NCBI RefSeq assembly: GCF_039539965.1
Contig: NZ_BAABED010000001.1
Location: 2,046,001 to 2,110,000, forward strand
DNA from: Arthrobacter methylotrophus
Lineage (GTDB): Bacteria > Actinomycetota > Actinomycetes > Actinomycetales > Micrococcaceae
DNA: 64,000 nt
Direction: 5' to 3'
Shown: piece by piece, positions 1-64,000 of the stretch
Layout: each line of letters begins with the position of its first letter
Numbering within the stretch: position 1 is the first letter of the stretch
Notes under the pieces: generated by a model
What the model saw: only the letters and a program-made list of their open reading frames with translations
Told to the model about the DNA's origin: nothing
Databases searched by the model: none
Program-made: the position numbers and the translations under genes

Positions 1-1
1 T

Positions 2-1402
2 TCCCTCCAGCTGGCCGGGGTCCGGTCTGGGCGGGAGCTGCTCGACGCCGTCGCCCACGCGGCAACAGCTCTTGGCCCCGCAGGCGCCGTGCTTGGCCAT
101 GGCTGGGACGAATCAACGTGGTGGGACAGGACCTTTCCCACACCGGAGGAACTCGAACGCGCCGCCGGCGGATGCAAGGTGTATTTAGCGCGCGTCGACG
201 CGCACTCGGCTCTGGTATCAACCTCTTTGGCATCCGATGCGGGCCTCAACGGCCTTGACGGGTATGACGGTTCCGCGCACGTCCTAAGGGCCGCCCACAC
301 TGCCGCGCGCCGGGCCGCCAGGCAGCTCCCCGAAGCCGAGCGCCGCCGGTATCAGGAACTCGCGCTCCGCGAGGCGGCGGCCAACGGCTATGTCGCGCTG
401 GCGGAAATGGCGGCCCCGCACTTCTGCAGTATTGAGGACCTCCGCATGTCGGCATCGTGGAATACCGGTGAAATGGTGCTGCCCGAGATCCTGCCCTATT
501 GGGGCGAATTAGCTACGTCGGAAGAACATGCCGAATCCATTCTGGAACGCTTGGACGTCTCCGTCCTTGGCTTGGCAGGTGACTTGAATATCGACGGGTC
601 CATCGGGTCGCGGACGGCTGCCCTCAGCTCCGACTACGCCGATGCACCGGGTCATCGTGGAAGCCTTTATCTCTCCGTGGAGCAGGCTTCCCGCCACATC
701 GCAGCCTGTTCAGGGCTGGGTATCCAGGCCGGGTTCCACGTCATAGGTGACGCCGGACTGAAGACGGCGTTGGATGCCTTCGACATTGCGGCGTCGGAGG
801 TGGGCGAGCAGCGGGTCCGTGCCGCCGCACATCGCCTCGAACATGTGGAAATGGCCGATGACGACGATCTCGCCCGATTGGCCAAGCATTCGATCACGGT
901 AAGTGCCCAACCAGCCTTCGACGCCGCCTGGGGTGGTGCAGGAAAGCTGTATGAGCAACGCCTAGGTGCGCGAAGTGCAACGATGAATCCGTTCGGCTCG
1001 TATTACTCCGCCGGCGTACCGGTGTGCTTTGGAAGTGATAGCCCGGTCACCCCCTTGCGGCCGTGGTCCAGTGTCCGGGCATGCCTGGAGCACAGCAACC
1101 CTGATCAACGCATTTCGGCGCGGGCGGCCTTCCTGGGACACACCCGGGCAGGTTGGCGCGCCAGCAAACAGCGCAATCCCCTTTTGGGGCAATTGGTCCC
1201 CGGTGCCCCCGCTAGCTTTGCCGTCTGGGAAGTTGAAGAACTGATGGTCCAGGTGGCCGATGGCCGAGTGCAGTCCTGGTCCACGGATCCGCGTGCCCGG
1301 ACGCCCCTTCTCCCGGCGCTGGATAGCGGCAGCGATCCTGTCTGCCTGCAGACCGTGCGGGATGGCCAGGAGGTCTTCGCCAGCGAAACTTTGCGGTCAT
1401 AG
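2..1402 (+). CDS. Amidohydrolase family protein (YtcJ-like), 5' end cut by window
   Basis: The frame is open from the first bases of the window, so the start lies upstream and this is the C-terminal part of the gene. The protein looks like the YtcJ/amidohydrolase-3 group of metal-dependent hydrolases. Likely metal-site segments are visible in order: HVIGDAGL, then HRLEHVEM, then GSDSPVTPL near the end, followed by the usual small C-terminal beta segment (GAPASFAVWEVEEL). The substrate is unknown; relatives act on amides, cyclic ureas or formamides. It runs in the same direction as ppm1 but is separated from it by about 440 bases, so they are probably not one operon. Confidence 0.8.
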   Translation, partial: SLQLAGVRSGRELLDAVAHAATALGPAGAVLGHGWDESTWWDRTFPTPEELERAAGGCKVYLARVDAHSALVSTSLASDAGLNGLDGYDGSAHVLRAAHTAARRAARQLPEAERRRYQELALREAAANGYVALAEMAAPHFCSIEDLRMSASWNTGEMVLPEILPYWGELATSEEHAESILERLDVSVLGLAGDLNIDGSIGSRTAALSSDYADAPGHRGSLYLSVEQASRHIAACSGLGIQAGFHVIGDAGLKTALDAFDIAASEVGEQRVRAAAHRLEHVEMADDDDLARLAKHSITVSAQPAFDAAWGGAGKLYEQRLGARSATMNPFGSYYSAGVPVCFGSDSPVTPLRPWSSVRACLEHSNPDQRISARAAFLGHTRAGWRASKQRNPLLGQLVPGAPASFAVWEVEELMVQVADGRVQSWSTDPRARTPLLPALDSGSDPVCLQTVRDGQEVFASETLRS

Positions 1403-1841
1403 TCGCAGAATCCTGATGCGCCAGAGAGGCCCCTGGCGTGCGTCGATGAATAAAGCCTCCGTTCAGCCGGTGCTTGACAGGATTTGTGAAGCCCGTAGCA
1501 TCTAGTGTCAACAGGCTGCCACAGGGAATACCTGGTTGCCTGGCCGCGGTCCGGTTCCCTCGTCAAGAACAGGCAACGGACCCGTTGTTCCAGGACCGTG
1601 GCACTCGTAGTGGGCAGGTCCGCTATGCAGCAGAAAACGGTTCGGCCCCGACTTCACCACACGGGCCGGCACTGGACCTGGGCTTGTGGACCTGCCTGCG
1701 GCCAAGCACATCCGTTGTGGCGAGCACCACAAGTGGCCCGGAGCAGTCAAGATTGTCGTCCTATAATGGATAGTCGCGCCTGAATGCCAGCCACGCTGCC
1801 GCTCCGGCCCACTGACCGCTCCATCAAGGAAAGGCCTCTTC
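1403..1841 (+). promoter_or_regulatory. Intergenic region with ppm1 promoter candidate
   Basis: No convincing gene lies in this 439-base gap. A perfect -10 hexamer TATAAT sits at 1762-1767, about 75 bases before the ppm1 start, but no good -35 matches it. A second candidate further up is TTGACA (1474-1479), 16 bases, TAGCAT (1496-1501). A short GC-rich hairpin (CGCCAG/CTGGCG, near 1419-1436) follows the amidohydrolase stop and may be a weak terminator. Confidence 0.4.
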
Positions 1842-2585
1842 TTGCGTGTCCTGACGATCATCCCCACGTACAACGAGCTGGAATCGCTGCCCAAGACCCT
1901 CGGACGGCTGCGGGTGGCTGTGCCCGCCTCCGACGTCCTGGTGGTCGACGACAACAGCCCTGACGGCACGGGACAACTCGCCGACAGTATCGCGGCCGAG
2001 GACAGCCAAGTCCACGTCCTGCACCGAAAGGGCAAGGAAGGCCTCGGGGCGGCGTACGTTGCCGGCTTCAAATGGGGCATGGCCGCGGGTTACGACGTCC
2101 TTGTCGAGATGGATGCCGATGGTTCGCACCAGCCCGAGCAGTTGCCGTTGCTGCTCGATGCAATCAACGACGGAGCCGACCTCGCCATGGGCTCACGATG
2201 GGTTCCCGGTGGAGGCACCGTCAACTGGCCTCTCTACCGCCAAGCAATTTCGCGCACGGGCAGCACGTATGCGCGGATCATGCTTGGCCTGAAGATCAAG
2301 GACATCACCGGCGGTTACCGCGCGTTCCGTCGCAGTACCCTGGAGGCGCTCAAGCTGGACCAAGTCGAATCGGTCGGATACGGATTCCAGGTTGATCTGG
2401 CGTGGCGGGTTGCCAAACTCGGTCTGAAGATCGTCGAGCGTCCCATTACTTTCGTGGAGCGCGAACTCGGTGCTTCGAAGATGAGTGGCAACATTGTTGT
2501 TGAGGCCATGATCAACGTCACCAAGTGGGGGATGGCCTCCCGTTGGGCCGCACTGACCCGGAAGAAGACCCCGGTGTCAAAGTAG
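1842..2585 (+). CDS. ppm1: Polyprenol monophosphomannose synthase (GT2)
   Basis: A 247-residue GT-A fold glycosyltransferase that moves mannose from GDP-mannose to a polyprenyl phosphate at the membrane, supplying donors for lipoglycan and protein mannosylation. The N-terminus ([11 protein letters not shown]), the [11 protein letters not shown] nucleotide-binding stretch, the [10 protein letters not shown] acidic motif and the GSRWVPGG segment are all typical of the dolichol-phosphate mannose synthase family. There is no membrane domain, so it is the stand-alone catalytic form. The start is TTG at 1842, preceded by an AAGGAAAGG ribosome-binding site; the N-terminus aligns with the family start. 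In relatives it is commonly found beside rbpA, as here once the inserted IS is ignored. Confidence 0.92.
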
Positions 2586-2662
2586 ACCATGGCAGACAAA
2601 GGCCGGGTCCGCGCTCTGCGAAGTGAACTGGTCCCCGAAAGTTGGACTGGCTAAGTAAGATC

Positions 2663-3469
2663 CTAAGCCGCGAGGGCCTGGGAACGGTATTGCGCCGGGC
2701 TCAGGCCCTCGAGCTTTGTCGAGATCCGTTCGGTGTTGTACCAGCGGATGTACTCGTGCAGTGCCGCTGTCAGTGCGTCGGTGCTGATGAACCGGACACG
2801 ATGGAAGAGTTCTTCTTTGAGATGACCGAAGAAGTTTTCCATCACGGCATTGTCGTAGCATTTGGCCTTGCGTGACATTGATTGGACCGCTCCGGCAACG
2901 CTGAGGAGAGTCCGCCAGGAGTGATGCTGGTACTGGAATCCCTGGTCGGAATGCACCAGCGGTTTCTCACCGTCCTTGAGGGTCGTCAGCGCCTTACTCA
3001 GCGATGTGTTGGTGAGCTCCAGGTTCGGCGAGATGCCGAGGGTGTACGAGATGATCTGCCGGTCGAAGAGGTCCATGACCGGTGAGAGGTAGAGCTTGCG
3101 ATCGCCGACGCTGAATTCGGTCACGTCCGTCACCCACTTCTGGTTCGGGGCGGTCGCTTCGAAATCCCGGTTGAGCACGTTCGGAGCGACGGCGCCTTGT
3201 TCGCCGCGGTAGGAGTTGTAGCGCTTCTTCCGCCGGACCTTGCAGACCAGCCCGAGTGTCCGCATCAGCTTCAGCACGGTCTTCTTCGCGGTCCTCCAGC
3301 CTTGCCTGGCCAGCTCGATGTGGACGCGTCGGTGCCCGTACCTGCCATGGTTCTTCTTAAAGATCTCCGTGACCGCGCTCTTGAGAGCCTCTTGCGGATC
3401 GGGGGCCTGGAGCCGGGCCTGGTGATAGAAGAACGTCGAGCGGGCAATGCCAGCGATGTCCAGGAGCAA
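2663..3469 (-). CDS. IS3-family transposase OrfB (DDE integrase core)
   Basis: This is the catalytic half of the transposase, with an rve-type integrase core. The acidic triad is visible: D in KWVTDVTEF, D in LVHSDQGFQY and E in DNAVMENFFGHLKEE. An N-terminal HTH_21-like segment (YGHRRVHIEL) precedes it. The frame is open upstream of the TTG at 3469 and joins the orfA frame by a -1 shift at the G GGA AAA heptamer (3547-3553), so the active product is probably the OrfAB fusion and not a protein started at 3469. Confidence 0.88.
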   Translation of the reverse strand: MLLDIAGIARSTFFYHQARLQAPDPQEALKSAVTEIFKKNHGRYGHRRVHIELARQGWRTAKKTVLKLMRTLGLVCKVRRKKRYNSYRGEQGAVAPNVLNRDFEATAPNQKWVTDVTEFSVGDRKLYLSPVMDLFDRQIISYTLGISPNLELTNTSLSKALTTLKDGEKPLVHSDQGFQYQHHSWRTLLSVAGAVQSMSRKAKCYDNAVMENFFGHLKEELFHRVRFISTDALTAALHEYIRWYNTERISTKLEGLSPAQYRSQALAA

Positions 3470-3513
3470 TTCCAGGCGGTGTTGGGCCTTGAGAGCGATG
3501 ACGGCGCGGACCT

Positions 3514-4002
3514 TTACCGCGGATCCTCGTCCCTCAAGGCCTGCACTTTTCCCAGGAACGCCACCTCTGCCCGCAAGCGCTCGTTCTCACGGCGCAACCT
3601 TTGCAGTTCTGACTCAGGCTGCGACGGCGCCTCGAAAGGCGACTTCGGGCGGCCCCTGGGCTTCGGACGCAGTCCGTCTTCGCCTTCATTCCGATACAGG
3701 CTTGCCCACTTCTTGATCAGAAGCGGGGACGACAGCTGGAACTCCTGCGCCAAGGCCACCTGGGTCTCTCCAGCCAGAAACCGCTGCACAACAGCGAGTT
3801 TGAACTCAAACGAAAACTGCCGCTTGGTTGGCTTGGCCACTAGCGTTGTACCTCCGCGAACTCTCCACCGGTCATATAACCGGCCTATGGCCCGCTTGCT
3901 CACCCCGAGCTTTGTGGCAACGGACTTCGCGCCCCAACCGGTCTCAAACAACGCTACCGCGGCCGCGCGCTGCTCCTCGGACAACGAACTGCTTTTTAAC
4001 AT
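3514..4002 (-). CDS. IS3-family transposase OrfA (DNA-binding)
   Basis: A 162-residue protein with two helix-turn-helix segments (GWGAKSVATKLGVSKRAIGR near residues 20-45, then LAGETQVALAQEFQLSS) and a C-terminal leucine-zipper-like stretch (LQRLRRENERLRAEVAFL). This is the IS150-group OrfA layout: it binds the terminal repeats and multimerises. A zero-frame slippery heptamer G GGA AAA at 3547-3553 lies just before its end, and the -1 frame continues without a stop into orfB. Confidence 0.88.
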   Translation of the reverse strand: MLKSSSLSEEQRAAAVALFETGWGAKSVATKLGVSKRAIGRLYDRWRVRGGTTLVAKPTKRQFSFEFKLAVVQRFLAGETQVALAQEFQLSSPLLIKKWASLYRNEGEDGLRPKPRGRPKSPFEAPSQPESELQRLRRENERLRAEVAFLGKVQALRDEDPR

Positions 4003-4111
4003 GAAACTGCTCCCCGTAAGTCAGAACTGAATTCTCAGTCCAACTTTCGGGGAGCAGTTCAAAGAGCATGGACCCGGCCTTTGTCTCGGGACTGTGCCCC
4101 GAACTTTGCCG

Positions 4112-4459
4112 TTAAGCCGAGCGGCGTTCCCCACGACGTTCGCGCAGGATGTTCAGGCGGTCCTCGAGGATCTGCTCGAGCTCGGGGAGGCTGCGGCGTT
4201 CCAGCAGCATGTCCCAGTGCGTGCGGACGGCCTTTTCATTGGTGTCAATGGGGCGTTCGCCATCAACCAGGAGCGCTTCCTTGCCGGTCTTGGAAACCCA
4301 AACAGGGGGAATCTCCGCTTCGGACGAGAAGGTAACGAAGACCTGCTCTCCGTCTGCGCAACGGTATTCGACCCGCTGGCGCGGTGCCGGCTCCACACCG
4401 GATTCGGTTTCCATGCTCTGGGCGCCAAGACGCATGCCCCGCAGGCTGCGATCGCTCAT
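4112..4459 (-). CDS. rbpA: RNA polymerase-binding protein RbpA
   Basis: A 115-residue RbpA, an actinobacterial factor that binds RNA polymerase and the principal sigma factor and stabilises the open complex. Recognisable parts are the N-terminal segment (SLRGMRLGAQSMETE), the central fold (YRCADGEQVFVTFSSEAEIPPVW) and the C-terminal sigma-interaction helix (RTHWDMLLERRSLPELEQILEDRL). Length is normal for the family. The start ATG at 4459 follows an AGAGGGAG ribosome-binding site. A canonical promoter and a structured leader lie upstream. Its terminator has been broken by an IS. Confidence 0.95.
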   Translation of the reverse strand: MSDRSLRGMRLGAQSMETESGVEPAPRQRVEYRCADGEQVFVTFSSEAEIPPVWVSKTGKEALLVDGERPIDTNEKAVRTHWDMLLERRSLPELEQILEDRLNILRERRGERRSA

Positions 4460-4481
4460 GATTACTCCCTCTGTCTGTTCA

Positions 4482-4532
4482 CGGAGCGAGGCTCCGCGCT
4501 AGCCGGGCGCCGTATCCACGCCGCCCGGGCTA
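4482..4532 (-). promoter_or_regulatory. Two hairpins in the rbpA 5' leader
   Basis: Two hairpins lie between the promoter and the start codon: CGGAGC-GAG-GCTCCG (4482-4496, perfect 6 bp) and a longer one at 4500-4532 (TAGCC plus GGGCG pairing with CGCCC plus GGCTA, with one bulged G). The nearer one ends about 22 bases before the ATG. They could affect mRNA stability or translation of rbpA; no regulatory function is shown by sequence alone. Confidence 0.4.
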
Positions 4533-4618
4533 CTGAATGCACACGTTGCATCACTAGATGAAACGCGTGGCCAAGCGTTAATGTTCCGTTCGGACTGAAC
4601 CGACCGGACAAATACACC

Positions 4619-4648
4619 ATTATACGCGGATCGAAGCGCGGAGGACAA
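4619..4648 (-). promoter_or_regulatory. rbpA promoter
   Basis: On the minus strand, TTGTCC (4643-4648), an 18-base spacer and a perfect TATAAT (4619-4624) make a vegetative sigma-70-type promoter. Transcription would start near 4612, giving a leader of about 150 bases. Confidence 0.6.
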
Positions 4649-4674
4649 AGTGAGAGGGCTTGGACCGTTTGTGG

Positions 4675-5693
4675 TTACGCTGGCGGTTCCTGAGTTGGCG
4701 GCGTCGATTCAGCATGTCCGGAACCCGCGGCCGTCGTAGTCGCCGGCGCGCCAACACCGGCTGGCGGCTTCGCGGAATCGCTGAACAAGTCCGCGACGCC
4801 GCTCCCACCGTTGACGCCTCCCAGTGCGCCGCCAATCCCCTTGAGCGCCTCACCGACCTCGCTGGGGATGATCCACAGTTTGTTGGACGATCCTTCCGCA
4901 ATCTTAGGCAAGGTCTGAAGGTACTGGTATGCGAGCAGCTTTTGATCGGGATTGCCCTTGTGGATGGCGTCGAAGACTTTTTGAATAGCCTGTGCTTCAC
5001 CATCGGCACGGAGAATAGCCGCCTTTGCGTCCCCCTCTGCGGCAAGGATTGCAGCCTGTCGCTGGCCTTCGGCCGTGAGGATCTGCGACTGCTTGGTACC
5101 TTCCGCCGTCAGAATGGCAGCTCGCCGGTCGCGTTCGGCCCGCATCTGCTTCTCCATCGAATCCTGGATGGAGTGGGGCGGATCAATGGCTTTGAGCTCC
5201 ACGCGCGAAACCCGAATTCCCCAGCGTCCCGTGGCCTCGTCCAAGACGCCGCGAAGCTGACCATTGATCTGGTCGCGGGAAGTGAGCGCTTCTTCGAGAT
5301 TCAGGCCACCCACCACGTTGCGGAGGGTCGTGGTGGTCAACTGCTCAACAGCTTGAATGTAGTTGGCGATCTCATACGTCGCCGCCCGCGGATCCGTCAC
5401 CTGAAAGTAGACCACGGTGTCGATCGAGACCACCAGGTTGTCCTCGGTGATGACCGGCTGTGGCGGGAAGGAGACCACTTGTTCGCGAAGATCCAGCAGC
5501 GGCAACAGGCGGTCGACGAACGGGATCAGGATGGTAAGCCCGGGTTGAGGGTTCTCTGGTACTTACCCAGACGTTCTACGACGCCTGCGCGCGCTTGCGG
5601 AATGATCCTGATCGAGCGGACCAACACAATAATCACAAATATGACGAGAACTAGCAGCACAATCGCGGCTGCGGTTCCTCCCAAGCTATCCAT
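4675..5693 (-). pseudogene. SPFH/band 7 (stomatin-like) protein, frameshifted
   Basis: The start is ATG at 5693 with an AAGGAG site. The first part reads as one membrane helix (AIVLLVLVIFVIIVLV) and the band-7 start (RIIPQARAGVVERLGKYQRTLNPGL), then runs into a stop near 5530. One missing base around 5534-5540 restores the family sequence (ILIPFVDRLLPLLDLREQVV), which continues to 4675 as 276 residues: the SPFH domain, then an alanine/glutamate-rich coiled coil with repeated AILxAEG units. Intact relatives form membrane microdomain oligomers. The next gene upstream is an NfeD partner, the usual pairing. The shift may be a real mutation or a sequencing error; everything else in the gene looks healthy. 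Confidence 0.82.
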
Positions 5694-5750
5694 ACAGCTC
5701 CTTCATTCCCCAGTGACGCATTTTAGTGGACTTGAGTGGCAGCGCGGCGA

Positions 5751-6200
5751 TTACTCTTCGGCGGAGGTAACGACCGCCGTCGCGCCGTCAATTTTGGTGA
5801 CCTGCACTGTCTGGCCGGCGTCGATGATTCCCGCGGCGCTGCGGGCGGTCCACACGTCACCGCCGATCTTCACCAGTCCTCCGGTCGCCGTGACGGGCTC
5901 CATGACGAGCGCCGACTGGCCGATCAGGCGGTCCACGTTGGTTCGTTGCTCGGCGGGCCCCTTCCGCAAATGTTTCAGGGCGATGGGGCGAACGAAGGCG
6001 ATCATCAGTAGTGACACGACGCACAGGACAACGATCTGCAACCACAGATCGGCTCCGGCGAAGTCAGCGACAAGGGCAGCGAGCGCCCCGCCTCCGAGCA
6101 TGATGAAAAAGAAGCTAAGCGTCAGCATTTCCACGACGGCAAATGCGAGGAAAACTGTGAGCCAGAGAGCCCACCAGTTGCTGCCAAGCCATTCAAACAT
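5751..6200 (-). CDS. NfeD-like membrane protein
   Basis: A 149-residue protein with four closely spaced hydrophobic helices (WALWLTVFLAFAVVEMLTL, SFFFIMLGGGALAALVADF and following) and a C-terminal beta-rich OB-fold (LIGQSALVMEPVTATGGLVKIGGDVW). This matches the short NfeD class that partners stomatin-like SPFH proteins. The frame is open further upstream, but ATG at 6200 begins exactly at the first helix and has a GGGGAA ribosome-binding site, so the longer version is rejected. It lies 57 bases before the SPFH gene, likely one transcript. Confidence 0.85.
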   Translation of the reverse strand: MFEWLGSNWWALWLTVFLAFAVVEMLTLSFFFIMLGGGALAALVADFAGADLWLQIVVLCVVSLLMIAFVRPIALKHLRKGPAEQRTNVDRLIGQSALVMEPVTATGGLVKIGGDVWTARSAAGIIDAGQTVQVTKIDGATAVVTSAEE

Positions 6201-6309
6201 CGTTCCCCCTGTTTCCGGACTTCCGGCGGCAGCCGGCCTGATCCGGACTGCAGCGTCGGCAAGATCACAGTCGCTATTTTTCCATCCTAGCCCGGTGTGC
6301 AGTTTCGCG

Positions 6310-7164
6310 TTAGGAGCCGCTTTCGGGGGAAGTGAGGACGGTGAGGCTGAACTTCGCCGTGGCATGAACCGACGGTTCCGCCGCCGTCGAGGCGATGAGG
6401 GACGAGCGCTCAAGATGGTGGCCTGCGGGTCCCATGAAGGCGACATCGGCGATGTCCCGTCCATTGAGAACCAGGTCCAGATCGAGCTGACGGGATTCGC
6501 CGGGAACCAAGAGTCCCTGCATGGATTCGGCCAGACGTTCGTCCTTGCCCGGCTCAATGCCTAACATTCCAGTCCGTTCTGCAATCTCCGCAAGGTGTCC
6601 GGTGCGGGGAGTCACGATGATTAGCCGGCCGCCCGGCCGCAACACGCGGGCGAACTCCGGCGGATTCCGGGGCGCAAAGACCACGATGACGGCATCCGCG
6701 GAACGGTCGGCGAGCGGCAAGGGACGCCAGATGTCCCACACCAGGTTGATGGCGCCGGGATTCAGCCGTGCTGCCCGGCGGAGGGCAAACTTCGAGATAT
6801 CTATACCAATGGCTGCCGCGGGAGTACGGTCCAACACCGTGCGCAGATAGTGGCCGGTGCCGGTACCCGAATCCAGGACGAGGGAGCCCGGCGCGGACAG
6901 GACCGGTGCTGCCAACTCCGCGATGGCTTCAGCCAGGGGAGCGTAGTGGCCGGCAGCCAGGAAGTCATTGCGAGCAGCCACCATCTCTGCCGTGTCTGCT
7001 TCGAAAACGGTGCCCTTGCCTGTCAGCAGGTTGAAGTAGCCCTGCTTGGCGGCGTCGAAACCGTGGCCGGCGGCGCAAATCAACGAAAAAGGCGCTTCCG
7101 GGCTCAGCGCGAAAGTACCCTGGCAGACCGGGCAGCGCAGGGAAGGGACGGCATCGGAAAGCAT
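6310..7164 (-). CDS. 23S rRNA (guanine-N1)-methyltransferase, RlmA family
   Basis: A 284-residue SAM-dependent methyltransferase. The N-terminal zinc finger (LRCPVCQGTF, then LICAAGHGFD) followed by AKQGYFNLL is diagnostic of the RlmA(I)/RlmA(II)-TlrB group, which methylates G745 or G748 in 23S rRNA helix 35. The SAM-binding motif is VLDSGTGTGHYL, followed by GIDISKFALRRA. In the TlrB branch this modification gives tylosin resistance; sequence alone does not tell the two branches apart here. It is divergent from the peptidase gene at 7233. Confidence 0.85.
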   Translation of the reverse strand: MLSDAVPSLRCPVCQGTFALSPEAPFSLICAAGHGFDAAKQGYFNLLTGKGTVFEADTAEMVAARNDFLAAGHYAPLAEAIAELAAPVLSAPGSLVLDSGTGTGHYLRTVLDRTPAAAIGIDISKFALRRAARLNPGAINLVWDIWRPLPLADRSADAVIVVFAPRNPPEFARVLRPGGRLIIVTPRTGHLAEIAERTGMLGIEPGKDERLAESMQGLLVPGESRQLDLDLVLNGRDIADVAFMGPAGHHLERSSLIASTAAEPSVHATAKFSLTVLTSPESGS

Positions 7165-7232
7165 ATCGACAATCCTACGGTGGCCGGAGTGGCACGTATC
7201 GTTGTGCCCGGACGGCCGCTAGGCTCACCAGC

Positions 7233-9239
7233 GTGAAAGCCGAACAACTCCCGCTGCTGAACTCTGTCTCTTCCCCTGCCGCCCATCCCGATGGCACCCG
7301 TGCTGTCGTGTCGGTTACCCGGCCCGATTTTGACGCCGACGCCTACGTTGGACAACTTTGGAGCGTTCCTTTCGACCCAGCGATGCTGCCACGCCGGATC
7401 ACCCGCGGATTCAGGGACACCGCGCCTGCCTTCTCGCCTGACGGCAGGGCATTGGCGTTCCTCCGGGCGACAGCGGACGGCAAGCCGCAACTGCATGTCG
7501 TGGAAGCCGACGGCGGGGAGCCGCAGGCTCTTACAGAGCAGAAATTAGGAGTTTCGGAATTTTCCTGGGCGCCCGATTCGAGCAGGATCGTGTTCTCCTC
7601 GCGGGTTCCCGAAGAAGGCCGTTACGGAACGGTCGACGGAGTCGGGGCGGGTAACGAGGACCCCCGGATGATCACCGACAAGCAATACAGGCTCAACGGG
7701 CTGGGCTATACGGCGGACAAGCCCGCCCAACTGTTCGCCGTCGACGTCCCGGAGCTTGGGGCGGAACCGGCAGTGGTTCCCGTGGGGCGGGCTGCGAAAG
7801 AACGCGGAGCTGATGCGTTCAGCTTGCTGCCAACGCCGGTGCAGTTGACGTTCGGTAAAGCCGACCACACCTCACCCTCGTTCAGCCGGGACGGCGGGAG
7901 CGTCTACTTTGTCGCGTCGCTCCACGAAGGGCACGACGCCGATATCGCCTCGGGGATCTATCGGGTCCCGGCCGCGGGTGGCGAGTTCACGGCCGTGCGT
8001 CCTGACGCTGCACCCCAGTCCGTCCACGAGGTCTGCGAATCCGGAAGCGGCGAATGGCTGTTCTTTACGGCGCAGGACCTCGGCGACGACGGACTGGACT
8101 TCGTGGCCAGGAACACGGCACTGTATGCAATTCCCGTCCGCGGCGGTGAGGCCTCGATGCTCAGCGACGTCGAAAACCAGGACCTTTCCGGCCGCCTCGT
8201 ACCCTTCGGGCTGGACGGCATGCTTGCGCTCAACCCCAGCCGTGGCAGCGTGCAGCTGATCAAATGGACGGCCGACGGCGAGAGCAAGGTCCTGCTCGAG
8301 GGGCCGCGAGTGGCATCGGGTGTCTCGATGGTGGGAGACACCGTGGCCGTCAGTGTCAGCGACGCTTCCAGCAACGGCGAGCTCGGCGTGCTGGAACAGG
8401 GCGGGCTGCGCTTGCTCACCGATTTTTCCAGCGCGCTCAGGGCTGAAGCAACCATTCTCGAACCCCGGGAATTCACCGCCAACGGCAAGGATGGCTATCC
8501 GGTCCATGGTTGGGCGGTCCTGCCTGAGGGCTCCGGCCCCCACCCGGTGTTGCTCACCATCCACGGCGGTCCCTTCTCGCAATACACGGTTGCCTTCTTC
8601 GACGAAGCCCAGGTCTACGCCACGGCCGGATACGCCGTGCTGATGTGCAACCCCCGCGGATCGGCCGGATACGGCCAGGCCCACGGTGGCGCCATCAAGG
8701 AAAAGATGGGGACCGTCGACATGGCGGACGTCCTGAGCTTCCTGGACGGTGCACTGCACGCTTTTCCGACGATGGACAAAGACGCGATCGGGATCATGGG
8801 AGGGTCCTACGGCGGATATCTGACCGCTTGGATCATCGGACATGAACACCGCTTCAAGGCGGCGATTGTGGAACGCGGATTCCTTGATCCCGTGAGTTTC
8901 GTCGGCTCCTCGGATATCGGCTGGTTCTTCGGCGGCCAATACACGGGTGGCTCACCCGAGGAGATGGCAGCCCAAAGCCCCATGGCCGTCGTGAATTCCG
9001 TTCGAACGCCCACTCTGGTGATCCACAGCGAAAACGACCTCAGATGCCCGGTTGAACAGGGCCAGCGCTACTTCACCGCGCTCAAGGCACAGGGTGTGGA
9101 CACGGCATTGCTCCTCTTCCCAGGAGAGGACCACGAGCTTTCACGCTCCGGTGCCCCACATCACCGGCGTCAACGCTTCGAACAGGTTCTCGCGTGGTGG
9201 GCAAAGCACTTGCCGTCAGCCGCGAACCCCGAAGTTTGA
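7233..9239 (+). CDS. S9 family serine peptidase (acylaminoacyl-peptidase type)
   Basis: A 668-residue prolyl-oligopeptidase-family enzyme with no signal peptide, so probably cytoplasmic. The first 400 residues form a WD40/PD40-like beta-propeller (repeats such as FSPDGRALAFLRA and FSWAPDSSRIVFSSRV). The C-terminal alpha/beta hydrolase has the oxyanion HGGPF, the nucleophile in GGSYGGY (about residue 526), Asp in HSENDLRCP and His in GEDHELS. Expected role: trimming short peptides or removing acylated N-terminal residues. The start is GTG at 7233. It ends ten bases from the convergent deformylase gene. Confidence 0.9.
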   Translation: MKAEQLPLLNSVSSPAAHPDGTRAVVSVTRPDFDADAYVGQLWSVPFDPAMLPRRITRGFRDTAPAFSPDGRALAFLRATADGKPQLHVVEADGGEPQALTEQKLGVSEFSWAPDSSRIVFSSRVPEEGRYGTVDGVGAGNEDPRMITDKQYRLNGLGYTADKPAQLFAVDVPELGAEPAVVPVGRAAKERGADAFSLLPTPVQLTFGKADHTSPSFSRDGGSVYFVASLHEGHDADIASGIYRVPAAGGEFTAVRPDAAPQSVHEVCESGSGEWLFFTAQDLGDDGLDFVARNTALYAIPVRGGEASMLSDVENQDLSGRLVPFGLDGMLALNPSRGSVQLIKWTADGESKVLLEGPRVASGVSMVGDTVAVSVSDASSNGELGVLEQGGLRLLTDFSSALRAEATILEPREFTANGKDGYPVHGWAVLPEGSGPHPVLLTIHGGPFSQYTVAFFDEAQVYATAGYAVLMCNPRGSAGYGQAHGGAIKEKMGTVDMADVLSFLDGALHAFPTMDKDAIGIMGGSYGGYLTAWIIGHEHRFKAAIVERGFLDPVSFVGSSDIGWFFGGQYTGGSPEEMAAQSPMAVVNSVRTPTLVIHSENDLRCPVEQGQRYFTALKAQGVDTALLLFPGEDHELSRSGAPHHRRQRFEQVLAWWAKHLPSAANPEV

Positions 9240-9248
9240 ACTCCACGG

Positions 9249-9926
9249 CTAAGGGTTGAGGAATCCCAGCCCGTGGCGTGCCTCGTCGATTCCGGGGTAC
9301 GCCCAATGGGCGGTGTATTCCGCATCGTTGGCCAAGGAACGCAGCTCGGCCCTGTCCAGATAGAGTCCTCCGTTCAAGTGGTCCGTCTCGTGCTGGACTA
9401 TCCGGGCCTGCCATCCGGAGAATTCGGCCGAGGCGGCACTCCCATCGGGACGCTGGTAGTGCAGATGAACATCGCGGTGCCGCGAAACCACAGCCTGGAA
9501 TCCACGCATCGACAGGCATCCTTCATAGAAGGACGCGGTAGACGTTCCCTGAGGCTGGTATCTGGGATTAAGGATCGCGAAGAAGCTCAAGGGCGTCCTC
9601 TGCCGGATCTCCGATGCAATCGGATCGATATCGAAATGGTCCTCGAGCACAGCCAGCTGCAAGGGAATGCCGAGCTGCGGTGCTGCGAGTCCCACGCCTG
9701 GGGCGGCATGCATGACATCCCGCATGCGTTCGATGAGCTGCGCCAGTTCGGTGTCCTTTAGCTGGCCATCATAAGGCGCGGCGTGTTGCCGTAACACGGG
9801 ATGGCCGACTTGCACGATAGGCGGGAGGCCGTCGAGACCGAGGAGCTCCTGAACCGCGGTGCGGATCTCGGCGGCGGTAAACGGCGTATCCGGGCCGGCA
9901 GTCAAGGGGCGGGTCTCAAAGTCCAT
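9249..9926 (-). CDS. def: Peptide deformylase
   Basis: A 225-residue Fe(II)-dependent enzyme that removes the formyl group from new N-termini. All three motifs are present: GVGLAAPQLG, EGCLSMRG and HETDHLNG (the last two supply the metal-binding Cys and two His). The roughly 40-residue N-terminal extension is long for the family but common in actinobacterial copies. It lies downstream of the polyketide-type operon in the same direction, 93 bases apart; this looks like chance adjacency. A second def gene probably exists elsewhere in the genome. Confidence 0.93.
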   Translation of the reverse strand: MDFETRPLTAGPDTPFTAAEIRTAVQELLGLDGLPPIVQVGHPVLRQHAAPYDGQLKDTELAQLIERMRDVMHAAPGVGLAAPQLGIPLQLAVLEDHFDIDPIASEIRQRTPLSFFAILNPRYQPQGTSTASFYEGCLSMRGFQAVVSRHRDVHLHYQRPDGSAASAEFSGWQARIVQHETDHLNGGLYLDRAELRSLANDAEYTAHWAYPGIDEARHGLGFLNP

Positions 9927-10019
9927 GGATTGAGCTTAGTGGGATGGCCCGCCAACCGTCCGGGCAACCCATCAGGGCTCCGGCGTCCGACCCGCTCGCG
10001 GTTGGGCGGAGATCAGTGC

Positions 10020-11162
10020 CTAGTGCATCGTGAATCGTCGGACCACCAGCTCCGAGAACAGCGGAAAGGTGATGGCACGGCCGATCAGCGCGTTGCGTGC
10101 GCTGAGGATCTTCGGGGGAAGGGGACGGCCCAGCGCCATGTTCAGGCTGGCCTGCCAGATGGCTTTCTTTGCGGCGCGCTGCCTGTCCCGTTCGAAGTCC
10201 GCGAGTTCCTTGGCAGCCGGACTTCTTGCTGCTGTGCGCAAGGCATCGCTGATTATGGGCGCCAAGGCAGCCGCATCCAACCAGCCCAGGTTCATCCCTT
10301 GGCCGCCGATCGGGCTGATCTCGTGTGCGGCGTCGCCGAGCAGGGAAATTCGTCCGTGAACCATTCGGGAGACCAGGCGTGAGGTGACACCGAATGCGCT
10401 GATCATCGTATTGCTTGCGGAGTCCACCGCGCTCCCGGTCCGTTTCTTGATGAGGGCGGCGAGCGTATGCGGAGTGGGTTCCGCACACGGGGCGCCGAGC
10501 CGGACTACCCACCGGCGGATTCCGCCCGGCAGCGGAAATGACTCCACAATTCCGCCCGGCTCGAGGAATAGGACGGCCTTGTTGCCGTACGTCGATTCGT
10601 CCAGGAAGTCGCCCATCACGTAGTAGTCGGGATAGGTGCGCAGCCGTGGCTCCAGTCCCAGCCCCCCGCGCACGACGGAATGGACACCGTCGGCTGCAAT
10701 GACGAAGCGGCCCGAAAACTCCACCGCGCTACCGTCTTGCTGTCCACGCACACGCAGGCACCCGTCGTCGTCGACGACTTCCTCAACGTGCACCCCGCGA
10801 CGAAGCGCAGCAGGATCGAGGGCCTGCACCCTGGACTCAAGAGTCCGGGTGGTGAGATATTGCGGAACGGAAAGGATGAAGGGGTACTCAGCCGAGGGGC
10901 GGGCGAAGTCCATGTCGGCTACTCTTCGGCCGCCGCTGTATGCGGCACCGTGGGTGATCCGGATGCCGGAGGAGACCAGCGTGTGCGCGGCACCTACGGC
11001 GTCGAGGGCCGCGAGTGCGGGGGGATGGATTCCGATGGCGCGGGATTGGCGGCTCGTTGTCACGTGTCGCTCCAGAACTGCAACCCGGTGCCCGAGTTGC
11101 AGCAGCAGGGCAGCGATATAGAGCCCGACCGGCCCTGCACCGACCACCACGACGTCAAACAT
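10020..11162 (-). CDS. FAD-dependent monooxygenase (SrsC-like)
   Basis: A 380-residue group A flavoprotein hydroxylase. Motifs: GAGPVGLYIA (FAD binding), AADGVHS (the DG motif) and GDAAHEISPIGGQGMN (the GD motif). It is the third gene of a type III polyketide operon (synthase, methyltransferase, hydroxylase) and overlaps the methyltransferase gene by 8 bp. In Streptomyces griseus the same order (srsABC) makes alkylresorcinols and then methylated phenolic lipids and quinones; here the role, oxidising the aromatic ring to a hydroquinone/quinone, is inferred from that layout. Confidence 0.8.
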   Translation of the reverse strand: MFDVVVVGAGPVGLYIAALLLQLGHRVAVLERHVTTSRQSRAIGIHPPALAALDAVGAAHTLVSSGIRITHGAAYSGGRRVADMDFARPSAEYPFILSVPQYLTTRTLESRVQALDPAALRRGVHVEEVVDDDGCLRVRGQQDGSAVEFSGRFVIAADGVHSVVRGGLGLEPRLRTYPDYYVMGDFLDESTYGNKAVLFLEPGGIVESFPLPGGIRRWVVRLGAPCAEPTPHTLAALIKKRTGSAVDSASNTMISAFGVTSRLVSRMVHGRISLLGDAAHEISPIGGQGMNLGWLDAAALAPIISDALRTAARSPAAKELADFERDRQRAAKKAIWQASLNMALGRPLPPKILSARNALIGRAITFPLFSELVVRRFTMH

Positions 11163-11886
11163 CGGGAGCCTCGTCCGGCCGGTAGATCAGCAAGTTATGC
11201 CACATGCCGCTGGGTTCTACCATCCAGACGGGGGGAGTGGCAGCCCGGAGTTCCGCTGCTGTGTAGCTCCGCCTGATGGAGGTGAGGCCGTCACCGTGGA
11301 TGTAGGAGCCAAGGCCGAGCGGCCAGAAGGCGGCCCAGAAGAGCGCGTACGCGAGGGAGCTGCGCGTCAGGTCGTTGTGCAGGGCAAGCTGTCGGCACAA
11401 GTGTTCGGAATCGCGAAGGAAGGAAGCGAGTTCCGGAGGGGCCAAGTGGTGCAGGACATGGTTGGAGATGATGATGTCGTAGGTGAGCCCTTCCGCTACG
11501 AGCTCCGAGCTGAACGCTCTTCGGTAGCGCACGCCCTCGACTGGCGCCGCGGAGTTCGCGAAGTGGAAGGCACGCTCGTCCGGATCGATTGCGGTGACGT
11601 CCAGCCGATAACCGTCTGCCGCCGCCCGGCGCGCAAGGCTTCGGGCGACGTCACCACCGCCGCAGCCGATGTCGAGGACCGTGGTGGGCACCGCCGTCGT
11701 GAGCAATGGCTTGATTTTGGAGCTGTACGTATTCCGCCAACCAGACACCACAGCGTTGACCAGCGCAAACCGCGAGTAACTCCTGTTCAGGCGGACGATC
11801 TCACAATCGGGGCGGTCCATGTCTTCAACGGCTGTCAGGTCCCGCGCGCCGAGAAAGCCGCCAGGGCGTGGGAAGGCGGACATCAC
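11155..11886 (-). CDS. Class I SAM-dependent methyltransferase (SrsB position)
   Basis: A 243-residue methyltransferase with the motif VLDIGCGGGDVARSL and the downstream motif DIIISNHVLHHL. It starts four bases inside the end of the synthase gene (ATGA overlap) and overlaps the hydroxylase gene, so the three are translationally coupled. By analogy with the srsABC operon it probably methylates the hydroxyl or ring of the resorcinol product. Several hydrophobic stretches in the C-terminal third (YALFWAAFWPLGLGSYI) suggest contact with the membrane and a lipid-like substrate. Confidence 0.8.
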   Translation of the reverse strand: MMSAFPRPGGFLGARDLTAVEDMDRPDCEIVRLNRSYSRFALVNAVVSGWRNTYSSKIKPLLTTAVPTTVLDIGCGGGDVARSLARRAAADGYRLDVTAIDPDERAFHFANSAAPVEGVRYRRAFSSELVAEGLTYDIIISNHVLHHLAPPELASFLRDSEHLCRQLALHNDLTRSSLAYALFWAAFWPLGLGSYIHGDGLTSIRRSYTAAELRAATPPVWMVEPSGMWHNLLIYRPDEAPDV

Positions 11887-13019
11887 AATGCAGGGGAAAC
11901 GCGGGTGAACAGTCCCGTCTCAACCGTGAGGCCGGGCCCGAAAGCCATGGAACAGATGCGTTCTTCACGCTGTGCCGGGGTTTGTCCCAGAATGTGTTTC
12001 AGGACGAAGAGCACGGTGGCGCTGCTCATGTTGCCGTAGTTGCGGAGGACTTCGCGCGCTGGGACGAGCTGCTCTTCGGTGAGTTCAAGTTTCGATTCGA
12101 CTTTGTCAAGGATGCTGCGGCCGCCGGGGTGGATGGCCCAATGGGTAATGTCCCGGTAGGGGAGTCCGGCCAAGGAGGAATCCCGTGCAAGCAGGGGTTC
12201 GAGCGCTCCGGTGATGTGCTCCTCGATGATGTGCGGCACGTATGTTCCGAGAATCATTTCGAAGCCTTCGTCACCGATGTTCCAGGCCATGGCTTCTTCG
12301 CCAACGGGTGTCAGGACTGTCTCGAAATGATCCAGCCTGATCACCGGGTCCGGCCCTTCAGGTTCGCGGGAAGTCACGACGGCGGCCGCCGCACCGTCCG
12401 CAAAGATCGCCGAACCCATGATGGTGTCCGGATCATTCGAGGTGCGGACGTGGAGAGAGCAAAGCTCCACGCAGATAACGAGGACGACTGCTGAGGGGTC
12501 AGCCTGACAGAATTGCCGGGCTGCGCGGAGAGCGGGGAACGCGGCGTAGCAGCCCATGAAACCCAGGTGATAGCGCTGCACCGCCGGGCTGAGCCCGAGT
12601 GCACGGACCACCTTGTAATCGGGTCCGGGGTTGAAGAATCCGGTACACGACACCGTGATGACGTGAGTTATGTCGAGTAAATCGATATCAGGACATTTCC
12701 CGACGGCGGCTTTGGCGGCCTCAATGAACAGCTTGGTGGCCTCGACGGCAAAGATCTCGTTGCGGACCTTGGTGCTGGGGCTCAGGACCTGGCCCGAGAC
12801 GGGGTCGAAGAACGACGGATTTTCGGAATGGTTTTCTAAGGTCAGTTCGGCGACGGCGGTGAATCGGGTGTCAATGGCGGCTGAATCGAAGCAGGTCTTC
12901 ACGAGCCGGGATCCGAGCCGCGTCAAGCCAGGTTGGGATGCAAAGACGTCACGTGCTTGTGGCTGTACGAGCACTGTGGGCGGTACGGCAGTTTCCAGAG
13001 ACCTCACGTAGACCGGCAT
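11883..13019 (-). CDS. Type III polyketide synthase (alkylresorcinol/pyrone synthase-like)
   Basis: A 378-residue chalcone/stilbene synthase family enzyme, which condenses a starter acyl-CoA with malonyl-CoA units at a single active site. The catalytic triad is visible: Cys125 in TVSCTGFFNPG, His in HWAIHPGGRSILDKVE and Asn in YGNMSSATV. The GFGPG-equivalent near the C-terminus reads AFGPGLTVE. First gene of a three-gene operon whose order matches srsABC, suggesting a long-chain fatty acyl starter and phenolic lipid products that go to the membrane. Starter and chain length cannot be read from sequence. Confidence 0.88.
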   Translation of the reverse strand: MPVYVRSLETAVPPTVLVQPQARDVFASQPGLTRLGSRLVKTCFDSAAIDTRFTAVAELTLENHSENPSFFDPVSGQVLSPSTKVRNEIFAVEATKLFIEAAKAAVGKCPDIDLLDITHVITVSCTGFFNPGPDYKVVRALGLSPAVQRYHLGFMGCYAAFPALRAARQFCQADPSAVVLVICVELCSLHVRTSNDPDTIMGSAIFADGAAAAVVTSREPEGPDPVIRLDHFETVLTPVGEEAMAWNIGDEGFEMILGTYVPHIIEEHITGALEPLLARDSSLAGLPYRDITHWAIHPGGRSILDKVESKLELTEEQLVPAREVLRNYGNMSSATVLFVLKHILGQTPAQREERICSMAFGPGLTVETGLFTRVSPAL

Positions 13020-13164
13020 GCTTCATTGTTGGCGACGAATATGCCGTTGACAATGGCAAAGGGCGGAATTGTGGTCGTTTTGAACATTTGATGTTGCCGT
13101 GTGGTGTGTAATTTCGCTGAGCCGCGGGTCGAGCGGGTCGAGCGTGGAGGAACTCAGCTCGGAA

Positions 13165-14676
13165 TCAGCTTCCTAGCGATGGCGTAGCAGGGACCTCCGG
13201 CCGTTTGGCTGGCCGCTCGTTCGGCACCGTGATCATGATGGCGATGATGGCGACCACCACCATGAGGAGGTTGAACAGGATGCCGATGGCCCCGCCGAAG
13301 CGAAGGCCAACGTTTTCCTGGTTTCCGATGAACAGTCCCCAGGACCGGATGGTGGCCGGGTCCATGGCCTGGGCGGCCACGTAGAGGGCCGCGGAGGCGG
13401 CGACGCCGATCGCGTTGCCCAGTGAGGAGGCCATCTTGTAGATGCCGGCGGCGGCACCGGCCTCGTCGTCGGGCACGTTCGAGAGGGCCGCATCCGTGGA
13501 CGGTGTCGCGTAGAAGCCGAGGCCGATGCCGAACAATGTGAAACCGATGACGGCCAACACAATGTATTGCCCGATGAGGGTGAAGGTCATTGACGTCAAC
13601 AGGATTCCGATGCCGGCGATCGCGCTGCCCCAGATCATGGGCCGCTTGGGCCCGAAGCGCTGTAGCAGTTTCTCCCCGACGCGGATGGTTGCCAGGATCG
13701 CCACGAGGTAGCCGAGGGTCAGCAGGCCGGACTGCAACGAGGACAAGCCTGCGGCGACCTGGACCAGGCCAAGGGCGACGATCAGTGTCCCGGCCGCGCC
13801 ATTGAGCAGGAAATTCGAGAGGGTCGCGCCGGCGAACGTCGGGTTGCGGAACAGCTTTAGGTTCAGGACCGGATTGTTCCTGCTCGTCTCGATTCCGAAG
13901 AACACCAGTGCAGCCACGACCGCGACGACGAGGAGTCCGATTCCGGTCCAGCTCAGCCAGCCGATCCGAGGGCCTTGCGAGATATACACGTTCAGTGCCA
14001 CGAGCGCGATGATGAGGCTCACCATGCCGCCCCAGTCGAATGATCCGCCGGCTTTCGCAGCCGACTTGGATTCCGGGGTGCCCCGTAGCAGGAATAATGC
14101 GATCACTGAGAGGACGATCGAGATCCAGAAGATGGACCGCCAGCCCAGGAATGATGTCGCCATCAGGCCACCGAAGAGGGCGCAGAAGCCGGAGCCGCCC
14201 CACGAACCGATCGACCAGAAAGACAACGCCCGCTGGCGCTCCTTCCCCTCATAGTAGTTCTTCACCAGGGCCATAGTGGACGGCATGATGCACGCTGCCG
14301 AGAGGCCTTGGACGATTCGGCCGCCCAACAGCGCTGTCGCCGTGAGGCCGCCGGCGTTCTCGGGGGTCAGGGCGATCAGGAGGGACCCGAGGATGCTCAG
14401 GTAGATGCCGATGTTCATGATCCTGACGCGCCCCAGCCGGTCCGCCAGCCCGCCGGCAACCACAATGAAAATGCCTGAGAACAGCGAGGTGATCGACACC
14501 GCGAGGTTTCCCAGGGTTCGCTCGATCCCCAGTGATCCTTGGATGCCCGGGATGACGTTGAGGAGGGTCTGCGCGAACAGCCAGAAGTTGATGACCGCCA
14601 GGACGATGCCGATCAGCCATGCATCGTTTGGCTTCCACTGGGTTTCGGTTTTTGTCGGGAACTGGGAAGTGCTCAT
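13165..14676 (-). CDS. MFS transporter, DHA2 (14-helix) drug/proton antiporter type
   Basis: A 503-residue membrane protein with about 14 hydrophobic helices. The loop 2-3 motif A reads GGLADRLGRVRIMNIG and motif C-like glycines appear in LGWRSIFWISIVLSVIAL, as in QacA/LfrA-type exporters. It sits 145 bases upstream of the polyketide operon on the same strand, so it might export a product or simply be a neighbour. The first in-frame ATG at 14676 fits the family start (MSTSQFPTKTETQWKPNDAW). Confidence 0.85.
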   Translation of the reverse strand: MSTSQFPTKTETQWKPNDAWLIGIVLAVINFWLFAQTLLNVIPGIQGSLGIERTLGNLAVSITSLFSGIFIVVAGGLADRLGRVRIMNIGIYLSILGSLLIALTPENAGGLTATALLGGRIVQGLSAACIMPSTMALVKNYYEGKERQRALSFWSIGSWGGSGFCALFGGLMATSFLGWRSIFWISIVLSVIALFLLRGTPESKSAAKAGGSFDWGGMVSLIIALVALNVYISQGPRIGWLSWTGIGLLVVAVVAALVFFGIETSRNNPVLNLKLFRNPTFAGATLSNFLLNGAAGTLIVALGLVQVAAGLSSLQSGLLTLGYLVAILATIRVGEKLLQRFGPKRPMIWGSAIAGIGILLTSMTFTLIGQYIVLAVIGFTLFGIGLGFYATPSTDAALSNVPDDEAGAAAGIYKMASSLGNAIGVAASAALYVAAQAMDPATIRSWGLFIGNQENVGLRFGGAIGILFNLLMVVVAIIAIMITVPNERPAKRPEVPATPSLGS

Positions 14677-14909
14677 GGTTCACGCATCCTCGGAGAGGTA
14701 GGACAGTCCCGTGGCTTCGTTGACGGGTGGCGCAATAAGATCAAGCTACTCCAAGACGAGGCGAAATTGGCACCCTCCGCCTGAAATTCCGCGAGGATCT
14801 GAGCGATCGAGGGGCCTGGATCTGGTGCGAACGTCGGCCGCGACGGTGTCCTTCCTCACATATTCCTCAAGCCTGACCGCAGGCAGGAACCATGTGGAAG
14901 AATCTCACC

Positions 14910-15575
14910 ATGCGTAGAAAATCCCCACGCCGTCTAGCTTTGGCCGCCACCGCTCTTGCGGGAGTTCTACTAACTGGCTGTTCTGCACCGTCGCCAGTGC
15001 CGACTTCATCAGCTAGCATCGCGCGCCCTTCCCAGGAAAGCGCCGTCCTGGCTCGAGCGGATTCACATCATCTTCTGAAGAGCGCCAACGCGAAAGCCGC
15101 GTTGGTGCTCTTCACTGATTTCCAATGCCCCTACTGCGCCGAGATTGATCCTTTGATTCGCCAGGTCGCGAACGACTACGCGGGCCGCATCAATGTGGTG
15201 GTCCGGAACCTCCCGCTGCCGATGCACCAGAACGCCGGACCCGGTGCACAAGCCGTGGAGGCCGCGGCATCCCAGGGCAAGCTCTCGGAAATGATGGGAT
15301 TGGTTCTCGGTGGACAGGAGGAATGGTCGAAAGCAGCGGATCCTCAACCGGTGTTCACTGAATACGCGCAGCGGTTGGGACTGGACGCCGAGAAATTTGC
15401 GGCCGCTTATACCTCGGCCGCAGTTCAAGAACGGATCAGCAGGGATTATTCCGATGCTGTCGCACTTGGACTGCGCGGTACACCTTCGTTGATCCTCAAC
15501 GGCAAGATGCTGCGCCTGGATTCCTATACCTATGACGAGATCAAAGTGCCTCTCGATGCTGCACTAGCCAGCTAA
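14910..15575 (+). CDS. DsbA-like thioredoxin-fold lipoprotein
   Basis: A secreted, lipid-anchored thiol oxidoreductase. The N-terminus is a lipoprotein signal (RRKSPRRLALAATALAG then the lipobox LLTGC). The thioredoxin domain has the active site CPYC in LFTDFQCPYC and the cis-proline segment LRGTPSLILNGK, as in the DsbA/Vkor-linked DSBA family. Expected role: forming or shuffling disulfides in exported proteins. ATG at 14910 gives a normal short signal-peptide start with GGAAG upstream; an alternative ATG at 14892 adds six residues and also has an AGGA site. Confidence 0.85.
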   Translation: MRRKSPRRLALAATALAGVLLTGCSAPSPVPTSSASIARPSQESAVLARADSHHLLKSANAKAALVLFTDFQCPYCAEIDPLIRQVANDYAGRINVVVRNLPLPMHQNAGPGAQAVEAAASQGKLSEMMGLVLGGQEEWSKAADPQPVFTEYAQRLGLDAEKFAAAYTSAAVQERISRDYSDAVALGLRGTPSLILNGKMLRLDSYTYDEIKVPLDAALAS

Positions 15576-15633
15576 ACAGGCCAACGCCAGGGCCAGTCCG
15601 CGGAGGAACTCCACCTTACGGCCTTGGCGGAGC

Positions 15634-16110
15634 TCATCCCGCCGTTCGGCGCCGGACGTGTAGCCATGCGAGAGCGTCTTGTTTATCAGAGAAGTACCGG
15701 CTCGGGCACGGCGGCAAGGGCAGCCCGCGCCGACCGTGCGCAATGACACGGTCCACGGGAGTGCTGCCCAGGATCGCGAAGGCTGTGATGGTCACCGCTT
15801 CGCTGAAGTAGCGGACCGCTTCGCGGCTGACATGCTCGACGCCCGTGATTTCTAGCAATACTGCAGCGCCCGCGCCACCCGTCAACGCCAGATACCGTTC
15901 TTGGACCAAGGTCCCGTCCTCAGCGCTGATCCGCCCTCCCGGACGCAAAGTGATCAGGACGATCCCTTCCCCAGTGTCCTCCACCGTGACGTTCGGCGGG
16001 TTTGCAGAGGACGGTTCCGGGCCGCGTTCTGCGCCGGTCACGTCGGAATCAGGATTCACCTTCGCTGGAAGGTGCAGTTCAGCCTCGTCTTGGATCAGCA
16101 TCGTCATCAA
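15634..16110 (-). CDS. STAS/SpoIIAA-like small protein
   Basis: A 158-residue protein found as a conserved hypothetical in Arthrobacter relatives. Residues about 38-140 look like a SpoIIAA/STAS-like alpha/beta domain (GIVLITLRPGGRISAEDG, then LLEITGVEHVSREAVRYFSEAVTITAFAILG, then SDKQDALAWL). The first 35 residues are polar and probably disordered. The function is unknown; STAS domains often act as regulatory binding modules. Not obviously in an operon. Confidence 0.65.
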   Translation of the reverse strand: MMTMLIQDEAELHLPAKVNPDSDVTGAERGPEPSSANPPNVTVEDTGEGIVLITLRPGGRISAEDGTLVQERYLALTGGAGAAVLLEITGVEHVSREAVRYFSEAVTITAFAILGSTPVDRVIAHGRRGLPLPPCPSRYFSDKQDALAWLHVRRRTAG

Positions 16111-16262
16111 ATCCCCCAGAATTGATTCAACTGCGACCCCGTCGACGCAGCCCCACCCGGAATCCGCCGGAGCCGAGTACAGCCTAGGCTACCCGCGAAC
16201 AGGTTCGGTGTCGAAGAACCGCGTTATCTCACGTTAACCCGCTCCCAGGGCCTACGCGTGGA

Positions 16263-17486
16263 CTACATCCAGTCCCAGCGGGGAAGTCGGTCGGCCCGGC
16301 GTGTTTCGACAGGTCCAGATGTAAACCGGAACGCAATCGTGAGGGGATAGAGCGAATTGGTTTCGGCAATTGCTTCTCTCGGGGCGGCGCCGTCGGCAAT
16401 TCCGAGGGCGATGGCTGCAATGCGGTTGCTGGCCATGCCGTCACCGTAGGGGGAGGGGACGGAAGCCAATGCCTGTTCAGGGTTGCCGATGAGTAGATGG
16501 TTTGCGGCGTCGCTGATGCTTTCTCCGGGCGTGATCAGCTGGGCGAAGCCGGCTTCGATGGACTCGGGCCTTTCGGTGCTGCGCCTGATGACAAGCAGTG
16601 GCTTCTTGAGCACAGTACATTCTTCCTGCAGGCCGCCTGAGTCCGAAACCAGCAAGCTAGCCGAGCGGGCGAGGCGTAGGAATTCGTGGTGCGGCACGGA
16701 GTCAACAACCGACAGGCGTTCGGCGTAGTGGTCCAGGCCGAACTTTCGTATTGCGGCGCGGGTGCGCGGGTGGGCGATGAACAATACTGGCACGACGATC
16801 TCGGTCAGGCCCAAAAGTATCCGTTCAAGGGCGTCCCGGGTGTCGGTGTTTTCCGGCCGGTGGATCGTGGCGAGTACATAGTCCCGGCCGAAGCTCAAAG
16901 GAAGATTGCTCTTGCCGGTGGTACTGGCGAAGCTGTCCGCCAGGGCGAGAGATGCTTCCGTGGCTTCGACAATGGTGTTCCCGGTGACAGTGATGTGGTT
17001 GCTGTCGACGCCTTCGAAGAACAGGTTCTTGCGGTTGTTCAGGGTGGCGGCGCAGTGGACATCCGCCAGCGTCCCGGTCACGAGCCGATTGATTTCTTCA
17101 GGCATAGCTCGGTCATACGACCGCAACCCGGCTTCGACATGGATGACCGGGATTCCGGCGTAGTTGGCGGTCTGGGCAGCAGCCGAGACAGTGTTGGTAT
17201 CACCTTGGACAATGACGGCCGAAGGTAGCCTTCGCTCGAACTCTGTTGCGAGCCCAGTCATGCAGGTGGAGATCTGGGTGGCACGGTCCTGCCCGCCGAC
17301 TCCGTCGAGCACAACGTCCGGCCCCGGAAGTCCCAAGTGTTTCTGTACTTGGCCAGAGAGCTCATCATCAAAGTGCTGCCCGGTGTGGATCAGCCGTGCA
17401 CGCTCGCCCAGATGCCGGACGACGTGCGCTAGCTTAATCATTTCGGGTCGCGTACCCATTACGACGGCGACGTCGGAATCGATCAT
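16263..17486 (-). CDS. wecB: UDP-N-acetylglucosamine 2-epimerase (non-hydrolysing)
   Basis: A 407-residue enzyme interconverting UDP-GlcNAc and UDP-ManNAc, supplying ManNAc for cell-wall polymers. Family signatures: [51 protein letters not shown] and SDSGGLQEE. The C-terminal tail of about 40 residues runs past the usual end ([15 protein letters not shown]) and is of unknown origin. It follows a decayed glycosyltransferase on the same strand, suggesting a former polysaccharide operon of which only this gene survives. Confidence 0.9.
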
Positions 17487-17519
17487 TACTTACTCCTTGA
17501 GTGGTGCAACAGCGTCAGT

Positions 17520-18276
17520 TCTCTCGTTGGGGCAACGGTGTCGCGGTACGAATGGTGTTTCACGGGCAAGTAGCCTCGTGGGCCGGGAAAATGACGGGCC
17601 GAAGTTGCCCGGTTCCGGCAGGCGCGGACACGCTGGATGTTGCCCTCGGACCAGCGCGTTCTTTGGGTAGCGAAGCGGCTGAAACTGCTGAGGGCTTATT
17701 GACTGACGGAACCGTTCCACGGTTTGCCAGCCTCGGGGCTGATCGCGTCTAATTCTGCCAGCGGGTGAATTGGCTATTCCCTCCCAAGCCCACTGTCCTG
17801 GTGCGTTCGCATAGTGACTGCGCTGCGATCGCGTTTCGGAATTCCATGTCCTGCATGCGGATCAGGTAACGTGCGGCGGCGTTGACGAGCCTGCCGAGCT
17901 CGGGCAACGGACTGCGGTCGTTGCGGTTCTTCATCCAGGCGATGATCTGGGCTGCACCTACGGCCGGGTCCCCGAAAAGGTCCCGTCCGGCGACCTGCTC
18001 CAAGGTATTGGCAGCCATTTCACCGTCAGCGTTGACCACGCACACAATCGCCTTGTCACGATCCGCGTCTGGCGGTAGGAAATCGTCCAACGCAGAGTAA
18101 GCGGAATTCAAGGCACCACCCTCGCCCGTGCGCGCGTTCAGGTGGGTGCGTTGTATGAGATGTATGGACGGGTCGGTAGCAAGCGGGCGTGGACCAGCCC
18201 AGCGGTTGGTCGGGACGAGGATGGATAGGACGTGGATGCAAAAGGACACGACAAGTGCTGTTGAGATCGCACTCAT
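17520..18276 (-). pseudogene. Family 2 glycosyltransferase, decayed fragment
   Basis: The open frame 17749-18276 (175 residues) matches the middle of a GT2 polysaccharide synthase: RTHLNARTGEGGALNSAY, VVNADGEMAANTLEQVAGRDLFGD and GGNSQFTR. The N-terminal catalytic start is missing, the DAD motif reads NAD, and the frame breaks after QFTR. A shifted frame then continues as LAELDAISPEAGKPWNGS, and after a further gap as FATQRTRWSEGNIQRVR, the conserved Q(R)xRW region. So at least one indel, one deletion and one stop have destroyed it. Upstream of wecB on the same strand. Confidence 0.75.
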
Positions 18277-18346
18277 GAGGTGAGGCCCGCGATGTCCGCT
18301 TCCTGCTGATCGTCTCCGCTCTATGGGCGAGTGGAGTGAGCGCTGA

Positions 18347-18395
18347 CGAGGCCGGGTGCTGTTGCACTGTTAGCAAGCAACCGCACCCGGCCTCG
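18347..18395. terminator. Strong hairpin, probable terminator
   Basis: A perfect 13-bp stem CGAGGCCGGGTGC (18347-18359) and GCACCCGGCCTCG (18383-18395), with an inner GTTGC/GCAAC stem. It lies eleven bases beyond the stop of the minus-strand gene at 18406-18810. There is no clear T-run on the minus strand, and a weak one (GGGTTTCTT) on the plus strand. Confidence 0.55.
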
Positions 18396-18405
18396 CTCGG
18401 GTTTC

Positions 18406-18810
18406 TTAGCTTTGTTGCCCGTTGCGACGGAGGATGTATTTAGTGCGCACGAGCAGCAAGCCGGCTGCCAATAGCCCGCAGCCTGCGATGCGGGCTCCGG
18501 TAGCGGTGAACCCCGTCAAGGCGAGCATGGTTCCGGCTGCTACGCTGGCCGGCGGGACGCCGCCCCCGAGAACCCTGGCACCGAGCCCGACTAGCGGGTC
18601 AATCATGGGGGTCGAGGCGGACGGCACGATATTCACGTCCACCGTGCCGTTGTTGTCGATCTGCATGGCCGCTGGCGCGGACTGTGTTCCAAGGGTGGCG
18701 GCAAGGTCCATGGCGACCGTCGGAGAGAACCGGAAATATTGGCTATTGATGCCATGGCGATGGAAGCCGCGGCCAGCACAGGTGCGACGACCCGTCGGGC
18801 GCGGACTCAC
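18406..18810 (-). CDS. Small surface protein with LALTG sortase-like tail, 5' end doubtful
   Basis: The C-terminus has the layout of an LAxTG sortase substrate: LALTG, a hydrophobic stretch (GARIAGCGLLAAGLLLV) and a positive tail (RTKYILRRNGQQS). The N-terminus as read in this frame is not a signal peptide. A neighbouring frame just upstream does encode one (RARRVVAPVLAAASIAMASI, about 18731-18805), so a one-base shift near 18725-18735 probably separates signal and body. Function unknown. It may be a damaged gene or carry a sequencing error. Confidence 0.45.
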   Translation of the reverse strand: MSPRPTGRRTCAGRGFHRHGINSQYFRFSPTVAMDLAATLGTQSAPAAMQIDNNGTVDVNIVPSASTPMIDPLVGLGARVLGGGVPPASVAAGTMLALTGFTATGARIAGCGLLAAGLLLVRTKYILRRNGQQS

Positions 18811-19160
18811 CGGTGATGGAACACATTGATTCTTCTCCTTGCGGCCCTCCCACGGACGTCTGGCCGCTTCGTCCCGGTCTGGTCAGTTTCCTCGGGGGCG
18901 CCGGTTATATAGCCGGGCGGGTCTTGGATGTGACGGCGTTCCCGAGAGGTTCTTTTGATCCGCCCCTCCGGCTGCGTACCGGCGGGGAAATCCAAGTCCT
19001 TGGCGGCGAAGGCCTTGGCTGTTGTATCCATTTCTTCGAACTCGACGAGCTTGCCCAAGGTGTGCGTTCTCTCGGCGCTGACGCAATTCAGCAGCCTACG
19101 ATTGTAGCGGCGGGGGTGCGGCGGGTACCCGCGATTCTGCCGCAGTCTCCAGCCGCGGGG
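18811..19160. other. Gap with no convincing gene
   Basis: About 350 bases between the LALTG protein and the first sigma factor. The open frames here have no family resemblance and no ribosome-binding site that would support them. The sequence near 18737-18830 holds the displaced signal-peptide frame described for the neighbouring gene. Confidence 0.5.
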
Positions 19161-19949
19161 CTAGCCTGACGTGGATCCGGGAGCAACTGGTGAGCGTCTT
19201 TGGATGCCGGCTTCAAGTACTTCCGACAGGGACGTTGCACAGTTGGTGCAGGACTTGAGATGTTCTTTCATTTTCACTATCTGCTTGTCCTTGAGGATGC
19301 CCAGCGCATAGGTGGGGATGAGCTTGGATGTATTGTGACAGGCGGGATTTTCAGCCGTGGGGAGCAACTCTCTGAGGTACCCTAGCCTCAGTCCGACTTT
19401 GGCCCTGCGATGGAGGGCAACGGTTGCGTTCGGCGTCAAACCGAGGATTGGTCCGACTTCTCTGGGAGCCATAGCTTCGACCTCGAGATACCAGAGGACT
19501 TCCTGCCACCGGGGCGGTAATGATCGCAACACTGTCTGGACAAGGTCATCAGTTGTGACTCCCGCGAAGCGTTCATCGGTTCTGCCAATAGCGCCCTCGA
19601 GCGTCTCTATGTCCATCGGTTTCTCCCGCAGTTTTCTGAGGTTGAGACGCCGCATCGCATTGATCACGCTGGAGTACAGGTATGGGCCGAAGGTTTGGCT
19701 GGGGCCAAAACCTGAACGAATGGCGGACAGGATCGAGGCAAAGGCTTCATGGACAGCGTCTTCGGCTAAATGTGTGTCTGACGAATAGCGGCTGGCGACC
19801 CTGAGGGCGGTTCGCCGGTAGCGCTCGAAGAGGATGCCGTATTCTTCCGAGGAACCTGCGCGTACGGCTTCCAGCAACTCTCCATCGCTAAGTCCCTCGA
19901 GGTGCCACGGCCTTGGTTGCGTGGGACTAGAACGCGTTTCTTGGGTCAA
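19161..19949 (-). CDS. ECF-type sigma factor with C-terminal zinc-finger module
   Basis: A 262-residue sigma-70-family factor. Region 2 covers about residues 35-100 (YGILFERYRRTALRVASRY, HLAEDAVHEAFASILSAI) and region 4 about 125-185 (RSLPPRWQEVLWYLEVEAM, LGLTPNATVALHRRAK). A zf-HC2-like segment follows (HLKSCTNC, the HxxxCxxC metal motif), normally found in anti-sigma factors. It is a paralogue of the protein at 22326 but stops soon after the zinc finger, lacking its membrane helix and outer domain. Start TTG at 19949 with GGAGA upstream. It lies downstream of a decayed secreted-protein gene, echoing the arrangement at the second locus. Confidence 0.85.
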   Translation of the reverse strand: MTQETRSSPTQPRPWHLEGLSDGELLEAVRAGSSEEYGILFERYRRTALRVASRYSSDTHLAEDAVHEAFASILSAIRSGFGPSQTFGPYLYSSVINAMRRLNLRKLREKPMDIETLEGAIGRTDERFAGVTTDDLVQTVLRSLPPRWQEVLWYLEVEAMAPREVGPILGLTPNATVALHRRAKVGLRLGYLRELLPTAENPACHNTSKLIPTYALGILKDKQIVKMKEHLKSCTNCATSLSEVLEAGIQRRSPVAPGSTSG

Positions 19950-20215
19950 CTTATGTCTCCTGGAAAAGGTTTTTGGGTCATCCCTTTCGCAACCTTCTTG
20001 GGGATATGCGAATCGGGGCGGACCTTCAGTGACCTGTGTATCTGGGCCGGTTGGCGGCTGACTGATACCGAGCTGAGAGGCCTGTAACCACGTATGGGTC
20101 AGGCCCTTCTCCTTGCTATGTCATCCAGGCGGGGGCTCTTCGATGAGTTGTTGCATCCATTGCGGCGAGATGCCTGGAATCGCGCCGTTGTCGTCAGGTG
20201 GGAGGCTGGCATGAG

Positions 20216-20262
20216 CCGGTTCAGGGGCATGATCCGTCCGGCACCTGAACCGGGCTTCTTTT
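20216..20262 (+). terminator. Rho-independent-type terminator
   Basis: A perfect 10-bp stem CCGGTTCAGG (20216-20225) and CCTGAACCGG (20244-20253), followed on the plus strand by GCTTCTTTT. It sits just past the end of the minus-strand secreted-protein pseudogene; the T-run orientation favours plus-strand use, but the stem could serve both directions. Confidence 0.5.
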
Positions 20263-20270
20263 GGATTCTT

Positions 20271-20796
20271 CTAGGGAGTGGTCCATAGCTGGCTGGTGTC
20301 GCTCTTGCAGTCCCCGATAATTAGCCGCGTGTTGTCTGCGCTATTTCCGGCGTAGATGTCTGGGCAACGATTCGGGAACCACAGGGTTCGTGTAAGTCCC
20401 GGTCGCATCGGTCGGGCTGTTGTCACAGCGCTAGGTGGTGACGTTGTTCTTGTCCGTCGAATCGCTAGGGTTTACCGCATCGCTGATCGATGACCGGGTG
20501 GCGTCGTCGAAGTGCGTTCCAGAGTAAAAATCCCACGTCTGTGGGCCCGTCTTTGCATACTGTGCTACTGACTGCTGGAAATAGAATGTCCCGTCGCGAT
20601 CTATAAACGGATTCGCCGGAGTGTCCTTGGCATTCCCGTGCTGGACAACGGCGCCGGAGGACACATCGTAAGTTGTTCCGGTAACCGTGTCAGTGGCCGA
20701 ATTGGCACCCGGCGTCCCTAATCCCATCGTCAGACAAGCTGCGGCCGCAATCATCGCTGAAACACGCAGGGTTCGTTGCTCCAACGTAGTGGTCAT
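20271..20796 (-). pseudogene. Small secreted protein, broken by a stop and a frameshift
   Basis: ATG at 20796 with a GGAGGG ribosome-binding site starts a signal peptide (RVSAMIAAAACLTMGLGTPGANSA) and a secreted domain (SVAQYAKTGPQTWDFYSG). The frame ends at a TAG at 20431-20433, but coding-like sequence continues: RCDNSPTDATGTYTNPV in the same frame, then WFPNRCPDIYAGNSADNTR and SDTSQLW in another, to a stop at 20271. The first stop is most simply a TGG tryptophan codon changed to TAG. Function unknown. Same strand as the downstream sigma factor at 19161. Confidence 0.6.
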
Positions 20797-21008
20797 TGGC
20801 CCTCCAGCAGTTCGGTGAAGGGAAGTGGCGGCCCTGGTCGACCCTGCTGCCGACAATGGCGAGTAACGGCAGTCGGTAGAGAAAAGGGGGAATGCTGGTT
20901 CGATACATACATGCAGGCAGGGGTGTTCCTTTGCATTGGCCGGGTCCTTTGCTTGGCCGGGGGTCTTGTTGGTGCGCTGGGTTTGGGCCCACGCTGCACC
21001 CCCCGAAT

Positions 21009-21020
21009 GTTATCGATAAC
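21009..21020. promoter_or_regulatory. LacI-type operator candidate
   Basis: A perfect 12-bp palindrome GTTATCGATAAC lies between the divergent secreted-protein pseudogene and the LacI regulator gene, about 225 bases before the regulator start. Its form (central CG, A/T arms) is that of LacI-family sugar regulator sites, so it may be the site for autoregulation. Confidence 0.5.
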
Positions 21021-21245
21021 TTGAAGTTGCTAGGTCTACTTTGAACCCAGGATCCGGTGCCGTCAAGTCCCTATGTGACCCGTCTTTATTGCATCCTCAC
21101 AGATCCGCGTTCAGCCGTGGACGTCGGACCCCGCCGGCGCTACTGATAGACAGCCTTGCCCTGTGCCGGGCGGCGTGTTACGACTGTTATGGTTGACTTG
21201 GCGGTGACTGACTTTTGGAAGCCCCGCCTCACCCTGGAGGAAAAC

Positions 21246-22265
21246 ATGGCCAAAACGCGGGCAAACAGGGCCCCGGCAATGCTCGATGTGGCGCGCGTTT
21301 CGGGCGTTTCGGCTCAGACCGTCTCCCGCGTCCTCAGCAACCATCCCAATGTTCAGGAGGGCACCCGAGACCGGGTGCTCCAAGCCGTCGAACAGCTCGG
21401 ATACCGGCGCAACAACACCGCCCGGGCGCTGGTCACCGGCCTTAGCCACACAATCGGCCTGGTTTCCTTGGCCACCAACTACTATTCCCGCTCCTCGCTG
21501 GCCTTGGGCATCGAATTGGAGGCGCGGGAATCTGGTTATGCCGTCAACTCGGTCACGGCGTCCAGTCTGAGCGTGGAGGGCCTGACGGAGGCCGTGAACC
21601 GTCTGATTCTGCAGGGCGTGGACGGGCTCATCATTGCGACTCCCCTGCTCGGTGGAGCCAGCAGGATCCGCGAGCTCATTGCCCGAATTCCCACAGTGAC
21701 CATCGACGGTTCCTTCGGGACGGCGGACGAATCCGTCGGCGTCGACCAGGACACCGCCGTCGTACTGGCCACCCGGCATCTTCTGGATCTGGGTCATCGG
21801 ACCGTCTGGCATCTTGCTGGCCCGCAGGAATGGTCGGATGCATCAGCCCGGTTGTCTTCCTGGCGCCGCGTGCTCCAGGAAGACAACCGAGAGGTCCCCC
21901 CGGTGCTGTATGGAGACTGGAGCCCGGCATCCGGCTACCACAACGGCCTGTTGCTGGGGCGGATGCCGGAAGTGACGGCAATCCTGGTGGCAAGCGATGA
22001 AATGGCCTTCGGCGTCATGAGCGCGTTGACCGAAATGGGGCGGCGGATCCCCGAGGACGTCTCTGTCGTCGGCATCGATGACATCGATCTCTCCGCCTAC
22101 GCGACCCCGCCCCTGACCACCGTGAGGCAACCCTTCCAGGACACCGGACGGCGCGCAGTGTTCCACCTGCTGCAACAGATCACCGACCCCGAGGGGCTGC
22201 ACGTTCCTCGGACAGAACAACCCACCCTGATTATTCGCGGAAGCACGGCTCCTCCTCAGTCCTAA
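21246..22265 (+). CDS. LacI family transcriptional regulator
   Basis: A 339-residue repressor. The N-terminal helix-turn-helix reads MLDVARVSGVSAQTVSRVLSN, followed by the hinge segment RRNNTARALVTG; the rest is a periplasmic-binding-protein-like sensor (IGLVSLATNYYSRSSLALGI, VDGLIIATPL, VSVVGIDDIDLSAYATPPLTTV). Start ATG at 21246, five bases after GGAGG; a longer in-frame start at 21156 has no such site. The usual sugar transporter or glycosidase genes are not next to it. The nearest carbohydrate enzyme is the dead GH27 gene 4 kb away, so its target may be lost or elsewhere. Confidence 0.9.
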   Translation: MAKTRANRAPAMLDVARVSGVSAQTVSRVLSNHPNVQEGTRDRVLQAVEQLGYRRNNTARALVTGLSHTIGLVSLATNYYSRSSLALGIELEARESGYAVNSVTASSLSVEGLTEAVNRLILQGVDGLIIATPLLGGASRIRELIARIPTVTIDGSFGTADESVGVDQDTAVVLATRHLLDLGHRTVWHLAGPQEWSDASARLSSWRRVLQEDNREVPPVLYGDWSPASGYHNGLLLGRMPEVTAILVASDEMAFGVMSALTEMGRRIPEDVSVVGIDDIDLSAYATPPLTTVRQPFQDTGRRAVFHLLQQITDPEGLHVPRTEQPTLIIRGSTAPPQS

Positions 22266-22325
22266 GCAGGTTTCAGGACCCTTCTCGTCCGTGGTCCACT
22301 GTGTCTTGTGGGCCTCAAGAGGGTC

Positions 22326-23654
22326 TTAGTTGCCGGCGCAGGGGCTTTGCCAGGACTGTTGGAGGGATTCGACGTCGTTGAGGGACACCAACAGCGAGAC
22401 GGGTGTGCCGCTGGGGCACGGGGGCCTGTCCATTTTCAGAGTCAGGACAAGGTGCGAGGACGGAAGCTCGGGAGCACGGCAATCCACGGTCCCGTTCGCT
22501 GTGGTGGTGCACGTCCACCCGTTGGCAGGATCTGGTGTGATTTGGCTGATCGCGTGGCCGGATCCGGGATTGAGTTCCACGTGTGCGGTCGTCGTTGGAT
22601 TGTCTGGGAATTGGACTTTGACATTCGCGACGACTTGGTTGGCCGAATGGCTGAGCACGTCGAACTGTGCCTCGAGTGCCGGTGATTGCGGCGATGCGGG
22701 GTCCGACGTCGGGGGCCCCTGAGTCTTCAGCGGCACCTGACCTTGTTCAGCGGAAGTCGGAGCCAGGAACGAAAAGGACCCGAGGACCAACGCGGAGGCG
22801 ATCATGACCGTTGTGAAGATGGTCAACAGGGTGTCCTTGTTCCATTTCTTCGGGGCATCTGGATCCGTGGACTTGCGCTCACTCGAAGGGCATATCTGGG
22901 ACAGGGGCGAGAGGGTCAGCGCAGGGAGGATTGCAGCACGATGTACCGCCACGTCCTGGATCTGGAGCAGGACGGTTCCGCACTTCTCGCAGGATTCGAG
23001 GTGCCGCTCAAGCGCGGCTTTGCGGCTTTGCTTGAGCGTGCCAAGGACGTAGGCCGGGATATGGGATGCCATATCCCGGCAGTTATCGGGCCCATCGACG
23101 GCGACGTGCTGCTGCAAGTAGCCCAAGCGCAGACCGTCTTTGGCACGGCGGTGGAGGGCAACTGTGGCGTTGGGTGACAGACCAAGCAACGGGCCGGCGT
23201 CGCGGGGTTGCATTTCCTCGATTTCCAAGTACCACAGCACTTCTCGCCAACGTGCCGGGAGGGCCTTGAAGGCCTCCCTGGCGGCGGCATTGTCGAACTC
23301 GCTGAGTACGGTATGCGTTTCCGGCGCGGCGACGTCGGGGAAGGCCGTGTCGAGGACCGGGGTTTCGCGCATGCTGCGGTGATTCATCCGGTAGACCGTG
23401 CGCGTCACGCTGGAGAGCAAGTACGGACCGAAAACTCCGACGGGACCGGAGCCTCCATGGATCGCGGAGAGGACGGCGGCGAAGGCTTCATTGACCGCGT
23501 CCTCGGCCAAGTGTCGGTCCGGAGTCTGCCGGCGGGCGACCCGCAGGGCGGCGTCTTTGTGGCGGCCGAAGAGGATGCCGTAGGCGTGTCCGTTGCCCGC
23601 CCGAACGGCTTCCAGCAGCTCCCCGTCAGTGAGGGAATCCAAATCGGTTGTCAC
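22326..23654 (-). CDS. Membrane-tethered ECF sigma factor with zinc finger and outer domain
   Basis: A 442-residue fusion. Residues 20-95 are sigma region 2 (YGILFGRHKDAALRVARRQ, HLAEDAVNEAFAAVLSAI); 125-180 are region 4 (LPARWREVLWYLEIEEMQP, LGLSPNATVALHRRAK). A zf-HC2-type module follows (H218, C222, C225 in HLESCEKC), then one membrane helix at about 275-298 and about 140 outside residues with a beta-sandwich look (TTAHVELNPGSGHAISQITPDPANGWTC). Sigma, anti-sigma-like module and sensor thus form one chain, which must probably be cut or rearranged to act on DNA. GTG at 23654 overlaps the surface protein stop by four bases, so the two are coupled. Confidence 0.85.
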   Translation of the reverse strand: MTTDLDSLTDGELLEAVRAGNGHAYGILFGRHKDAALRVARRQTPDRHLAEDAVNEAFAAVLSAIHGGSGPVGVFGPYLLSSVTRTVYRMNHRSMRETPVLDTAFPDVAAPETHTVLSEFDNAAAREAFKALPARWREVLWYLEIEEMQPRDAGPLLGLSPNATVALHRRAKDGLRLGYLQQHVAVDGPDNCRDMASHIPAYVLGTLKQSRKAALERHLESCEKCGTVLLQIQDVAVHRAAILPALTLSPLSQICPSSERKSTDPDAPKKWNKDTLLTIFTTVMIASALVLGSFSFLAPTSAEQGQVPLKTQGPPTSDPASPQSPALEAQFDVLSHSANQVVANVKVQFPDNPTTTAHVELNPGSGHAISQITPDPANGWTCTTTANGTVDCRAPELPSSHLVLTLKMDRPPCPSGTPVSLLVSLNDVESLQQSWQSPCAGN

Positions 23655-26020
23655 AGCCTGTTCCTCTTTACGCGCGGGTTCCTCTCAGCGCGTGATCGGC
23701 CCCGGAATTGGGCTGAGGCGGATGCCACGCCGGCAGTGAGGGCACCCACCCCCCCGACAAACAGTGGCCAGTTCGGCGTCCTGGTGGTCGCCGTCGTGAT
23801 CGCCGCCAGATCATGCTGGTCTGCTGGTGGAACGGGGGCGGCGCTGGGACCGGTGGCCGGGTACGCACTGACGATGGTGTCGGCGCTGCACTCCGGCGCC
23901 GGGGAGCCGGCAGGACAGTTGGAGCCGCCATCGACCACGCTGCGGAGCCTGTGGTTGGTTCCAGCGGTCGGTTTTACGGTCACGGTAAAGGTGATGGTTC
24001 GCTGCTCTCCCGCAGCTAGCTTCGTGGACCAGCTCAGCCGAGGGATGGTGTAGTCGACGGCGGCGGGAGCGTCACCGTTGTAGTGGGCGTCCTGAAGGGT
24101 CCCGTTCAAGTCAATGCTGATCCGGGGAGGATCCTGGATTGCGACAGCACCGGTGTTTGTTTGTTTTGCCGTGTAGCTCACCGTTTCTCCCGGAGCAGCA
24201 GCGGGTTTGTCCGTTGTCAGGGAGACCGACCACGACGAGACTGGATTTTCTAGGCATGCCTCCGCTTGGCGGCAGCTCTTGCTGGGGGTGGAATCCTGAG
24301 GGACGCCTGCCGGCAGGAGCCGGCTCAGTGCGACGTTATCGCCTCGTTTACCGTCAGGCTTGATCTTGGCAGAGTAGTGGATGGTCACGGTCTGGCCCGG
24401 CGCGAGTGCGCCCCGGATGGGGGCGATCCCTTCCTTTAAGGGCCCGACAGTCCATGTTGGGTTCGATGCGGTGAGGGGCCCGGCGAGTGTGGCGTCGTCG
24501 AGAACGCCGCGGAGGTCCTCGACGCGGTCGATGTGAGCGACGTTGGTCCCGTTGTTCCTGAATGCCACTGAGTATGCAAGGTCCTGGCCGACCTTAACAG
24601 GGGAGCCCGAAGCGGGGACGATCGATTTGGTCACAGTGACTTGCGGAGACGCCGCAGGGATGTCAAGAACCTGCGCGGGCGCTGCAGGCTTGCCAAGAAC
24701 CTCTACCGTGGCACACTCGGGGGCTTTGAGCCCTACGAGAGTGGCGAAGTTCGCTGGGCAGTTGGTGAAAGTCTTACGGGACGGGGTGTCGCTGACAGCG
24801 GACGTTACGTTCACCGTGATGGTGCAGTCTGACTGGCTTTGCAGCAGATCACCCGAAACCGTGAACGACTTGCCTCCATCGCTTGGGGATCCGGTTCCAT
24901 TGGCGCACGTGCTGGCAATCGGTACGGCGCCGGCCAGGGTGAGTCCCGACGGGAGGGCGTTGGTGAACGACCAGCCAGGTTTGGCTTCAAGATCACTCGT
25001 GTTGGTAACGGTTATTCGCAGTTCGGTCGACCCCCCTGCAGGGACTGGGACGGACGTGAATGTCTGGCTCAGGGTCGGTGTGAGGTCATAGATACTGAGG
25101 TTGTCGAAGGCATGGTCATCGCCGAAGCTGGATGGGGCTTGGTTCCTCATCTGAACACCTGCATTGTTGCCGCGGATGAGGACGGGTTTTGTCCGTTTCA
25201 TGGTTCCGACCGCGACCGAATTCCCGCCGAACGTCCAGCCTGAGACGCCCTGGGGTACCGGCGAGGCGAAGAACTTCCGTCCCGGGTCGTCACAGACCGA
25301 ATATGGAGCGCTACCGGTGGGGACTTCGGTTCCTGCCTGGTCGATGAAGGAAATATCGAGCTTTGAGTGGCTGGGGACGGCGCATGAAACGTCGGCGACA
25401 TCAACGGACAGGGCCAGAAACCGGTTCGATTCCGGCAAAGAGATAGGATTGGCCGTTCGGAACTCGATCTGACCGAACGGTCGTGGGGAGGATATGGTGG
25501 CTTCGCCGACGACGCGGTTTGCCTGTGAGGAGGTGGCAGGGTTGGTGCCAGCCGTTGAACCGTTCGCCGGTGCTGCCGGGTTTATTGAGCCCGGCACTCC
25601 CAGCCGGTATTGGCCAAGGGTGTCGGCCAGCCGCTGAAGGTTCTGCCGGGATCCGCCCCCGCCTCTCGCGTCATCGGGGCAGTCCGGCGTTGATCCGGAG
25701 TTATAGCTCAAGATGGCTCCGTTGCACAGACTCTGGTTGAGCCAGTACGGGTCCGCCGTGTATGTGGAGCCAGAGGCTGACGTGTACGAGCGCAGCGCGG
25801 TAGCCGCCGGGCCTGCGGTCTCGAAGTCTTCGGACCAAATTTTCACCGGATCCTTGATTGCCCCGACTGACTTGGATCCCGGAGCTGCCGATGCTGGCAA
25901 CGCAGGGCCGTAGCCAGAGGCAACCACTGCGCCTAGGGTGAGCCCGATGCCGGTGGTCAGTCCGGCGAACGCGCGGAAATGGGTCTTGCGCAGAGATAAG
26001 CGGCGGACAGAGCTCAACAT
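23651..26020 (-). CDS. Large secreted surface protein with DUF11-like repeats
   Basis: A 789-residue exported protein. Residues 1-45 are a signal peptide (TTGIGLTLGAVVASGYGPALPASA). An N-terminal domain of about 270 residues (WSEDFETAGPAATALRSY ... DHAFDNLSIYDLTP) resembles lectin-like/jelly-roll surface modules. Three or so DUF11/DUF7507-type immunoglobulin-like repeats follow (VPAGGSTELRITVTNTSD, VKVGQDLAYSVAFRNNGT, APGETVSYTAKQTNTGA). The C-terminus has one hydrophobic helix and a strongly positive tail without a clear sortase motif. Likely an adhesin or cell-wall protein. It is the first gene of a coupled pair with the sigma factor. Confidence 0.82.
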   Translation of the reverse strand: MLSSVRRLSLRKTHFRAFAGLTTGIGLTLGAVVASGYGPALPASAAPGSKSVGAIKDPVKIWSEDFETAGPAATALRSYTSASGSTYTADPYWLNQSLCNGAILSYNSGSTPDCPDDARGGGGSRQNLQRLADTLGQYRLGVPGSINPAAPANGSTAGTNPATSSQANRVVGEATISSPRPFGQIEFRTANPISLPESNRFLALSVDVADVSCAVPSHSKLDISFIDQAGTEVPTGSAPYSVCDDPGRKFFASPVPQGVSGWTFGGNSVAVGTMKRTKPVLIRGNNAGVQMRNQAPSSFGDDHAFDNLSIYDLTPTLSQTFTSVPVPAGGSTELRITVTNTSDLEAKPGWSFTNALPSGLTLAGAVPIASTCANGTGSPSDGGKSFTVSGDLLQSQSDCTITVNVTSAVSDTPSRKTFTNCPANFATLVGLKAPECATVEVLGKPAAPAQVLDIPAASPQVTVTKSIVPASGSPVKVGQDLAYSVAFRNNGTNVAHIDRVEDLRGVLDDATLAGPLTASNPTWTVGPLKEGIAPIRGALAPGQTVTIHYSAKIKPDGKRGDNVALSRLLPAGVPQDSTPSKSCRQAEACLENPVSSWSVSLTTDKPAAAPGETVSYTAKQTNTGAVAIQDPPRISIDLNGTLQDAHYNGDAPAAVDYTIPRLSWSTKLAAGEQRTITFTVTVKPTAGTNHRLRSVVDGGSNCPAGSPAPECSADTIVSAYPATGPSAAPVPPADQHDLAAITTATTRTPNWPLFVGGVGALTAGVASASAQFRGRSRAERNPRVKRNRL

Positions 26021-26173
26021 GTGTGTTCTTTCGTCGTCTAACTTCGCCGCAACGGGTGCGGCCGATCCGGCGTACTTTCAGGTGATTGATGGCCAGGGCA
26101 CATTGCGGGCTGTTCTACTTTCCGCTCGTCCGAATCACTACGGCGTGCCAAACCCCTCCGGGTCCGAACACAT

Positions 26174-27321
26174 CTAACTAGCAGCCAGGGGTCTGATTGT
26201 GACGCGGTGAGGAATATTGGTTTTCACGCAGGGCTCTATCGGGCGAGCTGATGTCCAGCAGGGGCCATTGACTGTTGCCGCGTCATTAAACGGCGAATTC
26301 CCATGGCTCGGTTGACCGGATTCGTGGATCCGCTGGCTGTCCTGCCGATGCGCTGACCTGTGCCGAGCAGCTGGACCGCGCTGTTTGCGTTTCGCGTCCA
26401 TTGCTGTGGCTGGCTTCCGTTACAGGTCGCGGTTCCCGCTCGGGTGCCCGAGGCGAGAATTCCCAAGCACGACGGGGGCGAATCTTGTGTTGCCCGCGTG
26501 GGGGAGATTTGCCGTGTCGGTACGGCTTGTCCGCATGTTCCGGCTGCCGGATCAGAGTTGTTGTCGCTGACCCAGGCCCCCGGAGGTGTGGGAGTCCTGG
26601 TCGACGGCGATGATGTCCGTATTCGTCTGGTCGCGATGCCGCTGCCCTTTTGCTGGGCGGTCAGCCCATTTTCTCCGATGAAGAGTTGGTTAGGATTTAG
26701 CGGCCGAGTTGGCCGGGGGCGCCGGTGCAGACTCGGTGAACAGGATCTTGCGGGGATTGCCGGTTGTCGCGGTGTTGAGGGCCTGGGCCACGGCCGTGAA
26801 AAGATCCTTGCGGGTGGCGCCGTTGATTGCGGTGCAGTTGTCGAGCTTCAGGGAGCCAATTCCCAAGTTGACGTAGGAGTTTACATCCGTTTGTTGGTGT
26901 CCTTGGGAACCCGAAACGACGCCCTGGCGCGTCGACGCGCCGGAAGTGTTGTAGAGACCCGAGTGTTGTAGAGACCCGCAAGCTCTCCAAATCCGTGGAC
27001 CGGGGCGTAGTTGTTCAGTTCGTAATCGATGCCTGGCTGTGACGAGGAGCCCCCAGTTGGCGCCACGGAGATTTCCTTCGGTGTTCCGGGGAGCCATTCA
27101 GCAGTCGTCGACGGTCACGTTGGCGTAACGGCGTCCACCATCGGAGGCCCTTCGTGGCGACTCCTTGGTCCTGCATGAAACTGCTGGAAGGAGTAACCGC
27201 ATGTCGTTCCGTCCAGTCTGGCCTGCGGAGTGCACTGGAATCGGGCACAGTCGTTGAAACCCATCATTGGGCGCGTGCTCCCTGGGGCATTCGTGTTGTT
27301 CGCGACGGGGTCCGTCGACAT
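26174..27321 (-). pseudogene. GH27 alpha-galactosidase with ricin-type domain, decayed
   Basis: Family segments appear in order on the minus strand but in several frames: RPMMGFNDCARFQC (start of the GH27 barrel, near 27260), then VTVDD-C followed by a TGA where Trp is expected and MAPRNTEGNL (near 27085), then GLYNTSGAS, SYVNLGIGSLKLDNC (catalytic Asp region, near 26850), then DIIAVDQDSH (near 26600), and lastly TCNGSQPQQWTRNANSAVQLL of a ricin-B-like sugar-binding domain (near 26400). There are multiple frameshifts, at least one stop and a short duplication near 26950, and no signal peptide. It is clearly dead. Confidence 0.75.
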
Positions 27322-27849
27322 TGGTGTTCCTGATTGCTAAAGATCATAAATGAGATTAGTTTCAGTCGGATTTCAAAGAATGCAGGGAACTTAACCATCT
27401 GGCGAGCTCTTCGTCAAGGGTTCGGTGACAAGTCAGCGGTTGTGGGCGCGTGAAGCTCCTCGTCCACCAAATGCACTTCCCGCGGTTGATCGCAGCTGGC
27501 GTCACTTAAGCCCGGGTTCCCGCTACTCCGTCTTGCGAGGGCGGGCGGCGCAGGAGCATCAGCGCTATGGACCGGCCGGAATGACGAATAGGAAGCAGGA
27601 ATCGTGACTGGGCAAAATGCGGACCGGCACCCAGTGGTCGGGGTCGGGGCAGAGACTCACTGGCAGCGCACGACGAACGGCTACGAAGGTTGCACGTGCC
27701 CACCATGGCGTTACCATCCGCGATACCCAAAACCCACAGACCCCGGTTGCGCCCAGCACGGCTCCGCCGAAAGGAATCGTTGACCACGGGGGGCCGCGGC
27801 GGCGGAAGGAATCTCGTGGGTATTTTCAGAACCAATCGAAGACCGAAAG
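27322..27849. other. Gap upstream of the metalloprotease
   Basis: About 530 bases with no recognisable gene on either strand. The part nearest the protease presumably holds its promoter, but I see no convincing -35/-10 pair. The start of the pseudogene at 27321 also lies at the edge of this gap. Confidence 0.4.
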
Positions 27850-29976
27850 ATGCGTGAAATCGCCATGACGACATTTGCTGAAAAGAACCACGGCGGCACC
27901 GAAGTCCCTCAACCGGTCCTGCGCCCCAAAATCAAGCGCTTCTTGAAGGGTGCCGCGATTGTTTGCATCGCGCTCGCTGCCACGACAACTGCCGCCACAA
28001 TTGCGCCAACCGCGCACGCAGCAACCGGCACAGACGTATTCGTTCCAGAGCTGAGTGCTATTCCTGCAAAAGGAAGCCGCCCTTCTGCTCCGAAAACTAT
28101 ATTTTTGAACTTTGAGGGCGGTTCATTGACGAAAACATCGTGGAATGACCTCACCGGACTAAATATCTTGCCCTTCAAAGCTAGTGGCATGACCGACGCT
28201 GAAAAGCTCGAGGCCTACCAGGAAACAGTCCAAGCCTTCTCTTCATTCGACGTGAATGTTGTGACGACAAAACCGAGCAACGATGATCTCGTGAAAACCA
28301 CTCCAGCGGACACACGCTACGGGGTGGTTGTCAACATCAGCAGCAACACCAGAGCAGACCCCGGATTCGACAAGGTCTATAGCGGGCCCAGCAACACGGG
28401 AAGGGCCCCGGACAACGGCTTCGGTAGTGCCTACGAGAACCAGATCTTCGTTTCTTCCACCTACGCGAGGAATCAGGCAGTCTCACTTGTTAACGGGCAA
28501 AAGGCATACGATGGGGACCCCGGCCATGCAATTGGGAACACTGCAGTTCACGAAATCGGCCACACCCTCGGCCTGCTTCACCACGGGTTCACCCCATCAA
28601 CTAACGGTCAGACCGAGTACTACAGGCCGGAGGAAGGGATCTGGGGGCCGATCATGGGTTCAACTGGGCGTGTAGCGTTTTCCCGCTGGTCGGGCGGCTA
28701 TCCCAACGACACCCACCCGGGACAGGACGATATAAAAGTTATGACGACAGAACGAAGCATCAAAGATGCAACAAAGTCTGTCGGATTCGATTCCGCTGGT
28801 TCCCCAGTCAGAAGCTATTGCACGTCGAGCGATGGAACGACATTCGCGCCGGAACTCATCGGGGGAGAATGCACAGCTGCGGCCAAAGCTAATCCTGCTA
28901 ATGCTGTTTCTGTTGAAACCTATTACTCTGGCAAGGTCGCCTTCGTCCAGACTCCGGAATCAACCAATCCGGCAGCTCCTCGCGAATTAAATACCACCAC
29001 GACATCTCTGTCCGCGAACGGACAACTCGTAACAAACGATGCACCCAACTACTATTCCCTTCATCTTGGCAAGGGGCCGGCGTCAATTGACATAGCTCCT
29101 ATCGGCCCCTTTAGCCGACTTGACGTCAAAGTTTCTCTGCTTCGATCGGGCGGTGAAATCCTCGCCGGACCCATCGACCCAGCTGCGCAGACAGTCGTTC
29201 AGAAAATGAGGAGCGGAAGCGGAACCTTTGTTCAACAGATCCCCGGCGAGGCCACTGGGACCGGTGCCCGGATTGATCTGGATGTTCCCGCCGATGGTTC
29301 ATATGTTCTCAAAGTTGAGCAGGCTTCACTGGGCAAGATGAATGCCAACACTGCTGTAAAGACCGTGGCTTCTCCTACATATGGAAGCCTCGGCTGGTAC
29401 ACGGTTCGCGGAACAATCACGCAAGCTGAACCGTCTTCTGCGGCTGTGCCGCCGTCTTCGCCGTCTGCGCCGTCTGCTTCTGCGGCTGTGCCGCCGTCTT
29501 CGCCGTCTGCGCCGTCTGCTTCTGCGGCTGTGCCGCCGTCTTCGCCGTCTGCGCCGTCTGCTTCTGCGGCTGTGCCGCCGTCTTCGCCGTCTGCGCCGTC
29601 TGCTTCTGCGGCTGTGCCGCCGTCTTCGCCGTCTGCGCCGTCTGCTTCTGCGGCTGTGCCGCCGTCTTCGCCGTCTGCGCCGTCTGCTTCTGCGGCTGTG
29701 CCGCCGTCTTCGCCGTCTGCGCCGTCTGCTTCTGCGGCTGTGCCGCCGTCTTCGCCGTCTACGCCGTCTGCTTCTGCGGCTGCAGGAGCGCCGCGGCCGG
29801 AATCTACGGCTCCTAAAGGGCGGCAGACGGGCCCAGTTTCAGCAGTCGTAGGCACTGCCCTCGCCGAAACTGGCGCAGGCAGTGCCCCGTATTGGTTCAT
29901 CGCCGGCGTGTTCGCTCTGTTCATTGGGGGCTGGGTGGTTGCTATTGCGTCCGGGCGGCGTCCCGGACGGCACTAG
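27850..29976 (+). CDS. Secreted zinc metalloprotease with LAETG anchor
   Basis: A 708-residue exported protease. A signal peptide (FLKGAAIVCIALAATTTAATIAPTAHAA) is followed by the catalytic domain with HEIGHTLGLLHHG, the HExxHxxGxxH zinc site of metzincin-type enzymes, and a downstream Met (PIMGST) that may be the Met-turn. Residues about 380-520 look like a beta-sandwich pre-peptidase C-terminal-type domain. Then come eight copies of a 14-residue Pro/Ser/Ala repeat, probably a wall-spanning stalk, and a C-terminal LAETG, hydrophobic helix and GRRPGRH tail, as in class E sortase substrates. Codons are richer in A/T than in neighbours, which suggests acquisition. Confidence 0.88.
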   Translation: MREIAMTTFAEKNHGGTEVPQPVLRPKIKRFLKGAAIVCIALAATTTAATIAPTAHAATGTDVFVPELSAIPAKGSRPSAPKTIFLNFEGGSLTKTSWNDLTGLNILPFKASGMTDAEKLEAYQETVQAFSSFDVNVVTTKPSNDDLVKTTPADTRYGVVVNISSNTRADPGFDKVYSGPSNTGRAPDNGFGSAYENQIFVSSTYARNQAVSLVNGQKAYDGDPGHAIGNTAVHEIGHTLGLLHHGFTPSTNGQTEYYRPEEGIWGPIMGSTGRVAFSRWSGGYPNDTHPGQDDIKVMTTERSIKDATKSVGFDSAGSPVRSYCTSSDGTTFAPELIGGECTAAAKANPANAVSVETYYSGKVAFVQTPESTNPAAPRELNTTTTSLSANGQLVTNDAPNYYSLHLGKGPASIDIAPIGPFSRLDVKVSLLRSGGEILAGPIDPAAQTVVQKMRSGSGTFVQQIPGEATGTGARIDLDVPADGSYVLKVEQASLGKMNANTAVKTVASPTYGSLGWYTVRGTITQAEPSSAAVPPSSPSAPSASAAVPPSSPSAPSASAAVPPSSPSAPSASAAVPPSSPSAPSASAAVPPSSPSAPSASAAVPPSSPSAPSASAAVPPSSPSAPSASAAVPPSSPSTPSASAAAGAPRPESTAPKGRQTGPVSAVVGTALAETGAGSAPYWFIAGVFALFIGGWVVAIASGRRPGRH
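29449..29784 (+). repeat. Eight-copy 42-bp in-frame tandem repeat
   Basis: Eight nearly identical 42-bp units encode PPSSPSAPSASAAV within the metalloprotease; the last copy has T for A in SPSTPS and ends in AAA. The near-perfect identity points to recent expansion, and copy number probably varies between strains. Because 42 is a multiple of three, false frames stay open on both strands. Confidence 0.95.
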
Positions 29977-30164
29977 TGAGTCGAACAAGTTCCAGTCGAG
30001 GGTCCGCCTTCTTCGTCAATTCGGCGCGGTTTCTGCTGTTGATTCCACGAGGGCAGACGGTGGAAATGACGTGCCGTGACCGGGAAGGAGAAAGGAGGGC
30101 AAGGCGCTTGTTGATGCAAGGGTTCGGTTTAGGGGCTTGTATCCCTTAAGTACCCCCTGTTGAG

Positions 30165-31403
30165 GTGGGGTGGTCGTCGTTTACGGTGGCCTTGGGAGGG
30201 GCCGGGGTGGTGCCGGTTTTCGGCTGGGCGTCATGGCTCGTGAAAGAGATCGTTGCCTCTGGCCTGTCTTCCAAGCAGACCCGATTGAGGGAATTGGTGA
30301 AGGAGGGAGGCGGTGCGCTGCACCGGCGGCGGTCGTATGGGATGGATCTGTTGCGTTGGTTCCGCTTCTTGTGGGCGCTCGGGGTGGTTGGAATCAGGCG
30401 ACACGGGTTGAGGCACGCGATTCTATCCGGTGGCTGCAGGTCACGGCCAAGCCCACGCGGGCGCATTGGCGCTATCCGGCTGGTGGTTCCCCGGGATCGG
30501 GCAGAGACCCGGCGGTGGCCAGAGTGAACGCGGTGACCGGCAAGCCATCTGGTGGCGATCGGTACGAGCCTGCGACGGGGGCGCATTGCGAGGGCGTGCT
30601 GCGCGGCTTCTATGATTTCCATCTGGAAGCCGGGACCGGGCCGATGCTCAACCCGTTCCCGCTGGCACCGCATGCCCGTGCCGGCCGTGCGGGAGCGCAT
30701 CGCAGTCCGATGGAGCCGTTCGGCCGCGAACCCCGTGGCCGGTAGCGGCCGAAGCTCGTGACGCGCGCCGCGCAGCATCCCGGACGAGCGGTTCGATGAG
30801 CTGTTCGCGCAGTTGGGCTCGCATCGCGACCGAGCGCTCGTGGCGTTCTGGGTCTCGACCGGCGCGCGGGCCAGTGAACTGTTGGGCGCCACGGCCGGTG
30901 ATGTCGATCCGGGCCAGCAGCTGATCACGGTGATGCGCAAGGGAACCCGGGTGATGCAACCGCTGCCGGCCGCACCGGATGCGTTCGTCTGGCTGCGGCT
31001 CTACCAAGCGCAGCTGGAGGACCTGGCGCCGACTGGCCGGGACGAGCCGCTGTGGTGGACGCTGCGCCGTCCGTTCCGGGCGTTGGGATACGACCCGGCA
31101 CGGGCCATGTTCACCCGTGCGAACGCTGCGCTGGGGGCGAACTGGTCACTGCACGATCTTCGCCATACCGCCGCGTATCGGATGGGGCGGGACCCGCAGA
31201 TGCCGTTGACGGATGTTCAGTGGGTGCTGGGCCATGCGCACCTGTCGACCACGCAGCGCTATCTGAACCCGGTGACCGAGGACGTGATCGCCGGCGTGCT
31301 GGCCTTTCACGCCAGGCAGCGCGAACGCGGCCCTGAGGCTCCGCCAGCGGCGGGATACCGGCCCGAGAGCCTGCGGATCCTTTTCGGCGAGGCCGGATCA
31401 TGA
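30165..31403 (+). pseudogene. Tyrosine recombinase/integrase, decayed
   Basis: The catalytic C-terminal half is an intact frame from 30813 (RDRALVAFWVSTGARASELLG; HDLRHTAAYR; LGHAHLSTTQRYL with the tyrosine). The N-terminal half is recognisable in pieces: RRSYGMDLLRWFRFLWALGV (near 30340), then after a frame change WNQATRVEARDSIRWLQV, and GAHCEGVLRGFYDFHLEAGTG (near 30590). That frame ends at a TAG at 30743-30745, where the family has Tyr, and one base is missing near 30767. At least three lesions. Its stop overlaps the start of the next gene by four bases, so it was once the first gene of a coupled recombinase group. Confidence 0.8.
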
Positions 31404-32338
31404 CCGGCAGCACGAACCAGACGATCATCCCTGAAGAGACCGCGGCAGCGGCGGCGAAAGCTACCGCGAAGCCGACCGGGGCGCAGCTGCTGGCCGCGTT
31501 CCCGCCCCGCCCGCCAGCCGCATCTTGGCCGGCCACCGAGGCAAGTCGCGCTGAGGTGCTCGCCCGGGTCTTGGCCGCGCCCTTCACCCTGGATAACCGG
31601 CTCAGCCAGCAGACGCGCCGGACAGGGGTGTTGGCCGTGTTGAGCTGGCTGCAGACCCACCCAGGCGAGAGCTGGCAGCAACGCTGGCAGGCCAGCGGCG
31701 CGGAGACCCACCCGGACTGGCGCGACATGGTCACGGTCACGGCCGCAGGCCGCTCATGCGCGCAGGCAGTATCCCGGAGGCAGTTGCCGCATCTGAGTCC
31801 GGGACTGCTGGTGCTGATCTGCGTCGATGTGATCCGACCGGGCCTCGGTTGGCTGCTGCGGTTCGTCCCCGCACGCCGCAATCTGGCCACCGAGATGGCC
31901 CGCACCTGTGACAGCTCGGCCTTCGCGGAGCTGGCAGAGTCGTGCACGCGCGCCCAGGTCGGGCTGCAGAGCGGGCAGCAGGCCCTGACCCGCATCGCCA
32001 TGATCATGGCCCCCAATGGCGGACCGGTCAGCGAGGATAGGGCCGGTGATTGTGTCCAGATGCTGGAAGGCGCGGCCGGGCTGCGCGCATCCTCCGGCTT
32101 GGAAGCGCACGCCACCAGTCCGCTGTTCTACCAACTGCTTCACGCCCACGGCGTGCTCGGCGAGGATGCTCCGGCCGCGATCGAGGTATTCTCCGGCCGT
32201 GGCCAGCCAAGCTGTGAGCAGCTCATCGACCGCTACCGGATCGCCTGCCGCCCGGTGCGCGACGTATTGGTCGACTACCTGCGCGAACGCCAGCCCGCGG
32301 TTGACTTCTCCTCGCTGCAACGCCTCGCCTACGGGTGA
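31400..32338 (+). CDS. N-terminal part of a large integrase (probable gene fragment)
   Basis: A 312-residue frame starting with an ATGA overlap to the previous recombinase. It has no catalytic domain. Segments such as VLAAPFTLDNRLSQQTRRTG, LSWLQTHPGESWQQRWQASG and HPDWRDMV resemble the N-terminal region of actinobacterial integrases of about 700 residues that sit second in such gene groups. Its stop overlaps the start of the next frame, which holds the catalytic half. My reading, from memory of the family, is that a deletion near 32335 split one long gene; both halves might still be translated by coupling. Confidence 0.6.
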   Translation: MTGSTNQTIIPEETAAAAAKATAKPTGAQLLAAFPPRPPAASWPATEASRAEVLARVLAAPFTLDNRLSQQTRRTGVLAVLSWLQTHPGESWQQRWQASGAETHPDWRDMVTVTAAGRSCAQAVSRRQLPHLSPGLLVLICVDVIRPGLGWLLRFVPARRNLATEMARTCDSSAFAELAESCTRAQVGLQSGQQALTRIAMIMAPNGGPVSEDRAGDCVQMLEGAAGLRASSGLEAHATSPLFYQLLHAHGVLGEDAPAAIEVFSGRGQPSCEQLIDRYRIACRPVRDVLVDYLRERQPAVDFSSLQRLAYG

Positions 32339-33612
32339 TGACCCGGACCCGAACCACCGCCGGTCCCGGCGGTGAGCAGATCACGCTCACAACGCCCAGA
32401 CTGGACGGACGCAGCGTGCTCTCCGCGGTGCGGGCCTTCTACCTCGACATCGCCGAGTGGGCGCCCGGAGAGCTGTTCACCACCCGCACCGGGCAAACCC
32501 TGCGGCGCGCGGCAATGCGGACCGAGAGCACCGGGCGCGTCTGGGCAGAACACCCCGACACGGGGCAACGCCTCGACGTGACGTTCGAGGAGCACCGCGG
32601 ATTCTGGACCTGGGCGATGGTTGAGGTGCTGCGCCACACCGTGCTCCGGATCGAGGAACTGACCGAGCTCTCGCACCACAGCCTGATCCAATACCGGCTC
32701 CCCGGAACCGGCGAGCTGATCCCGCTGCTGCAGATCGCCCCATCCAAGACCGACGCCGAACGGCTCCTGGTCATCTCGCCCGAACTCGCCGACGCGCTCT
32801 CTGCCATCGTGACCCGCATCCGCGCCGGACAGCAGCAAGTGCCGCTCGTGGTCTCCCACGACAAGAACGAACGCGTCTACAACCCGCCCATGCCGCTGCT
32901 GTTCCAATGGCGGCGCCGTCTGGAGAACCGGACAGTGTCCGAAGGGGCGCTCCGCAGCTACCTCGACCACGCGCTGAGCGCGCTCGGGGTCAAAGACGCC
33001 TCCGGCCACCCCATGCGCAACACCTTCCACGACTTCCGTAGGCTGTTCATCACCGACGCCATCATGCACGGCATGCCCCCGCACATCGCCCAACTCGTAG
33101 CCGGTCACCGCGACATCAACACCACCATGGGCTACAAGGCGGTCTACCCGGAGGAAGTGCTCAACACCCACCGCGCCTTCCTCGCCCGCCGCCGCGCGAT
33201 ACGCCCCAACGAGGAATACCGCACCCCGACCGATGAGCAATGGGACCAGTTCATCGGCCACTTCGAACACCGAAAAGTCTCCCTCGGCGACTGCGGCCGC
33301 TCCTACGACACCCCTTGCATCCACGAGCACAGCTGCCTACGCTGCCCGCTGCTACGGTCCGACCCGGACGCCCGCCAACGCCTCGCGCAGATCCGCGACA
33401 ACCTCATCGCCCGCATCGCCGAAGCCGAGGCCAACCGCTGGCTCGGCGAAGCAGAAGGACTGAAAGTCAGCCTCGCCGGCGCCCGTGCCAAACTCGCACA
33501 AATGGACCAGATCAGCGCCCGCCGCCAACAATCCGTCCGGCTCGGCTTTCCCACCTTCACCGATACCGCCGGACGCGCCACCACGGGACGGCCCAACAAC
33601 CCGCCCGGCTGA
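32335..33612 (+). CDS. Tyrosine-type recombinase/integrase, catalytic part
   Basis: A 425-residue protein with the full tyrosine recombinase signature: Arg in LRHTVLRIEELTELS, HDFRRLFITDA, and GHRDINTTMGYKAVY with the nucleophilic tyrosine. A cysteine-rich stretch follows (CGRSYDTPCIHEHSCLRCPLL), typical of the C-terminus of the large member of these recombinase groups. It appears to lack the core-binding region, which may be on the preceding frame, and about 60 residues after DIAEWA also seem to be missing by comparison with longer relatives. Likely inactive, though the frame is open. Confidence 0.75.
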   Translation: MMTRTRTTAGPGGEQITLTTPRLDGRSVLSAVRAFYLDIAEWAPGELFTTRTGQTLRRAAMRTESTGRVWAEHPDTGQRLDVTFEEHRGFWTWAMVEVLRHTVLRIEELTELSHHSLIQYRLPGTGELIPLLQIAPSKTDAERLLVISPELADALSAIVTRIRAGQQQVPLVVSHDKNERVYNPPMPLLFQWRRRLENRTVSEGALRSYLDHALSALGVKDASGHPMRNTFHDFRRLFITDAIMHGMPPHIAQLVAGHRDINTTMGYKAVYPEEVLNTHRAFLARRRAIRPNEEYRTPTDEQWDQFIGHFEHRKVSLGDCGRSYDTPCIHEHSCLRCPLLRSDPDARQRLAQIRDNLIARIAEAEANRWLGEAEGLKVSLAGARAKLAQMDQISARRQQSVRLGFPTFTDTAGRATTGRPNNPPG

Positions 33613-33671
33613 CCCCAGCCCGGCGCCGAGCGGCTCAGCATTGGAATTCAAGACCATTTCTAGTTCGGAGA

Positions 33672-34538
33672 AGATGTCTCCGACGCTGCGTGGCTGGCTG
33701 ATCTGGGCGCGCACGGGCTGGTGAGGGCCTCCTTCGTGCCACCGCCGCCGATCCGTGAGCTGCGGGACCTGACCCGGGCGCGGACCGTCATCACCCGGGA
33801 GCGCACCCGGGAAGTGCAGCGGCTCGAGAAACTCCTCGAGGATGCGTGCATCAAGCTCTCCTCGGTGGCCACGGACATCACGGGCGGATGCGTGCGAAGA
33901 TCCCCGAGCTCACCGATGCGCTGACCGGACGGTTCCTTGACCATCACCGCTACATGGCCGCCCTGTATCTGCACCGGATCGACGCCCACACCACCGACAT
34001 CAACGACCTCAGTGCCAGGATCGAGGAGGCGATGGAACCCTTTCGCGACGCCCGGGAACTCCTGATCAGCATCCCGGGATTCAGCACCACCGTGGCCGAG
34101 GTCTTCATCGCCAAAACCGGGGCCGACATGAGCGTCTTCCCGACACCTCAACAGCTGGCATCCTGGGCAGGCACGTCCCCGGGAGCCAACGAGTCCGCCG
34201 GCAGGGTCAAGTCCGCCAAAACCCGGCCCGGCAACCGCTATCTCAAAGGCGCCCTGGGCATCGCGGCGCTCTCGGCAGCAAGGTCCAACGGCACCTACTT
34301 CTCCGCCAAATACCGGCGCATCGCGTCCCGGCGCGGACCCGTCAAAGCACTCGTCGCCGTCGAACACGCCATGCTCACCGCCGCCTGGCACATGCTCACC
34401 ACCGGCGAACTCTACCGGGACCCGGGAGCCGACTACTTCACCCGACGCACACCCTCCAGGACCAAGGCCCACGCGATCGGACAACTCGAATCCCTGGGCT
34501 ACAAAGTCACCATCGAACCACTCACGGCAACCCGATAG
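33672..34538 (+). pseudogene. IS110-family transposase remnant
   Basis: Two pieces of one transposase. The first (33672-33924) reads DVSDAAWLADLGAHGLVRAS and ELRDLTRARTVITRERTREV, the segment after the DEDD catalytic domain. The second (frame ending at 34538, from about 33885) holds the Transposase_20 domain, LLISIPGFSTTVAEVFIAKT and WAGTSPGANESAGRVKSAKT. The N-terminal catalytic domain is missing, and a deletion with a frame change joins the pieces near 33880. The element cannot be active. Confidence 0.82.
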
Positions 34539-35339
34539 ATGCCGGCCCGAACAAGCTGCCCTGTTCCCCAGCCACAATCGCCGCCAACTATGGAGCCAAC
34601 CTCATTTTCATGTCAGACACACTCATCCCAGCAGGGCCACGGGCCCTCTTGTCTTCAACGACACGAACTCAATTCCCCACCAACCACGAAGAGGCGGTTT
34701 AGGAAAATCAAGGGGTTGTCCGGCTTGCCAGGGATCCTCGCCTCGTGAAGGGGAAGATCCCCGGGGAGTTGGCCTCGCGGCCGGTACTGACTGGTATTAC
34801 GTTGGTCCACAGTGCCGACACGGTCACCGTAATGCCGGGGCAGATCATGTTCACAGCCTGGGTCCTGAACGATACGGACTCCCCACTTCGGAGTATCCAT
34901 CTGGTCACTCGTTCTTTGACGAACGCAGGTTTGACGAACGCAGTGATGGAGCCATTGATCCACGCCACCGCATCACCAGGTGAGGTTCTTTAGGATGAAT
35001 GCGATGCGGCGGTTCCTGTCGCCGCCGGGACTGACTGTGGTGAATGGCTTTTCATCCTACCTGGCGGTCGCCCCACAACCCAGTTGTTCAGCAGCCCCCT
35101 AGGGCGCCGCGGAGGTGAAGTGGACGATGAGGCTCAGGAGTCGCAAAACTTTCCAGAACGAAAGTGTTTGTTTTTGTTGGAGTCCCGTCACGATCAATGG
35201 ATTGCAAGCTAGTAATAGGAAGCTGGGTAACGGATGGTCCCCCGTCCGTCACCTAGCCAGTGTGCCCCTATTGTCCGCTTGGCTGTGGGGTACGGGGTTG
35301 CTGCCTGAGACCTGGCAAACTCCGCGGCCGGCCGTGAAC

Positions 35340-35355
35340 GTGCGGCCGGCCGCAC
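35340..35355. repeat. 16-bp perfect palindrome
   Basis: GTGCGGCCGGCCGCAC is a perfect palindrome, and a near copy (GCGGCCGGCCGTG) precedes it by a few bases at 35324-35336. It could be a binding site or a scar of rearrangement; no gene context explains it. Confidence 0.5.
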
Positions 35356-35747
35356 TACTGAATGCTCTGGCATCTGAAACCAGAAAATGGCTCGAAGAAG
35401 ATCAATGAGCCAGATCCCAGCTGGAACGCCGAGCCGTCAAAACTTCGCGTAGCCACATGGCGCCACCTACCGACCCAGCAACCGGTTCCGCGGATCCGGC
35501 GTACGGGCCGCCCAAAAATCTGATCCAGCTTTACTATCAGTTTCGCGTCACAGGAGTCAAACTCGCGCCTACTACTTATGTAACAGCACAAGTCAAGTCA
35601 CAAGCCAGTGATAGCTCGGCTGTTATACCAAGGAATCCACGACGGTCGTTTGAAAGCAGAAGCGCACTGCCTCAAATCTCCGGGCACCCGGGTCCATGCA
35701 CACGTGGAGCTTCGTCCGCAGTTCAACTCGACAAGAACGGAATAATC

Positions 35748-35816
35748 ATGACTCTTTTTTCTTTGACGCCCACCTTTAACTTCAACCTTGCCCTCCACTT
35801 CCTCAGGATCGGCTGA
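35748..35816 (+). CDS. 22-codon leader peptide candidate
   Basis: A short frame from ATG at 35748, preceded by AAGAACGGA, rich in Leu and Phe (five Leu, four Phe in 22 codons). Its last codons form the left arm and loop of a 10-bp hairpin, and a strong terminator follows 26 bases after its stop. This order (leader ORF, competing hairpin, terminator) is that of ribosome-controlled attenuators found before antibiotic-resistance genes and regulators in actinobacteria. No intact downstream gene remains. Confidence 0.4.
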   Translation: MTLFSLTPTFNFNLALHFLRIG

Positions 35817-35822
35817 GGAAGT
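35797..35822 (+). promoter_or_regulatory. Hairpin overlapping the leader ORF stop
   Basis: A perfect 10-bp stem ACTTCCTCAG (35797-35806) and CTGAGGAAGT (35813-35822) with a six-base loop. The leader ORF stop codon (35814-35816) lies inside the right arm, so a ribosome stalled in the ORF would change its folding. Confidence 0.5.
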
Positions 35823-35841
35823 CCCGTACCCAGTAGTCGAG

Positions 35842-35870
35842 AAGTGCCCCGCACGTCGTGCGGGGCACTT
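35842..35870 (+). terminator. Strong terminator after the leader ORF
   Basis: A perfect 13-bp stem AAGTGCCCCGCAC (35842-35854), three-base loop, GTGCGGGGCACTT (35858-35870), then CCCCTT. The stem is very stable; the T-run is short. Confidence 0.6.
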
Positions 35871-36101
35871 CCCCTTGGCTGGGATCTCCACCAATCCTGC
35901 GCCGAGTTGCAAGACCACGGGCCGCAATTGAGGTCCTCAGGTTCACGATCTGGGTTCCACGATCACTGCGGCACGCAAGCTGCACCCTCAAAGGCGGAGC
36001 TTTGACGCAGCATTCAAATCCATCGGACTACGGCACACCTTGCAGGTGCCCCCGTAACGACTCGGGTCAAGACGCTCTCAAAGGGGTCGTGCATGCCTCA
36101 G

Positions 36102-36631
36102 CTATTTGTGCTTGCGTTTGTTCGAGCGCCGGCCGGTTGCTTTGGTGGTGGCGGTGAAGAGATTCAGCCGTTCCCGGACCAGGGCCTTGAGGAACTTGAC
36201 CTCGGCGGCGGTGTCATAGCGGTAGTGGAAGGCGCGCCGGGCGGACCACGTCGCCGTTCTTCTGCTCGACATGAGCGGTGTCGTTGGACTTGTCCGGCCG
36301 GGTCCGTGCGACGTAGAAGTCTTTGTCGCCGGCCCACATGATCAGGGCGAAGTCGATGAATTCCCCGCCGTTATCGTTGTGCAGGCCGACCAGCGGAAAC
36401 GGTAGCCGGGCTACGACCGCGTCAGAGGCTGCGAGCACCCATTTGTGCTCCCCGTTGCGGACCGCGTCGTTCTCGGTCTAGGCCCTGGGATTCATCGTGG
36501 CGGCAGATACTTACCCGGTGACAGCCACGAGCGCGTCCAGAACCCGTATCCTCTCCGAACCGGGTCCCGCGGGCATGCGCCCGCGCCTTGATCACCGTGA
36601 CTGCCCTGCGCTGGCTCATCGTCAGTCCCAT
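36102..36631 (-). pseudogene. Integrase-core transposase remnant
   Basis: The end of the gene reads GLHNDNGGEFIDFALIMWA and HVEQKNGDVVR (36214-36438), part of an rve-type DDE core with the Asp and Glu region, then after a frame change AFHYRYDTAAEVKFLKALVR to a stop at 36102. Further up, LTMSQRRAVTVIKARAHAR and, in another frame, RVLDALVAVTG are N-terminal pieces. The middle of the protein, including the first catalytic Asp, is deleted. Dead. Confidence 0.75.
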
Positions 36632-36842
36632 CCCTCAAGGATGTCCGCGCCTGCACCTTCCCGGACCTTTTCCAGTGAGGCAACGTATCCGGCTAGGCGG
36701 AGGTTTCCAGAGAGTCAACGCGCCCCCTTGAACCCTGTTCGCTCCAGGTCTAGCATTGCCGGCACGCACACGGCAGGAACCAACCGTCTTGTGCTGTGGG
36801 CGCACCCGAGACCGACGCCGATCAAAGGTGGTGAGGAGAGCC

Positions 36843-37496
36843 ATGGGCAAGACAACTGCGGAGGCGTCATCAGCGGGGCTAATGGTTGACCTGATCATCT
36901 CCTTGGACGGCTATGCCTCGGCCGAGGGATGGCCCGGCTGGTGGGGACTGGAGGGGCCGGAATACTTGGCATGGCTTGAGCAAGAAGCGGGAAAGGGTTA
37001 CACGACCCTCCTCGGAGCGAAAACCTACCGGCTCATGTCCAGCATGTCAGAGGCGGCCGCGGCCGAGGGCTCGGGGTTCTCCGTTGACGAGGGGGCCAGC
37101 CTGACCGGCCTCGCCACCGTGCCCAAGGTCGTCTTTTCCTCCACATTGCAGGCACCTCTGACTTGGCCGAATTCGGAGCTAGTCACCCGGGATGCGGTCG
37201 AGGCCGTGGCGGACATGAAACGCCGCGGGACGGGAACCTTGCGCACCCTTGGCAGCCTCAGCCTCTCCCGATCGCTGCTGGCTGCGGGTCTCGTGGACAG
37301 GTTCCGGGTGGTCGTCTTCCCCGTGATCACGGGCCGCACCGGGCGGGAGCGGATCTACGACGGCTATCCGGATGTCTCGCTCGAGATGGTGGACAGCAGG
37401 ACCTTCGACGCCCGGCTCCAGATGCTCGAGTACGTCCCAACCGTGCTCAACGGGCCGCCAAGCAGCGGTTCAACGTGGAGCACACCAGGGGAATAG
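36843..37496 (+). CDS. Dihydrofolate reductase-like (RibD C-terminal domain) protein
   Basis: A 217-residue protein with the RibD-C fold: an N-terminal strand and substrate segment (LMVDLIISLDGYAS), a TLLGAKTYRLM helix, KVVFSSTLQ, and the nucleotide-binding GSLSLSRSLLAAGLVDRFRVVVFPVI. Such stand-alone proteins are NAD(P)H-dependent reductases of unknown substrate, often called dihydrofolate reductase family. ATG at 36843 follows GAGGAGAG; a longer in-frame start at 36756 has no such site. It is a sound gene amid debris. Confidence 0.85.
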   Translation: MGKTTAEASSAGLMVDLIISLDGYASAEGWPGWWGLEGPEYLAWLEQEAGKGYTTLLGAKTYRLMSSMSEAAAAEGSGFSVDEGASLTGLATVPKVVFSSTLQAPLTWPNSELVTRDAVEAVADMKRRGTGTLRTLGSLSLSRSLLAAGLVDRFRVVVFPVITGRTGRERIYDGYPDVSLEMVDSRTFDARLQMLEYVPTVLNGPPSSGSTWSTPGE

Positions 37497-37519
37497 GCAG
37501 CGAACTAGTGACGTGCTTT

Positions 37520-38104
37520 TCAGCGTTCGGATGCCTTGGCCGCTTTGCTGGCGGCCTTGGCGGCCTGCTTGTTCGCCCGCACTTTTTTGAGCGAGTCCGA
37601 GTCCACGATGTCGGCGACAGAAAGATATGCGCCCTCCTGGCCGTAAGGTTCAGCGGCCTCGCGCCATCCTTGCGCCTGGAGCCCGCACTGTTTGCCCAGT
37701 AGTGCCAGGAAGATCTTTGCCTTTTGCTCTCCGAAGCCAGGCAATCCCTTCAACCTGCGGAGCACTTCCTGACCGTCAGGTTGGTGCTGGGTCCAGATCG
37801 CAGTTGCGTTCCCATTCCAGTCGCGCTCTACGGTCATGGCGAGGTCCTGGACGCGACTTGCCATGGAGCCGGGAAAGCGGTGGATGGCCGGACGCTCCTT
37901 GAAGATCTCAACGAAGTGTGCGGGGTCAAATTCGGCGATGGCTGCGGGCGCCACGGTCCCCATGCGGGTCCGGATCTTTTCGGGGCCGGCAAACGCAGAT
38001 TCCATGGTCACCTGTTGGTCAAGCAGCATGCCGATGAGAAGTGCGAACGCGTCGTCGCTGAGCAATTGATCGACGGCGGGGTCGCCAGTGATGTGCAGTT
38101 CCAT
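37520..38104 (-). CDS. HhH-GPD family base-excision repair protein
   Basis: A 194-residue protein of the HhH-GPD-type group found across actinobacteria. It begins with the helical segment DDAFALLIGMLLDQQVTMESAF, has the helix-hairpin-helix RRLKGLPGFGEQKAKIFLAL, and ends in a Lys/Ala-rich DNA-binding tail. ATG at 38104 is preceded by GGGAGG. The family is related to DNA glycosylases; the exact lesion is unknown. It is convergent with the RibD-like gene, 23 bases apart. Confidence 0.85.
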   Translation of the reverse strand: MELHITGDPAVDQLLSDDAFALLIGMLLDQQVTMESAFAGPEKIRTRMGTVAPAAIAEFDPAHFVEIFKERPAIHRFPGSMASRVQDLAMTVERDWNGNATAIWTQHQPDGQEVLRRLKGLPGFGEQKAKIFLALLGKQCGLQAQGWREAAEPYGQEGAYLSVADIVDSDSLKKVRANKQAAKAASKAAKASER

Positions 38105-38323
38105 GCGCCCATCCTCCCACCCCTTTCCCCTCATCCGCAGGGGCAAATAGAGGTGAAGCCCAGCCGACATGGCCGAAAGCCCGACCGGCAAGGATCAACT
38201 CCCCAGCCCGGGTCAGCCAGGCAAAGTCTCGCGACCGGTGCCATTGGAGCAGGTCAGTCCCTGCAATTAATTACCGATTGCTGCGGCATCTCGCCTAAGG
38301 AACTCGGACTAAGGAGCGCGATC

Positions 38324-38464
38324 ATGGGTTGGGGTCCGGCAGGGCCGAGGAATCAGCTGGCGAGGCCACCAGCAATGACCGGATGAAAGCTAAGGGCAAG
38401 GCCCGTCAAGTCGGAACCGAGGCTGGCAGGTGAAAAGATAAAAGACGCTTTCAGGAAGCGCTGA
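38324..38464 (+). pseudogene. CsbD-family stress protein, frameshifted
   Basis: ATG at 38324 has a good AAGGAG site, but the frame soon stops at TGA. A second frame reads AEESAGEATSNDRMKAKGKA and QVGTEAG, the core of CsbD, and a third finishes AGEKIKDAFRKR to the stop at 38462. Two indels whose shifts sum to three separate the pieces. CsbD proteins are small, abundant stress-response proteins of unclear function. Dead, or hit by sequencing errors. Confidence 0.65.
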
Positions 38465-38512
38465 TCCGCCGACGTCGGCAAGCGGGCGCGGGCCGCATAG
38501 GTCGCGCCCTCT

Positions 38513-39556
38513 CTATGATCCGTCTTCGCTTTGGATGCGGTCCTTCACGTCCTGAGGCATGGTGGAGCACGCGTCGCTGTCGGAGCGTTGGGCGGCATGG
38601 CTGTCTGCCGTGTCCGTAATGCCGACCGTCGCGACGGCCGCCTGCCATCCGCCCAGGCCGACGAGCTGCCGGGGCACCCAAACATTTGCGGCTCCGTTCA
38701 CGAGGTTCCACACCGCAGGATGGACCCCCGTGCCCAGATAGATGCCTCCGTTGGGGTCCCGCTTGACCAGGTCGGGCAGTGGAAGAACACCCATCAGCTG
38801 CGCAGACTGGTAGTCCGACATGTTCCACGGCGGTGTTCCAAAGTAGTACCAGCTGGCGGCGCAGACCCCATACAGATGGGGCCCGAACTGGGCGTAGTTA
38901 AGGTACAGTTCCAAAGTCCGCTGGGGACTCAACGTGTAACTGAATTGGGTTGCCAGGACGGCCTCGATGCCTTTGCGGACGGCGCTCTGGTCGTCCCAGA
39001 GGAAGATGTTCTTGACCAGCTGCTGGGGGATCGTGGATCCGCTCGGGTCGGGCTTTCCCTCGAAATAGGCTTGTGCCCTGGCCTGGAAGTCTCCGAGGTC
39101 GAAGGCGCCGCTGCGGGTGCCGAGCTGTTCGTCTTCGTGGGCAATCGTCGCGGCGAGCAGATGCCGGCTGATGTGGTTGATGGAGACGAATTGGTAGACG
39201 TTGGGCTCGCCCGCCTCCAGCATGTAAGCGGTGCGCGGCGGGGTCACACCCATGCCGAACAGGAACGCAATGACCTGGATCAGGACGAGCGGGGCGGCCA
39301 GGGCCAGGAGGAGCTTACGGTGCCACTTGCGCTTACCCCGCTTAACCGGATAACTGTCCATGACGGCCGGCGGACGGGCCTGATCCGGCCCCGCTACAGG
39401 CCGCCTCGCCCGTTCCGCTGCAGGCCCTCCCGGTACCGTAGGGGTCGGCACTGGGTAGCTGACGACCTTGGTCCGCGCTAGGCCGGGCGGGCCCGGTAAA
39501 GCAAAGCTCCCCGGCTGCGAATGTCGCGGCGGGGTCGGTGGTGTTGGAGTGTCCAT
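38513..39556 (-). CDS. Biosynthetic peptidoglycan transglycosylase (GT51)
   Basis: A 347-residue membrane-anchored enzyme. About 80 proline-rich cytoplasmic residues are followed by one helix (LLLALAAPLVLIQVIAFLFG) and a GT51 domain: the catalytic Glu in ATIAHEDEQLGTRSG, then GSTIPQQLVKNIFLW, RTLELYLNYAQFG and YFGTPPWNMSDYQSAQLMGVL. It polymerises lipid II into glycan strands outside the cell. No transpeptidase domain is present, so it is an MtgA-like monofunctional form, which is unusual in actinobacteria where bifunctional PBPs dominate. The active-site sequence EDEQLGTRSG differs somewhat from the common EDxxFxxHxG. Confidence 0.82.
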   Translation of the reverse strand: MDTPTPPTPPRHSQPGSFALPGPPGLARTKVVSYPVPTPTVPGGPAAERARRPVAGPDQARPPAVMDSYPVKRGKRKWHRKLLLALAAPLVLIQVIAFLFGMGVTPPRTAYMLEAGEPNVYQFVSINHISRHLLAATIAHEDEQLGTRSGAFDLGDFQARAQAYFEGKPDPSGSTIPQQLVKNIFLWDDQSAVRKGIEAVLATQFSYTLSPQRTLELYLNYAQFGPHLYGVCAASWYYFGTPPWNMSDYQSAQLMGVLPLPDLVKRDPNGGIYLGTGVHPAVWNLVNGAANVWVPRQLVGLGGWQAAVATVGITDTADSHAAQRSDSDACSTMPQDVKDRIQSEDGS

Positions 39557-39704
39557 CGGTCTGCCTTCGCGTCTCGTTCCGCCCGGTCACCCTTAAGTGG
39601 ATGGAGGATGGCACGAAAGCCTACCGGGCTGTTCTGGTTGTTACGCTCTCCGGGCCTTCAGTTTCCCTTCAGGGAGTTCCCGAACGTGTTCGATGGCTGC
39701 GGCC

Positions 39705-39844
39705 TTAGGTGATCCTGCGCCTGTATGCGGCGACGGCGAGAACGTAGACAACAATGGGAGGATGCCGAAGCACCACGCGAGAGGGATTTAGATTTCGCAG
39801 CCGACCGGTCGTTGTGCAAGCAGGTCTTGGATCGTGTTGGCGAT
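39705..39844 (-). pseudogene. ABC-2 permease C-terminal fragment (left of IS21)
   Basis: On the minus strand this reads NTIQDLLAQRPVG, LAWCFGIL and, in another frame, VYVLAVAAYRRRIT to a stop at 39705. It is the last membrane segment of an ABC-2 type permease. It continues at 42487 across the IS21-family insertion. A stop and a frameshift inside the fragment show decay that is not due to the IS itself. Confidence 0.65.
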
Positions 39845-39977
39845 TGTCAATGGCCATCAGTTGCTGCCCACCGACGGCCAGTGAATGTGCCCGCTGGTGG
39901 CCAGCAAAACTGCCCGGTGATGGCCAATAGATCTGCCCACTGCATGGTTCGGCGGGATCGGCCATCTTCGGGTCGTG

Positions 39978-40766
39978 TTAGTTCAGTTGGGTGACTCCTT
40001 TTCCGGCGAGGGCCTGGGTGAGGCGGATGGAGTCGCCGCTGGTTTGGCAGACGTGGGCGTGGTGCAGGAGCCGGTCCACGGTGGCCGTGGCGAGGGTTTT
40101 GGGCATGAGCTCGTCGAAGCCGGCCGGGTGCAGGTTCGAGCTGATCGCGACGGAGCGTTTTTCGTAGGCGGCGTCCACGACCCGGTAGAGGCCTTCGGCG
40201 GCGTCGGTGGCCACGGGTAACAGGCCGATGTCATCGATCACCACGAGTTCGGCGCGGAGGATTCTGGCGACCGCGCGGGTGACGCTGTCATCGGTGCGGT
40301 GGGCCCGGATCAGGGCGCCGAGGTCCTCGAGCCGGAACCACGCCACGCGCATCCCGGCTTCGACGGCCTGTTGGCCGAGGGCTTCGAGGAAGAACGTTTT
40401 CCCGGTCCCGGAGGGTCCGCAGACGACGAGGTTTTCCCGCCGGGTGATCCATTCCAGCGTCCGCAGTGCCCGCTGGGTCGGGGCCGGGATCGAGGAGGCT
40501 GCGGGGTCCCAGGCGTCGAAGGTCTTGCCTGTGGGGAAGCCTGCTGCTTTGCGGCGGGTGGCGAGCATGGACCGGGCACGGCCGGCTGTTTCTTCGGTGA
40601 ACAGGGCCTTGATGACCTCGGCCGGTTCCCAGCGCTGGGCCCGTGCGGTCGCGATGAGTTCCGGGGCGAGGGCCCGGGCGTGGGGCATCTTCAGCTGGCG
40701 CATGAGCGCTTCGAGGTCTGCCGGCAGTGCCGGGGCGGTGGTGTTCGTGGTGGTGACCGGGCTCAT
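39978..40766 (-). CDS. istB: IS21-family helper ATPase IstB
   Basis: A 262-residue DnaC/IstB-type AAA+ ATPase that binds target DNA and stimulates the transposase. Walker A is GPSGTGKT and Walker B is AELVVIDDIG; the sensor region reads VAISSNLHPAGFDELM, then DRLLHHAHV. It starts four bases inside istA (ATGA), the usual coupling in IS21 elements. Confidence 0.93.
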   Translation of the reverse strand: MSPVTTTNTTAPALPADLEALMRQLKMPHARALAPELIATARAQRWEPAEVIKALFTEETAGRARSMLATRRKAAGFPTGKTFDAWDPAASSIPAPTQRALRTLEWITRRENLVVCGPSGTGKTFFLEALGQQAVEAGMRVAWFRLEDLGALIRAHRTDDSVTRAVARILRAELVVIDDIGLLPVATDAAEGLYRVVDAAYEKRSVAISSNLHPAGFDELMPKTLATATVDRLLHHAHVCQTSGDSIRLTQALAGKGVTQLN

Positions 40767-42292
40767 CGGTTCTGCTCCTTCGGCGTAGCGAACGGTCCGG
40801 CGCCCATAGCTGCCCAGGCGCCGGTGCCCTGGGTCAGGGACCGGGTCTCGTCCGCGGAGTGGGCGGTGGTGCGTTGGATATTGGCGTTCAGTATCGAGGC
40901 GAGGTCCGGGTGGGCGAATCGGCCGTGGACTGCTGCGTTGCCCAGGGCTTTATCAACTTCAGCGGTCCCGGCGATTTTGGCCAGGGTCACGGCCTCGGCC
41001 ATCTTCACGTTCATCCTGGCAGTGCCGGCCGCCGCGGCCTCCAGAAGCCAGGTCCTGGCGCCCTCACCGATGGCCAGGAACTCGGCCTCGCCGGCGTTGC
41101 GGGCCATCACGGCATAGTCGCCCGGGATTCTGGTCCTGGTCCCGGGGAAGTGCTCATCGATGATCGCGGGGCTGCCGGGCCTGGCTCGGCCGTGGAGTGC
41201 GGCCTCGATCGGACCGGACGGGCCGTGGTGGACGATGATGATCTGTTCGTCGGGTCCGGTGCCGTGGCAGCGGACGAACACCCGGGCTCCGAGCAGGTGC
41301 GCGGGCACGGAGTACTGGGCGTTTTCGAAGGTGACCATCGGGGTGTTCTCCGGAACGGTGCGGGCCAGTCCGAACGCGACCGTGTGCGCGGTCTCCGGGA
41401 TCCGGTGCAGGCGGGATGCCTCCTCTGCGAGCACCGCGGCCGGTTTACGCCGAGTGGTGCGGTGCTCACGGTTGTTTACTTCGTCCATGAACGCCTGGCA
41501 GGCGGCCTCGAGCTCGGCGAAAGAACCGTACTCAGGCCGGAGGTTAGTGTCCTTCGGCACGAGGTCGGCCTTGGCCAGTTTCACGGACGCTTCGACTCCA
41601 CCCTTCGTGGCAGGGTCCGCGGGCTGGCAGGTCAGCACGGTGATGCCGTAGTGCCGGGCGAAGTCCAGGGTCTGCTGGTTCCGCACCGGGACTCCGGCGA
41701 CATGGGCGGTGGTGACGGTTTTCTCGTTGTCCGTCAGAACATAGGTCGGTGCCCCGCCCAGGATGCGGAAGCAGCGGTCCAGGGCGGCGAACACGCTCGG
41801 CGCGGTCCTGTCCCGCAACGGGATCACGATCCGGAACCGGGAGAACGCCAGCCAGGCCACGAACAGGATGGTCTTCACCCCGCCGACGCGTGGCCCGTCG
41901 CCGAAGTCATACTGCAGCCACATCCCTGGCTCTGTGATCCATGGCCGGTGAACGCGGGTGTGGCCCAGCCGCCATGCGGCTTTGACCTGCGCGATCGCAC
42001 GGCGGGTGGACCGCTCCGACCCCGCATAGCCCAGGGCGAGGAGCTTCTCGTGGGCTTTGTCGGCGCGGATCCGACCCTTGGACGCCTCGATCCATTCCTC
42101 AATTTTGGGCAGGTACGCATCGGTGACCCGGGGCCGAGGCGCCGGTTCGGCGATTGGCCGGCCGGCGTCCCGCGCCGCGACATGTCTGGCAACAGTGTGG
42201 TGCGAGCATCCAGTGAGCTCCGCCGTTGCCCGTAGCGATCCGGTCAGATCGTAGGCAGCAAGAATTTCCATGATTTCTCCGTCATGCTTCAT
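40763..42292 (-). CDS. istA: IS21-family transposase IstA
   Basis: A DDE transposase of about 509 residues. N-terminal helix-turn-helix: LRATAELTGCSHHTVARHVA. Integrase core with catalytic residues D in QYDFGDGP, D in VLTDNEKT and E in TKGGVEASVK. The C-terminal beta-rich domain reads YSVPAHLLGARVFVRCHG. ATG at 42292 (MKHDGEIMEI) matches the family start and follows AGGAAGAGG; a longer frame from 42340 adds 16 basic residues and is less likely. Confidence 0.9.
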   Translation of the reverse strand: MKHDGEIMEILAAYDLTGSLRATAELTGCSHHTVARHVAARDAGRPIAEPAPRPRVTDAYLPKIEEWIEASKGRIRADKAHEKLLALGYAGSERSTRRAIAQVKAAWRLGHTRVHRPWITEPGMWLQYDFGDGPRVGGVKTILFVAWLAFSRFRIVIPLRDRTAPSVFAALDRCFRILGGAPTYVLTDNEKTVTTAHVAGVPVRNQQTLDFARHYGITVLTCQPADPATKGGVEASVKLAKADLVPKDTNLRPEYGSFAELEAACQAFMDEVNNREHRTTRRKPAAVLAEEASRLHRIPETAHTVAFGLARTVPENTPMVTFENAQYSVPAHLLGARVFVRCHGTGPDEQIIIVHHGPSGPIEAALHGRARPGSPAIIDEHFPGTRTRIPGDYAVMARNAGEAEFLAIGEGARTWLLEAAAAGTARMNVKMAEAVTLAKIAGTAEVDKALGNAAVHGRFAHPDLASILNANIQRTTAHSADETRSLTQGTGAWAAMGAGPFATPKEQNR

Positions 42293-42486
42293 ACAGGGCC
42301 TCTTCCTGAGTGACTTGGTGCGTCTAGACACCGTCATCAAATCCCGGGGAGAGGCCCCCGCCGCTTAAGACGCGGCAGGTTCAGTAAGGAAGTGGGCAGA
42401 TCTCATGGCCACCGGTGGGCAGTTTTACTGGCCGTCAGTGGGCATTTTCGTGGCCGCCTACGGGCAGTTTTTCATGGCCGCTAACA

Positions 42487-42625
42487 GGCGATCGAGGTGA
42501 CAGGCTGGTTTTCAGCGGAAGCGCGCACGGGACCCGGCATGGTTGCCGTGGGGACGAATGCCGAGTTGATGAACGGCAGGAAGATCAGCGCGTAGGAGAA
42601 TCCTCCGGCACCATCCAAAGTGCAA
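42487..42625 (-). pseudogene. ABC-2 permease fragment (right of IS21)
   Basis: On the minus strand it reads DGAGGFSYALIFLPFINSAF then VPTATMPGPVRASAENQPVT and SIA, typical of the last two membrane helices of ABC-2 (DrrB-like) permeases, and runs directly into the IS21 target site. The sequence above 42625 no longer matches, so the N-terminal two thirds of the gene are gone. Confidence 0.65.
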
Positions 42626-42769
42626 CGCCTTTCAATAGAGTTGCAGGATGGATCACGGGCCGGGACCTGGATCCGAAAGCGTATGTCCGGCGTTATCCAT
42701 AACGGGCCCTACAGTTCAAACCAGCGAAGATCGGGAGCGGCAATGACTTCCGCAAGAACCTTCGCGTAG

Positions 42770-43337
42770 ATCGTCATTATTTTCAATCCCGACAGCACCG
42801 GGATGCTCCCCGGCCGGCGGAGCAGTTCCGCGGGAAGTTGGAAGATGTTCTCAGCTACCCGGTGGACATCAGACTCCAGCCAACTAACCATGCCGGGCAC
42901 GCCGTCGAACTGGCACGCGACGGCGTGCGCGGCACTGGGGATGTGCTGGTTGTGTCCGTCATACGCACTCATATGTCGGCTTCGGGCTGACTCCGGTGGT
43001 GGCTATGGATCTGGAAAAGGGCGGCAAGGGAGCTCTTCGGGGAAAGCTCTCCATCATCCGGACCTTCTTGAAGATCAAGCCATTTGAAATACGCCAGGCC
43101 GACGGTAAGCGCAGCAGGCTCTACAGTCTTGTGCTTGCCAATATTCCGGAGATGGCGAAGTACGTCACGCTGAGCGACGCGCACGACAAGCTCTCTGATG
43201 GAAAGTTAGAAGTGATCGTCCTCCCCTGCATGGCAAAGTGGAGGGTCAAATCCTTCTCCTTTCAGATCGACGGTGAAGGGAAATCCGTAGACGCACACAT
43301 CGCGGTCAGGATCGAATGCGCCCCGGCGGCGCACTGA
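42770..43337 (+). pseudogene. Diacylglycerol/lipid kinase, internally deleted
   Basis: Pieces of one YegS/DagK-type kinase in order: IVIIFNPDSTG (42770), then in a shifted frame AEQFRGKLEDVLSYPVDIRL and NHAGHAVELARDGVRGTGD, to a stop near 42984. From 42996 an open frame gives the C-terminal part: LVLANIPEMAKYVTLSDAHD, KLSDGKLEVIVLPCMAKW and FQIDGEGKSVDAHIAVR. The central GGDGT ATP-binding region is missing. Dead. Confidence 0.7.
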
Positions 43338-43452
43338 ACTTTGGGACAGTCCCGCCGACGATGGGATATAGTCAGCAGCCTTAGTAATTGCTGGAATGTG
43401 GTGAGGACTTCCTCGCGAGCAAATGGCTTGGACGTCGCGATGAGGAGCATGA

Positions 43453-45687
43453 ATGGAAATTTGGCCAGGATCCGCGTATCCGTTGGGTGCTACTTTCGAT
43501 GGCACGGGGACGAATTTCGCGTTGTTCAGCGAAAAAGCGGAGAAGGTGGAGTTGTGTCTCTTTGACGAGGACGGTAATGAGGTCAGCTATACCGTCAGCG
43601 AGGTGGATGGTTATGTGTGGCATTGTTATCTTCCGCATGTTCAGCCGGGGCAGAAGTACGGGTACCGGGTGCATGGTTTGTATGATCCTGCTGCGGGTCA
43701 GCGTTTCAATCCGAACAAGCTTCTGCTGGATCCTTATGCCAAGGCTGTGCATCGGCAGATCGATTGGGATCCGGCTCTTTTCTCTTACAACATGGGGGAT
43801 CCTGATTCCCGGAATGATAAGGATTCCGCGCCGCACATGATGATGGGTGTGGTGATCAATCCGTTTTTCGATTGGGCCGGTGATCAGCAGCTTCGGATCC
43901 CGTATCACCGTTCGGTGATTTATGAGGCGCATGTGAAGGGCCTGACGCAGCTTCACCCGGAGGTGCCCGGTGAGCAGCGCGGTACGTATGCCGGTGTCGC
44001 GCATCCGGCGGTGGTTGCCCATTTGAAGAAGCTGGGGGTCACGGCTATCGAGCTGATGCCGGTCCATCAGTTCACGAACGACGGTATTCTGCAGGACAGG
44101 GGGTTGAATAATTACTGGGGGTATAACACCATCGGGTTCTTCGCTCCGCATAATGGTTATAGCTCCAAGGGTGATACCGGCCAGCAGGTGCAGGACTTCA
44201 AGGCGATGGTCAGGGCTTTGCATACGGCGGGTATCGAGGTCATTCTCGATGTGGTGTATAACCACACGGCCGAGGGTAATCATCTGGGGCCCACCTTGTC
44301 GTTCAAGGGGATCGATAATTCCGCGTATTACCGTCTGGTGGAGGGTGATCTCAAGCATTACATGGATTACACGGGGACGGGCAACTCGTTGAACGTGCGC
44401 AGCCCGCATTCCTTGCAGTTGCTGATGGATTCTTTGCGTTATTGGGTGACGGAGATGCATGTGGATGGTTTCCGTTTTGATCTTGCCTCCACGTTGGCGC
44501 GGGAGTTTTATGATGTGGACAAGCTCTCGACGTTCTTTGAATTGATCCAGCAGGATCCGGTGGTCTCGCAGGTGAAGTTGATTGCGGAGCCTTGGGATGT
44601 GGGTCCGGGCGGGTATCAGGTGGGGAATTTCCCGCCGCAGTGGACGGAGTGGAATGGCCAGTACCGGGACACGGTGCGTGATTTCTGGCGGGGGGAGCCT
44701 TCCACGCTGGGTGAGTTCGCTTCGCGGTTGACTGGTTCGGCGGACCTTTACGAGCATTCGGGGCGGCGTCCGGTGGCTTCGATCAATTTCGTCACGGCCC
44801 ATGACGGGTTCACGTTGGCTGACCTTGTTTCGTATAACGAGAAGCACAACGAGGCCAACGGTGAGGGTAACAATGACGGGGAGTCTCATAACCGTTCCTG
44901 GAATTGCGGGGTTGAGGGGCCCACGGAGGATCCGAAGGTCCTGGGTCTGCGGGCCCGTCAGCAGCGGAACTTCATTGCGTCCATGCTGCTTTCCCAGGGT
45001 GTTCCGATGCTGTTGCATGGTGATGAGCTGGGCCGGTCGCAGCGGGGGAATAACAACGGTTATTGCCAGGACTCGGAGTTGACGTGGATCAATTGGGAGA
45101 GTGTGGATCAGCCGTTGGTGGAGTTCACGGCGGCGGTCAGTGCGTTGCGGGCCAAGCACCCCACGTTCCGGCGGAGCCGGTTCTTTGATGGCCGTCCGGT
45201 GCTTCGGGGGGAAGGCGAGAGGCTTCCGGATATCGTGTGGCTGGACGTGGACGGGACCACGATGACGCCCTCGGACTGGGACAGCGGTTTCGGTCGCTCC
45301 GTCGGGGTGTTCCTCAACGGTGACGGGATCCGTGGCCGGGATAACCAGGGGCGCCGGATCAAGGACGTTAATTTCCTGCTGTACTTCAACGCCCACGACG
45401 ATGAAGTCGGTTTCAGGGTTCCCTCGGACGAATACGCGCCCGCGTGGGACATCATCATCGATACCGCTGGCGGCGGAGCCGACACCGAACCCGTACTGGC
45501 GGAAACCGTCCTCGGTGTCGGGGCCAAATCGCTCGTGGTCTTGCGGGCACACAGCGTGCCGGACACCGACCCGGACCACTCCGTCGCCGCTTCCCTGACA
45601 GCGCTGACGCTCACGTCGACCGCCGAAACCGCGGCGCTCACGTCACCTACTGTTGCGGATCCCAAGAGAACGAGAAAGACGACGTAG
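43453..45687 (+). CDS. glgX: Glycogen debranching enzyme GlgX/TreX
   Basis: A 744-residue GH13 enzyme that hydrolyses alpha-1,6 branches in glycogen; in Arthrobacter it often supplies maltodextrins for TreY/TreZ trehalose synthesis. An N-terminal CBM48 (GTGTNFALFSEKAEKVELCL) precedes the barrel. Catalytic residues lie in HVDGFRFDLAS (nucleophile), LIAEPWDVG (acid/base) and VTAHDGFTLADL. Start ATG at 43453 after GAGGAGCATG. treY and treZ are not adjacent. Codon choice changes inside the gene: T-ending codons dominate up to about 45200, then GC-ending ones. Confidence 0.95.
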   Translation: MEIWPGSAYPLGATFDGTGTNFALFSEKAEKVELCLFDEDGNEVSYTVSEVDGYVWHCYLPHVQPGQKYGYRVHGLYDPAAGQRFNPNKLLLDPYAKAVHRQIDWDPALFSYNMGDPDSRNDKDSAPHMMMGVVINPFFDWAGDQQLRIPYHRSVIYEAHVKGLTQLHPEVPGEQRGTYAGVAHPAVVAHLKKLGVTAIELMPVHQFTNDGILQDRGLNNYWGYNTIGFFAPHNGYSSKGDTGQQVQDFKAMVRALHTAGIEVILDVVYNHTAEGNHLGPTLSFKGIDNSAYYRLVEGDLKHYMDYTGTGNSLNVRSPHSLQLLMDSLRYWVTEMHVDGFRFDLASTLAREFYDVDKLSTFFELIQQDPVVSQVKLIAEPWDVGPGGYQVGNFPPQWTEWNGQYRDTVRDFWRGEPSTLGEFASRLTGSADLYEHSGRRPVASINFVTAHDGFTLADLVSYNEKHNEANGEGNNDGESHNRSWNCGVEGPTEDPKVLGLRARQQRNFIASMLLSQGVPMLLHGDELGRSQRGNNNGYCQDSELTWINWESVDQPLVEFTAAVSALRAKHPTFRRSRFFDGRPVLRGEGERLPDIVWLDVDGTTMTPSDWDSGFGRSVGVFLNGDGIRGRDNQGRRIKDVNFLLYFNAHDDEVGFRVPSDEYAPAWDIIIDTAGGGADTEPVLAETVLGVGAKSLVVLRAHSVPDTDPDHSVAASLTALTLTSTAETAALTSPTVADPKRTRKTT

Positions 45688-45688
45688 A

Positions 45689-45732
45689 AGTAAATGGGGC
45701 GGTCGGTTCAGGAACTGGTCGCCCCATTTACT
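45689..45732 (+). terminator. Terminator of glgX
   Basis: A perfect 13-bp stem AGTAAATGGGGCG (45689-45701) and CGCCCCATTTACT (45720-45732), starting two bases after the glgX stop codon. Confidence 0.75.
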
Positions 45733-45948
45733 GTGAGCTGCTTCTGTGCTGAGTGAAGTCTTTTCGACTTTCTTGCCCAGGATCCTCGCATATAGGGTCA
45801 CGGCAGCTCCGAGCAAGGTCGCAGCCGTTTTGCAGAAAGTGTTAATGCCGACGTCGTCTTGTTTGGCGATCCGACCCTTGTTCTCCTATGCGATCGCCAG
45901 GTCCGCAATGAGGTGCGTGGCGAATGCGGCGGTTTGCACGGCGGCTGG

Positions 45949-47049
45949 TCAGACGTCGACCAGCCGCCGGCGAAGAGACATGATTCCCAAAATTAGCCCG
46001 CCTGCGGCAGTCAGCAGGAGTACGGTCAGGTCCCGCGCCAGGTTGTCGGTCGACTGGTAGAAGATCGCGGCCTCCAGAGCATCCACGCCGTAGAACGTCG
46101 GTGTGAAGTGCGCTATCGTCTGGATCCATCCGGGCAAGAAAGCGGCGACGCCGATTCCCCCGCTCAGGAAGAACAGGTAGATCGCGACGTTGATCCCCGA
46201 CGCCGACACCGCTGAGAATCGGCGCAAGGCGCCTCCCAGTGCCGCGCCTAGACCTGCCGCCGCTAGTGCGATGAGCCCGGTGGCCGCCAGCGCCGGCAGC
46301 CAGTACCACCCTGCTGGTCGCAGAAAGCCCGAGATCGCCGAAAGAATCAGTACCACTGCCGCCACCAGCATGGTGGTTACCCAGCACGCAAGGATCTTGC
46401 CCGCGATCAGAGTCCCGCGGCTGATCGGCGAGAGAAGCAACGCTTTGATCGTTAGGTCTTCGAATTCCCGGGCGATGGCCAGCCCGCCGTTGACGACCCC
46501 CATGAGTGTAAGGAGCAGCACCAGGATGGGCACCAGCTCAAATTGCACCAAGCCGACGTCGTGGGGCCTCAGGTCCGTCTCGGCTACGCCGATCATGATC
46601 GGGTTGTCCGGCTGGCTGGAGTAAAAGCGGGTAATCGCGGCCGGCAGCGATCGGCGCAGGTCGTTGGTGAAGTCGAGGTTGAGGTTGTTGATCCGGATCT
46701 GGACCGGGTCGGGCCGGTGCATCCGGTAGTCGTCGTCGAAGGATGCGGGGATGGTGATGACAGCCGCGACCTGGAGCGTGTCCAGCAGGCCCGAGGCCTC
46801 CTCCGAGGTCGCGGGCCGGACGCGGAACGCGTCCGAGTCTTCGAGGATTGACACAAGGCGCTGAGCCTGCGGCCCGTTGTCTTCGGCTACCACAGCCACC
46901 GGGTTGCGGCCGGTTGCCCCGGCGACGATGAAGATGATCAGCAAGAAGGCGATCGGCGGCAGTAGGCTGACCGCGATCGCCGACGGTGTCCGTGACCACG
47001 TCAATATGTCTTTCGCCGCGATGGCAAGCATCGCCCGGAGCCCTCCCAT
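45949..47049 (-). CDS. ABC-2 type export permease
   Basis: A 366-residue permease with one N-terminal helix (AIAVSLLPPIAFLLIIFIVAG), a large outside domain of about 140 residues (VAVVAEDNGPQAQRLVSILE ... PDNPIMIGVAETDLRPHDVG) and five C-terminal helices, as in YhhJ/YbhR-type exporters. The frame is open much further upstream, but ATG at 47049 shares a base with the stop of the previous permease (TGATG), which fixes the start. Last gene of a three-gene ABC exporter operon. Confidence 0.85.
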   Translation of the reverse strand: MGGLRAMLAIAAKDILTWSRTPSAIAVSLLPPIAFLLIIFIVAGATGRNPVAVVAEDNGPQAQRLVSILEDSDAFRVRPATSEEASGLLDTLQVAAVITIPASFDDDYRMHRPDPVQIRINNLNLDFTNDLRRSLPAAITRFYSSQPDNPIMIGVAETDLRPHDVGLVQFELVPILVLLLTLMGVVNGGLAIAREFEDLTIKALLLSPISRGTLIAGKILACWVTTMLVAAVVLILSAISGFLRPAGWYWLPALAATGLIALAAAGLGAALGGALRRFSAVSASGINVAIYLFFLSGGIGVAAFLPGWIQTIAHFTPTFYGVDALEAAIFYQSTDNLARDLTVLLLTAAGGLILGIMSLRRRLVDV

Positions 47050-48158
47050 CAGTGGGCGAACCCCCGGCGCCCGAACACAAATGCCGTGAGAGCGATCGTT
47101 CCCAGCGTGAACCCGGCCAACACGATCGTGTCGACGGCCAGGTTCTGGGTGGCGGTCTGGTAACCGTGGAAGGCATGTTGGAAGGCGGCAATCGCATAGG
47201 TGAGCGGCGATGCGGCGGCGATGGCGCCGGGAATGGCGCCCAGCCAGTTCGCCGGTCCGAACGGCCCGCTCAAAAAGAAGAGCGGCAGGATGCAGGCAAT
47301 GGAGAGCGGGATTGCTTGCTGGCGTCGACGAACGACCGTTCCGGCGAGGACGCCGAGGGCAAGGAAGGCTGCGATCATCAGCAGCCCGAATCCGAGCACC
47401 TCCAATGGATGGAGCGGCCACACGCCGATCAGCAAAATCACGACTCCAAGCACCAGGACTGCCGACGCGGCCGTGAGGGCTGCCGAGCCGAGCATTTTGC
47501 CCAGCCCGATCGCAAGACGGCTCACCGGCGCCAGTGCCAGCTCCTTAATGGTTCCCAGCTCGTAGTCCCTCGCGGCATTGACGCTGCCTTGCAGGATTGA
47601 TGCGAGCATCAAACCAGCCACGACGATGCTCACGGCGAGGTAGGGAATGTAGCCGGTGTCCTGGGCCTGGACGTCGGCCTCGACCGCATTCACGACGACT
47701 TGTTCGGGGAACGCATCGGCGTAGAAGGACGTTATCGACAGTGGGACCGCCCGACGGATGTCGTTGGTGAAATCGACGTTGAGGTTGTTGACCTCGACCG
47801 GGATGTCGACCCGGGCTCCGGCACTTAGCGCAGCATCGAAGTCCCGCGGCACGGTCACGACGGCAACGATGCTACCGGCCCGGATCTCACGCTCCGCGTC
47901 GGCCGAGGTCGCGGTGTGGATGATAAACGAATGCGAGCCGCCCATAGCTTGAACAAAGCGTTCCGCCAAAGGTCCGTTACCGTTCATCACCACGGCGATC
48001 GGAGCTTGACCGCCGCTGATCGCGAACAGCAGGAAGAGCAGCAAGAAGTTGATCGGGATGAGGATGCCGATGATCGCGAAGAGCGGCTCACGGAGGGTTA
48101 GGCGGATGTCCGTCGCCGCCACCGCCCGGACTACGCGCAGGTCATGGCGGAGGCTCAT
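47049..48158 (-). CDS. ABC-2 type export permease
   Basis: A 369-residue paralogue of the next permease with the same topology: one helix (LFAIIGILIPINFLLLFLLF), an outside domain (IAVVMNGNGPLAERFVQAMG ... NLNVDFTNDIRRAVPLSITS) and about five C-terminal helices. The shared motif NLNxDFTNDxRR in both permeases shows they pair as a heterodimer. It overlaps the ATPase gene by four bases. Confidence 0.87.
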   Translation of the reverse strand: MSLRHDLRVVRAVAATDIRLTLREPLFAIIGILIPINFLLLFLLFAISGGQAPIAVVMNGNGPLAERFVQAMGGSHSFIIHTATSADAEREIRAGSIVAVVTVPRDFDAALSAGARVDIPVEVNNLNVDFTNDIRRAVPLSITSFYADAFPEQVVVNAVEADVQAQDTGYIPYLAVSIVVAGLMLASILQGSVNAARDYELGTIKELALAPVSRLAIGLGKMLGSAALTAASAVLVLGVVILLIGVWPLHPLEVLGFGLLMIAAFLALGVLAGTVVRRRQQAIPLSIACILPLFFLSGPFGPANWLGAIPGAIAAASPLTYAIAAFQHAFHGYQTATQNLAVDTIVLAGFTLGTIALTAFVFGRRGFAH

Positions 48159-49093
48159 TCCCGGAGCTCCTTGCCTGTCAGGCTCAGGAATACTTCGTCC
48201 AGGCTTGGCTCCCGGCTCTGGATTTCCTCAAGGCTTGTGGAGCCAACCACCGTCGTCACGATCCTGCCGGTGACATCGGAGCCACCTTCCACTGTGACCT
48301 TGAGGGAACTGTCGGACACGCTGACGGAGACTACGCCGGCCAACGCGCGGACTTCTCGAAGGAGGTCCTCCCCGGGAGCCGGTCGAGTGCGCATTTCGAC
48401 CACGGTGTCACCGAAGCTGCGCCGCAGCTCGGACGGCGAGTCGAGCGCCACCAGTCGGCCGTGATCGATGATGGCCAAACGGTCGCAGAGGACGTTTGCC
48501 TCCTCGAGGTAGTTGGTGGTGATGAGCACAGTGGTACCCCGCTCCTTGAGCTCCAGGATCCGGTCCCAAAGCGCCCGTCTGCTCTGCACGTCAACCCCCA
48601 GAGCGGGCTCGTCGAAGTAGAGCAGCTCGGGGTCGTGGAGTAGCGCCCGCACAAGGGCCAGCCGCCGTTTCATGCCCCCGGAAAAGGTGGAGACGCGGCT
48701 TTTCCTGCGATGCTCCAGCTGCGCAAGATCGAGCAGAGCGGTGATCTTCTTGTCGAGTCCTTGCCGGGGCACGTCGAAGAGGTCTGCGTGAAAACGGAGG
48801 TTTGCTTCGGCGGTGAGCTCCTCGTAAAGGGCGTTCTCCTGCGGCACGGTCCCCAGCCGGCGTCGTATGCTTCGCGGATCCTTCAGCAGGTCGATGTCCA
48901 AGACCCTGACCCCGCCCGAGCTTGGGCGGCTCAGGCCGCTGATCATGTTGATGATGGTGGTCTTGCCCGATCCGTTGGGCCCGAGGAGGCCGAAGATCTC
49001 CCCGCGCTCAACTCGCAGACTGAGGTCGTCGACGGCGGTAAAGGAGCCGAATCGCTTTGTGACGCCCATGAGCTCGATAGCGGTTTCGCTCAT
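48155..49093 (-). CDS. ABC transporter ATP-binding protein
   Basis: A 312-residue ATPase of the CcmA/DrrA-type export group. Walker A GPNGSGKTT, signature FSGGMKRRLALV, Walker B ELLYFDEPALG and the switch region VLITTNYLEEA are all present. The C-terminal 80 residues form the extension common to drug-export ATPases. First gene of the operon with the two permeases. The substrate is unknown; antibiotic or lipid export is typical. Confidence 0.93.
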   Translation of the reverse strand: MSETAIELMGVTKRFGSFTAVDDLSLRVERGEIFGLLGPNGSGKTTIINMISGLSRPSSGGVRVLDIDLLKDPRSIRRRLGTVPQENALYEELTAEANLRFHADLFDVPRQGLDKKITALLDLAQLEHRRKSRVSTFSGGMKRRLALVRALLHDPELLYFDEPALGVDVQSRRALWDRILELKERGTTVLITTNYLEEANVLCDRLAIIDHGRLVALDSPSELRRSFGDTVVEMRTRPAPGEDLLREVRALAGVVSVSVSDSSLKVTVEGGSDVTGRIVTTVVGSTSLEEIQSREPSLDEVFLSLTGKELRE

Positions 49094-49208
49094 GCCTCTT
49101 CCTCCTCACGTGTGACGGAATCACGGCTCCATGATGAGATGGCGCCGCACGGAATACAAGCGGTTGGCGTTGCAGTCAGGTGTGCTCGCCACCATTGGAA
49201 GAAGAAAG

Positions 49209-49321
49209 ATGTCAGAAAACACAGCATCGCGGGCAAGAAGGTTGCGTTCTTGTTGCCGGACGGCGTCGAGCAGATTGAGCTCACCGATCCGTGGCAGGCC
49301 GTGAAGGATGCAGGTGGGTAG
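49209..49321 (+). pseudogene. DJ-1/PfpI family fragment
   Basis: About 35 codons read SIAGKKVAFLLPDGVEQIEL then TDPWQAVKDAGG and a stop, the N-terminal strand and helix of a PfpI/DJ-1 protein. The ATG at 49203 is in a different frame, and the catalytic Cys region is absent. A truncated relic between the ABC operon and the catabolic cluster. Confidence 0.6.
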
Positions 49322-49400
49322 CCGCGGTCAGCCTGGGCCTAGGCTGACCGCGGCGGATTCCCGGATGCGGGTTAGTGCGGTGAGGTGATGAAGCCCCCGG

Positions 49401-51125
49401 CTACTGCGCCTCTCGTGTTGTGATGGGCAGGACGAGGCGGGATTGATGGGCGGCGTCGCGGTAGATCTTGTGGGTGACGGGCCGGCCCACCGGGAGGTGG
49501 AAGGCGTCCGGGGGGAGCAAGGCGTTGTGTTCATCTGCCAGCGGTTCGCCGTTGGAGAGTTCGGCCACGAGGCGGTGTCCGGGTTTGAAGGTGTTGGCAA
49601 AGGGGTAGAGCCGCAGCACGTACTCCTCGATCGTCCCCGGCTCCACTGGCACGGATGCTGTGTGTGGGTGGTATGGGTTGCCTTCTGTGGTCCGGTGGTC
49701 CAGTTCGCGGTGTGAGGCTTTGAGGTAGCCGGTGGTGATCAGCTGGCGTTTGCCGTTCGGGGCGGTGTCCCAGAGGCGAAGGATGAAGTTGGTGTCGCTC
49801 TGGTCGATTTCGGCGAAGATGTGTGCGGCGCCGGTGCCGATCATTTCGGTGTCGTTTTCGAACGGGGCGGTGCTCCACGAGAGGATTTCGACCTTGTCCG
49901 TTACTGTCAACGGCGCCTGGTAGAAGCCGTCCGGGGCGGCGTATTCGGCTCCCATTGGTTCAGGCTCTTCAGAGATCTTGTGCCGCGGGCGCAGGTACAG
50001 GGACTTGTATTCGATATCTTTCGGCGGCCATTGCTCCGCCGTCACTACCTCGCGGGAGCCCTCCACGAAGACGCTCACGGCCGGTTCGTCCATGACTCCG
50101 TTGTCGATGCCCTTGATCCAGTAGTCGTACCAGCGGAACATTTTGTCGTGTTCTTCGATGAAGGGGCGCGATTGCATGGGCGGGTAGGGGCCTATGGTGA
50201 GTTTTTTCGGGCCCTTCAGGGTGTTGTACAGCTCGATGGTGCCGTCAAGGGTCCACCCGCGGCCTTGGTCGAGTTGTAGCCAGACCGGAATGTCGATGTT
50301 TGGCGCGAGCGTGATGGGATTGCGCTCTTCGTACCAATCCCCGTCGAGTTCGTTCATCACGATGTCGAACCAGGCTTCGTGGTTTTTGGGGTAGTTCAGG
50401 ACATGGACCAGGTTTGGCCAGGCGGCGATGTCCGGATCCTCCAGGCGCATGGCGACAAGTTTTTTCAGCTCATCGGGGGAGTGCTTTTCAATCATCCGGG
50501 ATTTTACGTTGTCGGTGAACGCCCAGCCGGAGTCCCCGCCGCGGCCTTCGCGGGCGGCGCGGGGCATGAACCACATGATGCCGCCGTGGTAGGTGGTCTC
50601 GTAGAAGTCGTAGTGGCCGCCGGAAACGAAGATCGCCTTGAGGTGGGGAGGTCGCTCGGCGGCGGCCAGCACCTGCATGGAACCGAAGTAGGAGATGCCC
50701 ACCATGCCGACGTTGCCATCGCACCACGGCTGGTCGGCGACCCACTCGATGAAGTCGTAGGCGTCCTGGCCGAGGGAAACACCTCCGGCGTTGTAGTTAC
50801 CGATGTGCTCCCCGCCGGAGAAACCCGAGCCGCGGAGGTCGCCGATGACGTGGACGTAATCCTCCTTGACGATGCGGGCGATGTCGCCGGCCTCAATGCA
50901 GCCGTCCCACATCGGGCTGGGCCGCCGCTGCGGGGGAGTGGTGAGGGCGAGGGCCTGCAGCTCCTTGCCGTACGGGCTCAGGGCTACTAACGCCGGCCGC
51001 GGTTTGTCGTCGGGACCGTGGTATGCGTCCGCCGCAAGCTCTACTCCGTCCCGCATCGGAACCCGGAGGTCCTTGCGGACAGCAATTGTCTGCCCGCTTG
51101 CATTCAGCAACTGAAAGTCATCCAT
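49401..51125 (-). CDS. CocE/NonD family hydrolase
   Basis: A 574-residue serine hydrolase of the X-Pro dipeptidyl-peptidase/cocaine esterase family. The alpha/beta hydrolase core has VRVPMRDGVELAAD-like start (LRVPMRDGVELAADAY), the nucleophile in GMVGISYFGS and the oxyanion region; the C-terminal jelly-roll (LSWSTAPFENDTEMIGTGAA, NFILRLWDTAPNGKRQL) is complete. It probably cleaves an ester or amide in the pathway. Last gene of the minus-strand arm, and seven bases after the MBL-fold gene. Confidence 0.87.
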   Translation of the reverse strand: MDDFQLLNASGQTIAVRKDLRVPMRDGVELAADAYHGPDDKPRPALVALSPYGKELQALALTTPPQRRPSPMWDGCIEAGDIARIVKEDYVHVIGDLRGSGFSGGEHIGNYNAGGVSLGQDAYDFIEWVADQPWCDGNVGMVGISYFGSMQVLAAAERPPHLKAIFVSGGHYDFYETTYHGGIMWFMPRAAREGRGGDSGWAFTDNVKSRMIEKHSPDELKKLVAMRLEDPDIAAWPNLVHVLNYPKNHEAWFDIVMNELDGDWYEERNPITLAPNIDIPVWLQLDQGRGWTLDGTIELYNTLKGPKKLTIGPYPPMQSRPFIEEHDKMFRWYDYWIKGIDNGVMDEPAVSVFVEGSREVVTAEQWPPKDIEYKSLYLRPRHKISEEPEPMGAEYAAPDGFYQAPLTVTDKVEILSWSTAPFENDTEMIGTGAAHIFAEIDQSDTNFILRLWDTAPNGKRQLITTGYLKASHRELDHRTTEGNPYHPHTASVPVEPGTIEEYVLRLYPFANTFKPGHRLVAELSNGEPLADEHNALLPPDAFHLPVGRPVTHKIYRDAAHQSRLVLPITTREAQ

Positions 51126-51131
51126 GAGTAT

Positions 51132-52085
51132 TTACTCCTCATCTTCGGTCAAATGGTCCAACGTCGTGCGGTACCCGTGGAGGGTGGTGAAGAACGGGGC
51201 GGGTTCCAGTGTGGGATCCCCTTCGTAACCGAGGTCTTCGGCAACGCCTGCGAAGGGCGAATACGGCGAGTCCGTATCCTGCAGGCCGGAGGCCAAGCAA
51301 CCGCAGGCCGCATTCTTGACTCGGGCTTCGATCTCCAGGCTCCCTTGGAGCGCTTCCCCGGCCTGTCCGGCGTCGAGCTCTACGCCGTAGGGCGTTCCGT
51401 CTTCGCGGCGGTACGGGTGCCCCAGATACAAGTGGCGGGGACGGATTTCATCGCGCAAGTATTCAAGGCTTGAGCGGTAGCCGACCGGGTCCACGAACCC
51501 CGGGAAGCCGTTGGCCGCGCCGTGGACCTGAACCGCGTCCCCGACAAACACGTCATTCTGTCCGTCGAGGACGTAGGCGACCGACCCCGGAGTGTGGCCC
51601 GGAATCGAGTGGACCGAAACGGTGACGTCCCCGCCCAACGAGAGGGTCTCACCGCCCCGGACTAATAGCGTCGGTTCCATCTCGCCCGAGATAACGGCAT
51701 TCGTGGCCGCCGTCAGCTTCGCCTCGCCGTCGAGATCATGCAAGTACTGCGCCCGTCCGGAAAGGTATTCGTCCACATGGACCCGGCGCGAGCGCAAAAA
51801 TGGTGCGTCGGCCTCATGGATGACCACCTGGGCGCGGCGTCCGGTGAGTTCCCAGAGGGCGTATGCCCCGCCGATGTGGTCGATGTGTCCATGGGTCAGC
51901 AGGATCCAGCGGACGTCCTCGATCCGGCGGCCGATCGCCTCCAGTGCCGGCACCATGCCTTCCGCAGGCGAGGACGCGATCCCCGTGTCGACGATGGCCG
52001 GCTCCGGGGAGTCGATGAAGAAGCTGTAGAGGCCGAACCGGCCCCACGGCGAGACCAGGGGATGTACAGCAACCGGCTTCGTCAT
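51132..52085 (-). CDS. MBL-fold metallo-hydrolase
   Basis: A 317-residue metallo-beta-lactamase-fold enzyme. The zinc motif THGHIDHIGG is followed by HSIPGHTPGSVAYVLDG and VFVGDAVQ, with a final His in YLGHPY, so the di-metal site looks complete. Relatives include lactonases and thioesterases. It overlaps the next gene upstream by four bases, so it is part of the same transcript. Confidence 0.87.
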   Translation of the reverse strand: MTKPVAVHPLVSPWGRFGLYSFFIDSPEPAIVDTGIASSPAEGMVPALEAIGRRIEDVRWILLTHGHIDHIGGAYALWELTGRRAQVVIHEADAPFLRSRRVHVDEYLSGRAQYLHDLDGEAKLTAATNAVISGEMEPTLLVRGGETLSLGGDVTVSVHSIPGHTPGSVAYVLDGQNDVFVGDAVQVHGAANGFPGFVDPVGYRSSLEYLRDEIRPRHLYLGHPYRREDGTPYGVELDAGQAGEALQGSLEIEARVKNAACGCLASGLQDTDSPYSPFAGVAEDLGYEGDPTLEPAPFFTTLHGYRTTLDHLTEDEE

Positions 52086-53014
52086 TGACCGGGCCTCGCG
52101 TTCAGGAATTCACCTGTCACCTCGAATGCCCGGTAGAACTCCGGAATCCAAGAGAAGTTCTGGACAAAACCGTGGTTGGCGCCTGAGTAGCGGGTCACTT
52201 TTGTCTCGACGCCGGCTTCCGCCAAGCGCTGGCCGTAAAGTTCACCCTCGTCACGGAGCGGGTCGAACTCGGCCGTGATGATGAGTGCAGGTGGAAGGCC
52301 CGCAAGGTCTGCCCTTTTGATGGGGGATACGAGGGGATCCGCCGGGTCCGCGCCGCTCTCGACGTAGAAAGAGTTCCACGGCCTGAGGCCGATCGTCTCG
52401 AGCCCGTACCCCCGCGAGTTTTCCTGCAGCGACGCGTAACGCTCGACGTCGAAGTCCAGGTCCAGCGAGGGATAGAACATGATCTGATGGGTGATCCGGT
52501 TGAACCCGTCGTCGTGGGCTTTAGCAGCGACCGCCGCGACGAAATTGCCGCCCGAGCTGTCGCCGGCGATCGCGAGGTTCTTCCCGTCCCACTTCAGACT
52601 TTTGCCTTCCCCGGCAGCCCAGCGGACCACCCCGTAGCAGTCATCAAGCCCTGCCGGGAACGAGGCTTCGGGAGCCAAGCGGTAGCCCACCGAGATGACC
52701 TTGTGGCCGGTTTCCTTCGCCAGAGACCGTGCCACATGGTCGTGGGTGTCCAGGCTGCCCAGGAAGAACGCCCCGCCGTGGACGTACACCAGCAGACCAT
52801 AAGAGTCCGCCTCCACCGGCGTGTAGATCCGGATGGCGACCTCGCCGGTCGCCGTCGCGGCCGTCGCATCTTCGACGACTGCGAGCGGCAGGCGGTCCGC
52901 CGCGGGGGTAACCCGCTGCTCCTCGGCGGCCCGCATCGTGGCCGGATCCGGACGGGTGCCGTCAGCCGGCGGGATGTGGTCGAGGATCTCGGCGATCTGC
53001 GGATGGATAGGCAT
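52082..53014 (-). CDS. Alpha/beta hydrolase (hormone-sensitive lipase family)
   Basis: A 310-residue esterase. It shows HGGAFFLGS (oxyanion hole), GDSSGGNFVAAV (nucleophile Ser), DPLRDEGELYG (acid) and SGANHGF (His), the classic HSL/GDSAG layout. Likely acts on a short-chain ester in the pathway. It lies 15 bases downstream of the monooxygenase gene. Confidence 0.9.
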   Translation of the reverse strand: MPIHPQIAEILDHIPPADGTRPDPATMRAAEEQRVTPAADRLPLAVVEDATAATATGEVAIRIYTPVEADSYGLLVYVHGGAFFLGSLDTHDHVARSLAKETGHKVISVGYRLAPEASFPAGLDDCYGVVRWAAGEGKSLKWDGKNLAIAGDSSGGNFVAAVAAKAHDDGFNRITHQIMFYPSLDLDFDVERYASLQENSRGYGLETIGLRPWNSFYVESGADPADPLVSPIKRADLAGLPPALIITAEFDPLRDEGELYGQRLAEAGVETKVTRYSGANHGFVQNFSWIPEFYRAFEVTGEFLNARPGQ

Positions 53015-53029
53015 CTTGCGACCTCCGTC

Positions 53030-54139
53030 TTACTGCTTGGCCGGGAACGCGGATTCCACGGCGTCGGCGTGCCAGCCCTGGCGCGACACACGCTGCAGCT
53101 CGTCCGTCAGCGGCTTGCGGGTGGCCTCGTAGATCGCCAGTGCGTCCTTGACGGAGTCGCCCTGCAGGAGTGCGTCGGCGAACCCGCCGGCGTCCAGGAT
53201 CGCCGAGTTGGCGCCCTGGCCCTGGTGGTGGAGCATCGCGTGGGCAGCGTCGCCGAGCAGCGCAACGGAGTCGGTGTGCCATGAGTCCAGGGGATCGATG
53301 TCGAACACCGAACGGCTCGTCACCTGGCTCAAGTCGAGCTCCCGGGCGACCTGGATGATCCGCTCGTCGAATCCTTCGAGGATCTTCTCCAAGTACTCAT
53401 GGGTGATTTCCGGCGCCCACGAGGCGTCGTCAGACGGGGCCGTGATGTCGTAGGAGAGCTGCCCGCGGTGGCGCAGCGGCAGATTGTACGCGATCGTGCC
53501 GTTCTCGCCCATGTAGAAGCGCGGGTTGTCGTCGGTGACGAGGCCGTGGGCGTCTTCGATGGAAATGACCGCGCGGTAGGCGTGCTCGCCGGAGAACACC
53601 GGTTCCTTCTGCGAGAACAGCTGGTAGCGCACCGTCGAACGGATGCCGTCGGCGCCGATGACGAGGTCGGCCGTGATGACCTCGCCGTTTTCGAAGGTCA
53701 GGGTCGCGTGGTCGCCGTTGTCCTCGATGGTCTCCAGCTTGTAGCCAAGGTGCACCATGCCTTCGGGGAGCACGCTCAGCAGGGCGTCGATGAAGTCCCC
53801 GCGGTGGATCATGCGGTTGTGGTTGACCTTCTCGTAGGCGTGCAGGAAGGGCCACTCCTCGTTGGCGAGGACGTGCTTACCGTCCGCACTGAGGATCTCA
53901 AGGTGGTCGCTGGGCGAGCTCACCGCGGCAATCGCGTCGAAGATGCCCCATTGGCGGAACAGTTCGACGGTCGGCGGGCGCAGGCCGATGCCAGCACCAA
54001 CCTGGCCCAACGCGGGCGCCTGCTCATAGACGTGGACGTTCTCCGCGCCGATATTCTGCAGAGCCTTGGCAACAGCAGCGCCGCCGTAGCCGCCGCCGAT
54101 GATGGCGATGTTGAGGTTCTTGATGTCTTGAGCCTTCAT
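53030..54139 (-). CDS. FAD-dependent monooxygenase (salicylate hydroxylase-like)
   Basis: A 369-residue group A flavoprotein. FAD motif IAIIGGGYGGAAVAKAL, DG motif VIGADGIRSTV and GD motif ALLGDAAHAMLHHQGQGAN are present. Family members add a hydroxyl to aromatic rings using NAD(P)H. Placed between the two phosphotriesterase-like genes and the hydrolases, it suggests that an aromatic or unsaturated ring compound is processed. The actual substrate is unknown. Confidence 0.87.
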   Translation of the reverse strand: MKAQDIKNLNIAIIGGGYGGAAVAKALQNIGAENVHVYEQAPALGQVGAGIGLRPPTVELFRQWGIFDAIAAVSSPSDHLEILSADGKHVLANEEWPFLHAYEKVNHNRMIHRGDFIDALLSVLPEGMVHLGYKLETIEDNGDHATLTFENGEVITADLVIGADGIRSTVRYQLFSQKEPVFSGEHAYRAVISIEDAHGLVTDDNPRFYMGENGTIAYNLPLRHRGQLSYDITAPSDDASWAPEITHEYLEKILEGFDERIIQVARELDLSQVTSRSVFDIDPLDSWHTDSVALLGDAAHAMLHHQGQGANSAILDAGGFADALLQGDSVKDALAIYEATRKPLTDELQRVSRQGWHADAVESAFPAKQ

Positions 54140-54218
54140 TGCTTAAGTCACTTTCTTGACAATTCTTGGCCAGGGCCAAGTCTGGGGAAACGGGTGGGTT
54201 GTGGGGTCTGCCCTGAAG

Positions 54219-55172
54219 TCAGGCGTCCAGCGATAGGAAGTCGGCCGGGTTGGTTTCGAGGAGGAGTTTGAGGGTGGCGTCGTCGATGCCGGCCTCGCGC
54301 ATATCCGGGATCATGTCCTCGAAGATGTAGTTGATGGTGTGGCCCTTGACGCCTGGCCAGCCCAGGGGGCTGCAGTTGGCGTCGGCGGAGACGAGGAGTT
54401 TGTCTGCGTAGCCTTTGTTGACGAGGTTCACGAAGTGCTGCATGCGTTCGGCGCGCTTGCGGCCCCAGAAGGGCGGATCGGGAAGTTCGAGGTCGTAGCC
54501 GAAGGTGTCGAAGCCGATCCGTCCGCCTTGTTTGTAGATCCAGTCGTGCGGGGTGATCGGGGCGTTGAGTCCGTCGTCGGCGTGGCCGAAGAGCACGCGG
54601 TCCAGGGAGAGGCCTTCTTCGTTGAAGATGGCCACGGCTGGTTCGGGGTCGATGGCCAGGTGGGTCAGGATCGGTGCACCCGTGAGGACGGCGGCGCGGG
54701 CCGCGGCCCGGTAGATGCGTTTGTCCAGCTCCGTCATTCGTCCGCCGCGGCTTACGCCGACCTTGATGACGCCGGCCTTGGCGCCGGTGTTTCCGATGCC
54801 GACGGTGATCTCGTGGATGAACACTTTCGTGAGGTAGTCCACGGTGGCGCGGGAGAAGTGCGGTAGTGCGGTGTCGCCGCCGACGAACCCGGTGCAGGCC
54901 ACGATGTGCACGCCTGTTTTTCGTGACAGAGACTTGTAGTAGTCGACGTCGCGGCCGTTGCAGATACCCGTGGCGTCCACGAAGGTGCCGCCGCCGTATT
55001 CGCGGAACTTCCGCAGCTTCGGCACGGTTTCTTCATAGGCTTGTTCCGGAGTCTTCCACCATTTGCTGTCCAGTTCGGATCCGGGCATGCCGTAGCCGAT
55101 GTGTTCGTGGACCGCCACGATTTCCAGTTCTTCGGCCGGAATGGTTCCCAGCACTGTGTTGACCTTGGTCAT
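54219..55172 (-). CDS. Phosphotriesterase-family metal-dependent hydrolase
   Basis: A 317-residue amidohydrolase-superfamily protein. The full set of PTE-type metal ligands can be placed: His22 and His24 (VAVHEHIGYG), Lys137 to be carboxylated (AGVIKVGVS), His171 (ILTHLAID), His197 (LFGHADD) and Asp264 (LVSADANCS). Many natural members are lactonases, so cleavage of a lactone or ester is a fair guess. It is about 30-40% similar by eye to the product of the neighbouring gene at 55223, which lacks these ligands. The two genes are 50 bases apart. Confidence 0.88.
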   Translation of the reverse strand: MTKVNTVLGTIPAEELEIVAVHEHIGYGMPGSELDSKWWKTPEQAYEETVPKLRKFREYGGGTFVDATGICNGRDVDYYKSLSRKTGVHIVACTGFVGGDTALPHFSRATVDYLTKVFIHEITVGIGNTGAKAGVIKVGVSRGGRMTELDKRIYRAAARAAVLTGAPILTHLAIDPEPAVAIFNEEGLSLDRVLFGHADDGLNAPITPHDWIYKQGGRIGFDTFGYDLELPDPPFWGRKRAERMQHFVNLVNKGYADKLLVSADANCSPLGWPGVKGHTINYIFEDMIPDMREAGIDDATLKLLLETNPADFLSLDA

Positions 55173-55222
55173 TGGTTCACCTCAGGAGTTCGAAAGCTTG
55201 TTGTCGGTGGGCGGGGACGTGC

Positions 55223-56233
55223 TTAACGCACGGTGAGTAGCTTGCGCGGGTTCTCCGCGAGGATGCGCTGGGCGTCTTCCTCGCTCAAGCCGTGTGCCTT
55301 GAGGTGCGGTACGAACGTGGCCAGGACGTGGCTGTAGGGCAGGTTGTATTCCGGAACGCCCTTGGCGACTCCGATCGAGTTTCCCGAAAGGATGATTTTG
55401 TCGGCGTGACCGGCCTGCACGAGTTCGAGTACCAGTTCGGTGCGTTCGTGGTCGGTGAGGTAGTCCGGATGGTCATTCAAGCCCACGTGGTCGATGCCGA
55501 CGAATGCTCCGCGGCGAGCCACTTCGAGGGCGGAGCCGGCGGCGTCCTTGCGGTCCAGCTCGCCCACGAGTACCCGGTCGGCCCCGACCTGCTCGTCCAG
55601 GACGATGTCCAGGTCGTGCAGGGCGTCGGCGCCGAAGCGGATGGAGACGGGGACACCGGTGTTCTTGGCGGTGCGGGCGGAGCCGCGGAACAGGCTTTCC
55701 TCGGTGGGGGTCATCCCGGCGCGGTCGGCGATGGTGGTCACGATGCCGGCGGCGGCGCGGCGTTCGAGCCGGGGGACCACCATTCCCTCGGTGACTTCCT
55801 TGCCGAAGAGATCGCTGAACTTGTCGGCCGGCCACGGGGTGGGTGGATTGGTCTGTGGCGTAAGGAAGTATCCGCCGAGTTCTTCCTCCGGGCCCAGGCC
55901 TGTGGAAGCGATGATGTGGACGCCGGTGGAGCGGGAAAGTGCCTCGTAGAGTTTGAGGTCGCGGCCGTGGAACATTCCGGTGCTGTCAACGATCGTTTGC
56001 CCGCCGTGCTCGCGGAAGTCCGTGAGTTTCGCGGCCAGCGCCTGGAAGATCTCTGCCCGGTCCATGGAGATGTCGGGAGCGTACTGGGCGCCCGGGAGCA
56101 CTGACAACAAGGCCTCGTGGACCGCGACAATGCCCAATTCCGTCGCGGGGACGGGACCCAGGACCGTATTGACGGTCCGCCCATCGGCGGTATGGAACGC
56201 GTCGCCGGTATCGACGGGTATGGTGTGGCTCAC
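55223..56233 (-). CDS. Phosphotriesterase-like pseudoenzyme
   Basis: A 336-residue homologue of the preceding PTE-like protein, easily aligned through VNTVLGPVPATELGIVAVHE, STGVHIIASTG and DKIILSGN. Against it, the metal ligands read His39 kept, then Ala41 for His, Thr166 for Lys, Arg199 for His, Glu225 for His and Asn285 for Asp. With five of six ligands gone it cannot bind the binuclear centre in the usual way. The frame is intact and long, so it seems kept for another role, perhaps as a partner subunit of the active paralogue. First gene of the minus-strand arm, just behind an operator. Confidence 0.85.
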   Translation of the reverse strand: MSHTIPVDTGDAFHTADGRTVNTVLGPVPATELGIVAVHEALLSVLPGAQYAPDISMDRAEIFQALAAKLTDFREHGGQTIVDSTGMFHGRDLKLYEALSRSTGVHIIASTGLGPEEELGGYFLTPQTNPPTPWPADKFSDLFGKEVTEGMVVPRLERRAAAGIVTTIADRAGMTPTEESLFRGSARTAKNTGVPVSIRFGADALHDLDIVLDEQVGADRVLVGELDRKDAAGSALEVARRGAFVGIDHVGLNDHPDYLTDHERTELVLELVQAGHADKIILSGNSIGVAKGVPEYNLPYSHVLATFVPHLKAHGLSEEDAQRILAENPRKLLTVR

Positions 56234-56330
56234 TTAGCTTCTCCCTTGAAGATCGGGTTCTGAATGCAGGGGCGCAGCGGAGTGTGACCATGCCGTCGCT
56301 CCGTTGCGGTGTTGTCAGCATCACATATTT

Positions 56331-56347
56331 CTTTACATCGTGTCAAG
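56331..56347. promoter_or_regulatory. TetR operator candidate A
   Basis: CTTTACATCGTGTCAAG, an imperfect palindrome. On the minus strand it contains TTGACA (56341-56346), a likely -35 for the operon starting at 56233, so binding would block that promoter. Nearly identical to sites B and C. Confidence 0.65.
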
Positions 56348-56413
56348 GAAATTTTCGCAACGTATGTTTACTACTCAAAAAACAGATTATGAAGCCAACG
56401 CTACGTAAGCCCT

Positions 56414-56430
56414 CTTGACATCATGTAAAG
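56414..56430. promoter_or_regulatory. TetR operator candidate B with plus-strand promoter
   Basis: CTTGACATCATGTAAAG; its reverse complement differs from site A at two positions. It contains TTGACA (56415-56420), which with CAGAAT (56439-56444, 18-base spacer) forms a likely promoter for the MFS/P450 operon. Confidence 0.65.
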
Positions 56431-56548
56431 CTTGGCTTCAGAATGTGGGGAGCGCCACATCTCTCCGGCCGATGCCGGCCAATACCTCGGTGGGCACCAG
56501 TCTTGGCGCCCCATCAGAGGATCGAACGGAAACAAGGGAGTTTCATCG

Positions 56549-58276
56549 ATGAGTCAGACCATTTCCGTAGCGAGCCGCGGCTCGGTACGGGCCACTTTTG
56601 TGGCCGCCTACAGTGCGGTCACCCTCGCACAGATCACCAACGCATTGCCAGGGGCCCTCAGCGGCACCTTTGCCGTGGAATTCCACACCTCGGGTGCCGG
56701 ACTGACCTGGATCGCGGGCATGTTCCTGATGGGCATTGTTGTATTCGAGCTCAGCTGGGGACTCCTGGGCGACATGTTCGGACGCAAGAAGCTGCTCTAC
56801 GTCGGCGCTGCCGTCAGCATCGTCGGCTCCGTTATGGCCGCGATGGCGCCCACCACAGACATGATGATCGTGGCGCAGGCCATCGGCGGCATCGGGGCCG
56901 GCATCCTCTTTCCCATATCGCTTTCCATGATCGCGGCGATCACTCCTGACCACCGTGCCCGGGCAAAGGTCATCGCCACCTGGGCCGGGTTCCTCTCGCT
57001 GGGCGCGGTGATTTCCCCGATGCTCGCCGGGTTCACGGCGCAGTTCTTCACCGTGCCGGGTGGTGCACCGGGCGCCCCGAACGCCTTCAGTGGCTGGCGC
57101 GCGGCCTATTTGGTTGCGGCCGCTGTCGCCGTGCTCGTGCTTATCATCGCGGTCAAGGCAAAGGATTCCGCAGCGGCCGAGGGACGCAAGATGGACCTGC
57201 CCGGCCAGGTCACTCTCGCACTCGGCCTCATCGCCGTCCTTTACGCCACGGTGACGGCGGTTGACGCCGGCTTCGGCAGCGCCCAGGTGATCGCAAGCTA
57301 CATCGCTGGCGGAATCCTGCTGCTCGCTTTCGTCGTCATCGAATCACGCACCGCGCAGCCACTGATCCACCTGTCGCTGTTCAAGAACAGCTCCTACTCG
57401 ATTACCGGCATTGTGGCAGTCACCGGCATGTTCGCATTCCTCGCGATCTGCTTCAGCACGAGCGTCGCCGTCAGCGGCCTGGCGCTGGCCGAGACCTGGA
57501 AGATCGGAGTACTGTTCGTCTTCATCCAAGGCCCGGCATTCGCCTTCATTCCGGTTGTCGGATGGCTCATCCACCACGTTGCGCCACGCTGGGTGCTCAC
57601 GGCCGGTTTCGCTCTCATGGCCGTCTCCGGTTTCTGGCTCTCGACGTTCGCCCTAGGCACTCCAGAGACCTTCGGTGGCACCCCGTGGACGACGTTCATT
57701 CCGCCGCTGCTGCTACTGGGTATCGGCTTCGCCCTTACGGTTGGCTCAGTGACCGCCGTGGCCATCAACACCGTCCCCGTCCAGCAAATCGGCATGGCAT
57801 CCGCCACGACGAATCTCTTGCGCGACCTTGGCTTCGCGCTCGGCCCCGTCATCGGCTCGGCCATCGCCTTCGGCATTGGAGCCACGGTGTTCGCGGGTCC
57901 CCTTGCCGGGATCCTCGGGGTGGCAGGTCTGCCCGCAGATGCGGTGGCCGGGCTGGTACACGTGCCACCGTTAGGCTTCCTCTCAGGCTGGGACGGCGTT
58001 GTCGCCCAATTCTCCGGCCAAGCAGCGGCAAGCGGCGCGCCCGCCCAAGCGGTCGACGGCATGGTCAAGGCACTCGTCGCCGCCAAGCCACATATCCAGG
58101 GCGTCGCCGGGACCTCCCTGGGCCAGGGTTTCCAGACTGTCTACCTCTCCGCGGGCATCGCTGCGACCCTCTCCGCCATTCTCACTCTTTTCATCTCCGC
58201 ACGGTCCTCGGCACCTACCGCGGACGCCATTGCGGAGACCACCGAAGCAAACGAGGAGGCCGCCGTCATTGATTGA
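56549..58276 (+). CDS. MFS transporter, DHA2 (14-helix) type
   Basis: A 575-residue membrane protein with about 14 helices. Motif A reads LLGDMFGRKKLLYVG and a second copy-like glycine-rich helix is GIGAGILFPISLSMIAAI. It starts the plus-strand arm of the catabolic cluster, so it may take up the substrate or expel a toxic intermediate. ATG at 56549 follows AAGGGAG; an in-frame start at 56432 lies in the promoter region and is rejected. Confidence 0.87.
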   Translation: MSQTISVASRGSVRATFVAAYSAVTLAQITNALPGALSGTFAVEFHTSGAGLTWIAGMFLMGIVVFELSWGLLGDMFGRKKLLYVGAAVSIVGSVMAAMAPTTDMMIVAQAIGGIGAGILFPISLSMIAAITPDHRARAKVIATWAGFLSLGAVISPMLAGFTAQFFTVPGGAPGAPNAFSGWRAAYLVAAAVAVLVLIIAVKAKDSAAAEGRKMDLPGQVTLALGLIAVLYATVTAVDAGFGSAQVIASYIAGGILLLAFVVIESRTAQPLIHLSLFKNSSYSITGIVAVTGMFAFLAICFSTSVAVSGLALAETWKIGVLFVFIQGPAFAFIPVVGWLIHHVAPRWVLTAGFALMAVSGFWLSTFALGTPETFGGTPWTTFIPPLLLLGIGFALTVGSVTAVAINTVPVQQIGMASATTNLLRDLGFALGPVIGSAIAFGIGATVFAGPLAGILGVAGLPADAVAGLVHVPPLGFLSGWDGVVAQFSGQAAASGAPAQAVDGMVKALVAAKPHIQGVAGTSLGQGFQTVYLSAGIAATLSAILTLFISARSSAPTADAIAETTEANEEAAVID

Positions 58277-58315
58277 CGGATGGCTTCACCCCCTACTATC
58301 CGCAAGGAGAACACC

Positions 58316-59488
58316 GTGACTGCACCCATCGAGTCAAACATCGACATCTGGGATGACGACGTCCTCGTCGACCCCTATCCCACCTATGCCGCGCTCCGCG
58401 AGCAGGCTTCAGTGGTCCACCTTCCGAAGAACGATCTGTACGTCTTGACGCGCTACGACGTCATCCGCGACGCCCTTGGCGACCCCGAAGCCTTCTCCTC
58501 CTCCAGCATCGGATTCAACCCCATGGTCAACGAGGCGCTACAGGGCACCTCCCTGGCCTCCGACCCGCCCATTCACACGCAGCTCCGCGCCACCTTGTCC
58601 CAGAACCTCACCCCCCGAGCCCTCCGTGGCCTCAAAGTCGTCATCGACGAAAAGGCCGACAAGCTCGTCGCGGAACTGGCCGCGAGCGGCAGCTTCGAGG
58701 CCATCGACGCCTTGGCCCGTGCCTTCCCGATCGAAATCGTCGCCGACCTCATTGGCTTCAGCGGTCACGTCAAGGCCAACATGCTGCGCTGGGGCCAGGC
58801 TGCGATGCAGGTCATCGGCCCGCTGAACCAGCGCACCCAGGAGAGCTTCCCGATCGCCGGCGAGCTTTACGGCTGGTGCTCCTCGGTCACCGCGGACGAC
58901 CTCACGCCCGGCTCCATTGGGCGCGGCATCTTTGACGCCGAGACCCGCGGCGACATTCCCGAGGGCTCCGCGGGCCACATCATCCACCAGTACCTCGGAG
59001 CCGGCGTCGACACGACCATCGCCTCTATCGGCAACATCGTTGCGCTGTTTGGCCACCACCCCGATCAGTTCGAGCTGGTCCGAGAGAACCCGGAACTCGT
59101 TCCCGCCGCGTTCGCTGAAGTGCTCCGCTACTGGGCGCCGGTCCATATCTGGGGCCGGAAGGCAACCCGCGATGTGGAAATCGATGGAGTCACGATTCCT
59201 GCAGGTGCCCAGGTGGGCGTCCTGTTCGGCGCCGGCAACCGGGATCCGCGCCACTACGAGAATCCCGACACTTTCGACGTGAAACGCAACCCCGTGGACC
59301 ACCTCTCGTTCGGATATGGGCCGCATGGCTGCGCCGGGCAGGGCCTCGCGAAGCTCGAGGCGCACGCGATCATCGAAGCGCTTGCCCGAAGGGTAAAGAC
59401 CCTGGTCCTCGCCGACGAGGCCCGCGAGCCCAGCAATATAACGCGGAGCTTCGAGGTGCTCCAGGTTGAAAAGGTGGTGGCAGCATGA
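58316..59488 (+). CDS. Cytochrome P450
   Basis: A 390-residue soluble bacterial P450. I-helix oxygen motif GAGVDTTIA, ExxR in FAEVLRYW and the heme-binding loop FGYGPHGCAGQ (Cys ligand) are all present. It resembles the CYP199-like group that acts on aromatic acids, but I would not assign a family firmly. Followed by its own ferredoxin and reductase, it forms a complete class I electron chain. The start GTG at 58316 is six bases after AAGGAG; an in-frame ATG at 58280 has none. Confidence 0.93.
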   Translation: MTAPIESNIDIWDDDVLVDPYPTYAALREQASVVHLPKNDLYVLTRYDVIRDALGDPEAFSSSSIGFNPMVNEALQGTSLASDPPIHTQLRATLSQNLTPRALRGLKVVIDEKADKLVAELAASGSFEAIDALARAFPIEIVADLIGFSGHVKANMLRWGQAAMQVIGPLNQRTQESFPIAGELYGWCSSVTADDLTPGSIGRGIFDAETRGDIPEGSAGHIIHQYLGAGVDTTIASIGNIVALFGHHPDQFELVRENPELVPAAFAEVLRYWAPVHIWGRKATRDVEIDGVTIPAGAQVGVLFGAGNRDPRHYENPDTFDVKRNPVDHLSFGYGPHGCAGQGLAKLEAHAIIEALARRVKTLVLADEAREPSNITRSFEVLQVEKVVAA

Positions 59489-59679
59489 GGATCGAACTGG
59501 ACCGTCCCCGCTGCGAGGGTCACGGCCTGTGCGAGGAGGCAGCGCCCGCGCTGATGCACCTGGATGACGACGGCGAATTGGTCATCGATGTGCCGGAAGT
59601 GGATGGGTCCGATCTTGACGCCGCGAAGGCTGCGGTCAGGGTTTGCCCGGTCGCCGCGCTCCGATTGGCCGCGGCATGA
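59485..59679 (+). CDS. Ferredoxin, P450 partner
   Basis: A 64-residue [3Fe-4S]-type ferredoxin. Cysteines appear in RCEGHGLCEEAAP and VRVCPVAAL; the His in CEGHGLC replaces the second Cys, as in many actinobacterial P450 ferredoxins. It overlaps the P450 stop by four bases, and its own stop overlaps the reductase start. Confidence 0.93.
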   Translation: MRIELDRPRCEGHGLCEEAAPALMHLDDDGELVIDVPEVDGSDLDAAKAAVRVCPVAALRLAAA

Positions 59680-60890
59680 CCATGCGCAGGATTGTGGTGG
59701 TCGGCAACGGAATTGCTGGTCTCACGGCGTGCGATTCGCTCCGCTCGGCAGGTTTCGACGGTGAGTTGACGGTGGTGGGCGCGGAACGCCACCATCCGTA
59801 TAGCCGCCCGGCCCTGTCCAAGGCGCTGCTGCACGGCGTCGATGGGGTGGGTGTCGACGGGAACAGCGAGGGCGCGCTGCAGGCGCACGAACTTCCCGAG
59901 CCGGGCCACGAAGCAAGGGAGTTGCTCGGCGTCAGCGCCACGGGTCTGGACGTCGACGCCCGGCTGGTTCATCTGGACGGAGGCGATGACCTGCCGTATG
60001 ACGGCCTTGTTATCGCCTCCGGTTCCAGGGCGAGGCGCCTCACGGCGGGTGTGCAAGGGAATAGCTCCTCACACGAGCTCACCTTGCGCACCATCGAGGA
60101 TGCCATCCTGCTCAAGGAACGCCTCGCATCGCGGCCCTCAGTCGTCGTGGTCGGTGGCGGACCACTCGGAATGGAAGTCGCCTCAGGCTGCCTGCACGTT
60201 GGCTGCGACGTCACGCTCGTCTCCGACGCCAAACCACTCTCGCGCCAGCTTGGCGACCATCTGTCGGACATGTTCACCTCCGCCGCCATCCGGCGCGGAC
60301 TGCGAGTGGTTGCCGGCGGGCAGGCCCGCTTGCTGGACGACGACGCCGGGACACGGGTTGTCCTGGCCGACGGCAGCGAGCTCCGGGCCGATCTCGTGGT
60401 CACCGCAATTGGCGACGAACCGAATGTCGGCTGGTTGGCCGGCTCGCAGCTACTGACCGACGGGTCGCTGCGCGTCGACGCGCGTGGACGGCTGCGGCCG
60501 GACATCGTGGCTGCCGGCGATGTGGCGTTCTTCCCCACCCGCTACGGCGTTCAACGGGTTCCCCTGTGGACGAGCGCCATCGACCAGGCCAAGAACGCTG
60601 CGCTCGGACTGCTCCAAGGCGAAGCTGCGCCCGAGTTTACCTTCCAGCCGTACTTCTGGACCGAGGGTTTCGGCCTCTCGCTCAAGGCTGTCGGGTTCAC
60701 GCCGGTGGTCGGGACGCCGGACTATTGCGAGCCGGGCGATGGCGGAGACTCGGTGCTCCTGCGCTGGCAGAACGACGACGGATTCGGCACCGCCGCCGCG
60801 GTCAATTACCGGATTCCGATCCCCAAACTGCGCCGCTTGGCTGATGTCGGTCCCGGGGCGCTACGTCGAGAGGCGCCCCTAAAGCTCTGA
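59676..60890 (+). CDS. Ferredoxin reductase (FAD, NAD(P)H-dependent)
   Basis: A 404-residue oxidoreductase that passes electrons from NAD(P)H to the neighbouring ferredoxin. FAD motif VVVGNGIAGLTACDSL, NAD motif VVVGGGPLGMEVASG and the second FAD segment DIVAAGDVAFFP are typical of the rubredoxin/putidaredoxin reductase family. The start ATG at 59676 overlaps the ferredoxin stop (ATGA), fixing the start; a longer frame from 59643 is rejected. Confidence 0.92.
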   Translation: MTMRRIVVVGNGIAGLTACDSLRSAGFDGELTVVGAERHHPYSRPALSKALLHGVDGVGVDGNSEGALQAHELPEPGHEARELLGVSATGLDVDARLVHLDGGDDLPYDGLVIASGSRARRLTAGVQGNSSSHELTLRTIEDAILLKERLASRPSVVVVGGGPLGMEVASGCLHVGCDVTLVSDAKPLSRQLGDHLSDMFTSAAIRRGLRVVAGGQARLLDDDAGTRVVLADGSELRADLVVTAIGDEPNVGWLAGSQLLTDGSLRVDARGRLRPDIVAAGDVAFFPTRYGVQRVPLWTSAIDQAKNAALGLLQGEAAPEFTFQPYFWTEGFGLSLKAVGFTPVVGTPDYCEPGDGGDSVLLRWQNDDGFGTAAAVNYRIPIPKLRRLADVGPGALRREAPLKL

Positions 60891-60911
60891 AACCGGATCT
60901 TGCTTCACCGT

Positions 60912-60928
60912 CTTGACAGCGTGTCAGG
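60912..60928. promoter_or_regulatory. TetR operator candidate C
   Basis: CTTGACAGCGTGTCAGG, with the arms TGACA/TGTCA, 70 bases before the TetR gene. It shares the ACAnCGTGTCA core with site A and TTGACA with site B, fitting autoregulation. Confidence 0.6.
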
Positions 60929-60997
60929 GCGTTTGCCGTCGCGCATCTTTCGCGCTTGCTGCGGACGGTTGCCTCACACCACCGATAGGATTGCCTT

Positions 60998-61612
60998 ATG
61001 TCCTCCCTGCGAGAAGCCCAGAAGCAGCTGACGCGCGACACCATCGTGGAACGTGCGCTTGAGCTCTTCACGAAGAAGGGTTACGGCGCGACGACCATCG
61101 ATGAGATCGCCGCGGCGGCCGGTACCACCCGGGTGACCTTCTATGCCTACTACCCTTCACGCAGCGACTTGATGAAGGACTTCATGGCGCGCGTCAATGC
61201 CGTCCTCGACCGTGCGGACGGCCCTGATCGTATGTCGACCGCCCCCGATCTCGTCGAGGTGGTGCGCGTCGGCGAGCTCGAGGGCATCCTTGCGTGGCTC
61301 GAGTCGCGCGCCGCGCTATGGCCGGTCTTCCGTCCGTACCTTGACGTGCTTGACGAAGCCGCCGCAGTCGATCGTGAGGTTCGGGACTTGGTGGAAGGGT
61401 GGCATGAGGAGGTCATTTCCGACATCGTCCGCGGCCTACAACTCGCCGGACGTTTCTCTGAGGAGACGCACCGCATCCGCGGAACACTCGCCTTCACGCA
61501 GCTCGACTTTGTCGCCACACTGTGGACACGACGCAAGCTCGAACCAAATCGCGACCATGCCCTCGAGGTGCTCGCCGACAGTTGGTATCACCTTCTCTGC
61601 GACGAAGGCTAG
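60998..61612 (+). CDS. TetR/AcrR family transcriptional regulator
   Basis: A 204-residue repressor. N-terminal helix-turn-helix: TIVERALELFTKKGYGATTI then DEIAAAAGTTRVTFYAYYPS. The C-terminal ligand-binding helices are variable. It is the last gene of the plus-strand arm, and three matching palindromes stand before it and over both divergent promoters. Most simply it represses the whole cluster until a pathway compound binds. Confidence 0.92.
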   Translation: MSSLREAQKQLTRDTIVERALELFTKKGYGATTIDEIAAAAGTTRVTFYAYYPSRSDLMKDFMARVNAVLDRADGPDRMSTAPDLVEVVRVGELEGILAWLESRAALWPVFRPYLDVLDEAAAVDREVRDLVEGWHEEVISDIVRGLQLAGRFSEETHRIRGTLAFTQLDFVATLWTRRKLEPNRDHALEVLADSWYHLLCDEG

Positions 61613-61650
61613 GACAGGCTGCCGCCCGGTGCGGCGGTCCGTGTGCTTGC

Positions 61651-62622
61651 CTAGATCCAGTCCCGTTTCTTGAAACCGAGATACAGGAATATCGATCCAC
61701 CCGCCATGAGCGCGCTGGACATCCACAGTCCTGCATCGTTTTGGAAGCCGAAGAACGGCACATTCTGCCCGAAGAAGCCGGTGATGGCCGTGGGAACTGC
61801 GATGATCGCGGCCCAGCTGGTGACTTTCTTCATGACCAGGTTCATCTGGTTTCCCTGGATGCTGATGTGGGTCTCCAAGATAGTGGTGACCAGATCACGG
61901 AGCGATTCCGTCCATTCGGTGGCGCGCAGGACATGGTCGTAGACGTCCTGGAGGAAGGGCTGCATCGCGGGGCTGCAACCGATCAGGTCATCCCTCCGGA
62001 GGAGTGTGTTGAGGACTTCGCGCATGGGGAGGATGATCCGGCGCAGTTTGACGAGATTCTTGCGGAGCTCGAACGTTTTCCGCTGCAGCTCGTGGTCGGG
62101 GGAGTGGTCTTCGAAAAGCGACTCTTCGAGGGCGTCGATGTATCCATCGAGTTCCTGGACGGCATCGAAGTGGCCGTCGACGATCATGTCCAGGAGTCCC
62201 CAGAAGAGGAACGGTACCCCATGAGTGGTCAGGTCCGTCTCCGCGTCCCAGTAGGCCATGAGCCTTTCGGTGTCGAACTCGGGTCCGTGCACGGTTACCA
62301 GGGCCTTGTGGGTCACGAAAGCCGAGATCTCGGCGACGGCGAGCTCGCTGCTGCCCGGCTGTAGCTTGGCTTGATAGGCCGCCAGGAACAAATGGTTCGG
62401 GTACCGATCGAGCTTTGGCCGCTGAAAGTCATGGACCGCGTCCTCCACGGCCAGGCGATGCAGGCCAAACACCGTTTCGACGCCGAGCAGGTCATCCGCC
62501 GTCGGGTTCGTGTAGTCGATCCACAGCACGACGTCGTCCTGGTGCGCCAGCGCCTCGATTTCAGGAGCGGTGACGTCATCACGTTCGAGTTTGCCCTCGC
62601 GGTATAGCCGTATAAATACCAT
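61651..62622 (-). CDS. CorA-like divalent cation transporter
   Basis: A 323-residue CorA/ZntB-superfamily protein: a cytoplasmic alpha/beta domain, a long coiled helix (LQRKTFELRKNLVKLRRIIL) and two C-terminal membrane helices. The pore motif reads GFFGQNVPFFG, with Gln in place of Met in the usual GMN, a variant seen in an actinobacterial subgroup. Probably transports Mg2+ or another divalent metal. The start is uncertain: ATG at 62622 fits relatives (MVFIRLYREGKLERD); 62631 and 62652 are also possible. Confidence 0.85.
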   Translation of the reverse strand: MVFIRLYREGKLERDDVTAPEIEALAHQDDVVLWIDYTNPTADDLLGVETVFGLHRLAVEDAVHDFQRPKLDRYPNHLFLAAYQAKLQPGSSELAVAEISAFVTHKALVTVHGPEFDTERLMAYWDAETDLTTHGVPFLFWGLLDMIVDGHFDAVQELDGYIDALEESLFEDHSPDHELQRKTFELRKNLVKLRRIILPMREVLNTLLRRDDLIGCSPAMQPFLQDVYDHVLRATEWTESLRDLVTTILETHISIQGNQMNLVMKKVTSWAAIIAVPTAITGFFGQNVPFFGFQNDAGLWMSSALMAGGSIFLYLGFKKRDWI

Positions 62623-62695
62623 CCGCACCATGCTACGGGACCGTTGACACACCTCAGGACCTTGAGGAGACGTCGATGTTCAGCCGGGAAACAGC

Positions 62696-63280
62696 TCAGC
62701 CCGGGATATCGGCCGTGACTCGCTCACCGTTGAAATACTCGAGCTCCCAGCCGTCGATGGAATGGTGGTGGGCCAAGTTGAGCACGGCGTTGTCGATGCT
62801 TTGCAGGGTGCGGCCAATGGCACGGCTGAGGCTCAGCCGGATGAGCGTGCCGTGGGCCACCACTAGAACACGGTGGCCGGCGAACTCCTCGGCCAAGGCA
62901 TGCAACGCACCCAAACCGCGGCTTGCCGCGTCGTCCTCGTCTTCGGCGCCGCGGAAGCCGCCGGGGATGCGCAAGGCATCCAGCTCGGGGCCGTCCTGCA
63001 ATCCTTCTGCGTGTCCGAAGCTACGCTCGGCGAGCTCCGGCACATGCCGGGTCACCCTGAGCCCCAGCCCTCCGGCGATCAGTTTGGCGGTTTCCACGGC
63101 GCGGCTCAGCGGGGAGCAGACCACCGCGTCCCATTCGTAAGCTGAAAGGACAGCGACGGCGTCGCGCGCCTGGTTGCGCCCGACGTCGTTCAGTGGAATG
63201 TCGGTGGACCCCTGGATCCGGCGCTGCGCATTCCAATCTGTCTGGCCATGGCGGACGAGGGCGAAGGTAGTGAGGTTCAT
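62696..63280 (-). CDS. Histidine phosphatase family protein
   Basis: A 194-residue phosphoglycerate-mutase-like phosphatase. The active site is ALVRHGQTDWN, with the second His in VLVVAHGTLIRL and the acid in ELAERSFGHAEG. The substrate may be a sugar phosphate or nucleotide. ATG at 63280 overlaps the ligase stop by four bases; an earlier ATG at 63289 adds three residues. Confidence 0.88.
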   Translation of the reverse strand: MNLTTFALVRHGQTDWNAQRRIQGSTDIPLNDVGRNQARDAVAVLSAYEWDAVVCSPLSRAVETAKLIAGGLGLRVTRHVPELAERSFGHAEGLQDGPELDALRIPGGFRGAEDEDDAASRGLGALHALAEEFAGHRVLVVAHGTLIRLSLSRAIGRTLQSIDNAVLNLAHHHSIDGWELEYFNGERVTADIPG

Positions 63281-64000
63281 ACTGTCCATTCTGCCTTGGG
63301 GGCAGCCGCCGTCCGTGCGCGTAGCTCGCGCCGAAGGATCTTGCCTGACGCGGACTTGGGAATCACTTCAACGAACTCGACAGACCGGATGCGCTTGAAC
63401 GGCGCGACGCGTGCTGCAACGAATTCCATGACATCGTCGTCCCCGAGCTCGGCCGCCCCCTGCCGGACGACGAAAGCCTTCGGCACCTCTTCGCGGTCGT
63501 CCGTTCGGACTCCGATGACTGCAGCGTCCGCGATCCGTGGGTGGGTGAGGAGAAGGGCCTCGAGCTCTGCAGGGGCTATCTGGTAGCCCTTGTACTTGAT
63601 GAGTTCTTTGAGCCGATCGACGATCGTCACGACCCCGTCGGCCGTGACCGTCGCGATATCGCCTGTGCGGAGGAAGCCGTCCGGATCGATCATGGCGGCG
63701 GTCGCGTCCGGACGGTTCAGGTAGCCGAGCATGACCTGCGGTCCGCGCACCAGGAGCTGCCCGGGGGCGCTCGCCCCTTCGGCGGGAACCTCGATCTCCT
63801 CGTCGGTGGCAATGTCGAGGAGCTTGCACTGCGTGTTCGGCACGGTGTATCCGACTGAGTCGAGGGGGATGTTCCCGGAATCGTCACGCGGGATGGCATG
63901 GGACACGGGGCTCAGTTCGGTCATGCCGTAGCCCTGGAGTACCGTGCACCCGAGTCGGCTCGCGACGGCGTGCCCCAGCCCGCCGTCGAGCGGTGCCGCT
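63277..64000 (-). CDS. AMP-dependent acyl-CoA ligase, 5' end cut by window
   Basis: The C-terminal third of an ANL-family adenylating enzyme, open to the end of the window. LQGYGMTELSPVSHA is the motif of 4-coumarate/long-chain acyl-CoA ligases; GYLNRPDATAAMIDPDGFLRTGDIATVTADG and DRLKELIKYKGYQIAPAELE follow, and the catalytic Lys lies in PKSASGKILRREL. It makes an acyl-CoA from a carboxylic acid and CoA. The substrate is not clear. Confidence 0.9.
   Translation of the reverse strand, partial: AAPLDGGLGHAVASRLGCTVLQGYGMTELSPVSHAIPRDDSGNIPLDSVGYTVPNTQCKLLDIATDEEIEVPAEGASAPGQLLVRGPQVMLGYLNRPDATAAMIDPDGFLRTGDIATVTADGVVTIVDRLKELIKYKGYQIAPAELEALLLTHPRIADAAVIGVRTDDREEVPKAFVVRQGAAELGDDDVMEFVAARVAPFKRIRSVEFVEVIPKSASGKILRRELRARTAAAPKAEWTV

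What the first reader, a model, noticed from the sequence alone, without database searches (positions are those of the whole stretch)
55223..56233. A metal-site-stripped phosphotriesterase homologue next to its intact paralogue
By eye alignment of the two neighbours, the protein at 54219 has all six PTE-type ligands (His22, His24, Lys137, His171, His197, Asp264). The one at 55223 keeps only the first His; the rest are Ala41, Thr166, Arg199, Glu225 and Asn285. The frame is intact, it is the first gene behind a regulated promoter, and the fold regions are conserved, so it looks like a maintained pseudoenzyme and not a dying gene. A heteromeric partner, an allosteric or binding role, or a metal-free activity are all possible.
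Basis: partly seen in the sequence, partly recalled or inferred. Interest (0 to 1): 0.8.

Follow-up and report, generated by a model that had tools for sequence, protein, structure and literature searches.

The report
Metal-stripped phosphotriesterase partner protein
A relative of a metal enzyme that has lost most of its metal-binding residues is kept beside its intact sister gene in the same gene cluster of many soil bacteria, and its strongest conservation now lies in a surface loop, which suggests a working partner and not a dying gene.

The parts
55223..56233 (-). PTEb: PTE-fold protein without the metal ligand set (336 aa, GTG start)
55823..55900 (-). loop 3 of PTEb (residues 112-137), the richest in PTEb-specific conserved residues
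55958..55984 (-). loop 2 of PTEb (residues 84-92)
54219..55172 (-). PTEa: paralogue with intact metal ligands (317 aa), 50 nt downstream of PTEb
53030..54139 (-). FAD monooxygenase (nearest solved: 6-hydroxynicotinate 3-monooxygenase, tropone 2-monooxygenase)
52082..53014 (-). alpha/beta hydrolase (Abhydrolase_3, esterase-like)
51132..52085 (-). MBL-fold hydrolase
49401..51125 (-). CocE/NonD-type hydrolase
56414..56430 (.). operator-like site CTTGACATCATGTAAAG
56331..56347 (.). second operator-like site, 2 mismatches
60912..60928 (.). weaker operator-like site before the TetR gene, 4 mismatches
56549..58276 (+). MFS transporter, divergent from PTEb (ATG start chosen; the ORF list starts at TTG 56432)
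58280..59488 (+). cytochrome P450, nearest solved relative PbdA (CYP199)
59485..59679 (+). small ferredoxin-like protein (64 aa), overlapping the P450 stop; type judged by eye from its Cys pattern
59676..60890 (+). ferredoxin reductase-like protein (the ORF list's TTG start at 59643 is probably too early)
60998..61612 (+). TetR-family regulator

Best explanation
PTEb is a maintained partner of PTEa that very probably binds no metal. Shown by sequence: a PTE gene duplicated; one copy (PTEa) kept the six metal ligands; the other (PTEb) lost five of them early and the sixth in some lineages, and carries a longer, nearly invariant loop 3. The two genes stay paired, PTEb first, at the head of an operon with an FMO, two alpha/beta hydrolases and an MBL hydrolase. 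Inferred: PTE proteins are dimers, so the duplicated homodimer became a PTEa/PTEb heteromer (or PTEb otherwise docks on PTEa) in which PTEb's loop face, loop 3 above all, stabilises, gates or completes PTEa's active site. PTEa does the metal-dependent hydrolysis (lactone, ester or amide; substrate unknown) of a product made by the P450 and FMO.
For: Sister clades: splits PTEa 100, PTEb 100, PTEa+PTEb against 32 others 98 UFBoot. PTEa downstream of PTEb in 80 of 80 named loci; both in 17 genomes of 99 relatives, own included; 29 of 29 with PTEa among 295 same-family genomes, one with PTEb in two frames; 2 of 2 among 396 phylum genomes. Caballeronia: same order, PTEb and PTEa annotated with a 4-base overlap; by eye all six ligands are gone from PTEb and present in PTEa. 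Old ligand positions drift: 0 of 6 reach 95% in 41 sequences filtered at 80% identity, while 92 of 336 positions do. 42 of these 92 differ from PTEa, and 17 of the 42 lie in the 25 residues of loop 3, 6 in loop 1, 5 in the turn 149-163. Loop 3 residues 117-128 have low confidence in the monomer model although nearly invariant, as a loop ordered by a partner would. Omega 0.079. PTE and PLL proteins are dimers (passages of PMC10619419 and PMC4323659).
Against: No complex was tested. The other cassette genes co-occur nearly as strictly (FMO 79, MBL 78, CocE 77, Abhydrolase_3 77 of 80), so pairing alone does not show contact. Mutual information between PTEb and PTEa gave no excess of outliers over nine control pairs of the cassette (z>5: 4 of 14,523; controls 2-9 per pair); its single best pair (z 7.43) is only just above the best control (7.23). 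No natural fusion was seen (limited length range). PTEb loop 8, which matches part of the canonical PTE homodimer interface (301-313), is not conserved (6 of 14), and loop 1 as a whole is ordinary (113 of 296 windows are as conserved). Low model confidence in loop 3 may only reflect a shallow alignment (63 sequences). PTEb has about 2.5 times the omega of PTEa. In 80 actinobacterial loci plus the window His39 and Arg199 are invariant (81 of 81), which fits a ligand pocket there.
Confidence: 0.5

Rival explanations
1. PTEb works on its own, as a metal-free enzyme or small-molecule binding protein, with loop 3 as a lid over a remodelled pocket; it needs no contact with PTEa.
For: Loops 2 and 3 follow strands 2 and 3, so they sit on the catalytic face and would line the pocket mouth. 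Arg199 and His39 are invariant in 81 of 81 actinobacterial sequences. Every cassette gene is kept, so PTEb may be one more step of the pathway.
Against: In the 26 more distant sequences Arg199 becomes Gln or Lys in 14 and His39 something else in 16, so these groups are not common to the family. The 17 PTEb-specific invariant residues of loop 3 are mostly Pro, Gly, Tyr/Trp and Thr/Gln; only Glu116 is charged.
Confidence: 0.28
2. PTEb is a regulator, folding helper or metal-loading helper of PTEa or of another cassette enzyme, acting transiently.
For: Upstream of PTEa in the same operon in 80 of 80 loci; conserved patches both in loop 3 and at the turn between helix 3 and strand 4 (PRxER), which could mean more than one contact surface.
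Against: No direct evidence either way; no comparison with known metallochaperones was made.
Confidence: 0.13
3. PTEb binds metal through other residues and is an ordinary hydrolase with a shifted site.
For: Invariant acidic residues such as E40, D83, E116, E157, D227 and D248 exist.
Against: E40, D83, D227 and D248 have the same residue in PTEa, so they look like general fold residues. No His or Cys reaches 95% in the 41 sequences.
Confidence: 0.06
4. PTEb is a decaying copy.
For: One of 29 same-family genomes (G590) carries PTEb in two frames; assembly error not excluded.
Against: Omega 0.079; full length in 80 of 80 named loci, where PTEa is broken or misread in 3; motifs kept at about 50% identity.
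Confidence: 0.03

Closest known systems
Phosphotriesterase / PTE-like lactonase family (PF02126; OpdA, PTE, SsoPox)
   Different: Five of the six metal ligands are gone in this protein, all six in Caballeronia; loop 3 is longer than in PTEa and nearly invariant.
Pseudo-dihydroorotase chain of Pseudomonas aspartate transcarbamoylase (PMC7053772; passages incl. part of the abstract seen)
   Same: An inactive homologue of a metal-dependent hydrolase that is kept beside an active enzyme and is needed for that enzyme's activity and assembly. (That DHOase and PTE both belong to the amidohydrolase superfamily is recalled.)
   Different: There the partner is an unrelated transcarbamoylase; here the candidate partner is the active paralogue, and no complex has been shown. 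The passage states the loss of zinc ligands for the homologous fungal domain.
PbdA / CYP199A P450 systems (PMC11530827; passages incl. parts of the abstract seen)
   Same: The divergent P450 of the cassette has PbdA as its nearest solved relative by sequence (261 bits).
   Different: The carboxylate triad Arg84/Ser87/Ser237 is not kept on my reading of the alignment: Arg84 falls in a gap and the serines align with G and Q. Here the P450 sits with a 64-aa ferredoxin and a separate reductase.

Membership tests
PF02126 phosphotriesterase family (by descent and fold) | Profile match over the curated cut-off | tested here: met
   144.3 bits against 22.4
PF02126 phosphotriesterase family (by descent and fold) | PTE (beta/alpha)8 fold | tested here: met
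Functional PTE / lactonase | Binuclear metal site: HxH, carbamylated Lys, two His, Asp | tested here: not met
   PTEb reads HATREN; 0 of 6 positions conserved at 95% in 41 sequences
Functional PTE / lactonase | Metal-dependent hydrolase activity | not testable with these tools
   no assay possible
PTE dimers | Canonical dimer interface, PTE 60-79 and 301-313 | tested here: inconclusive
   at 95%: loop 1 11 of 20, loop 8 6 of 14, neither unusual for the protein; interface from a passage of PMC10619419; mapping by my alignment
Pseudoenzyme kept under selection | Ligand loss fixed across species, purifying selection | tested here: met
Pseudoenzyme kept under selection | No catalytic activity | not testable with these tools
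   inferred from the lost ligands only
Pseudo-dihydroorotase type obligate partner | Physical complex with an active partner, required for its activity | not testable with these tools
   pair not folded or assayed together; covariation test inconclusive
CYP199A (cassette P450) | Carboxylate-binding Arg84/Ser87/Ser237 of PbdA | tested here: not met
   alignment read by eye against residue numbers of PMC11530827

The most novel reading that the evidence does not exclude
A paralogous heteromer of the phosphotriesterase family, none of which I found in print: a subunit that has shed its metal centre donates a nearly invariant 25-residue loop that completes or gates the active site of its metal-bearing sister. 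The pair opens a conserved P450/FMO/multi-hydrolase operon, seen in many Actinobacteria and in Caballeronia and not found described in my searches.
Probability: 0.35. Interest if true: 0.75.

Novelty: new variant of a known kind. Interest (0 to 1): 0.6.

Why it matters
PTE enzymes are a model for enzyme evolution and for lactone and organophosphate hydrolysis. A natural pair in which one barrel lost its metal ligands, let those positions drift and put its constraint into one loop gives a clean, testable case of how a homodimeric enzyme may split into a catalytic and a non-catalytic chain. It also flags a conserved operon of many soil bacteria whose proteins carry only general names such as 'phosphotriesterase' or 'hydrolase' in the records seen. 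Naming PTEb a phosphotriesterase is probably wrong.

Tried and rejected
Decaying gene: rejected. Recent loss with ligand-keeping relatives: none seen among 126 PTEb sequences. Metal-free catalysis by His39/Arg199: weakened, because both drift in the wider family.

Covariation PTEb-PTEa against nine control pairs (77 genomes after a 95% filter, of 91 holding all five genes): no excess of outliers; the best single pair is just above the best control; mean MI is higher for the pair (0.163 against 0.125-0.135), which shared ancestry can explain.

Natural fusion of the two genes: none seen among the 56 proteins found (only proteins of about 360-1143 aa, words from the first 500 residues, and only the 7995 candidates sharing most words scored).

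Substrate from the P450: nearest to PbdA, but the carboxylate triad is not kept, so methoxybenzoate is not supported. Literature for the pair or the cassette: searches listed nothing that I recognised as describing it; one search found no paper; for the others I saw the listed titles and abstract starts only (one listed paper, PMC11530827, was then read in passages for the P450), and only open-licence PMC papers are searched.

The 26 more distant sequences came from the length-limited search plus the Caballeronia protein, so they favour longer proteins. Dropped from the 50 new rows: three PTEa-like rows (P0243, P0247, P0248), the partial P0269, five short-coverage or chimeric rows (P0270-P0273, P0276), and 16 distant PTE rows (P0274, P0275, P0277-P0290; 15 read HHKHHD and P0290 reads HHMHHE). 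The other six rows were already. The plasmid search gave 13 records; only Caballeronia (59%) is PTEb-like, the other 12 (26-30%) were not examined further.

Of 133 relatives found in named genomes only the 80 returned were examined. Cassette presence counts hits over half the query at any identity, so some P450, MFS, TetR or reductase hits may be paralogues. The 'no internal stop' line is true by construction and is not used; frame length was checked instead. Omega comes from a model with kappa at 1 and many saturated pairs; pairwise YN00 medians were 0.045 (154 pairs) for PTEb and 0.013 (171 pairs) for PTEa. The rooted printout gave 49 for clade A; the tree file read unrooted gives 100, and I trust the latter because rerooting shifts labels. 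Both AF2 models rest on shallow alignments (63 and 47 sequences). The pair could not be folded together with the tools at hand.

Full report
What is there. Two adjacent minus-strand genes encode PF02126 proteins: PTEb (55223-56233, 336 aa) and, 50 bases downstream, PTEa (54219-55172, 317 aa). They are 31-34% identical. A third PF02126 gene lies elsewhere in the genome and keeps all ligands.

The loss is old and kept. In the 120 listed nearest homologues (81-100% identical, the window's own protein included) Arg stands at 199 in 120 and Asn at 285 in 118, and none has the ligand set. In 80 named loci of many actinobacterial genera plus the window: His39 81, Ala41 81, Arg199 81, position 166 A56/T25, position 225 G56/D21/other 4, position 285 N67/S7/G7. 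PTEa keeps each ligand in 80 or 81 of 81, one row being truncated. PTEb runs full length in 80 of 80 loci; PTEa is broken or misread in 3 of 80 (L075, L097, L125). A tree of 68 sequences puts PTEa and PTEb together (98) against 32 other PTE homologues, each clade at 100. So a metal-binding ancestor duplicated and PTEb lost the site afterwards. A codon model gives omega 0.079 for PTEb and 0.032 for PTEa over 28 Arthrobacter-group sequences.

The pair and the operon. PTEa lies downstream of PTEb on the same strand in 80 of 80 named loci, median gap 49 bases, range 3-239. FMO is present in 79, MBL 78, CocE 77 and Abhydrolase_3 77 of 80; within the fetched flanks and at any identity P450 in 55, ferredoxin reductase 53, TetR 61, MFS 46. 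These 80 were picked by PTEb, so genomes picked otherwise matter more. Among 295 same-family genomes searched with PTEa, 29 have it (74% or more, own included) and all 29 have PTEb beside it, one of them in two frames (20 of the 29 regions were fetched, the other nine judged from coordinates). Among 99 relatives 17 have both; the three next best matches whose loci were compared are at most 31% identical to PTEa. Among 396 phylum genomes 2 have both. A Caballeronia insecticola plasmid holds TetR, P450, ferredoxin, reductase, PTEb, PTEa, FMO, hydrolase, MBL, CocE in one direction, PTEb and PTEa annotated with a 4-base overlap; by eye all six ligands are gone from that PTEb and present in that PTEa.

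Where the constraint lies. Twenty-six further PTEb proteins, about 50-71% identical to the window's, have S/N/C/Q at 39 in 16, Q/K at 199 in 14, and S14/N6/G4/D1/H1 at 285. One is named Paraburkholderia tropica and one is the Caballeronia protein. In 41 sequences filtered at 80% identity none of the six old ligand positions is 95% conserved, while 92 of 336 positions are. Forty-two of these differ from PTEa: 17 in loop 3 (112-136), 6 in loop 1, 5 in the turn 149-163, the rest scattered. In the 81-sequence set loops 2 and 3 rank among the most conserved stretches of the protein (9 of 9 and 22 of 26 at 95%; only 8 of 307 and 6 of 290 windows are as low in entropy), while loop 1 (113 of 296) and loop 8 (203 of 302) do not. 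In short, the old metal site drifts and part of the loop face does not.

Mechanism. I favour a partner role for PTEa, most simply a heteromer, because the family is dimeric (passages of PMC10619419 and PMC4323659) and the pair arose by duplication. Shown by sequence: duplication, loss, pairing, selection, loop conservation. Inferred: absence of metal, physical contact, the role of loop 3, and the reaction. Against it: other cassette genes are kept about as strictly, covariation shows no clear signal above controls, no fusion was seen, and the stretches matching the canonical interface are not specially conserved. An independent binding protein or lid-covered enzyme remains the main rival.

Setting. 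CTTGACATCATGTAAAG and a near-copy lie between the divergent MFS and PTEb genes, a weaker one before the TetR gene; 58 of 80 loci have a match upstream of PTEb, against 7 of 400 random stretches. That the TetR protein binds them is inferred. The P450 is nearest to PbdA but lacks its carboxylate triad. The FMO is nearest to 6-hydroxynicotinate 3-monooxygenase. The substrate is unknown.

Known relatives. Pseudo-dihydroorotase of Pseudomonas is the nearest working analogue: an inactive homologue of a hydrolase required by an active partner (PMC7053772, passages). For a metal-stripped PTE partner or this cassette, searches of the open-licence library listed nothing that I recognised.

Noticed in passing
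53030-54139 and L054-L078: The FMO gene is only 53-64% identical (mostly 61-64%) between this strain and 25 Arthrobacter-group loci, while PTEa beside it is 93-97% identical; L053 (100%), L079 (95%), L080 (89%) and L113 (88%) share the window's type. This looks like in-place replacement of the FMO gene.
   Followed up: no
L142 6206-7158: In genome G590 PTEb lies in two frames while PTEa and the rest of the cassette look intact; sequencing error or recent loss cannot be told apart.
   Followed up: partly
59485-59679: A 64-aa ferredoxin-like gene between the P450 and its reductase is missed by a 90-aa ORF cut-off; it overlaps the P450 stop.
   Followed up: yes
56331, 56414, 60912: Operator-like sites in the divergent promoter region and before the TetR gene; present upstream of PTEb in 58 of 80 loci.
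   Followed up: yes
55223-56233 residues 80-119: Weak second Pfam match to His_biosynth (PF00977, 24.2 bits, cut-off 23.6); also precomputed for two distant homologues, P0250 and P0261.
   Followed up: no
51132-52085 and L053-L132: The MBL gene is on the other strand in 12 of the 76 loci where it could be compared with Abhydrolase_3, and lies further downstream in some, while PTEb, PTEa and FMO keep strand and order in the loci where all were found.
   Followed up: no
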